DNA of 34,890 nt from Akkermansia muciniphila (lineage in GTDB: Bacteria; Verrucomicrobiota; Verrucomicrobiia; Limisphaerales; BJHT01), in the NCBI GenBank assembly GCA_945861535.1, contig CAMAUZ010000081.1:1-34890 (forward strand), read 5' to 3'. The notes under the pieces are model-generated. The model made no database searches. It was not told the origin of the DNA and saw nothing but the letters and a program-made list of their open reading frames with translations. Positions 1 to 34,890 of the stretch are shown here, in pieces. Both the position numbers and the translations under genes were made by a program. Position 1 is the first letter of the stretch. Each line of letters opens with the position of its first letter.

Positions 1-25
1 GCCTGCCAAGGTACGGTTGCGCCAA

Positions 26-130
26 GGTGCCGCAGGCGTCCTCGCCTGCGAGTTCGCGGGGCGTCTCGCCCCGAGTCGGTACGGGCGGCGAGACGCCGCC
101 CGAACTCGCCGGCGGGACGCCTGCGGCACC
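26..130. repeat. Long imperfect palindrome, family 6
   Basis: The left arm (26-70) and right arm (87-130) are imperfect reverse complements: both ends carry the ggtgccgcaggcg / cgcctgcggcacc pair, and the middle carries ggcgtctcgcc / ggcgagacgcc. The same architecture recurs at 16055-16200, and half of it at about 33574-33620. No gene is supported here. Function is unknown; a transcript would form a strong extended hairpin. Confidence 0.7.
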
Positions 131-226
131 CCGGTCCCGGCCCTCTGGCCCACCGATCCCTACGAAGGTACGTCGCCCCCATGCTGCGCCATCTTCACGT
201 CGGTGGCTACACCGCAGCTCGTCCAG

Positions 227-439
227 CCGGAACCATGCAGTCAGCGCGGAAGGAGCGCGACCTTCAGGCCGCAGAAGCGTGCGATCTGTATGGGGCGGGC
301 GAATTTTCGGACTGGCATCCTCGGCCTCACCAGCTAGTGGGCGGTGGTACGCGTGGGCGCGATTTGGAACTGGCGTTGCGGGCGGGCGTTCCTGCGGTGT
401 AAACGCCGCGCTCCGGGCGAACCCACTGCATGGTTCTGG
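227..439. repeat. TIR-bounded palindromic element, family 2
   Basis: The left end (227-240, ccggaaccatgcag) and right end (426-439, ctgcatggttctgg) are nearly perfect inverted repeats. Inside, a block with cttcaggccgcagaa on the left and a ctgcggtgtaaacgccgcgc block on the right resemble the element at 2669-2878, which has the same layout and a similar length (about 210 bp). No open frame is credible. It looks like a MITE-type element; no transposase is present. Confidence 0.65.
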
Positions 440-465
440 TTTAGGGCGTGCCCCTCGGAATGAAA

Positions 466-497
466 CAAGGGCTTCGGGTAGCAACCCGAAGCCCTTG
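466..497 (-). terminator. Intrinsic terminator of the SdrB-domain gene
   Basis: A perfect 14-bp stem (466-479 with 484-497, built on aagggcttcgggt) closes a 4-nt loop. It lies 64 nt past the stop of the minus-strand gene ending at 562. On the minus strand it is followed by only a short T run (gtttcatt), so termination may be partial. Confidence 0.7.
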
Positions 498-561
498 GTG
501 CGCAGTGGCGGTTCCTCCCGCTCCCACCGAAGGTGCGGGAGCGGGGCAGCGACCGGGTTCG

Positions 562-2037
562 TTACGGCGTGATGTCGAACGGCGTCGAAGACGACGGGGG
601 TTCGGGTGCGCTCAGGTACAACTCCTGCTGGCCGGCGAAGGCCTGCAACGGATCGACGATCTCGATGGTGAGCAGCGGCAACGTCGAAGAGGAGAAGCCG
701 ATGGCTTGCTTCACTTCGAGCACCTTGAAGGCGACCACGCCATTGTTCTCACCCTTGAGGCTGCCGTTGAGCGGGCCGTAGTTGATGCTGATGTCGCTGT
801 CATACACGATGGCGCAGACGGTGCGGCCAATCAGCCCCCGGAGACCGGCGGCGCGCAGCGGGGTCACGTCGGGAATCTTGTCGAGGCGCGATTCCGGATC
901 GTTCCCGGTGCCGAGACCGTTGCCGACATTGTGCGGGTAGGACAGTCCGGGATCCCCGAGGTAGTTCTTCAAACCGGAGCTGGTCGGGCCGGCGTCGCTC
1001 CACGAGTCCGGGATCGTCTTGACGGCAAACAAGCCTTCATCGCCCACCTGACCGGACCGGATCACGATCCGGCGGCCAAAATTAGCCGGGTTGTTGAAGA
1101 AGCGCAGCGGGGTGCGCTGGGCGAGCCGCGTCCGGTCGTCGTTCACGTCGCCGGCCGACCAGGTCTGCCCATTGATCCCTTGCCCGGTGTTCGGCGGCAG
1201 GAAGTAGCCGGGCGAGGTGTTGTCGATGCTGTCTTCGTCGAGGACGAGGACGAGACATTTTGGCGCCGGGCAGAAACCGAAATCGACGGTCGGATCGATC
1301 GAAGAGTTCGTCGCCAGGACGACCGACGCCGGGTTCGGGTTGCTGTCGGTGGCGGCGGTGCTTCCCGGAGCGTTGGCCCTGGTGGGTATGCAGTCGGCGA
1401 GCGCGGGCTGGGTGATGTCCACGCACACCTGGTAGGTGCCCGCCGCCAGTCCGGTGAAGCGGTAGGCACCGTTGCCCGCCGTGGTCTTCGTCGCCACCAC
1501 CACCCCGTTGCGCTTCAGTTGGACGACCACCCCATTAATGATCGGTTCGCCGTAGTCCTGGATGCCGTTGCAGTTGGTGTCCTTCCACACGCAGTCGCCG
1601 ATGCTACCGGTCGGCAGCGGGCGGAAACCGAAATCGACCGTTTTGTTGGTCGAAGTGTTCGTCGGCAGGACGACGGTCGCCGGGTTTGGGTTGTTGTCGT
1701 TGGCGGCTGTGCTGCCCGGGGCATTGACCACGGTCCGGACGCAGCCGGCGAGCGCGCTCTGACTTGGGTCCACGGACACCTTGTAGGTGCCCGCAGGCAG
1801 TCCGGTGAAGGCGTAGCGGCCGGCGCTATCCGTGGTCTTGGTGTTAATCACCACATCGTTGCGCTTGAGGTTGACGAGCACCCCGCGGATGCCGGGCTCG
1901 CCGGAGTCCTGGATGCCGTTGCCATTGGTGTCTTTCCACACCAAGTCGCCAATAAAGCCGGTCGCAAAGGCGGACAGGCTGGATGCGAAGGTGATGGCAA
2001 GCGTTGCGAATGCCAGTCGGTACGTGGTTTGTTTCAT
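562..2037 (-). CDS. Secreted protein with two SdrB-like domains
   Basis: The 491-residue protein begins with a Sec signal peptide (about residues 1-26, hydrophobic core LAFATLAITFASS, cleavage near AFA-TG). Two SdrB/Cna-B-like beta-sandwich repeats follow at about 27-139 and 145-256. Each has the family pattern GDxVWKDTNxNGIQD near the start, YxFTGLxAGTY in the middle and VDFGF at the end; the calcium-loop-like DTNxNG is intact in both. Residues 260-491 are a separate domain I do not recognise, beginning CLVLVLDEDS and rich in Asp and Gly. In other bacteria such domains act as stalks or spacers of surface proteins. There is no LPXTG motif or C-terminal anchor, so how it is retained is unclear. 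The gene stands alone with its own candidate promoter and terminator, and is flanked by two family-2 palindromic elements. Domain assignment is firm; the overall role is not known. Confidence 0.9.
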   Translation of the reverse strand: MKQTTYRLAFATLAITFASSLSAFATGFIGDLVWKDTNGNGIQDSGEPGIRGVLVNLKRNDVVINTKTTDSAGRYAFTGLPAGTYKVSVDPSQSALAGCVRTVVNAPGSTAANDNNPNPATVVLPTNTSTNKTVDFGFRPLPTGSIGDCVWKDTNCNGIQDYGEPIINGVVVQLKRNGVVVATKTTAGNGAYRFTGLAAGTYQVCVDITQPALADCIPTRANAPGSTAATDSNPNPASVVLATNSSIDPTVDFGFCPAPKCLVLVLDEDSIDNTSPGYFLPPNTGQGINGQTWSAGDVNDDRTRLAQRTPLRFFNNPANFGRRIVIRSGQVGDEGLFAVKTIPDSWSDAGPTSSGLKNYLGDPGLSYPHNVGNGLGTGNDPESRLDKIPDVTPLRAAGLRGLIGRTVCAIVYDSDISINYGPLNGSLKGENNGVVAFKVLEVKQAIGFSSSTLPLLTIEIVDPLQAFAGQQELYLSAPEPPSSSTPFDITP

Positions 2038-2118
2038 GGGATTTTGGTTTTTGGGGATGTTTCGGGAGCGCGGGCGTTCGCCGCTGAATGGATCGATGCC
2101 CGCTGGGTGGGGATCATG

Positions 2119-2147
2119 ATTTTAGGTTCTCGATACAAGCGAACCAA
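2119..2147 (-). promoter_or_regulatory. Candidate sigma-70-type promoter for the SdrB gene
   Basis: On the minus strand TTGGTT (2147-2142) is followed after exactly 17 nt by TAAAAT (2124-2119), about 80 nt before the start codon at 2037. The -10 box is close to consensus; the -35 matches at TTG. No ribosome binding site is evident before the ATG. This is a prediction from spacing and sequence only. Confidence 0.45.
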
Positions 2148-2201
2148 GAAAGCACCGCCCCCTGGACTGTGCAAGTTTTCATCGGTCAGTTATTCGGGCG
2201 T

Positions 2202-2443
2202 CCGTGCATCCCGATGCTGTTGGTGACGGGCAAGGCCGGGCGAGGATCAGAGGCCCGCAAGGAGCGCGGCATTTATGCCGCTTCAGCGTCCGCCGTGCCG
2301 GGCGAGTGCGCACGCGCGGCGACGTTCGGACGGTGCAGCGGCGTAAACGCCGCGCTCCTGCCGCGCTTGTGGCGCTCCGTTGGAAAGGCCGCCGCCCCGG
2401 CGCCTGGCGCCGGTAATTTTTCCAACCACATCGGGATGCACGG
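2202..2443. repeat. TIR-bounded palindromic element, family 1
   Basis: A 242-bp element is bounded by 22-bp terminal inverted repeats (2202-2223 and 2422-2443) that match at 20 of 22 positions; the core is gtgcatcccgatg. Inner inverted arms lie at 2261-2285 (ggagcgcggcatttatgcc) and 2334-2358 (gcgtaaacgccgcgctcc). A second copy is at 21882-22118 and a core-only copy at about 19121-19220. No coding content is seen. Confidence 0.75.
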
Positions 2444-2531
2444 TTCGGGCGTGGGCGCAGCTCAGTTTCTTGCAACGACGCGGCACGGTATCGGACGTCC
2501 CGGAGGGACGATTGAGAATAGCCCAGCACTT

Positions 2532-2664
2532 CGGAGCCGGTTGGAAAACCCTGGCTTGGAGTTCCGCGTTTACGCGGTTCGTGCGGTGTGCGACCAGCGG
2601 GCCGCGTAAACGCGGAACTCCAAAACCAGTCCCGCGCGGCGCAAGAGATTTTTCAAACCGGCTC
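2532..2664. repeat. Palindromic element, family 3
   Basis: Perfect 22-bp inner arms (2556-2577 and 2602-2623), containing ggagttccgcgtttacgcgg, enclose a 24-nt centre. Outer arms carrying gagccggttggaaa (2533-2546) and ttcaaaccggctc extend the symmetry to 2664. The same inner arms, in variant form, recur inside the element at 21731-21875. The 2444-2531 stretch just before it holds a short gtcccggagggac palindrome and nothing else I can identify. Confidence 0.75.
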
Positions 2665-2668
2665 TAAG

Positions 2669-2878
2669 CCGTAACAATGCAGTGAGGACGCGAGGGGCGC
2701 GGCCTTCAGGCCGCAGAAACGTGCGTCCTGTTTAGGGCGAGCGAATTCCCGAACCGCTTAATTGTACTCACCCAATGGTGAGTCGGAGGACGCGTTCGCA
2801 GTGGCTGAGGGTCGCTGCGGGCGGACGTTTCTGCGGCCTAAAGGCCGCGCTCCTGCCGCCCTCACTGCATCGTTACGG
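2669..2878. repeat. TIR-bounded palindromic element, family 2, abutting a stop codon
   Basis: The terminal inverted repeats are 19 bp (2669-2687, ccgtaacaatgcagtgagg; 2860-2878), with one mismatch. Inner arms carry ggccttcaggccgcagaaac and its near complement gtttctgcggcctaaagg. The element ends one base before the stop codon of the esterase gene at 2880, so it may serve as that gene's 3' hairpin. It is related to 227-439. Confidence 0.75.
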
Positions 2879-2879
2879 T

Positions 2880-3848
2880 TCAGCGTCGCTCCAATTGCTG
2901 CTTCACGAAGGCGAAGGCCTGCCGATGAGCCTCTTCGATTTCCGCGGGGTCGCCGCCGCCGAGACCGTGTTCGCCACGGGCGATGGGGTGAAACTGGAAG
3001 GGGATGTTCTGGCGCTCGAATTCTTTGACCATGAGCTGGGACTGCTCGAGCGGCACGTCGGTGTCCGCGGTGCCGTGGATGAGCACGGTGGGCGGGAAGC
3101 CGGCGCGGACGTTTTTGAGCGGCATGTAGGGGAAGAATTTTTCCGGCTCGCGGTGGGGGTCCCAAGTGGTGACGGACTTCGGCCACGCCCCGGTCTGGCG
3201 GCAGAAATTGTAGAAGATGCCGCCGTCGCCCGTGCGCTCGCGGGCGTCCGCGACGGGCGGGCCGGTGACCTGGCACAGGGCCTCGTCGGCGGTGAATTTT
3301 TTCTGATTGTGACGCGGGTGCGGGCTGGGCGTGGAATACCAGTCGCCGACGAGATCGCCGTAGCCCCAGAAGGCGAGGAGCACGCGTGGACGGGGTTCGA
3401 CACGATGACCGGTGACGAGGGTGAGATAGCCGCCGGCGGAACCGCCGGTCACAGCCACGCGGTCGGGGGCAGTGTGGAAGCGTTGCGGGCCTTCGCGGCG
3501 GAGCCAGCGGAAGGCGTCCTCAAGGTCCTCGATGATGCCGGGGAGCTTGGTCTCGGGTGCGAGGCGGTAATCGAAGGAGACAAGGACGTAGCCGTTGGTG
3601 AGCGCGAAATTGCGGACGCGCTGGCTCACGCTTTCACGATGGCCGTTGATGAGCGCGCCGCCGTGGAGCCACACGACGACGGGGCGGATCTTGGTGTCGC
3701 GGTAGGAATACACGTCGGCGTTGATCGCGAGCGGGCCGGCTTGTTTGTAGGTGACGGTTTGTTTTTCAGGCACGTCGGCGGCCAGGGCGGAGGAGAGGCT
3801 GTGGGATAGGGAGAAGAGGAGCACGGCGGCGAGGCGGGACGTTTTCAT
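2880..3848 (-). CDS. Secreted alpha/beta hydrolase (esterase/lipase-like)
   Basis: The 322-residue protein has an N-terminal signal peptide (about 1-24, ending LAADVP) and an alpha/beta hydrolase fold of the BD-FAE/HSL-like esterase type. Visible catalytic features are the oxyanion motif HGG at 62-64, the nucleophile elbow GGSAGG with Ser137, a probable acid Asp262 in HGTADTDVP, and His294 in GEHG. The order Ser-Asp-His and the spacing are normal for the fold. The family hydrolyses carboxylic esters, often acetyl or feruloyl groups on plant polysaccharides, but the substrate cannot be read from the sequence. It lies 100 nt downstream of the DUF1501 gene on the same strand, so the two could be co-transcribed. 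The start ATG has no clear ribosome binding site, as for most genes here. Confidence 0.88.
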   Translation of the reverse strand: MKTSRLAAVLLFSLSHSLSSALAADVPEKQTVTYKQAGPLAINADVYSYRDTKIRPVVVWLHGGALINGHRESVSQRVRNFALTNGYVLVSFDYRLAPETKLPGIIEDLEDAFRWLRREGPQRFHTAPDRVAVTGGSAGGYLTLVTGHRVEPRPRVLLAFWGYGDLVGDWYSTPSPHPRHNQKKFTADEALCQVTGPPVADARERTGDGGIFYNFCRQTGAWPKSVTTWDPHREPEKFFPYMPLKNVRAGFPPTVLIHGTADTDVPLEQSQLMVKEFERQNIPFQFHPIARGEHGLGGGDPAEIEEAHRQAFAFVKQQLERR

Positions 3849-3948
3849 TTATTTCGGGATGCCGATTCGACAGGAAAATTAGGGACAGAAAAATGGGGAA
3901 GGAGGGTTGTGCGGAGGGGAGCGGGCGATGTCTTCGACGCCGGACTTT

Positions 3949-5331
3949 TCAGAACAGTTCGCGAATTGGCGTGCCGTCGGAGAGCGCGGTGGGGCGGCCG
4001 TCGGAAGCGAGGTAGCTCAAGTTTTGCGAGTCGTAGCCAAGCGCGGCGAAAATGCTGGCGTGGAGGTCGGCGGGCGTAATCGGGCGCTCAAGAGGGTAAG
4101 CCCCGAGGTTGTCGGAGGCCCCGATGACCTGGCCGCCGCGGACGCCGCCGCCGGCGAGCAACACGCTGAAACAGCCCGGCCAATGATCGCGTCCGGCATC
4201 GACGTTGATCTTGGGGGTACGGCCAAATTCGCCCATCCACACCACGAGCGTCGAGTCGAGCAGGCCGCGTTCTTCGAGGTCGTCGAGCAGGGCGGCGTAA
4301 GCTTGTTCCATCGGCGGCACGAGGCGGTTTTTCAGCGTGTTGAAGTTATCCTTATGCGTGTCCCACTCGATGCTCGGGCCGTTGACAGTCGTGATGAAAC
4401 GCGTGCCGGCTTCGACGAGACGGCGCGCGAGCAGGTGCGACTGGCCCCAACTGTGGCGACCGTAGCGCTCGCGAACAGACGTGGGTTCGCGCGACAAATC
4501 AAACGCGTCGGCGGCGCGGCCGGTTTGGAGGAGCGTGGCGGCCTGTTGGTTGAAGGTGTCGATCTCGGCCGTGAGCGGCGAGAGGATGCGTGGCGCGCTG
4601 ATCGCGAGATCACGCGAAAGGCCAAGGCGCTCGGTCAGGCGTGTGGCGGAGAGATCGGCTTCGAGGCTGAGATTGCGGACTTTGAAATCGGCGCGGTTCG
4701 GGTCGTCGTCGAGCACGAAGGGATCGAACCGCGAGCCAAGGCAGCCGCCGTATTGGCCGGGCGTGATGTACACCTTGCTGTCGCAGTGCGGGAACGGCGT
4801 GATGACATAGGGCGGCACGCCGCGACTGAAGCCATCGCGCTGCGCCAGCCAGCCCACGAGCGTGCCGACGCACGGCAGGTCGGTGCGGCCGGGCGTGATG
4901 AGCGTGCTGTCCACCGCGTAAGGTTTGCCGACCGTGGCCCAGTGCATCCCGCCGTTGTGGCTGCTGTGGCCGTGGAAGACCGAGCGGATCAGCGCCAGTT
5001 TGTCCATGCGCTTGGCCATGCGCGGCAACAGTTCAGAAATGTGGACGCCAGGGACGTTCGTCCTGATCGGCGCGAAGGGTCCGCGCACCTCGGAGGGCGC
5101 GTCGGGTTTGGGATCCCACAGATCAATGTGACTCGGCGCGCCGCCGTTGAAGATCAGGATGACCGACTTGGCCTTGCCCGCGCCCGGCACAGCCGGCAGT
5201 GCGGCACGAGTGAAATTCGTGACGAGCGGCAACATGGCCAAGCCGAGGCCGTGCAGCGCCGTGCGGCGGGAAAGCGGACGGGAAAATGCGCCGGAAAGAA
5301 GAGAGGCGGTGGGGGATGTCTTCATGCTCAT
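3949..5331 (-). CDS. DUF1501 family protein, Tat-exported
   Basis: The start chosen here gives 460 residues. A Tat-type leader with SRRTALHGLG (Arg22-Arg23) and a hydrophobic stretch precedes the DUF1501 domain, which begins VILIFNGGAPSHIDLWDPKP at about 57 and includes WMGEFGRTP near the C-terminal third. DUF1501 proteins belong to the alkaline-phosphatase/sulfatase-like superfamily and are abundant in Planctomycetes and Verrucomicrobia; their substrate is not established. They are commonly paired with a DUF1549/DUF1553 cytochrome protein, which is missing here. An in-frame ATG at 5379 would add 16 residues and push the twin arginine unusually far in, and another ATG lies two codons downstream (5325), so the exact start is uncertain. 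The esterase at 2880-3848 follows. Confidence 0.9.
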   Translation of the reverse strand: MSMKTSPTASLLSGAFSRPLSRRTALHGLGLAMLPLVTNFTRAALPAVPGAGKAKSVILIFNGGAPSHIDLWDPKPDAPSEVRGPFAPIRTNVPGVHISELLPRMAKRMDKLALIRSVFHGHSSHNGGMHWATVGKPYAVDSTLITPGRTDLPCVGTLVGWLAQRDGFSRGVPPYVITPFPHCDSKVYITPGQYGGCLGSRFDPFVLDDDPNRADFKVRNLSLEADLSATRLTERLGLSRDLAISAPRILSPLTAEIDTFNQQAATLLQTGRAADAFDLSREPTSVRERYGRHSWGQSHLLARRLVEAGTRFITTVNGPSIEWDTHKDNFNTLKNRLVPPMEQAYAALLDDLEERGLLDSTLVVWMGEFGRTPKINVDAGRDHWPGCFSVLLAGGGVRGGQVIGASDNLGAYPLERPITPADLHASIFAALGYDSQNLSYLASDGRPTALSDGTPIRELF

Positions 5332-5910
5332 AACCGGCGTGCCGCTTGCGAGTGTTGCGGCGGCTGCGCGAGCGAGCATTTAGCCGGCCGTGCAACGGCA
5401 TTGGCAACGCGGCGCAGCGGCTCGCCAAGATCGTTGGGGAATCGTGAGGACATGCGGCCTCAGACCACACGCTGCCGGTGGGGAATTCAATTTCCACCGG
5501 GGTTCCGGTCCTCCTCGATGCCGGCCGAGCAGCGCATCAACCGCCCAGATCCAGAGGGACGCCACAGGCGAGTAGCCGGTGGCAAGGCCGCCTCAGCGGA
5601 CGCGGCTCCCGGCAAGCATGCAGGGGGATTTTCCGCCCCAGCGCGGCATCAAAGAAACTGCTCGGGGACCGGGCAATCGACGGCGATCCGTGCGGCTGCG
5701 CAGCGCTATCGCACAGGCGGGAAGGGCGAGCAGTTTGCGCGGTGACGCGTGAACCGGGACTCGGAAACTCTTCTCCGCTGCCCTCCGGGGCATGAAGTTT
5801 CTCGCGCGGCGACCGGCCCGCACGCGCTCCCAGGCTGGCCGACCACTTCGAAATGCCCGCCGCCCACCCCGCAGTTGACATCGCCGCGCGCAGCTTCCCA
5901 CAGTCCGCGC
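5332..5910. other. Intergenic spacer between divergent genes
   Basis: This 579-nt spacer separates the divergent DUF1501 and SGNH hydrolase genes, so promoters for both should lie here. I cannot place them confidently: a TTGACA at 5876 has no convincing -10 at the right distance. Apart from the degenerate family-4 repeat at 5556-5660 and a small inverted repeat around 5474-5499, I see no structure or gene. Confidence 0.5.
5556..5660. repeat. Degenerate family-4 repeat
   Basis: The stretch runs from gggacgccacagg through agtagccggtggcaag and cagcggacgcggc to gccccagcgcggcatcaaag. Block for block it follows the better preserved copies at 11194-11303, 11396-11505 and 14337-14445, with many substitutions. 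It appears to be an old copy. Confidence 0.6.
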
Positions 5911-7275
5911 ATGAATCCTCCCTGCCCCGCCTCCCGAGTCTCCTTGTGCTCCACCCGCCGCGCCCGCCAGTTCGGCGGCGCGGCGCTCGCGCTGCTCGTC
6001 ACGGCGGCCGCCCCATGGTGGTCCGCGCGGGCCGCCGAGTTTCCGCTCAAAGACGGCGACACCTGGGTCATGGCCGGCGACAGCATCACCGCGCAGCACC
6101 TGCACTCGAACTACTACGAGGCCTTCTGCTACGCACGCTATCCGAAGCTCACCTTCCGCTTCCGCAACTCCGGCGTTGGCGGCGACACGATTCCCAAAGT
6201 GCTCGCGCGCTTCGACTGGGACCTCGCGCCGTGGAAGCCCACGGTCATCTCCGTCGAGCTGGGCATGAACGATCAGGGCGGCTTCAGTGTTGAGCAGTTC
6301 ATCGCCAACATGGGTCAGCTCAGCGAACGCATCAAAGCCGTCCCGGCCCGCCCGGTTTTCTTCTCGCCCAGCCCGATCAACAACGGCGACACCGGCGCGA
6401 AGCTCGGCGGCAACACCAAGCTCCATCAATTCTCGGTGGCATTGAAAACATTCGCCGCCGCCCAGGGCGCACCCTACGCCGATCAGTTTCATCCGCTCGT
6501 GGATGTCTGGGGCGCCAACAAACCACGCGAGGCGCTCGCCAACGCGCTCCCGCCGCTCCGCACGCTCGCGAAAGATGACCGCCTCGCCGGCGTCGAGTCG
6601 CTCCGCGCCTTCCTCGCCGCGCAAGACGCCAGCCCCGCCCGCCCCGTCTCCATGCAGGGCGACCCCGTGCATCCCGGACCGCCCGGACAACTCACGATGG
6701 CCGCCGCCTTGCTCAAGGAATTGGGCGCGGAAGGTTTCGTCAGCAGCGCCACGCTCGACGCCCAGGGCAAAGTCACCGAAGCCAAAGCCTGCGTGGTGGA
6801 AAACGTGAAATCCGAAAACGGCAAACTGACCTTCGACCGCCTTGACGAGACGCTGCCCTTCCCGATCCCCGATGACGCCCGCGCCGTCCTGCCGCTCTAT
6901 CCGCCGATCCTCGAACTCAGCCAATACACGCTCAAAGTCACCGGCCTCACCGCCGAACGTTACGACCTGAAAGTCAACGGCACCGCCCTCGGCACCGTGA
7001 GCGCGCGCGACCTGGCGCAGGGCGTGAATCTCACGAGCTTCGGCCAGGGCGCCATCGCCGCGCAGGGGCGGGCGATTCTCGCCGAGGTCGGCGCAAAGGA
7101 AAATCTCGTCGGCCAATGGCGCGGCCAGTCGCGCGCCGCCGCCGCGCCGAATGCCCCCGCCGACGCGAAGGAACGCCTCGCCGCCCTCGCGAAACAAGTC
7201 GAAGCCGCCGATGCCAAAATCCGCGCCGCCGCGAAGCCCGCGAAGCTGCACTTCGAGGTCGCTCCGGCCAAGTAA
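5911..7275 (+). CDS. Secreted SGNH/GDSL-type hydrolase
   Basis: The 454-residue protein starts at ATG 5911, which places a signal peptide at once (cleavage near SARA-AEFP). All SGNH blocks are visible: block I GDSI with nucleophile Ser58, block II with the Gly of SGVGGDT, block III with Asn120 in LGMND, and block V DPVH with Asp251 and His254. Members hydrolyse ester bonds, including sugar O-acetyl groups and lipids. The C-terminal 190 residues form an extra region seen in secreted Verrucomicrobia/Planctomycetes relatives and end in an Ala/Lys-rich helix. An upstream in-frame ATG at 5749 would add 54 residues with no export logic and is rejected. Location is probably periplasmic. The PQQ-propeller gene follows after 102 nt on the same strand. 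Confidence 0.9.
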   Translation: MNPPCPASRVSLCSTRRARQFGGAALALLVTAAAPWWSARAAEFPLKDGDTWVMAGDSITAQHLHSNYYEAFCYARYPKLTFRFRNSGVGGDTIPKVLARFDWDLAPWKPTVISVELGMNDQGGFSVEQFIANMGQLSERIKAVPARPVFFSPSPINNGDTGAKLGGNTKLHQFSVALKTFAAAQGAPYADQFHPLVDVWGANKPREALANALPPLRTLAKDDRLAGVESLRAFLAAQDASPARPVSMQGDPVHPGPPGQLTMAAALLKELGAEGFVSSATLDAQGKVTEAKACVVENVKSENGKLTFDRLDETLPFPIPDDARAVLPLYPPILELSQYTLKVTGLTAERYDLKVNGTALGTVSARDLAQGVNLTSFGQGAIAAQGRAILAEVGAKENLVGQWRGQSRAAAAPNAPADAKERLAALAKQVEAADAKIRAAAKPAKLHFEVAPAK

Positions 7276-7377
7276 TCCCCACTCCCGGAGCGCGGGCGGC
7301 CCCGCCCGCAGCACCGCCAACACCCACGAAACGCCATGGATATTCCAACCCTCACTCCAACACGGAGCCGCGCTCCC

Positions 7378-8685
7378 ATGAATGTCTCCGATTCGCCGCT
7401 CCAACGCGCCCGACGCCTGGCGACGATCGCCACACTGTGGTTCGCGTTTGCCGCCAACGCGTCCGCCGCCGAGCCACCAGCCACGCCCACCGCCGACCCC
7501 ATCACCATCGGCCCGGCGGACTGGCCCTGGTGGCGCGGACCGCAACGCAACGGCGTGGCCGACGCCAAGCAGGAGCCCCCGCTGAAATGGAGCGCGACAG
7601 AAAACATCCTCTGGAAAACCCCCGTGCCCGGCCGCGGCCACGGCTCGCCGATTGTTGTCGGCGACCAGGTTTTCCTCGCCACCGCCGAAGCCCCGGACGG
7701 CATCCAATCCCTGCGCTGCTACGACCGCCTGACGGGCAAGGAAGTCTGGCAGACCGAGGTGCATCGCGGGCCGTTTCCCAAAGGCAATGACAAGAGTTCC
7801 TTCGCCTCCGCGACTCCCGCGTGCGATGGCCGCCGCGTCTTCATCAACTTCCTGCACAAGGGCGCGGTCCACACCACAGCCCTGAGCCGCGACGGCAAGC
7901 AGCTCTGGCAGACCAAGATCACCGACTACGTCCTGCACCAGGGCTTCCCGACCTCGCCGGCCATTTATCAATCGCTCGTGATCGTCTCCGCCGACAACAA
8001 AGGCACGGGCAGAATCGCCGGCCTCGAACGCGCCACCGGGAAAATTGTCTGGCAACACGAGCGCCCGAAATTCCCCAACTACGCCTCGCCCATCATCCTC
8101 CACGTGGACGGCCGCGACCAACTCCTCCTCACCGGCTGCGAACTCGTCACCAGCCTCGACCCGCTCACCGGCAAAGTGCTCTGGGAAACCAAAGGTTCGA
8201 CCACCGAATGCGTCACCTCGCCCGTCACCGACGGCCAGAGCATCATCATCAGCGGCGGCTATCCGAAGAACCACGTCGCCGCCATCCGCGCCGACGGCTC
8301 GGGCAAGGTCGTCTGGGAAAATAGCAGCCGCGTTTATGTCCCCTCGATGCAGTTTTTTCAGGGCCATCTCTACGCCGTGCAAGACGCCGGCGTCGCCGCG
8401 TGCTGGAATTTCGCCACCGGCACCGAACTCTGGAAAGGCCGCCTCGGCGGCGGTTTCAGCGCCTCGCCCGTGCTCGTCGGCGAGCACCTCTACGCCGTCA
8501 ACGAAGCCGGCAAGACCTTCATTTTCAAAGCCAAGCCCGACGCTTTTGAACTGATGGGGGAAAACCAACTCGGCGACGAAGCGATGGCCACGCCGACGAG
8601 CTGCGGCGGACGCATCTACATGCGAGTAGCGTCGCGCAAAGACGGGCAACGGCAGGAACTGCTGTATTGCATCGGGAAGAAGTGA
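7378..8685 (+). CDS. Exported PQQ-like beta-propeller repeat protein
   Basis: From ATG 7378 the protein has 435 residues; a GGAG lies 8-12 nt upstream, which favours this start over the ATG at 7336. A signal peptide ends near ASAAEPP. The mature protein opens with DWPWWRGPQRNGVAD, the typical entry of the outer-membrane-type PQQ-like propellers, and continues with repeated blades of the pattern Gly-x-hydrophobic followed by LDPLTGKVLWE, ERATGKIVWQH and NFATGTELWKG. Such proteins occur next to secreted hydrolases in Verrucomicrobia and Planctomycetes and are usually annotated as outer membrane protein assembly factor BamB-like; most lack dehydrogenase catalytic residues, and none are seen here. 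A structural or binding role is more likely than an enzymatic one. A second member of the family is at 28821-30170. Confidence 0.88.
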   Translation: MNVSDSPLQRARRLATIATLWFAFAANASAAEPPATPTADPITIGPADWPWWRGPQRNGVADAKQEPPLKWSATENILWKTPVPGRGHGSPIVVGDQVFLATAEAPDGIQSLRCYDRLTGKEVWQTEVHRGPFPKGNDKSSFASATPACDGRRVFINFLHKGAVHTTALSRDGKQLWQTKITDYVLHQGFPTSPAIYQSLVIVSADNKGTGRIAGLERATGKIVWQHERPKFPNYASPIILHVDGRDQLLLTGCELVTSLDPLTGKVLWETKGSTTECVTSPVTDGQSIIISGGYPKNHVAAIRADGSGKVVWENSSRVYVPSMQFFQGHLYAVQDAGVAACWNFATGTELWKGRLGGGFSASPVLVGEHLYAVNEAGKTFIFKAKPDAFELMGENQLGDEAMATPTSCGGRIYMRVASRKDGQRQELLYCIGKK

Positions 8686-9180
8686 CACGGGTGAGTCAGC
8701 CGAAACCATTCCGTCGAACCGAATCTATTGGACCACCGAGACGCGATGAACACAGGGCGGCGGAGCCGCAACCGCACTGGAGCGCGACCGGTCCCCGGTC
8801 GCAGCGGCAACAGCGGAGCCAGGGTGCTGAGATTTTCTGGCGTCGTCGCAGGTGCGGAGCCGCTGCGGGCGGGGACTGCCCGCGCGCCGAAAACCTCGCG
8901 CCCCGCGAGGATTTCGCAGGGTTGTAGTACCGAGAAAAACGAAGGGGAGCCGGCTTCAACAACCCGGAGGATGTTCGCAATGTGAAGGTTCCTTGGGAAG
9001 GGACCATGTCCGGACTTCGCCCTGTTCGGAAATTTGAACTTTGACCACGAACTGCCTTTGCTTGCGTTCCCAACGGCATTCGAGATTCCGACCCGTCGAA
9101 CCCAGCGACATCCATTTTTTAGACCCGATATTGAAACATTCCCCCCGCATGGCGGGTGAGACCTCCTGAACCACCAATCT
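8686..9180. other. Intergenic spacer with one family-5 element
   Basis: This 495-nt gap holds the palindromic element at 8741-8930 and then about 250 nt with lower GC just before the DUF1080 gene, probably carrying its promoter. No clear -35/-10 pair with correct spacing was found. No open frame with coding character is seen. Confidence 0.5.
8741..8930. repeat. Family-5 palindromic element, variant arms
   Basis: The head cgatgaacacagggcggcgg and the tail carrying gcgaggatttcgcag then gttgtagtac match the other family-5 copies. The inner arms at 8779-8807 and 8860-8888 share only the ends (ggagcgcg, cgcagcgg) with the copy at 10898-11106. Their middle is different (accggtccccggt), yet they still pair with each other at 23 of 29 positions. 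Confidence 0.65.
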
Positions 9181-10815
9181 ATGAAACAATCACTCCAGCT
9201 CTTTGCGCTCCTTTGCTTTCTTTGCGGCGAATCCCTCCCCGCCGCGATTCCGGGTGCGGGCGGCTGGCGGCATGAGGAGTTGCGGCGGTTCAAGGCCGCC
9301 GAGGCGAATCAGGGTGTCGCGGTGGATGCGGAGTTTTTCTACGTCATCGACAACCACGCGCTCGGCAAATACCGCAAGGACACCGGCGCGCGTGTCGGCG
9401 GCTGGGACGGCGGCAAGGCCGGGCGTCTCCAGCATCTCAACGCCGGCGTGGTGATCGCGGACCGCCTCTATTGCGCGCACTCGAATTTTCCCAAGCTGCC
9501 GGCGGAAAGCTCGGTCGAGATCTGGGACACGGCCACGATGCAATCCGTCGGCCAGCATCGCTTCGAGCAGCCGCCCGGCTCGCTCACGTGGGCGGTGCCG
9601 CGCGGTGGGGAATGGTTCGCGTGCTTCGCGCATTACCGGCCGTTGAGTGATCCGGCGCGGGCGCAGGTGGTGAAGTTTGATGCGCAATGGCAGCGGCTCG
9701 CGAGCTGGTCGTTCCCCGCCGACCTGATCCAGCGTTTCGCCGGCAGCAGCGCGTCCGGCGGCGGATTTGGGCCGGGCGGCGCGCTCTTCGTCACCGGCCA
9801 CGACGCGCGCGAACTCTACGTGCTCGGCTTTGGTAGCTCGACATTCCAATGTCGAGTCCCCGGCGCAGGGGCGGAAGACTCGACATTGGAATGTCGAGCT
9901 ACTGCGATGCCGGAGGACTCGACATTGGAATGTCGAGCTACGAGGGCGGTGCTGGAATGGCAGGCCACCATTCCCATCAGCGCCGAGGGTCAGGCGTTCG
10001 CGTGGGACCCGGTGGAAACCAACCTGCTCTACTCGATCTCGCGTCCCCGGCGCGAAGTCATCGTCTCGCGCATCACCCGCGGCGCGGCGACGATACCCTC
10101 TGCCGCCGTTGCCCCCGCTGCGCCGTCCGGATTGAGCGCCGAGGAGAAGCGCCTCGGCTTCGAGTCCCTCGCCGACGGCCAGGGCTTCACCGGCTGGGAG
10201 CACAAGGGAAACTGGGTCGTCGCGGATGGCGCGTTCCATCGCAAAGACAAGGGCGGTGATCTCACCTACACCGCGCGAAAAATCCCCGACGACTTCGAAC
10301 TGCGCTTCGAGTGGAAGGTCGCGAAGGGCTGCAACAGCGGCGTCTATTACCGGCCCGGCCAATACGAGTATCAGGTGCTCGACAACGTCAACAGCCCCTA
10401 CGGCGAGAATCCGCGTCAGGCCGCCGCGTCGCTCTTCTTCTGCATGGCCCCGGCGCGCGACGCCACCCGCCCGATCGCCGAATGGAACGAAGGCCGCATC
10501 GTGGCGCAGGGCACCGTCATCCAGCACTGGCTCAACGGCGAGGCGGTGATCGACTTCGATTACACCGACCCGCGCTGGGCGAAAGAGATTGAGCTGCTGC
10601 GCATCCGCGGCGCGAACCTCGCGGCGCGCGGCGCGCTCCTCCGCCTGCAAGACCACGGCGCAGACGTGTGGTTCCGCCACCTTCGTCTGCGCACCATTCC
10701 CGCGGATGAAAAGCTCGCGCGCTTTCTCTTCACGCCGATGCCGATCCCCGCAGAGGCGATGAGAAAGGAACAGGCGCGGATCGAGCAGATGCTCAAAGCG
10801 AAAAAGAAACCGTGA
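9181..10815 (+). CDS. Secreted propeller-DUF1080 protein (3-keto-disaccharide hydrolase domain)
   Basis: The 544-residue protein begins with a signal peptide (about 1-21, LFALLCFLCGESLPAA). Residues 30-290 have repeated strands suggestive of a beta-propeller (YVIDNHALGKYRK, SVEIWDTATMQSVGQHRF). Residues about 325-515 are a DUF1080 domain, recognised by FEWKVAKGCNSGVYYRP and the later WNEGRIVAQGTVIQHWLNGE. DUF1080 is a concanavalin-like beta-sandwich, now often named 3-keto-disaccharide hydrolase because some members act on 3-keto-glucosides. Oddities: residues 218-254 are encoded by three copies of a palindromic repeat, giving STFQCR and twice DSTLECRAT, and the signal peptide overlaps a sequence also present between genes at 14561-14593. 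Frame is kept, so the gene is probably functional. The protein is predicted to be periplasmic or extracellular. Confidence 0.87.
   Translation: MKQSLQLFALLCFLCGESLPAAIPGAGGWRHEELRRFKAAEANQGVAVDAEFFYVIDNHALGKYRKDTGARVGGWDGGKAGRLQHLNAGVVIADRLYCAHSNFPKLPAESSVEIWDTATMQSVGQHRFEQPPGSLTWAVPRGGEWFACFAHYRPLSDPARAQVVKFDAQWQRLASWSFPADLIQRFAGSSASGGGFGPGGALFVTGHDARELYVLGFGSSTFQCRVPGAGAEDSTLECRATAMPEDSTLECRATRAVLEWQATIPISAEGQAFAWDPVETNLLYSISRPRREVIVSRITRGAATIPSAAVAPAAPSGLSAEEKRLGFESLADGQGFTGWEHKGNWVVADGAFHRKDKGGDLTYTARKIPDDFELRFEWKVAKGCNSGVYYRPGQYEYQVLDNVNSPYGENPRQAAASLFFCMAPARDATRPIAEWNEGRIVAQGTVIQHWLNGEAVIDFDYTDPRWAKEIELLRIRGANLAARGALLRLQDHGADVWFRHLRLRTIPADEKLARFLFTPMPIPAEAMRKEQARIEQMLKAKKKP
9833..9941. 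repeat. Three in-frame copies of a 26-bp palindromic repeat
   Basis: Copies lie at 9833-9858, 9877-9902 and 9916-9941. The last two are identical and direct; the first is their exact reverse complement. The core is ctcgacatt-gg-aatgtcgag, a 9-bp perfect palindrome with a 2-nt centre, flanked by ga on one side and ctac on the other. The direct copies are 39 nt (13 codons) apart, so both are read in the same frame. The insert lies between strands of the propeller part of the DUF1080 protein. Confidence 0.92.
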
Positions 10816-10897
10816 CGGGCGGCGAGTTCACTTCCGCTGCCACCGAACGTCCGAGCCGCAACTATTGGGTGGAAACCGCCGCGAGGACCACAGGGAT

Positions 10898-11106
10898 GCG
10901 AGGACCACAAGGGGGCGGAGCCGCAACCCAAGGAGCGCGGCTGTGTCCGCCGCGGACCAGCCGCAGCGGCCCCGAACGCCCGGAGGCACCCGCTGAATTC
11001 AAAGGCGTCCCTTGCGGCCAACCCGCTGCGGCTGGTGCTCCGCGCACACAGCCGCGCTCCGGGAGAAATCCTCGCGGCGCGCGAGGATTTTGCAGAGTTG
11101 TAGTAC
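10898..11106 (+). repeat. Family-5 palindromic element, outer left copy
   Basis: The head gggcggagccgcaac is followed by inner arms 10932-10969 and 11023-11060 (ggagcgcggctgtgt to ccgcagcgg and back) and a tail with a small cctcgcg/cgcgagg hairpin ending gttgtagtac. The copy at 11562-11761 is its inverse over about 190 bp with scattered mismatches. Confidence 0.75.
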
Positions 11107-11193
11107 AGAGTGGCGAAGCCGCAGCCGAACCAGTTGGGAACGCCCTTCCCGCGCCGGTGGTTTTCCTTGGTCAATACGTGGCCGCCCGTTTCC

Positions 11194-11303
11194 TGTCCCG
11201 GAGGGACGCCGCAGGAGATTAGCCGGGGGCAAGTCCGCGCCAGCGGACGCCGCCCCCGGAAATCGTGCCGCGTGGTTCCGTGCCCCAGCGGGGCATCGAA
11301 GAA
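11194..11303 (+). repeat. Family-4 element, inner left copy
   Basis: A roughly 110-bp block runs from tgtcccggagggacgccg through gattagccgggggcaag, gcgccagcggacgccgcc and gtgccccagcggggcatcg. It contains small palindromes (cccggaggg, gccccagcggggc). It is repeated inverted at 11396-11505 and again at 14337-14445. Confidence 0.8.
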
Positions 11304-11395
11304 CTGGTCCGGATTGTCGGATGATCGCTGGCGGCTCGATCTGCCCGAGGCGACGAGCGGTGGTGGAGACGCTGCGGGGCGGCCGACGCCAAAAA

Positions 11396-11505
11396 CTTCT
11401 CCGATGCCCCGCTGGGGCACGGCCCGTTCGGCGTGGCAACCGGGGGCCGCGCCCGCTGGCGCGAGCTTGCCCCCGGCTAATTTCCTGCGGCGTCCCTCCG
11501 GGACG
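11396..11505 (-). repeat. Family-4 element, inner right (inverted) copy
   Basis: This is the inverted counterpart of 11194-11303, beginning cgatgccccgctggggcac and ending cgtccctccgggac. The two copies together form an inverted-repeat pair around a centre of about 92 nt, which shows no recognisable gene or motif. Confidence 0.8.
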
Positions 11506-11561
11506 AGGAGCCAGGCGGCGACAGCAATTCTCTGGGGGGCTGGTGGTGGCCGGCGCACCGG

Positions 11562-11761
11562 CAAACTCCTCGCGGCGCGTGAGGAGTTTGCCCGGAGCGC
11601 GGCTGTGTGCGCGGAGCACCAGCCGCAGCAGGTTGACCCCACGGGACGCCTCGGTTCCCAACGGATGCTCGCGGGGATTCCGGGCCGCTGCGGCTGGTCC
11701 TCGGCGGACACAGCCGCGCTCCGCTAGAGTTGCGGCTCCGCCGCCCTGGGTTCATCGTGCG
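11562..11761 (-). repeat. Family-5 element, outer right (inverted) copy
   Basis: Read on the minus strand it has the head gaacccagggcggcggagc, arms ggagcgcggctgtgtccgcc and ctgcggctggtgctccgcgc, and the start of the cgcgaggagttt tail. The gttgtagtac end found in other copies is missing. It lies about 50 nt upstream of the glycosidase-like gene. Confidence 0.75.
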
Positions 11762-11809
11762 CCTGTGATCCTTCGGGAACGGCTGGACTGAATCGATAGG
11801 TTTGAGTTC

Positions 11810-14035
11810 ATGCCCGCAAACGCAGCCATGAAACCACGCAACACCCGCCGCCTCCGCCGCGCCCTCGGCCTCTGCCTCCTCCTGCTCGCCACCGCCGCCC
11901 GCGCCGCCGCGCCGCAACTGGTCGCGCCGGACCGCACCAAGCAGCTTGTGCTCGACCCGCGTGTCATCCAGTCCGTCACCAACGCGAAGCTCACGCTCGG
12001 CACCATCGAGAAAGACCCGCACAACCCGCTCTTCCGCGCCGATCAGCCGTGGGAGAACGCGCTCAACAATTTGTACCCAAACGTGCTTTGGGACGCCGAC
12101 GCGCAGCGCTTCAAGCTCTGGTACAAATGCGTGCTCACCGACAAAAGCGTCATCGCGCAGATGGCCGATCCGGTGACGATTCACGACCAAGGCTGGTTCC
12201 TGCTGTATGCGACTTCGCGCGACGGGTTGGCGTGGGAGAAGCCGGCGGTCGGGCAGTTTGGCTTCGGCGGTTCGCGCACGAACAACGCCGTCGCCCGCGA
12301 CACGCCCAACGTCGGCGTCTTCCGCGACCCGCACGATCCCGACGCGACGCGGCGATTCAAAATGGTCTATGACGTGGGCCTCGGAAAACCGCGCACGCGC
12401 ACCTCGCCGGACGGCGTGACGTGGAGCGAACCGCAGGAGCCGCGGGGTTTCGCGGGCTACAACGGCGACACGCACAACAACGCGTTCTGGGACGAGCGCT
12501 CGGGGAAATACGTGTGGTTCACCAAGGCTTTTCTCGGCGAGCGGCTGGTCGCGCGTTTCGAGAGCACGGACTTTGTGAACTGGAAATCGAGCGGCGTGGT
12601 GCTTCGCTCGACCGTCGGCGAGGGCCGCACGCACCAGACTTATTGCCTGCCGGTGTTTCCGTATGCGAACGGCTATCTCGGCTTCGTGATGATGTATCAC
12701 GTCGGCACGGATCGCGCGGTGGACTGCGAACTGGCGTGGAGTCCCGACACGGTACACTGGACGCGCGTCGCGCCCGGCACGCCGTTCATTCCGCGGGGCG
12801 CGCAGGGAAGCTACGACAGCGCCTGCATTTACGCGCCGGCCGGCCCGGCCATCGCGCAGGACGGGAAGCTGCTGATTTTTTACGGCGGCGATTTTTTCCC
12901 GCATCAGGGCTGGAAACGCCATTGCCTCCCGTGCCTCGCCCGCGTGCGCGTGGACGGCTTCGCAGGCTACGAACCGAGCACGCCCGGCGGCGAGGCGACC
13001 GTCATCACGCAACCGCTGCTCGTCACCGGCCCGCTCCAGGTCAGCGCCGACGTGCGCGGCTCGCTGACCGTGAGCGTGCTGGATGAACCGGACTTCACGG
13101 GCGCGGTGGTTGGCGGAGACATGACCGATGGTGAAATAAAGTGGCCGAGCCGCGACTCAGCGACGCTGCGCGGGAAAATGGTGCGGCTCAAATTCACCCT
13201 GCGCGACGCGAAGCTCTATGCGTTTCGCGGGCTTGAGCTGGTGCCCGCGCCGGTCGCGAACACGGGCGTGCGGCACTTCACCGAGCCGCTCGATTTCAGC
13301 CTCGGCTTTCCCGGCGCGACCAACGGCGTGGTCGTCCGCCACACGATTGATGGCACTGAGCCAACCGCGGGTTCGCCCGTCGTGCGTGGGCCGCTGCGGC
13401 TGGCGCAGACGACGCGGGTCCGCGCGCGGGCGTTCCTCGTCGGCGTGACGGGCGGCGGGCCGGAGTTCGACGCGGTCTTCACGCGCCGCGAGCCGCGACA
13501 CGTGACGTGGCCCACCCCGGTGACGCTGACCTTCACCTTTGATCAGCCGGGTTCTGAATGGCGCGGCGCGGACAAGCTGGAGCAGCGCGCGTCCGGTGGC
13601 GTCGCGGGCGGCTACCTCACCGTGTCGCGCGGCGGCGGGCTGCGACCCTTCGCGTATCTGCCGCACAACGCGACCAACGGCCTCGCGGGCAACTGGCCGG
13701 TGAAGTTCGGCGGGACCGGAGCGAACCTCAGTTTTCACACGCGCGGCGCGGAGGCGCGCGGCGGTTTTCAGGTGGAGCTCTTCGCCCGCGATCTCGCGCC
13801 GTGGACCTACGCGCGGCTGCCGAAGTTCACCACCGGATGGCACCGCGTGACCGTGCCGGTGCGCTGGGATTGGAACGACGCCGAAGCCGAGGCCGCCGGC
13901 TGGGTGCGGGGCCTCGCGGCATTTTCGTGGCGCGACACGATCACGCACCTGGGCAAGGTGGTCGTCGCGGCAGGCGCGGCCGGGGGCGCGAGTTTCGATT
14001 TGGATGAGTTCAACGTGACGGCGTTTGCAGATTGA
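11810..14035 (+). CDS. Secreted glycosidase-like beta-propeller protein
   Basis: The 741-residue protein has a signal peptide with an Arg-rich n-region and core LGLCLLLLATAARA. An in-frame ATG at 11828 gives a more typical leader and may be the true start. Residues about 40-400 resemble the five-bladed propeller of GH43/GH32/GH130-like proteins of Verrucomicrobia and Planctomycetes: repeated YPNVLWDADAQRFKLWY, FKMVYDVGL, NNAFWDERSGKYVWF and ELAWSPDTVHWTRV. About 506-545 is a chitobiase C-terminal-like segment (HTIDGTEPT then TRVRARAF), and 560-741 is a beta-rich C-terminal domain possibly binding carbohydrate. I cannot assign catalytic residues with confidence, so a precise GH family or substrate is not claimed. 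The protein is predicted to be exported. It is preceded by the nested repeat spacer and followed convergently by the sulfatase gene. Confidence 0.83.
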   Translation: MPANAAMKPRNTRRLRRALGLCLLLLATAARAAAPQLVAPDRTKQLVLDPRVIQSVTNAKLTLGTIEKDPHNPLFRADQPWENALNNLYPNVLWDADAQRFKLWYKCVLTDKSVIAQMADPVTIHDQGWFLLYATSRDGLAWEKPAVGQFGFGGSRTNNAVARDTPNVGVFRDPHDPDATRRFKMVYDVGLGKPRTRTSPDGVTWSEPQEPRGFAGYNGDTHNNAFWDERSGKYVWFTKAFLGERLVARFESTDFVNWKSSGVVLRSTVGEGRTHQTYCLPVFPYANGYLGFVMMYHVGTDRAVDCELAWSPDTVHWTRVAPGTPFIPRGAQGSYDSACIYAPAGPAIAQDGKLLIFYGGDFFPHQGWKRHCLPCLARVRVDGFAGYEPSTPGGEATVITQPLLVTGPLQVSADVRGSLTVSVLDEPDFTGAVVGGDMTDGEIKWPSRDSATLRGKMVRLKFTLRDAKLYAFRGLELVPAPVANTGVRHFTEPLDFSLGFPGATNGVVVRHTIDGTEPTAGSPVVRGPLRLAQTTRVRARAFLVGVTGGGPEFDAVFTRREPRHVTWPTPVTLTFTFDQPGSEWRGADKLEQRASGGVAGGYLTVSRGGGLRPFAYLPHNATNGLAGNWPVKFGGTGANLSFHTRGAEARGGFQVELFARDLAPWTYARLPKFTTGWHRVTVPVRWDWNDAEAEAAGWVRGLAAFSWRDTITHLGKVVVAAGAAGGASFDLDEFNVTAFAD

Positions 14036-14336
14036 GTGGGCGGCGCGATGGAGGTTCCGAGGTGGAGCGCGTCCGTTTCGGCCGCAGCGCGGGCAGAAGG
14101 AATGGACGGGCGGAAATATCCGACGACCTCCGGCTGCGGTGCGCGCTGCGGGCACGGCAGGGCGCGGATGATTTGGTTGGCGGCGCGGGAGGATGCCGCT
14201 GGCGAGCAAGGCCAAGTTGGGCAGGGGAATTTGGGGCAAGGGAATGGGAAGGGATGAATGGGAGGCGGGCCGGGCGGGCCGTCCGGGCAACGGCAGAATC
14301 GTTGCGCGGCACGAGGCTCTTGCCGACCGGACTGTT

Positions 14337-14445
14337 TCTTCGATGCCCCGCTGGGGCACGGAGCCACTCGGCGCGGAATCCGGGGGCCGCATCCGCTGGC
14401 GCGGACTTGCCCCCGGCTAATTTCCTCCGGCGTCCCTCCGGGACT
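14337..14445 (-). repeat. Family-4 element, third copy
   Basis: It is in the same orientation as 11396-11505 and nearly identical in the blocks cgatgccccgctggggcacg, cttgcccccggctaatttcc and cgtccctccgggac. It lies downstream of the sulfatase gene's 3' end. Confidence 0.8.
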
Positions 14446-14479
14446 GGAACCGGGCGGTCACGCACGCGCGACGAGTTCA

Positions 14480-14535
14480 GAAACTCCACACACCGCAGCC
14501 CCGAAGTTGCCGCTGCGACCGGGGACCGGTCGCGC
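14480..14535 (-). repeat. Half of a family-5 element
   Basis: Read on the minus strand it carries cgcgaccggtccccggtcgc followed by agcggcaac, the arm type of the variant element at 8741-8930. The partner arm and the head and tail are absent, so this is a fragment. Confidence 0.5.
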
Positions 14536-14560
14536 GCCGATTCGCCCTGCGTCCCTTTCC

Positions 14561-14593
14561 CTCTTTGCGTCTCTTTGCGTTCTTTGCGGCAAT
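14561..14593. repeat. Short tttgcg-type run matching a signal-peptide coding segment
   Basis: A run of ctctttgcg, tctctttgcg and ttctttgcggc units. It matches 9199-9231, the signal-peptide part of the DUF1080 gene, at 27 of 33 positions without gaps. Confidence 0.6.
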
Positions 14594-14604
14594 TCCCCAG
14601 ACCG

Positions 14605-15957
14605 TCACTTCGCCCCGCGTTTGCCGGCTTTTCCTTTCGCCTTCCCCGGCGCGGCGTTGGGCTTGTCGAGCTGCGCCGGACGCGCGTCGCGGAACTGATC
14701 GAGCGCGCCTTGGAGCAGTTTGGCGGCGGCGGCGGCATCGCCTGTGAGCGCGGCCACTTGGAGCGGATGCTTCTCCGCGCGGTCCGCGCCGAGGTCGAAG
14801 AAGTCGCCGCTGCGGTAGAGCTTGAAGCGCTGGTTGAAGGCAAGTTCGCGCACCGTGGTGTCGTTGCCTTGGCGCGGCGAATACCACGAGTACACCCACG
14901 GCCGCGGATCGCCTTTTTCGCCACGGAGCTGTGGCAGGTAACTGCGGCCGTCCAGTTTCAACCCACCCGGCATCGGCACGCCCGCGGCCGCGCAGAGCGT
15001 CGGGAGGAAATCCGTGCTGTCCACCAGGTCCGCGCAGACCGTGCCCGCGGCGGTCTTGCCCGGCCAGTTCACGATGAGCGGCACATGCATCCCGGCGGCG
15101 GTGGTCGTGCCTTTGCCCCCGATGACGACGCGGTCACCCATCATCGAACGCGTGCCTTTGCCCGTGCCGTTGTCGCCGAGGAACAGCACCAGCGTGTTCT
15201 CGCGGAGGCCGAGCGCGTCGAGCTTGGCGACGAGTTTGCCGATCAGGGTGTCCATGTATTCCACCATGTCGCCGAAGTGTTTCTCGGCCTGGTTCACCTG
15301 CTCGCCGCGCGCCTGCGGGTCCCACGTCTTGCTGGCGGGCGTGGGCTGGTAGGGCGAGTGCGTGAGCATCATCGGATAATAGAGAAAGAACGGGCGCTCC
15401 TTGTGGCGCGTGATGAAGTCGAGCGCGTAGTCGTTCACCAGGTCGGGGCCGTATTCGCCGTGGGTGTAGTCCTTCTCGACGCCGTTGATTTCGAGGCCGG
15501 GATTCGCGTAACGCGGCGGCCGGCGCGTGTGCTGCCAGAGGCAATGCTCGTCGAAACCGTACTTTTTCGGCAGTTCTGGATCGCGCCCGAGCTGCCATTT
15601 CCCCGCGATGCCCGTGACGAAACCCGCCTGTTTGAAGAGGTTGCCGAACGTGACCGCCTGCGGGTCCATGTTTCCGAACGTGAGATAATTCCGCACGTTG
15701 TATTGGCCGGTCATCATCTGCACCCGAGTGGGCGTGCAGAGCGGCTGCGCGTAGCAATGTGTGAAACGCGCGCCCGTCGCCGCGAGCTTGTCCAGCACTG
15801 GCGTCCGGTAGCTGGTGCCGCCGTTCGCGCCGATGGTCTCGAAGCCCAGATCGTCGGCGAGGATGAGGATGACGTTGGGTTTGGCGGCGGCGGCGGCGTG
15901 GACCGCGACGAGGAGGCAACTCACGAGCAAAACAGCGGGCCAGCGGAGGAATTTCAT
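14605..15957 (-). CDS. Secreted sulfatase
   Basis: The 450-residue protein starting at 15957 has a signal peptide ([21 protein letters not shown]) immediately followed by the sulfatase opening [13 protein letters not shown], with metal ligands Asp34 and Asp35. The formylglycine site is CTPTR (Cys74-Arg78), so maturation by a formylglycine-generating enzyme is expected. Other conserved points are GKWQLG (Lys120), LTHSP (His200) and FLGDNGTGK (Asp262-Asn263), all in normal order. The family removes sulfate esters, in this phylum mainly from sulfated polysaccharides; the substrate is not readable here. The C-terminus is Lys/Ala-rich. The longer frame starting at 16086 lacks a leader at its N-terminus and is rejected. 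No anaerobic maturase or FGE is in the window. Confidence 0.94.
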
Positions 15958-16287
15958 GGCGGTGTTTCTAGCGCGGCGGAACGGGGATGAACATGGGGAA
16001 ATGAACGGCGAGGGGCGCAGCTCAGGTTCTGGCACGCGGCCCTCCGCGCCGCGCGGTGGGGCAGGCATCCTTGCCTGCCGGTTCACGGGGCATCCCTGCC
16101 CCGTGTTCCCACGCGGTGACAGGTGGCCTGCCCGCCGCCGACTGTTGGGAACGGGCGGCAGGATGCCGCCCGAACTGGCAGGCTGGAAGCCTGCCTCACC
16201 CCCCCGGAGTCATCACCGCTGCCACCACCGCGCTGGGACGGCATCAACAATCGAAGCGGTAATACCAGATTGTGCGGTGAAGTCTCG
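15958..16287. other. Intergenic gap with family-6 palindrome
   Basis: This 330-nt gap between fmt and the sulfatase gene is mostly occupied by the palindrome at 16055-16200. No separate promoter for the sulfatase could be placed with confidence. Confidence 0.5.
16055..16200. repeat. Family-6 long palindrome
   Basis: The outer arms ggtggggcaggcatccttgc (from 16055) and ggaagcctgcctcacc (ending 16200) pair with each other and each also folds on itself. Inner parts carry ggttcacggggcatccctgc and ggcaggatgccgcccgaac. It is the same architecture as 26-130. Confidence 0.65.
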
Positions 16288-17259
16288 CTATCGGGCTGGT
16301 GCCGCGGTGGCGAGTTTTGTTCCCACCGCCACGGGATGTCCGGCGAGATAGTCCGCCGCGGCGAGGCGGCGTCCGCCTTCGCGCTGGAGTTCGAGGATGC
16401 GCAGGCTGCCGGTGCCGCAGGCGATGAGGAGGCCGGCTTTGTCGGCTTGCAGGATTTCGCCGGGAGGGCCGGAGCGGGCGGGTTCGATTTCGGCACGCCA
16501 GATTTTCAGCAGCAGCGGCGGCGGCGCGGCGGGGAGATGCGTGAACGCGCCGGGCCACGGGGTGAAGGCGCGGAGGCGATTCCACAGGGTGCGCGCGGGC
16601 TGGGACCAGTCGAGCGCGCCGTCCTGCTTGGTGATTTTGCGCGCGTAGGACGAGCCGTCGGCGGACTGCAGGCGGGGGACGATCTCGCCGCGGACGTAAC
16701 CGGGGATGGTTTCGATGAGCAGGCGCGCGCCAAGGGCGGCGAGGCGGTCGTGGAGGGTTTGCGCGTTGTCCTCGGGAAGGATGGGCGTGGTGGCGACGCT
16801 CACGATGGCGCCGGTGTCGAGGCCGGCATCCATCTTCATGATCGTGACGCCGGTCTCGGGCTGGTCGTCGAGGATGGCCCATTGAATCGGGGCCGCGCCG
16901 CGATATTTTGGGAGCAACGACGTGTGGACATTCAGGCAGCCGTGGCGTGGCAGATCGAGAATGGCCTGGGGGAGAATCTGTCCGTACGCCGCGACGACGA
17001 GCAAGTCGGGGGCGAGAGCGCGAAGCTGGGCGATGAAGTCTTCGTGGCGGGCGCGCTCGGGTTGGAGGACGGGAATCTGGCGGGCGAGGGCGAGGGTTTT
17101 GACGGCGGAGGGCTGGAGTCGGAGGTCGCGGCCTTTGGGGCGGTCGGGCTGGGTGACAACGGCGACCACTTCGACGGCCGGACAATCCATGAGCCACGCA
17201 AGACTGGTGCAGGCCAGTTCGGCGGTGCCCATGAAGACAATGCGGAGGGGAGCGGCCAA
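16288..17259 (-). CDS. fmt: Methionyl-tRNA formyltransferase
   Basis: The 323-residue protein is of normal length for Fmt, which formylates Met-tRNA(fMet) using 10-formyl-THF in the cytoplasm. The N-terminal Rossmann part begins LRIVFMGT. The signature SLLPKYRGAAPIQWAI is at about 114-129, and the catalytic triad Asn110, His112 and Asp148 (LNVH and LDTG) is in place. The C-terminal tRNA-binding domain starts around 210 (ARKITKQDGALDWSQPA). The usual GTPEFA loop near the start reads GTAELA, a small deviation. The gene lies 133 nt downstream of adk on the same strand; the gap contains a short gagtttgaaatttcgagttt repeat. def, the usual partner, is not in the window. Confidence 0.97.
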   Translation of the reverse strand: MAAPLRIVFMGTAELACTSLAWLMDCPAVEVVAVVTQPDRPKGRDLRLQPSAVKTLALARQIPVLQPERARHEDFIAQLRALAPDLLVVAAYGQILPQAILDLPRHGCLNVHTSLLPKYRGAAPIQWAILDDQPETGVTIMKMDAGLDTGAIVSVATTPILPEDNAQTLHDRLAALGARLLIETIPGYVRGEIVPRLQSADGSSYARKITKQDGALDWSQPARTLWNRLRAFTPWPGAFTHLPAAPPPLLLKIWRAEIEPARSGPPGEILQADKAGLLIACGTGSLRILELQREGGRRLAAADYLAGHPVAVGTKLATAAPAR

Positions 17260-17392
17260 GGGAATTACGAGTTTGAAATTTCGAGTTTGGAATCAGGGAC
17301 TCCGGGCGACGCCGAGAAATGGTTCCAACCAAACCGTGGAAAGATTCCGCCGGCGGGACGTGAAGGAGAGTGACCGATGGGCCGGGTCGGAC

Positions 17393-17977
17393 TCAGAGCC
17401 GATCGACGATGATGTTGAGAATATCGGTCAGAACGCGCACCGGGGCCTGCGTCGAGTCGATCACATGGACCTTTTCCGGGCCGTAGAAGTTGAGCACCGG
17501 CGTGGTTTCCAGTTCGTAGGTCTGGAGTCGCTGGCGGATGACTTCGATATTGGCGTCGTCGAGGCGGTTGTCGCGGAGGGCGCGGCGCTGGAGGCGTTCG
17601 GTGAGCTTGTTGACGTCGGCGCAAGTGAGGCTGAAGAGGGCGCGTACGTCGAGGGTGTCACGCAGGATGTGGGCTTGGGGCGCGTTGCGAGGGATGCCGT
17701 CGAGCACCAGCGTATCGCGGTCAGGATGGAAGCGACCGATCTCAGTCTGAGCGTTGATGTGCTGCTGCCACAGGGCGATGGTTGGCTCGTCGGGCACGAG
17801 CTGGCCCTTGCTGGAGTAGTCAATGAAGACGCGGCCGAGCGGGCTGTCGATGCGCAGGTTGCGGAACAGGTCGCCGCAGGCCAGATGGTAGAAGCCGGGG
17901 ATGGTGCCGAGGATTTTGCCCTGGGTGCCTTTGCCCGAGCCGGGCGCGCCGAACAGGAGGATGGTGCGGAATTTCAT
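17393..17977 (-). CDS. adk: Adenylate kinase family protein, short form
   Basis: The 194-residue nucleoside monophosphate kinase has P-loop GAPGSGKGT at 10-18, CGDLFR at 34-39 (the NMP-binding TGDLLR equivalent), LDGIPRN at 92-98 (LDGFPRT equivalent) and RLDDANIEVIRQRL at 138-151, containing the lid Arg and Asp-Asp pair. It interconverts AMP and ATP with 2 ADP, or acts on a related NMP. The LID is of the short type with no zinc ribbon. Cys replaces Thr in the TGD motif and Ile replaces Phe in DGFPR, so specificity may differ from a standard Adk. The start ATG lies 2 nt after the stop of the membrane-protein gene upstream (TGATCATG), indicating translational coupling. It is not located in the usual secY-adk ribosomal cluster, so it could be a second, divergent copy. 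Confidence 0.85.
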   Translation of the reverse strand: MKFRTILLFGAPGSGKGTQGKILGTIPGFYHLACGDLFRNLRIDSPLGRVFIDYSSKGQLVPDEPTIALWQQHINAQTEIGRFHPDRDTLVLDGIPRNAPQAHILRDTLDVRALFSLTCADVNKLTERLQRRALRDNRLDDANIEVIRQRLQTYELETTPVLNFYGPEKVHVIDSTQAPVRVLTDILNIIVDRL

Positions 17978-17979
17978 GA

Positions 17980-19041
17980 TCAGGCGTCCTTGTGGCGGAC
18001 CTCGATTTCGAGGATGTCGTTGTAGGTGATGAGCTGGTCGTAGTAGGCGTTTTCGTCGCCGATGGCCAGGGTGATGTCGGCGGGGGTGATCTTGGTGATG
18101 CGGCGGCCGATGAACTCGCCGCGCGCGGTTTTCATCACGCAGACCAGGCCTTTTTCCGCCTCGCTGGGGACGACCTTGAGGAAGGAGGAGAGCTTGGTCT
18201 CGACGAACCGGCGGTTGATGGTGAATTCGCCGCGTTTGTAGGTGGGCAGCTTCACGGCGGGCGCCGCAGGCGGGGGCGGCGGAGCTTCGGCCTCGGGGGC
18301 GGCTTCGCCTTCGGGGGCGGCTTCCGCTTCTGCGCCGTGCGCGGCGGGAGCAGCGGGAGCGGCGGCCGCTGAGCGGAGGCTCAGACCTCCTTTCTTAGGT
18401 GCTCCGTGCGCCTTGGGTTCCGGCGCGGCGGGCGCAGCCGGAGGGGCTTCGACGATCATCTGATTGATGGGTGCTTCAGGAATGGTCGGCAGGCAGAGAA
18501 ACAGCAGCGGCCCGACCACGGGAACGCCGGCGGCAATGCCACACACCAGCGCCTTGGGGCGGCGACGAAAAATCGCAATTTCGTGCCCGGCGTAAATATT
18601 CGCCCCGTAAAGGATGAGCAGCATGACGACGCCCACCGCCGTGCTGAACCCGGACATGAACCCAAACTGCGGCGCATTGCGGTCGGGCTTGAGATAATCC
18701 CGCACCACGGGGACGGCCTTCTTGGGCTTGTCGGGAATGGCCACGTTGTCCTCTTTGTCGCCTTCGCCACCGGACGGGCTGTCCAGCAGGTTCTCGATGA
18801 CTTTGGCGACGCGGGGATTTTTCGCGAACTCCTTGAGGGCTTCCTGCGTGAACTTGCTCCAGTCAATGCGCGTGCCGAGCGTGCCGCTCTCCGACTTGAT
18901 GATGACGCCCTTGTCGTTGGGCGCGACCGGCTCGCCTTTGACGACGGTACCATCCTTCATGGTGAATTCCGCGCCGCTGAGGGTGCCGCCGGCAGTGGCG
19001 AGAAGAGCCACGACGATTCCGAAAATTAACAGCCTGATCAT
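17980..19041 (-). CDS. Unknown membrane protein with low-complexity linker
   Basis: I do not recognise a named family. From ATG 19041 (353 residues) there is a signal peptide or N-terminal helix (LLIFGIVVALLATAGG). A small beta-rich segment follows (EFTMKDGTVVKGEPVAPND, then GVIIKSESGTLGTRIDWSKF), reminiscent of SHD1-like domains of Planctomycetes and Verrucomicrobia. Two further hydrophobic helices come next (about 131-155, STAVGVVMLLILYGANIYAG; about 165-187, ALVCGIAAGVPVVGPLLFL). An Ala/Pro/Glu-rich linker spans about 199-262, and the C-terminal 85 residues are conserved-looking (KRGEFTINRRFVETK to YNDILEIEVRHKD). A GTG at 19056 could add 5 residues. It is coupled to adk by a 2-nt gap. A scaffold or envelope role is possible, but function is unknown. 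Confidence 0.8.
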   Translation of the reverse strand: MIRLLIFGIVVALLATAGGTLSGAEFTMKDGTVVKGEPVAPNDKGVIIKSESGTLGTRIDWSKFTQEALKEFAKNPRVAKVIENLLDSPSGGEGDKEDNVAIPDKPKKAVPVVRDYLKPDRNAPQFGFMSGFSTAVGVVMLLILYGANIYAGHEIAIFRRRPKALVCGIAAGVPVVGPLLFLCLPTIPEAPINQMIVEAPPAAPAAPEPKAHGAPKKGGLSLRSAAAAPAAPAAHGAEAEAAPEGEAAPEAEAPPPPPAAPAVKLPTYKRGEFTINRRFVETKLSSFLKVVPSEAEKGLVCVMKTARGEFIGRRITKITPADITLAIGDENAYYDQLITYNDILEIEVRHKDA

Positions 19042-19120
19042 GGAAAAATTAAACACCAGCGGGCTTGGGTGGGTAAATCAAATTCGCCGCGGCGTATGGT
19101 TCATCTCGCGTTGTCCGGCG

Positions 19121-19220
19121 ACGGAGCGCGGCATTTATGCCGCTTCAGCGTGGTACGTCCGGGCGTGTGCGAACGGGCTGTACGATTCGAACAGTGAAGC
19201 GGCGTGAACGCCGCGCGCCG
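19121..19220. repeat. Family-1 core, partial copy
   Basis: The inner arms ggagcgcggcatttatgccg (from 19123) and gcggcgtgaacgccgcgcg (ending near 19218) match the centres of 2202-2443 and 21882-22118. The 22-bp outer terminal repeats are missing. It lies between nnr and the membrane-protein gene on the minus strand, where it could attenuate read-through. Confidence 0.65.
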
Positions 19221-19250
19221 GGAACAAGGTGAGGCTAGGCGTTTCATTTC

Positions 19251-20669
19251 TCAAGTCGCGTTGCCGAGCGTCGCGAGCAGTTCGTCCAGCGTCCAGCAGT
19301 TCGCACGCGCGGACAATTGATCGGCCGCCGCGCCGTGCTGCCAGACGGCGTAGCGCATGGCCCGGAGCGCGGCGGGCGGCGGCTGAAACTGCGGCTGCGC
19401 CAGCCACCCACCGAGATAACCCGCGAGCACGTCGCCGCTGCCGCCCTGCGCGAGGTGGGGATTGCCGGAACTGTTGGTGAAAATCTCGCCGGTGCTGCGG
19501 CCGATGACCGTGTGGCTGCCCTTGAGCGCGACGTGGCAGTTGCTGAAACGCGCCGACAAACTGCGGACGCTCGCGGGCCGGTCCGCCTGCACCGCGCTGG
19601 TCGGCACCTGCAACAATCGTGCGGCCTCGCCGGGATGCGGCGTGATGGCGCGAAACGCTTCCGTCGTCGTCGGCCCGGCGGGCAGCCACTCCAGCGCACT
19701 GGCGTCCGCGATCACCGGCCGGTCGAGCTGCCGCCAGACTTCCGCAATCAACTCCTTCAAATCCGCCGACAGCTTTTCATCCGCCAATCCGGGGCCGACC
19801 ACCACCGCGCTGAAATCATGCAACTCGGCGAACGTCGGGCGACCGGGCCGGACCATCACGTTGTGCAACTGCGCGGCCACCGGCGCGTACACATTCTCGG
19901 CGGTGAAGAGCGTGATCAAGCCCGGCATCGCGCGCGACGCCCCGCGCGCCGCGAGCACCGCGGCCCCGTGAAACCCCAGACTTCCTGCGAGAATCGCGAG
20001 ATGGCCAAACGTCCCCTTGTGCCCGCCGACCGGTCGTCGCGGCGGAAAGCCCGCGAAATCCTCCGCCTGCGTCCACTGCATTTCGCTGCGGATCAGGCAC
20101 GGGATGAGGCCGATGTCCGTGACCACTTCGAGCCGGCCGACAAACGGCGCGGCGCTGATTTTCAACAAACCCGCCTTGGGCGCGCCGAGCGTCACCGTCA
20201 GCTCCGCCTGCACGGCCGCGCCCTGCGGTTGCCCGGTGTCGGCGTTCAGGCCGGACGGGACATCAATCGCGAGCACGGGAATGCCTGACTGGTTGATCTG
20301 CGCGAGGAGTTCGATCCAGTCCGCGGCGAGCGGGCGGTTGAGGCCGATGCCGAACAAGCCGTCGATAATCAACGCCGGTTTGCGCGCGACCTGCTGGGAG
20401 AAAATCGCGAGCGCCGCGCCGGGGTCCGTCACCGTGATGACTTCGGCTTTGCGGCCCGTGAGATCGGCCACGGCGGCGCGGGCGTCGTCGCCGTTATGAC
20501 CTTTCCCAGCGAGAACGAGGATGCGGTCGAGCGGCCGCGTGCGCCGCAGCGCCGCGCGGGCAATGGCGTGCCCGGCTTCGGCGATGACCGACGGGGCGGA
20601 GATGCCCGCAGCCCAAGTGGCCTCCTCCCATTCCCGCATCTGCGCAACCGTGATGATGGGGAGCGGCAT
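19251..20669 (-). CDS. nnr: Bifunctional NAD(P)HX epimerase / ADP-dependent NAD(P)HX dehydratase
   Basis: The 472-residue fusion repairs hydrated NADH and NADPH in the cytoplasm. The N-terminal epimerase half (YjeF-N, about 1-205) has GKGHNGDD at 55-62, the substrate loop normally GxGNNGGDG, and IDVPSGLNADTG at 135-146. The C-terminal kinase-fold dehydratase half (about 210-472) has GGHKGTFGHLAILAGS, VVVGPGL, TPHPGEAARLL at 343-353 and NPHLAQGGSGDVLAG, with catalytic Asp413. The dehydratase removes the hydrate using ADP while the epimerase interconverts R and S forms. Within the epimerase loop His replaces the second Asn and one Gly is lost, a deviation worth noting. It follows msrP by 46 nt on the same strand and is likely co-transcribed. 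Confidence 0.96.
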   Translation of the reverse strand: MPLPIITVAQMREWEEATWAAGISAPSVIAEAGHAIARAALRRTRPLDRILVLAGKGHNGDDARAAVADLTGRKAEVITVTDPGAALAIFSQQVARKPALIIDGLFGIGLNRPLAADWIELLAQINQSGIPVLAIDVPSGLNADTGQPQGAAVQAELTVTLGAPKAGLLKISAAPFVGRLEVVTDIGLIPCLIRSEMQWTQAEDFAGFPPRRPVGGHKGTFGHLAILAGSLGFHGAAVLAARGASRAMPGLITLFTAENVYAPVAAQLHNVMVRPGRPTFAELHDFSAVVVGPGLADEKLSADLKELIAEVWRQLDRPVIADASALEWLPAGPTTTEAFRAITPHPGEAARLLQVPTSAVQADRPASVRSLSARFSNCHVALKGSHTVIGRSTGEIFTNSSGNPHLAQGGSGDVLAGYLGGWLAQPQFQPPPAALRAMRYAVWQHGAAADQLSARANCWTLDELLATLGNAT

Positions 20670-20715
20670 GGGCGCGCGTGGGAGGAGGTGGGACAGGGAG
20701 TGGCCCAGGCCCCGA

Positions 20716-21675
20716 TCAGGCCTTGTAGAGACCGGCGACCTGCTTGGCGTACCCGTTGTAAGGCTGGGTGCGCACGCGGTCCCCGGTGTCGATCAACCGC
20801 TCGCTGGCCTGCGACCAGCGCGGGTGCGGGATGGCGGGATTCACGTTGGACTCGAAAGGATATTCCTCCGGCGACAGCGTCTCCCACAACGTGGCGGGCT
20901 GGGTCGCGGTCAGCTCGATCTTCACGATCGACTTGATGCTCTTGTAGCCGTACTTCCACGGCACGACGAGGCGCAGCGGCGCGCCATGCTGCTTCGGCAA
21001 CGGTTTGCCGTAGATGCCCGAGGCCACCAGCGTGAGCGGATTCATCGCCTCGTCGAGCCGCACCCCCTCGGTGTACGGCCACGGATAACCGCGCAACCGC
21101 TGGATGCCCGGCATCTGCTCGGGCTTGTTGGCGGTGACGAACTTCACGAACTTCGCCTCCGCCTTGGGCACCACCTTTTCGAGCAACTTGCTGAGTTGAA
21201 AACCCGTCCACGGCACGATCATCGCCCACGCCTCGACACAGCGGAAGCGATAGACCCGCTCCTCGACGCCCATCAGTTCGAGCAACTCGCGCGCGTCGAG
21301 CTTGAGCGGTTTCTCGACCAGCCCGCCGATCTCGATGGCCCACGGATCGATCTCAAACTTCGCGGTCAATTGATGCACCTTGTCCTTCTGCGTCGTGAAC
21401 TCGTAAAAATTATTGTACGTCGCGGCCGTCTTCTCGTCGGTCAACGTCCAGCCCGGATCGTAGGAAATGTTGCGCGTCGGCGGATAGAGCTTGCTGGCGG
21501 CCTTGGGCGCATTGGCGGCGGCATCGGCGGCGTTGCCACAGCCCTGCGTCGCCAGCAAGCCGGCACCGCCGAACCCGAGCTGCAGCAGAAAATGGCGGCG
21601 GTTGAAAAAAGCGGTTTCGGACGTGACCTGACGTTCCGGCAAGTGCCAGTCGGGGCGGAGAATCAAATTGGACAT
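20716..21675 (-). CDS. msrP: Protein-methionine-sulfoxide reductase catalytic subunit MsrP (YedY)
   Basis: The 319-residue periplasmic molybdopterin enzyme has a Tat leader FNRRHFLLQLGFGGAGLL (Arg26-Arg27). The sulfite-oxidase-fold core includes YNNFYEF at 87-93 and the molybdenum ligand Cys146 in RFRCVEAW, followed by VPWTGFQLSKLL, GYPWPYTEG and LVVPWKYGYKSIKSIVKI, all family landmarks. MsrP reduces methionine sulfoxide in envelope proteins. Its usual membrane haem partner MsrQ is not adjacent, so electrons must come from elsewhere or from a distant msrQ. The start at 21675 places the Tat motif near the N-terminus; the longer frame to 21792 runs into a palindromic repeat and is rejected. nnr follows after 46 nt. 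Confidence 0.95.
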   Translation of the reverse strand: MSNLILRPDWHLPERQVTSETAFFNRRHFLLQLGFGGAGLLATQGCGNAADAAANAPKAASKLYPPTRNISYDPGWTLTDEKTAATYNNFYEFTTQKDKVHQLTAKFEIDPWAIEIGGLVEKPLKLDARELLELMGVEERVYRFRCVEAWAMIVPWTGFQLSKLLEKVVPKAEAKFVKFVTANKPEQMPGIQRLRGYPWPYTEGVRLDEAMNPLTLVASGIYGKPLPKQHGAPLRLVVPWKYGYKSIKSIVKIELTATQPATLWETLSPEEYPFESNVNPAIPHPRWSQASERLIDTGDRVRTQPYNGYAKQVAGLYKA

Positions 21676-21730
21676 GGCGGGAAGATGCCGCACAACCTGA
21701 CTGAAGCGACAAAAAAAAGCGGGAAAGGTC

Positions 21731-21875
21731 GACGGGGGCACATCTTGACACTGCCCCCAAGGAACGCTGGTGCTGGGTTTGGAGTTCCGCATTTATGCGG
21801 TCCGGTTGCTTGAACCCGCCGAACCGCCTAAAGGCGGAACTCCAAACGGGGGCAGTGTCAAGATGCGCCCGTCGG
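21731..21875. repeat. Family-3 element with long terminal inverted repeats
   Basis: The outer arms contain a perfect 18-bp inverted pair, catcttgacactgccccc at 21741-21758 and its complement at 21848-21865. The similarity extends a further 10 nt outward on each side with small gaps. Inner arms tttggagttccgc (from 21778) and gcggaactccaaa (ending 21846) are those of 2532-2664. Total length is about 145 bp. Confidence 0.8.
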
Positions 21876-21881
21876 CGGGCG

Positions 21882-22118
21882 GTACATCCCGAAGTTGGTG
21901 GTGTAAGGCAAGGCGGGCGGGGCGTCGCGGGCGCACCGGGAGCGCGGCATTGATGCCGCTTCAACGGGGAGCGTTCCGGGCGGGTCCGACCGCGCTGCGA
22001 CGTTCGGACGGTGAAGCGGCGTGAACGCCGCGCCCCAGCCGCGCCTGCGGCGCGGCACTGGCAGAGCAACTATTCCACCGCCCGCCGCTCGTAATTTTTC
22101 CAACAACATCGGGACGCA
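21882..22118. repeat. Family-1 element, second copy
   Basis: The outer terminal repeats are diverged but recognisable: tacatcccgaagttggtgg near 21883 and ccaacaacatcgggacgc at 22100-22117. Inner arms lie at about 21938-21964 and 22011-22035 (gagcgcggcattgatgccgc and gcggcgtgaacgccgcgcc). It begins 6 nt after the family-3 element ends. Confidence 0.7.
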
Positions 22119-22148
22119 GCGAGCGGCGCTGGCCACTCCGTTTTGCCA

Positions 22149-22177
22149 TTGACGCCCCACTGGCGCTTCCCTACAAA
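22149..22177 (+). promoter_or_regulatory. Candidate sigma-70-type promoter for the giant gene
   Basis: TTGACG (22149-22154) is followed after exactly 17 nt by TACAAA (22172-22177), placing a start of transcription near 22184 and a leader of about 80 nt before ATG 22266. It lies just outside the family-1 element. No strong ribosome binding site is present before the ATG. Confidence 0.45.
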
Positions 22178-22265
22178 CGCCCCCCGCGTATCCCCTGTTT
22201 TTGCACCATCGCCGTTCCTCCTAGTTGGGTCGGCGGGCTGCGGGCGATCAACCTGACTCCGTATC

Positions 22266-25200
22266 ATGAAAACTCTGCGTCACTCCCTCCGCGCCCTCGC
22301 GCTGTGCCTTTTCGCCGGTCTCGGTCTGGCCGCCGGGCCGGGCACCGCCGCCGTCGCCCCCGTGGCGCACAACCGCCCGCCGGTTGCCGCCCCGGCACCG
22401 GGCGAAACCCAGACCCTTACCAGCCCCGACCAGGTGCCCGAGGGCCTCGCCAAGTCCGATTGGTCGAGCATCCGCGCCGCTTACGAGGCCGGGCGGCACG
22501 CCTTCCAGCCCACCGCCACCGGCTGGCAGGCGCGCAATCCGGGGCAGCAGTGGACCACGCAGTTCGACCGCCGCGGCTTCCTCGCCCAGCCGCGCGGGGC
22601 GGACTGGCAGTGGGGGCTGGAGCTGCAGGCCTACGGCTTCCCCGGGGCCGAGCGCACCGTCGGTGACGGGCCAGGGGTCAAGGCCGAGGGCCAACGCCTG
22701 AGCTACCAGTGGGATGCGAATGTGCAGGAGTGGTTCGTCAATGACCGGCGCGGCCTGGAGCATGGCTTCACGGTGACGCAGCGCCCGGAGGTTCGTCCGG
22801 TTTTGGACGGTGCCCGTCCGCTGCCGCTCTCGGAGGGAGACGTGCGGTTGCCGGCCTCGGCGCGCGCCGCGAAAAAACGCCAGCGGACTGGCGCGCTCCA
22901 AGCCGCTGGCGCGCCAACCGCCGCTGACCCTCTCGCCTTCACGCTCGCGGTGCGCGGTGGTCTCGCGCCGCACCTCACCGCCGACGCGCTCGGTGTCGAG
23001 TTCCGCGATGCCACCGGGGTCACGGTCCTCAACTATTCCGGCCTCAAAGTCTGGGATGCAGACGGGAAGATTCTCCCGTCGCGCTTTGCGATGGCCGCCT
23101 CGCACCCCGCCACTCCCAACGCTCCTCCCACCCTGCGCCTGCTCGTCGAGGAGCGCGGCGCCCGCTACCCGCTCACCATTGATCCCATCGCCCAGCAGGC
23201 GTACTTGAAGGCCAGCCAGGTCACGGCGGTGGATCAGTTCGGCCTGTCGGTGGCCATCGCGGGCGACACGGTGGTGGTCGGGGCCTACCTGGAGGACGGC
23301 AGCACGCCGGGGGTGAACGGCCTGGTGGACGAGGGGGCGGTCAATGCCGGCGCGGCCTACGTCTTCGTGCGCAGCGGGACGAATTGGAGTCAGCAGGCGT
23401 ATTTGAAAGCTGGCCAGGTCACGGCCGATGATCGGTTCGGCACCTCGGTGGCCATCGCGGGCGACACGCTGGTGGTCGGGGCCTTCTTGGAGGACGGCAG
23501 CTCGCCGGGCGTGAACGGCCCGGTGGACGAACTCGCGCCCGATTCCGGCGCGGCCTACGTCTTCGTGCGCAGCGGGACGAATTGGATCCAGCAGGCGTAT
23601 TTGAAGGCCAGCAACGTCACGGCCTATGACCAGTTCGGCTTTTCGGTGGGCATCGCGGGCGACACGGTGGTGGTCGGGGCCAACTATGAGGACAGCAGCG
23701 CGCCGGGGGTGAACGCTGCGCCGGACGAACTCGCCAGCAATGCCGGCGCGGCCTACGTCTTCGTGCGCAGCGGGACGAATTGGATCCAGCAGGCGTATTT
23801 GAAGGCCAGCCAGGTCACGACTCAAGACTGGTTCGGCTCCTCGGTGGCCATCGCAGGCGACACGCTGGTGGTCGGGGCAGAGCAGGAGGACGGCAGCGCG
23901 CCGGGGGTGAACGGCCCGGCGGACGAACTCGCCACCAATGCCGGCGCCGCCTACGTCTTCGTGCGCAGCGGGACGAATTGGAGCCAGCAGGCGTATTTGA
24001 AGGCCGGCCAGGTCACGGCCGGTGACCGTTTCGGCGTCGCGGTGGCCGTCGCGGGCGACACGGTGGTGGTCGGGGCACGCCATGAGGACGGCAGCGCGCC
24101 GGGGGTGAACGGCCCGGTGGACGAGGGCGCGCCCGAGTCCGGTGCGGCCTACGTCTTCGTGCGCAGCGGGACGAATTGGAGCCAGCAGGCGTATTTGAAG
24201 GCCAGCCAGGTCTCGGCGGGGGATCAGTTCGGCATCTCGGTGGCCATCACGGGCGACACGGTGGTAGTCGGGGCCAACGGCGAGGACAGCACCGCCACCG
24301 GGGTGAACGGCCCGGTGGACGAGGGCGTGATCGAGGCCGGCGCGGCCTTCGTGTTTGTGCGCAACGGGACGACGTGGACGCAACAGGCGTATTTGAAAGC
24401 CAGTCAGGTCTCGGTATCGGACTTTTTCGGCCGGTCGGTGGCCATCTCGGGCACCACGGTGGTGGTCGGGGCCAACTCGGAGGACGGCCGCGCGACGGGG
24501 GTGAACGGCGTGGTAAACGAACTCGCCATTGATTCCGGCGCGGCCTACGTGTTCACCGGCCTGGGTTCAGCGGTGGCCGCCCCCACCGTCACCGCCATCG
24601 CGCCCGCCAGCGGCAGCACGGCCGGCGGCACCAGCGTGACGATCACCGGCACCGGCCTGACCGGAGCTACGGGCGTGACCCTCGGGGGCGCCGCCGCCAC
24701 GGACGTCACGGTGGTGAATGCCACCACGCTCACCGCCACCACCCCGGCGGGCGCGGCCGGCCCGGCCAGCGTCGTCGTCACCACTCCCGGCGGGGCGAAT
24801 GCGGCGAACACCCTCTACACGTATGTGCTGCCCGCTCCCAACACCGCCCCGAGTTTTGTCCTGCCGCCGGGCACCAACCTGCCGGCGGGGACGACGTGGA
24901 CGGCGCAGCCGAACGCGGGCAGCCGGAATTGGTATTCCATCGCGTCGTCGGCCGACGGGACGAAGCTGGCGGCGGTGGCCTACAACGGCCAGATCTACAC
25001 CTCGATAGACTCCGGGGTGAACTGGACGGCGCAGCCGAACGCGGGCAGCCGGAGCTGGTCTGCCATCGTGTCGTCGGCCGATGGGACGAAGCTGGCGGCG
25101 GTGGTGTACGACGGGCAGATTTTCACCTCGACCGACTCCGGGGTGAACTGGACGGGGCGGGCCGTCAGCCGGTTTTTGTCTGCCATCGCGTCGTCGGCCG

Positions 25201-28200
25201 ATGGGACCAATCTGGTCGCGGTGGTCAACATCGGGCAGATTTACACCTCGACCGACGCCGGAGCGATCTGGACGGCGCGGGACAGCAACCGGTCCTGGAC
25301 TTCCGTCGCGTCGTCGGCCGATGGGACGAAGCTGGCGGCGGTGGTGGCCGGGGGCCAGATTTACACCTCGACGGACTCGGGGGTGATCTGGACGGCGCGG
25401 GACAGCGATCGGAATTGGTCTGCCATCGCGTCGTCGGCCGATGGAACCAAGCTGGTGGCGGGGGAAAACGGCGGCCAGATTTACACCTCGACGGACTCCG
25501 GGTCGAACTGGACGGCGCAGGTGGCGGGCGGCGTGTTTTGGTATTCCCTCGCGTCGTCCGCCGATGGGACGAAGCTGGCGGCGGGGAATGACGGCGGCCA
25601 GATTTACACCTCGCCGGACTCTGGGATAAGCTGGACGGCGCGGGACAGCGACCGGAGTTGGTCCTCCATCGCGTCATCGGCCGACGGGACGAAGCTGGCG
25701 GCGGTGGCCTTCGGCGGCCAGATTTACACCTCGGTCGGGACGCTGGCACCGTTCGCCATCACGGTGGCGGCGAACCGCGGGCTGGTCACGTCCAACAGCT
25801 TCGCCATGAGCATCGTGGCCGGCCCGGCGGCGGAGGCGGCGCAGACGGTGAGCTTCACGGTCACCAACAACAACAACGCGCTCTTCCGCGGGCAGCCGGC
25901 CCTGGATGCCAGCGGCAACCTTACCTTCACCCCGGCGGGGGCAGTGGGCACCGCGACCGTCACGATCATCGCGCGGGATAACGGCGGCACCGCCAACGGC
26001 GGCGTGGACACCAGCGCGCCGCAGTTCTTCACCATCACGCTGATCGATTCGCCCAACACCGCGCCGACAGTGGCGAACGCCCTCGGGAGCCTCACGGTAA
26101 ACGAGGACGCCGCGAACGGGGTGACCAATCTCGCGGCGGTTTTCACGGACGCCGAGACGCCCGCCGCCAGCCTGATTTACGCCGTGGTGGGGAACACGAA
26201 CAGCGGGCTGGTTGCCGCCAGCATCACCAGCGGCACGAACCTGACGCTGGCCGTCACGGCGGACAGCAGCGGCGCCAGCCAGATCAGCGTGAGCGCGACC
26301 GATCCCGGCGGCTTGGCGGTGACGAACACCGTTGCGGTGACGGTGAACCCGGTCAACGACGCCCCGAGCTTCGTGTTGCCGGCGGGCACGAGCACGCCGG
26401 CCGGGGTGACTTGGACGGAGCAGCCGAACGCGGGCAGCCGGAATTGGAATTCCATCGCGTCGTCAGCCGATGGGACGAAGTTGGCGGCGGTGGATGGCGG
26501 TGGCCTGATTTACACCTCGACGAACTCCGGGGTGACCTGGGCGGCGCAGTTGAACGCGGGCAGCCGGGTTTGGACTGCCATCGCGTCGTCGGCCGACGGG
26601 GCGAAGCTGGCGGCGGTACATCAAGGCGACTACATCTACACCTCGACGAACTCCGGGATGACTTGGACGGAGCAGCCGGACGCGGGCAGCGGGAATTGGA
26701 TTTCCATCGCGTCGTCGGCCGATGGGACGAAGCTGGCGGCGGTGGTTGCCGGCGGCCAGATTCACACCTCGCCGGACTCCGGGGTGAACTGGACGGCGAG
26801 GGACAGCAGCCGGAATTGGTTTGCCATCGCGTCGTCGGCCACGGGGACGAAGCTGGCGGCGGTGGTGGACGGCGGCCAGATTTACACCTCGATAAACTCC
26901 GGCGTGAACTGGACGGCGCGGGACAGCAACCGGTATTGGCTGGCCATCGCGTCGTCGGCCAATGGGATCAAGCTGGCGGCGGTCGATTACGGCGACGGGG
27001 GCACCGGCGGCCAGATCTACACCTCGACGGACTCCGGGGAGAACTGGGTGGCCCGGGAGGACAACCGGAGTTGGCGGTCCATCGCGTCGTCGGCCGATGG
27101 ACGGCGTCTGGCGGCGGTGGTGGACGGCGGCCAGATTTACACCTCGGCGAACTCGGGCGTGAACTGGACGGCGCAGGCCTCGGGCAGCCGGAATTGGAAG
27201 TCCATCGCGTCCTCGGACGATGGGACTAAGCTGGCTGCGGTGGCCTCCGGCGGGCTGATTTACACCTCGGTCGGGGCGGTGGCACCGTTCGCCATCACCG
27301 TGGCGGCGAACAGCGGGCTGGTCACGTCCAACGGCGTCGCCACGAGCATCGCGGCCGGGCCGGCGGACGAGGCGGCGCAGACGGTGAGCTTCACGGTCAC
27401 GAACGACAACCCCGTGCTCTTCAGCGGGCAGCCGGCCATGGATGCCAGCGGCAACCTCACCTTCACGCCGGCGGCGATCGCCGGAACCGCGACCGTCACG
27501 GTCATCGCCCGTGACAACGGCGGCACCGCCAACGGCGGCGTGGACACCAGCGCGCCGCAGTTCTTCACCATCACGGTGACCGGTCCGCCCAACACCGCGC
27601 CGACGGTGGCGAACAGCCTCGGGAGCCTCACGGTGAACGAGGACGCCGCGAACGTGGTGACCAATCTTACAGTGGTCTTCACGGACGCCGAGACGCCCGC
27701 CGCCAGCCTGCTTTACGCCGTGGTGGGGAACACGAACAGCGGGCTGGTCACCGCCACCATCACCAGCGGCACGAACCTGACGCTGGCCTTCACGGCAAAC
27801 CGCAGCGGTGCCAGCCAGATCAGCGTGAGCGCGACCGATCCCGGCGGCTTGGCGGTGACGAACACCTTTGGCGTGACGGTGAACCCGGTCAACGACGCCC
27901 CAAGCTTCGTCTTGCCGGCGGGCGCGACCACGCCGGCCGGAGCGCCGGGGACGGCCCCGGCAGCGGGCGGCCGGGACCGGCGTCTCATCGCGTTGTCGGT
28001 CGCTGCGCCGCAGTCGGCGGCGGGGGTTGCCGGCGGCCAGCTTTACCCTTCGAAGGGGCCGGCGGCGCTCTACGCCATCACGGTGGGGGCGAGCAGCGGG
28101 TTGGTCACATCCAACCGCTTCGCCACGAGCATCGTGGCCGGCCCGGCGGATGAGGCGGGGCAGACGGTGAGCTTCACGGTCACGAACAACTTCAACGCGC

Positions 28201-28613
28201 TCTTCAGCTTCAGCGGGCAGCCGGCCTTGGATGCCAGCGGCAACCTCACCTTCACCCCGGCGGGGACCGCCGGCACCGCGACCGTCACGGTCATTGCCCG
28301 GGATAATGGGGGCACGGCCAACGGCGGCGTGGACACCAGCGCGCCGCAGACCTTCACGATTACCCTCACGCCAGCGGCGGTGGTGCCCCCGGAGCTGGCC
28401 ATCCAGCGCGGCAGCGGTACCGTGACGATCCGCTGGCCCGTGTCACCGGGAACATTCCTTCTCCAAAGCACGGCCACGCCGAACGTCCCCGCCTCCTGGA
28501 CCCCCGTCACGGATTTGCCGACGATCACGCTGGGCACGAACCACCTGACCGTGCCCTCGCTCCCGACCCCGCCGGCCGCAGTGCGCCGCTTCTACCGGCT
28601 CAAGACACCGTAA
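22266..28613 (+). CDS. Giant modular surface protein (FG-GAP, IPT/TIG, BNR-like, Ig/cadherin-like)
   Basis: The 2115-residue exported protein has a signal peptide (about 1-25) and an N-terminal region of unknown fold up to about 310. Seven FG-GAP-type repeats of exactly 66 residues follow (about 312-773; pattern QAYLKAS, DxFGxSVAIAGDTVVVGA, AGAAYVFVRSGTNW), then an IPT/TIG domain (about 775-855). Two near-copies of a large module come next: seven BNR/sialidase-like Trp-rich units of about 40 residues (SSADGTKLAAV then GQIYTSTDSGVNWTA), an Ig-like domain (AGPADEAAQTVSFTVTN), and a cadherin-like domain (NEDAANGVTNLA). A third module copy has only one degraded BNR unit (about 1895-1930). The protein ends RRFYRLKTP, a tail common on such Verrucomicrobia proteins. 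The likely role is adhesion or binding at the surface; no catalytic motif is visible. Confidence 0.93.
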   Translation: MKTLRHSLRALALCLFAGLGLAAGPGTAAVAPVAHNRPPVAAPAPGETQTLTSPDQVPEGLAKSDWSSIRAAYEAGRHAFQPTATGWQARNPGQQWTTQFDRRGFLAQPRGADWQWGLELQAYGFPGAERTVGDGPGVKAEGQRLSYQWDANVQEWFVNDRRGLEHGFTVTQRPEVRPVLDGARPLPLSEGDVRLPASARAAKKRQRTGALQAAGAPTAADPLAFTLAVRGGLAPHLTADALGVEFRDATGVTVLNYSGLKVWDADGKILPSRFAMAASHPATPNAPPTLRLLVEERGARYPLTIDPIAQQAYLKASQVTAVDQFGLSVAIAGDTVVVGAYLEDGSTPGVNGLVDEGAVNAGAAYVFVRSGTNWSQQAYLKAGQVTADDRFGTSVAIAGDTLVVGAFLEDGSSPGVNGPVDELAPDSGAAYVFVRSGTNWIQQAYLKASNVTAYDQFGFSVGIAGDTVVVGANYEDSSAPGVNAAPDELASNAGAAYVFVRSGTNWIQQAYLKASQVTTQDWFGSSVAIAGDTLVVGAEQEDGSAPGVNGPADELATNAGAAYVFVRSGTNWSQQAYLKAGQVTAGDRFGVAVAVAGDTVVVGARHEDGSAPGVNGPVDEGAPESGAAYVFVRSGTNWSQQAYLKASQVSAGDQFGISVAITGDTVVVGANGEDSTATGVNGPVDEGVIEAGAAFVFVRNGTTWTQQAYLKASQVSVSDFFGRSVAISGTTVVVGANSEDGRATGVNGVVNELAIDSGAAYVFTGLGSAVAAPTVTAIAPASGSTAGGTSVTITGTGLTGATGVTLGGAAATDVTVVNATTLTATTPAGAAGPASVVVTTPGGANAANTLYTYVLPAPNTAPSFVLPPGTNLPAGTTWTAQPNAGSRNWYSIASSADGTKLAAVAYNGQIYTSIDSGVNWTAQPNAGSRSWSAIVSSADGTKLAAVVYDGQIFTSTDSGVNWTGRAVSRFLSAIASSADGTNLVAVVNIGQIYTSTDAGAIWTARDSNRSWTSVASSADGTKLAAVVAGGQIYTSTDSGVIWTARDSDRNWSAIASSADGTKLVAGENGGQIYTSTDSGSNWTAQVAGGVFWYSLASSADGTKLAAGNDGGQIYTSPDSGISWTARDSDRSWSSIASSADGTKLAAVAFGGQIYTSVGTLAPFAITVAANRGLVTSNSFAMSIVAGPAAEAAQTVSFTVTNNNNALFRGQPALDASGNLTFTPAGAVGTATVTIIARDNGGTANGGVDTSAPQFFTITLIDSPNTAPTVANALGSLTVNEDAANGVTNLAAVFTDAETPAASLIYAVVGNTNSGLVAASITSGTNLTLAVTADSSGASQISVSATDPGGLAVTNTVAVTVNPVNDAPSFVLPAGTSTPAGVTWTEQPNAGSRNWNSIASSADGTKLAAVDGGGLIYTSTNSGVTWAAQLNAGSRVWTAIASSADGAKLAAVHQGDYIYTSTNSGMTWTEQPDAGSGNWISIASSADGTKLAAVVAGGQIHTSPDSGVNWTARDSSRNWFAIASSATGTKLAAVVDGGQIYTSINSGVNWTARDSNRYWLAIASSANGIKLAAVDYGDGGTGGQIYTSTDSGENWVAREDNRSWRSIASSADGRRLAAVVDGGQIYTSANSGVNWTAQASGSRNWKSIASSDDGTKLAAVASGGLIYTSVGAVAPFAITVAANSGLVTSNGVATSIAAGPADEAAQTVSFTVTNDNPVLFSGQPAMDASGNLTFTPAAIAGTATVTVIARDNGGTANGGVDTSAPQFFTITVTGPPNTAPTVANSLGSLTVNEDAANVVTNLTVVFTDAETPAASLLYAVVGNTNSGLVTATITSGTNLTLAFTANRSGASQISVSATDPGGLAVTNTFGVTVNPVNDAPSFVLPAGATTPAGAPGTAPAAGGRDRRLIALSVAAPQSAAGVAGGQLYPSKGPAALYAITVGASSGLVTSNRFATSIVAGPADEAGQTVSFTVTNNFNALFSFSGQPALDASGNLTFTPAGTAGTATVTVIARDNGGTANGGVDTSAPQTFTITLTPAAVVPPELAIQRGSGTVTIRWPVSPGTFLLQSTATPNVPASWTPVTDLPTITLGTNHLTVPSLPTPPAAVRRFYRLKTP
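22878..22916. repeat. Palindromic segment inside the giant gene
   Basis: Two overlapping inverted pairs lie in the coding sequence: cgccagcgg (22878-22886) with ccgctggcg (22903-22911), and tggcgcgc (22889-22896) with gcgcgcca (22909-22916). They encode a Gln/Ala/Arg linker (RQRTGALQAAGAP) between domains, in frame. Confidence 0.6.
23199..24584 (+). repeat. Seven tandem 198-bp coding repeats (FG-GAP array)
   Basis: Repeat starts (gcgta at 23199, 23397, 23595, 23793, 23991, 24189 and 24387) are spaced exactly 198 nt apart with no insertions or deletions. Long blocks, such as the one encoding AAYVFVRSGTNW, are nearly identical at DNA level, indicating recent duplication or gene conversion. Confidence 0.95.
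24894..25740 (+). repeat. BNR-like coding array, block 1
   Basis: Seven Trp-rich units are spaced 120-126 nt (landmark gcgtcgtcggcc at 24942, 25068, 25188, 25308, 25428, 25551 and 25671). The first two units carry a two-residue longer loop (QPNAGSR instead of RDSNR). Confidence 0.9.
26408..27275 (+). repeat. BNR-like coding array, block 2
   Basis: About seven units of 120-132 nt with the same landmarks as block 1 (26457, 26583, 26709, 26829, 26949, 27081 and 27207). One unit has an extra GDGGTG insertion. The flanking Ig-like and cadherin-like modules are near copies of those around block 1. Confidence 0.88.
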
Positions 28614-28670
28614 CGGGTCAGCGCCGTGAACCGGCGCACGAACCCCGCCACGCTCACCGCCACGCTCACC

Positions 28671-28751
28671 AACCCGCCGGTGAACGACGTTCCGGGCTTC
28701 ACCAAAAGCTCCGACCAGACGGTGTTGGTGAATGCCGGCGCGCCGACGGGC
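28671..28751 (+). pseudogene. Remnant of a modular-protein domain after the giant gene's stop
   Basis: In the same frame as the giant gene, 57 nt beyond its TAA, the DNA reads NPPVNDVPGFTKSSDQ followed by TVLVNAGA. This is the standard opening of the Ig/cadherin-like repeats (VNDAPSFTKG-DQTV) of Verrucomicrobia surface proteins. It is cut off after a few residues and continues into non-matching sequence up to a stop at 28817. It appears to be debris from an earlier array or a neighbouring copy. Confidence 0.6.
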
Positions 28752-28820
28752 AGTTCCGGCGCGGCCTCCGAACGAGCTGCGGCTCCACCTCGGCATTCGG
28801 GAGCAAAGCAGATTTGACTA

Positions 28821-30170
28821 ATGCTGCCGCCACAATCCTACTCTCCGCCCATGCAATTCCATTTCCGGCAAACACGCCGCGGTTCCACCGCCCCACGAGG
28901 GATCACCGCTCCCCCGGTCCCCATTTCTCGTTGCCTGCCCGCCGCCTCCCGTCCGCCATTCCTCCTTCGCCCTTCGCCCTTCGCCATTCTCCTCCTGCTC
29001 GCCCTCGCGGTGCGCGCCGACGACTGGCCGGTCTTCCGGGGCCCGAATCACAACGGCATTTCCACTGAAAAAGGCTGGTCCACCAATTGGCCGGCCGCCG
29101 GACCCAAGGTCCTCTGGCGCGCCAATGTCGGCCTCGGTTTCTCCTCCTTCACCGTCGCCGGCGGACGCGCCTACACGATGGGCAATGCCGCGGGTCAGGA
29201 CTCCGTCTCCGCCTTCGATGCCGCCACCGGCAAGGTCCTCTGGCGTCACTCCTATCCGTGCCCGCTCGGCGCGGATTACTATCAGGGCGGCACCAGCGCC
29301 ACGCCCACGGTTGATGGCAACGTGGTCTACACGCTCAGCCGCAAGGGCAATCTCTTCGCCCTCGATGCCGCGAAAGGCACCGTGCTCTGGGCGCGCAACA
29401 TCATGAACGAACTCGCCGTGAACGAAGCCAACAACTGGGGCTTCGCCGGTTCTCCCGTGGTCGAGGGCGATCTCCTGTTGCTTAATGCGGGCGCGGCCGG
29501 CGCGGCCTTCGAGAAAGCCACCGGCAAGGTCGTCTGGAAATCCTCCGGCAAGGCGGGCTACTCCACTCCCCTGCCCTTCGGCACCGGCGTACGCCGCGGG
29601 GTGATGCTCTTCGCCGGCCGCTCGCTCGTCGCCGTCGAACCCGAGAGCGGTCGTGAAATCTGGACCTACCCATGGACGACCCAGTACGACGTCAACGCCG
29701 CCGACCCCGTGATCATTGGTGATCGCATCATCATTTCCTCCGGTTACGCCGCGGGTGCCGCCGGTCTGCAACTCCAGGGCAGCCGCGTGACCCGCATCTG
29801 GCACAATAAAAATCTCTTCGCCCACTTCGCCACCGGCATCGCGCTCGACGGCTATCTCTACGCCATCCACGGCCACTCGGGCACGGTTCCCGGCGACCTG
29901 CGCTGCCTCGATCCCAAGACCGGCGCGATCAAATGGACCGAGCGCCCCGTCGGCCTCGGCGGCCTCACCGCCGCCGACGGCAAGCTCATCATCCTCAGTG
30001 AAAAGGGCGAACTCATCCTCGCCCTGCCCTCGCCTGATTCCTTCAAGCCCATCGCCCGCGCGCAAATCCTCGGCGGCACCTGCTGGGCCGCGCCCGTCCT
30101 CGCCAACGGCCGCATCTATTGCCGCAACGGCGCGGGCAACACGGCGTGTGTGGATGTAAAGGGGAAGTGA
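28821..30170 (+). CDS. Exported PQQ-like beta-propeller repeat protein
   Basis: With the first ATG the protein has 449 residues. The hydrophobic signal core PFAILLLLALAVRA lies unusually far in (about 52-65), so the ATG at 28851 may be the true start; even then the n-region is long. The mature part starts DDWPVFRGPNHNGIS, typical of the family, and blades show AFDAATGKVLWRH, ALDAAKGTVLWAR, AFEKATGKVVWKS, AVEPESGREIWTY and CLDPKTGAIKWTE. It is a paralogue in architecture of 7378-8685. A non-enzymatic periplasmic role is the default reading. The DNA for the leader includes three cttcgcc repeats. It follows the giant gene by 207 nt and is succeeded by a long heptamer-type repeat hairpin that may stop transcription. 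Confidence 0.87.
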   Translation: MLPPQSYSPPMQFHFRQTRRGSTAPRGITAPPVPISRCLPAASRPPFLLRPSPFAILLLLALAVRADDWPVFRGPNHNGISTEKGWSTNWPAAGPKVLWRANVGLGFSSFTVAGGRAYTMGNAAGQDSVSAFDAATGKVLWRHSYPCPLGADYYQGGTSATPTVDGNVVYTLSRKGNLFALDAAKGTVLWARNIMNELAVNEANNWGFAGSPVVEGDLLLLNAGAAGAAFEKATGKVVWKSSGKAGYSTPLPFGTGVRRGVMLFAGRSLVAVEPESGREIWTYPWTTQYDVNAADPVIIGDRIIISSGYAAGAAGLQLQGSRVTRIWHNKNLFAHFATGIALDGYLYAIHGHSGTVPGDLRCLDPKTGAIKWTERPVGLGGLTAADGKLIILSEKGELILALPSPDSFKPIARAQILGGTCWAAPVLANGRIYCRNGAGNTACVDVKGK

Positions 30171-30222
30171 TTTCGCCGCGGTGCCGCGCTCTTCAGTCGC
30201 GCCGGTTCGAGACGCGAAACGC

Positions 30223-30417
30223 GAAGCTCAAAGCTCAAAGCCTAAAGCTCAAAGAAAGTTCCAAGCTCCCAGCTCCAAGCGGCACGGATGGCTTTCGCCG
30301 TTGGCTATGTCGTAAGCTCTCGATCGAGACTTGGCGCCCAGCCCGCCGTCCGGCCGAATTTGAAACTTGGCACTTGGCCCTTCCCTTGAGCTTTGAACTT
30401 TGAGCTTTGAGCTTTTT
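30223..30417. repeat. agctcaaag-type heptamer repeats, inverted pair
   Basis: The left part (30223-30275) has repeated gctcaaag units (gcgaagctcaaagctcaaag, then ctaaagctcaaag). The right part (30361-30417) has the inverse (gagctttgaactttgagctt). A T7 run follows directly on the plus strand, so the whole could terminate transcription of the PQQ-propeller gene. It is the same type as 31841-32033. The 258-nt gap holds nothing else. Confidence 0.75.
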
Positions 30418-30428
30418 TTACGCTCCGC

Positions 30429-31127
30429 TCAATCCGGCGACAGCTCGCGCAACGCCGTCTCGAGCTGTACCCGCAGCTTCTCCCGCTCCTCGTCCGTGAT
30501 GTCGCGCGGCACGCAGATGGGCGTGCCGAACGTGACCTCCCACCGCGCGAACGGCAGCGGAATTTGAAACCGGTCCCAACTGCGCACCCGAATCTTCCAG
30601 TTCAAATACGTCCCCACCGGCACGATGGGCAAACCCGTCACCTGCGCCAGCGCCAGCACGCCGTCCTGCACGCGGTAGCACGGCCCGCGCGGACCGTCCG
30701 GCGTGATGGCGAGGTGATGCCCCTTTTCCGCCCAGGTCGTGAGTTCGAGCAGCGCCTGCGCGCCGCGGCGGCTCGACGACCCGCGCACCGCCTGCACGCC
30801 GAAATACTCGAGCACCCGCGCCACCAGCCCGCCGTCCTTGCTCGCGCTGACAATCGCCGCCAGCCCGCGGTCCGGCGCGCGACGGCGCACAAACCACTCG
30901 AACACCGGCATCGCCAGCGCGAGCCGGTTGTGCCACACGGCGAAAATAATCGGCGGCGCATCCGGCGATTCCAGCAGCCGCGCACGGTCCTCATGCCGCG
31001 TCCGCAACGTCCACGACACCCCGCGGATCGCCGCCACGATCACCGCCGCCGCCAGGTGCTGATGCCACTTCAACGGCTGCGGCCGGACGATGCCGGACGT
31101 GCGGGGCTTGGGAACCGTTGCTGCCAT
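30429..31127 (-). CDS. DUF374 lysophospholipid acyltransferase-like protein
   Basis: The start at 31127 gives 232 residues. An N-terminal hydrophobic stretch (LAAAVIVAAIRGVSW) suggests membrane association. Family landmarks are HNRLALAMP with His66, SASKDGGLVARVLEYFG, RGSSSRRGAQALLEL, and TPDGPRGP at 142-149 followed by QDGVLALAQVTGLPIVPVG. DUF374 proteins belong to the LpxL/PlsC-type acyltransferase superfamily and are thought to act in lipid A or other lipid acylation; the actual substrate here is unknown. AGGAG lies 5 nt before the ATG, and that ATG overlaps the ruvA stop by one base (TGATG), so translation is coupled. A longer frame to 31319 is inside ruvA and is rejected. Confidence 0.9.
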   Translation of the reverse strand: MAATVPKPRTSGIVRPQPLKWHQHLAAAVIVAAIRGVSWTLRTRHEDRARLLESPDAPPIIFAVWHNRLALAMPVFEWFVRRRAPDRGLAAIVSASKDGGLVARVLEYFGVQAVRGSSSRRGAQALLELTTWAEKGHHLAITPDGPRGPCYRVQDGVLALAQVTGLPIVPVGTYLNWKIRVRSWDRFQIPLPFARWEVTFGTPICVPRDITDEEREKLRVQLETALRELSPD

Positions 31128-31732
31128 CAAGCTCCTTTTTTCAACGCCGCGCGCACGAGGTCTTCGAGGGCCGCCGCCGGCCCCAGCACCGCCTGCGCCC
31201 CACGCACCGCCTCGCCGGCCTCGACCTGTTTGAAGCCCAGCGCCATCAGCGCGAGCACGGCGTCGTTCACCTTTTGATCCGCGGCCGAGAGCGTGTGCTC
31301 CGCGCTGCCGGCCTCCCACGCGCCCGCCGCGCCGATCTTGTCGCGCAGCTCGACCACGATGCGTTCGGCTGTTTTTTTTCCGATGCCGGAAATCTGCGAC
31401 AACGACCGCACATCGCCCGCCGCCACCGCGCCGCGAAACGCCGTCACGTTCATCCCGCTCAGCACGTTCAGCGCGATCTTCGGGCCGATGCCGCTGACAG
31501 TGTTGATGAGCAGCCGAAACATCTCGCGCTCGGCCGCCGTGACGAAGCCGTAGAGCACATGCGCATCCTCGCGCACCGCCAAATGCGTGAGCAGATGCAG
31601 AGCATTGCCGGGCGCGGGGAGTTTGTTGAACGACGACAGCGGAATCAGCACCGCGTAGCCCACGCCGTTGACGTCGATCGTCACCTGCGTGGGCAGGGCT
31701 TCCACCAGTTTGCCGTGAAGAAAAGTAATCAT
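31127..31732 (-). CDS. ruvA: Holliday junction branch migration protein RuvA
   Basis: The 201-residue protein is of normal RuvA length. Domain I (OB fold) begins MITFLHGKLVEALP with the usual VDVNGVGYAVLIP strand (here IDVNGVGY). Domain II contains two helix-hairpin-helix motifs, NTVSGIGPKIALNVLSG and QISGIGKKTAERIVVEL, that contact junction DNA. Domain III at the C-terminus (DAVLALMALGFKQVEAGEAV) is the RuvB-binding part. RuvA tetramers hold the four-way junction while RuvB drives migration. ruvB and ruvC are not adjacent; instead a DUF374 acyltransferase gene follows with a one-base overlap. The start at 31732 fits the family N-terminus exactly. Confidence 0.97.
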   Translation of the reverse strand: MITFLHGKLVEALPTQVTIDVNGVGYAVLIPLSSFNKLPAPGNALHLLTHLAVREDAHVLYGFVTAAEREMFRLLINTVSGIGPKIALNVLSGMNVTAFRGAVAAGDVRSLSQISGIGKKTAERIVVELRDKIGAAGAWEAGSAEHTLSAADQKVNDAVLALMALGFKQVEAGEAVRGAQAVLGPAAALEDLVRAALKKGA

Positions 31733-31840
31733 TGCGTGCGTTCCGCCGTTAAGGCGCGCGCAGCTAAACACAGTTGGCAATCGGGGCGCAACCCATGCGT
31801 CGCGCCCAATCGCCGCGCGGCCGATGCAACGCCGAAAAAT

Positions 31841-32033
31841 GCTCAAAGTTCAAAGTTCAAAGCTCAAGGGAAGCTCCAGCATTCAAGTCTCCAATGAGGA
31901 GAATTTCGCCGCCTGGCCGCAAAACAAAGTCATGGCGGCCAATTCCACCCAAAGAGCAAAACCCCACCCCGAGGCCGTGGAGCTTGGCTTTTGGCGCTTC
32001 CCTTGCGCTTTGAACTTTGAGCTTTGAGCTTCC
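31841..32033. repeat. agctcaaag-type heptamer repeats, inverted pair, second copy
   Basis: The left arm (31841-31879) reads gctcaaagttcaaagttc then aaagctcaagggaagctcc. The right arm (31991-32033) is the inverse (ttcccttgcgctttgaac, then tttgagctttgagcttcc). With 30223-30417 it brackets the ruvA-DUF374 pair. The 482-nt gap around it also holds the promoter and leader candidates below. Confidence 0.75.
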
Positions 32034-32084
32034 GTTCATCACCCAACTCCACTCCCACCCGTGGTTCCCGACTTTTACCATCCC

Positions 32085-32114
32085 TTAACAATTCTCCGCT
32101 TGAATCGAAATAAT
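32085..32114 (+). promoter_or_regulatory. Candidate promoter for the di-heme oxidase-like gene
   Basis: TTAACA (32085-32090) and AATAAT (32109-32114) are separated by 18 nt in a locally AT-rich stretch, about 100 nt before ATG 32215. The boxes are moderate matches to the sigma-70 consensus. This is a prediction only. Confidence 0.35.
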
Positions 32115-32123
32115 CACTTAACA

Positions 32124-32200
32124 TCCATGCCTGTTACTGGAGGCAGATGAAGGCGAAACCGCCCGGCTCGGGCGGCGGAGCTTCAGCAGAAAAACCAACC
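32124..32200 (+). promoter_or_regulatory. Possible structured leader
   Basis: Between the candidate promoter and ATG 32215 lies a hairpin ccgccc-ggctc-gggcgg (about 32159-32175). It is enclosed by gaag/cttc pairing and possibly an outer ctg/cag pairing, and is followed by an A/C-rich unstructured stretch. It matches no riboswitch class I can name and has no T run, so it is not a terminator. It may simply stabilise the mRNA. Confidence 0.3.
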
Positions 32201-32214
32201 AACAGCCAACCTCC

Positions 32215-33465
32215 ATGAAAACCAAATCGACTCTAGTCTTCGGTGTCCTGATGGCAGTCCTCTTTGGGATCGGCAGCGTCCTGGCGCAATCCCAATTCGG
32301 TCAACACCTCCTCCGCGCCCAACGCCCGCGGCCCGGTGCAGGCATTCTCCCGCCGCCGACGACGACGCGACCGGACTTCGGCAGTCCGCTTCCCGGCCTG
32401 ACTCCCGGCCAGCTCGCGGCCTTCGCGGCGGGCGTCGAGGAATTTACCAATGAAGAAACCGTCGCCAGCGGCCTCGGCCCGATCTTCAACCATGTCTCGT
32501 GCGTCGCGTGCCATTCCGGCCCCGCGGTCGGCGGGAGCAGCGACATCGTCGTCACGCGCTTCGGCCGCACGGTCAACGGCGTGTTCGATCCGCTCACGGA
32601 GAAAGGCGGCTCGCTGCTGCAACAATTCTCCATCGACCCGGCCGTGCGCGAAGTCGTGCCGCCCGAGGCCAACACCATCGCCCGGCGCCGCACCACGCCG
32701 CTGTTCGGTCTCGGTCTGATGGAGGCGATTCCCGACGACGCCATCCGTCAGGGGGCGCTGCGGCAGAAGCCCGACGGCGTCGCCGGTCGCATCTCGGAAG
32801 TGACCGACATCACCACCGGCCAGGTGCGCGTCGGGCGCTTCGGCTGGAAGCTTCAGCAGGCCACGCTGCTCGCCTTCGCAGCGGACGCGTACTTGAACGA
32901 GATGGGCATCACCAGCCGCTTCTTCCCGAAGGAAAACGCGCCCAACGGCAGCGCCGTATTGGCCACCCTGTTCGACACCACGCTGGACCCCGAGGATGAA
33001 GTCAATCCCGCCACCGGCCGCGGGGACGTCGACGCGTTGGCGGATTTCATGCGTCTCCTCGGCGCGCCGCCGCGCCTGCCGCTTTCGCCCTCGGCGCGCG
33101 CGGGTGAGCCGCTCTTCGCGCAGATTGGCTGCGCGGTCTGCCACACGCCGCTCATGCAGACCGGTCCCAACCGCATCGCCGCACTCGACCGCAAACCCGT
33201 GTGGCTCTTCTCCGACCTGCTCCTGCACGACATGGGCACGCTCGGCGACGGCATCGCCCAAGGCGCGGCCAAGCCCCGCGAAATGCGCACCGCCCCGCTC
33301 TGGGGCCTGCGCGCCAGCCCGCCCTATCTGCACGACGGCCGCGCCCCGACCGTCCACGACGCCATCGCCGCGCATGAAGGCGAAGGCCGCGTCTCGCGCG
33401 ACCGCTACCTGCGGCTGACCATGGCGCAACGGCGGCAGTTGCTGGATTATCTCGCGGCGAACTGA
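32215..33465 (+). CDS. Di-heme c-type cytochrome, DUF1111/thiol oxidoreductase-like
   Basis: The 416-residue exported protein has a signal peptide (VFGVLMAVLFGIGSVLAQ). Two c-type haem sites are present: CVACH at 96-100 and CAVCH at 306-310. The segment VGRFGWKLQQATLLAFAADA at about 206-225 and the end region RTAPLWGLRASPPYLHDGRA are landmarks of the DUF1111 (DHOR) family, which is related to the cytochrome c peroxidase/MauG fold. The reaction of most members is unknown; periplasmic electron transfer is the safe statement. Haem attachment would need a cytochrome c maturation system, not in the window. The gene has its own predicted promoter and a strong terminator. Confidence 0.93.
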   Translation: MKTKSTLVFGVLMAVLFGIGSVLAQSQFGQHLLRAQRPRPGAGILPPPTTTRPDFGSPLPGLTPGQLAAFAAGVEEFTNEETVASGLGPIFNHVSCVACHSGPAVGGSSDIVVTRFGRTVNGVFDPLTEKGGSLLQQFSIDPAVREVVPPEANTIARRRTTPLFGLGLMEAIPDDAIRQGALRQKPDGVAGRISEVTDITTGQVRVGRFGWKLQQATLLAFAADAYLNEMGITSRFFPKENAPNGSAVLATLFDTTLDPEDEVNPATGRGDVDALADFMRLLGAPPRLPLSPSARAGEPLFAQIGCAVCHTPLMQTGPNRIAALDRKPVWLFSDLLLHDMGTLGDGIAQGAAKPREMRTAPLWGLRASPPYLHDGRAPTVHDAIAAHEGEGRVSRDRYLRLTMAQRRQLLDYLAAN

Positions 33466-33506
33466 GCGGGAGAAAACGCTGCTCGGAGAAAAAAACGAGA
33501 CCTCGC

Positions 33507-33539
33507 AACTCCGCCGGTGCGGGCACCGGCGGAGTTTTT
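33507..33539 (+). terminator. Intrinsic terminator of the di-heme oxidase-like gene
   Basis: A perfect 14-bp stem (33507-33520 aactccgccggtgc with 33523-33536) has a 2-nt loop and runs into TTTTTCTT. It starts 42 nt after the stop codon at 33465. This is the best canonical terminator in the window. Confidence 0.9.
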
Positions 33540-33573
33540 CTTGAACTCGAACCGTCACGCGGGCACGCGCTCG

Positions 33574-33880
33574 TACTGCGGGCGTCCTCGCTTGCGAGTT
33601 CGGACGGCGTCTCGCCTCGCGGACCATTTTTTCCGCGAGGGCGCGGAAAACTATATCCGGGGCGGGTGTACTCCCCGGCTGGGGAGCGCACGCCGCTGGC
33701 GTGCGGTTTTCGGCGGCCCGCCGAAAACTCGTGCCACCCTCTTTTTCCGACGGCGGCGAGGTCAGGCTGGGGAACGAGGGTTTGGGCGGGCCGCCCAAAC
33801 CGGCACGCGGGCCGCGTGCGCTCCCCGGGTTTTCCGCGAGGGCGCGAAAAACGGCACCCGGAGCGGGTGCGCTCCTCATC
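33574..33880. repeat. Cluster of small palindromes and direct repeats
   Basis: A family-6 half (33574-33620) is followed by two direct copies of an ttccgcgagggcgcg block (33631-33675 and 33832-33875). Perfect small hairpins lie at 33706-33728 (gttttcggcgg with ccgccgaaaac) and 33780-33800 (gtttgggcgg with ccgcccaaac). No gene is seen in the 420-nt gap. Since the M20 gene converges from the right, this region is 3' to genes on both strands. Confidence 0.65.
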
Positions 33881-33885
33881 CGGAT

Positions 33886-34890
33886 TCAGCGCGCCGCGGC
33901 GACGTCGGTGACGGCGAGCCAGACGAACTCGAGGAAGCGTCCAAGGCTGCGGATGGACAGGCGCTCGTCGTTCCCGTGCATCCCGCTGAGTTCCTTCTCG
34001 CCGTAAATGTTGCCGATGCCGTACGCCTGCACGCCGCGGGCGCGGAGCTGGGCCGAATCGGTCGCGCCCACCACCATCATGGGCACCGTGATGGCGCCGG
34101 GGAACAGCCGCTGCTGCGCCCGCTCCAGCGCGCCAAACATCACGGTGTCATGCCGCGTCGGCGTGGCGGTGGGGCGTCCGCCTTCGGATGCGATCACGTC
34201 GATGAGCGGGTCGTTGATGAGCTTCCGCAATTCGCCGGCGAGCCGGGGAATGTCCTCATCGGGCAGCGCGCGGACATCCACTTGGGCGAGCGCGTCGCCG
34301 GGGATGACGTTGATGCGGAAGCCGCCCTTGATGATCGTCGGCACCAGCGTCGTGCGCGTCATCGCGTAAAAGGTGCCGTTGAGCCGCCGCAGTTTTTCCT
34401 GCGCTTCCACGGTGTCGAGATGGGTTAGAAGTTCGGCGTCGGCGGGCGGGCTGATCTTGGCCATGCGCTGAAAGAACTCGCGCGTGGTGTCGTTGAGCCG
34501 CATGGGGGCCTGCCATTCACCGATCTTCGCAATGGCGGCGGCGAGGTGGACGATGGGATTGTCGAAACGCGGACGCGACCCGTGGCCGCTGGTGCCCTTG
34601 GCGGAAATGAGGAAGGGCCGCGGCACCTTCTCGGTGGTCGAGACGGCGACGTAGTTCACCTTGCCGTCGGCTTCGTTGATGCGCCCGCCCTCGTTGAGCG
34701 CAAATTCGCAGGCGATTTTCTCCCAATGTTTCGCGACGAGAAAATCGATCCCGACGTGCGTGGTCCCTTCCTCGCCGGCTTCCGCCAAGAAAATCACGTC
34801 ACGGTCCAGCGGCACCTTGAGCCGGTGCAACTGGAGGAAAATCTGGAGGAACGCGCTGGCCATGCCTTTGTCGTCGAGCGCGCCGCGACC
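33886..34890 (-). CDS. M20-family metallopeptidase, 5' end outside window
   Basis: The gene runs off the right edge; 334 residues of the C-terminal part are present. The first visible residues, GRGALDDKG, are the metal-bridging Asp motif of M20/M28-type peptidases. They are followed by AEAGEE (about 36-41) with the catalytic Glu, and NEGG. A dimerisation/lid domain contains GTSGHGSRPRFDNPIVHL, and the closing metal His lies in GMHGNDERL near the C-terminus. The family comprises di-zinc carboxypeptidases and aminoacylases; the exact substrate is not known. Whether it carries a signal peptide cannot be seen. Confidence 0.92.
   Translation of the reverse strand, partial: GRGALDDKGMASAFLQIFLQLHRLKVPLDRDVIFLAEAGEEGTTHVGIDFLVAKHWEKIACEFALNEGGRINEADGKVNYVAVSTTEKVPRPFLISAKGTSGHGSRPRFDNPIVHLAAAIAKIGEWQAPMRLNDTTREFFQRMAKISPPADAELLTHLDTVEAQEKLRRLNGTFYAMTRTTLVPTIIKGGFRINVIPGDALAQVDVRALPDEDIPRLAGELRKLINDPLIDVIASEGGRPTATPTRHDTVMFGALERAQQRLFPGAITVPMMVVGATDSAQLRARGVQAYGIGNIYGEKELSGMHGNDERLSIRSLGRFLEFVWLAVTDVAAAR

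Follow-up and report, generated by a model that had tools for sequence, protein, structure and literature searches.

The window, by which is meant the whole stretch of 34,890 nucleotides analysed, belongs to a draft genome of 7.94 Mb in 169 contigs (G000). It includes a gene for a 544-residue protein with a DUF1080 (3-keto-disaccharide hydrolase) domain, the frame of which contains three copies of a short palindromic repeat (Table 1). A first-pass annotation had described these as three 26-bp copies, one of them inverted, read twice as DSTLECRAT and once as STFQCR, and this proved to be exact. The second and third units are the identical 26-mer GACTCGACATTGGAATGTCGAGCTAC and the first is its exact reverse complement. 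Each unit is made up of GTAG, a 9-bp stem with a 2-nt loop (CC or GG) and two further bases, and has a hairpin core of 20 nt. Allowing up to three mismatches to this core, three cores were found in the window, as against 0.01 expected from shuffled sequence. The segment is a REPIN-like inverted pair (units 1 and 2) with one extra unit.

Table 1. Positions of the repeat units, of the genes that carry them in frame in G000 and of the candidate transposase gene.
Feature	Position	Strand	Remarks
Host gene, 544-aa protein	9181-10815	+	Open frame uninterrupted through all three units
Inserted segment	9832-9945	+	114 nt, codons 218-255 (38 codons), against four codons in relatives
REP unit 1	9833-9858	+	26 nt; GTAG at its start; read as GSSTFQCRV (including STFQCR)
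Spacer, units 1-2	9859-9876	.	18 nt
REP unit 2	9877-9902	-	Read as DSTLECRAT; inverted pair with unit 1, both GTAG tags outward (REPIN-like)
Spacer, units 2-3	9903-9915	.	
REP unit 3	9916-9941	-	Oriented as unit 2; read as DSTLECRAT
RAYT-like HUH transposase gene	G000:C118:18439-19179		247 aa; Y1_Tnp, E = 2.5e-08; HUH motif PNHVH
DUF1553 (PSD1) proteins	L056, L057, L069, L179		Cluster directly after YR or YRQ
Fifth PSD1 protein	L061		Cluster between the two main domains
NB-ARC/TPR protein	L070		In-frame cluster
Type ISP restriction-methylase	L074		In-frame cluster
Histidine kinase	L177		Cluster inside the ATPase domain
Serine/threonine kinase	L178 (G000:C33), insert L178:3001-3197		66 residues, two tandem REP pairs, between DFGIAKL and TAGTPGYMAPEQ, that is, in the activation loop

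The DUF1080 domain was intact at the C-terminal end of the protein (PF06439, residues 326-504, E = 3.4e-38 in Pfam). Upstream of it no Pfam match was obtained, but this region aligns with relatives. Judged by eye, the N-terminus resembles a signal peptide. Homologues were aligned from a genome of the same genus (G001, 84% identical over the alignment), from G058 (72% identical) and from G050 (a shorter protein, 51% identity over 277 columns), and all three lack the segment. At the site of insertion they have an uninterrupted LxxPxxGxVxxW with a four-residue turn, PETG, PAAG or PKSG, and the window gene has a net gain of 34 codons. The first-pass annotation had pointed to just such an alignment, and none of the orthologues shares the segment. 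As all three relatives can be aligned at this place without it, the 38-codon segment is most simply read as a gain in G000. The insertion does not have clean ends, and comparison of the window gene with the aligned relatives brought no recognisable target duplication to light. A resemblance between the first spacer (VPGAGA) and the old turn (VPETGA, FPAAGA) was set aside as too short and too G+C-rich. For the G000 and G001 genes dN/dS was 0.17 over 509 aligned codons, a value that may come mostly from the time before the insertion.

The first-pass annotation had proposed a repeat able to spread into genes, and a search of the whole genome supported this. G000 contained 37 exact copies of the 20-nt core (none in a reversed control), which ruled out a local duplication unique to this locus. 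GTAG precedes 36 of the 37, the sole exception, on contig C147, having CTAG. A search for the 24-mer with up to three mismatches gave 63 matches, among which a palindrome on contig C46 appears twice, once per strand; the control gave 0. These units fall into 26 clusters with distinct flanks, 24 of which contain an inverted pair with its tags outward and two of which are single units; core-to-core spacing is 28 nt in several pairs and 22 nt in the first pair of the window. Thus G000 has both the dispersed short palindrome with an unpaired GTAG at one end that marks a GTAG REP and, commonly, the inverted pair with spacer that marks a REPIN, and the repeat is a dispersed GTAG REP/REPIN family. 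Its spread among genomes is narrow: the exact 24-mer was present in 3 of the 58 genomes in the set of relatives, the window's own included. Conservation of the element across the phylum was ruled out, the 24-mer occurring in 1 of 288 phylum genomes, again its own.

G000 yielded nine matches to Y1_Tnp (IS200-like), and one of these genes, on contig C118 (Table 1), is an HUH gene flanked by its own REPs, the arrangement known from RAYT genes or REPtrons. It sits amid eight units, four upstream and four downstream, and its stop codon TAG falls within the GTAG of a downstream unit. Near its C-terminus it contains RRYIANNP, which may mark the position of the catalytic tyrosine. A search for a relative with a solved structure gave no matches. 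In G058 a RAYT 89% identical to that of G000 has the window-type unit on both sides; in G068 (68% identical) CTCGACTTTCCAAAGTCGAG and similar units flank both sides; and in G255 (56% identical) there are three GTAGCTCGATTTTCCAAAATCGAG units, upstream only. Transposase and repeat change together across these three genomes. In G058 (L249, G058:C27:209751-210485) the RAYT frame continues through the downstream REP to end in GSSTFQCRVEEQPA, so that this transposase would bear its own repeat as a tail.

The pairing of unit and RAYT is nonetheless not strict. The search took in 14 genome handles, each with an exact unit (two of them, G027 and G063, share contig and place and are probably the same genome), and a RAYT of at least 68% identity was found in three: G000, G058 and G068. 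Of the 80 loci listed for an exact unit, 19 come from G059, but the best RAYT of that genome is 42% identical, and at its three examined RAYT loci there was no unit within five mismatches. G001 has one exact 24-mer, yet its best RAYT match is partial and 43% identical; G065 and G066, in which the exact unit is present, gave no RAYT match. Among 288 phylum genomes the best foreign RAYT reached 56% identity. A GTAG/GTGG hairpin pattern was present at three RAYT loci of the phylum sample (L268, L272 and L273) and not found at three others (L269, L270 and L271); for comparison, the same pattern gave 8 matches in 30 DUF1553 loci (108,683 bp).

We consider it very probable that three GTAG REP units, of a family most likely spread by a RAYT by way of single-stranded hairpins, inserted in a turn of the DUF1080 protein and were retained there, the added peptide most likely being neutral. 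A RAYT-type HUH transposase would be the enzyme that moved the units, and the segment would have interrupted or replaced the four-residue turn in the N-terminal domain. Its retention could be understood from three features: the 24-nt unit, read directly, has a stop codon in one of six frames and is stop-free in the other five; the net gain is divisible by three; and a turn can accommodate extra residues. The turn is presumably exposed at the surface, the protein presumably still works and the effect is presumably neutral. An alternative in which the copies came from other REP units through local duplication, gene conversion or recombination is unlikely. Units 2 and 3 match exactly, share an orientation and lie 39 nt apart, which would allow unit 3 at least to be a local copy, and the failure to recognise a target duplication would also suit such an origin; however, 26 clusters with differing flanks and a RAYT gene lying amid units fit transposition better.

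Insertion by transposition into a tolerant site would also fit the other in-gene copies. Reading frames to either side of each of the 26 clusters of G000 were scored, their translations were read and nine spanning proteins were scanned against Pfam. At least 10 of the 26 clusters, that of the window gene included, lie in frame within genes (Table 1). Five genes (L056, L057, L069, L177 and L179) out of these ten have the insert wholly inside a Pfam match, and in the serine/threonine kinase L178 the best kinase Pfam stretch stops within it. The G001 versions of L177 and L178 contain no REP, the stretch corresponding to the L178 insert being shorter; for L061, L070 and L074 there was no G001 counterpart among the matches listed. 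Open frames at five more clusters (L058, L059, L066, L068 and the second cluster of L071) were not taken to be genes, on weak or conflicting coding scores. Elsewhere, a scan of named genomes gave at least 101 stretches with the unit, and the 80 listed stretches that were classified held 89 clusters, 8 of them too close to the end of their stretch. The remaining 81 were scored: 8 as coding, 1 as possible, while 72 were not called coding. The nine coding or possible clusters occupy eight open frames, every one with Pfam domains, the hosts including a metal P-type ATPase, in which the cluster follows DKTGTLT at a short distance, a transketolase, an FGGY sugar kinase and a PSD1 protein, here again at YRQ.

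These copies bear on whether the insert has acquired a function, either through its three cysteines, as disulphides in an exported protein, or through a hairpin that tunes the mRNA. The three Cys codons of the insert and the N-terminus like that of a signal peptide speak for the former, and REPs have been proposed to act as RNA elements (PMC3733652). The cysteines, however, follow from the reading frame used: the earlier remark that each copy adds a Cys is correct for the frame of the window but does not extend to other in-gene copies, which are read in Cys-free frames such as VARHSNVE and LDIGMSSY. Moreover, the insert is present in one of the four aligned proteins, and the decorated proteins are unrelated to one another. 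A selected function is improbable, and a neutral insertion remains the preferred reading.

Among the papers listed for palindromes in genes or in frame, the nearest is that of Di Nocera et al. (2013; PMC3733652); PMC2996958, on a palindromic amphipathic repeat coding sequence, and a review of MITEs (PMC10969869) were listed too. Di Nocera et al. report that several species have GTAG REPs within genes, with the greatest number in the verrucomicrobium Opitutus terrae, that over half of these insertions consist of dimers or groups which code for 20-30 residues, and that flanking genes often take their stop codon from GTAG ends. The G000 repeat agrees in its GTAG tag, in stem and loop sizes within the ranges given there, in its outward-tagged dimers, in its association with a RAYT, in a stop codon derived from GTAG and in having in-frame gene copies in a verrucomicrobium. 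It differs from the O. terrae REPs in that its host belongs to another verrucomicrobial lineage; its stem may or may not be that of one of the 24 published GTAG families. With the REPINs of Pseudomonas, defined by Bertels and Rainey (2011; PMC3116915) in extragenic space, it shares the inverted REP doublets able to form one hairpin and the link to a RAYT gene. It departs from them in that at least 10 of the 26 G000 clusters lie in genes and that a third unit follows the pair of the window. As the repeat carries GTAG and is associated with a RAYT gene, it was placed with the GTAG REPs and REPINs. The finding is ordinary in kind, since in-gene GTAG REPs, dimer inserts and GTAG-derived stops are already reported in PMC3733652; it is striking for the number of genes that carry units. 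The window gene offers a clear case of a REP cluster apparently gained inside a protein gene, with empty-site relatives and a candidate transposase in its own genome.

A palindromic element of the Rickettsia type (RPE) is very improbable, and so is a relative of RPEs acquired by horizontal transfer. As in Rickettsia, palindromes lie in frame inside conserved proteins; according to PMC3733652, however, the in-gene RPE-4 and RPE-6 of R. conorii bear the tag CGTC, for which no link to a transposase is known, whereas the G000 unit is tagged GTAG and has a RAYT, a separation drawn on tag and transposase link. The likeness to Rickettsia noted at first pass therefore stands as to the way of working, given in-frame copies in at least 10 of 26 clusters, but with GTAG and the RAYT neither RPE as the nearest relative nor a new kind of repeat is supported. 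An assembly artefact, to which a draft of 169 contigs might be open, is just as improbable, as the units have distinct flanks, keep the frame in nine other genes and occur in frame in genes of other assemblies too.

The newer part, and that most worth following, is the occurrence of coding palindromes of several kinds in the loops of DUF1553 proteins. Where L056, L057 and L069 of G000 have REP pairs after YR(Q), their counterparts in the sister species G001 have different inverted repeats. For 74 of the 97 PSD1 matches of G000, sequences were compared with a profile and inserts of at least 10 residues were sought, giving at least 15 inserts, which fall at four profile positions in 13 DUF1553 genes. 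The approach overlooks some inserts, as that already known in L056 went undetected. When the DNA was folded, z lay below -3 for 7 of the 15 inserts and for 1 of 90 length-matched control stretches (Fisher p = 2e-6; Mann-Whitney p = 3e-4). Three of these seven are known REP inserts (L057, L069 and L179), which leaves 4 of 12 without them. At the YRQ place five of eight inserts passed (L057, L069, L179, L282 and L322), and L300 and L314 passed at other loops. The palindromes comprised REP units, a GTAG...CTAC palindrome (L282) and GGTTGAAG-like hairpins (L314 and L322).

These results suggest, tentatively and with the balance somewhat against it, that palindromic DNA in G000 is a regular source of loop sequence, and that DUF1553 loops, chiefly after YRQ, repeatedly gain coding palindromes of unrelated origin and diversify in this way; the YRQ loop might either attract hairpins or be one of the sites in the genome that tolerate them best. 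We treat the pattern as a lead, because the question was posed with the pattern already in view and 8 of the 15 inserts fail the folding threshold. A literature search, whose scope left most subscription papers outside, found no report joining DUF1553 and palindromes. If the lead holds, these loops would offer a natural system for setting site choice by hairpins against filtering by selection only, and could be used to gauge how often mobile hairpins supply new protein sequence.

Two kinds of palindrome other than REP units lie in these loops. The in-frame palindrome of L282 (G000:C120:7200-9000) consists of GTAGCCGCCGACGTGAGGAGGCGGA and its inverse, with 25-bp arms and GTAG...CTAC; its arm recurs in L071 (1463-1532) and partly in L182 (6278-6339). 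Long degenerate hairpins of GGTTGAAG words lie in DUF1553 loops at L231, L243, L314 and L322, in G000 and G001, and translate as, for example, KVEGLKGS...STLQPFNPST. That they form a large dispersed family was not supported by the one pattern used, which matched three times in G000 and nine times in G001, with some overlap between matches.

The window also contains other repeats. Several long inverted repeats of short words such as AAGCTCAAAGCTCAAAG, in the style of the GGTTGAAG hairpins, lie at 30223-32032. A 29-nt sequence around GGAGCGCGGC...GCCGC (family D12) and a related 41-nt sequence (D10) are each present five times at 252-2722 and 19123-22045, and the two look like another dispersed palindromic family. 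Finally, a 198-nt repeat is present in seven copies at 23192-24679, within an open frame of 2115 amino acids (22266-28613).
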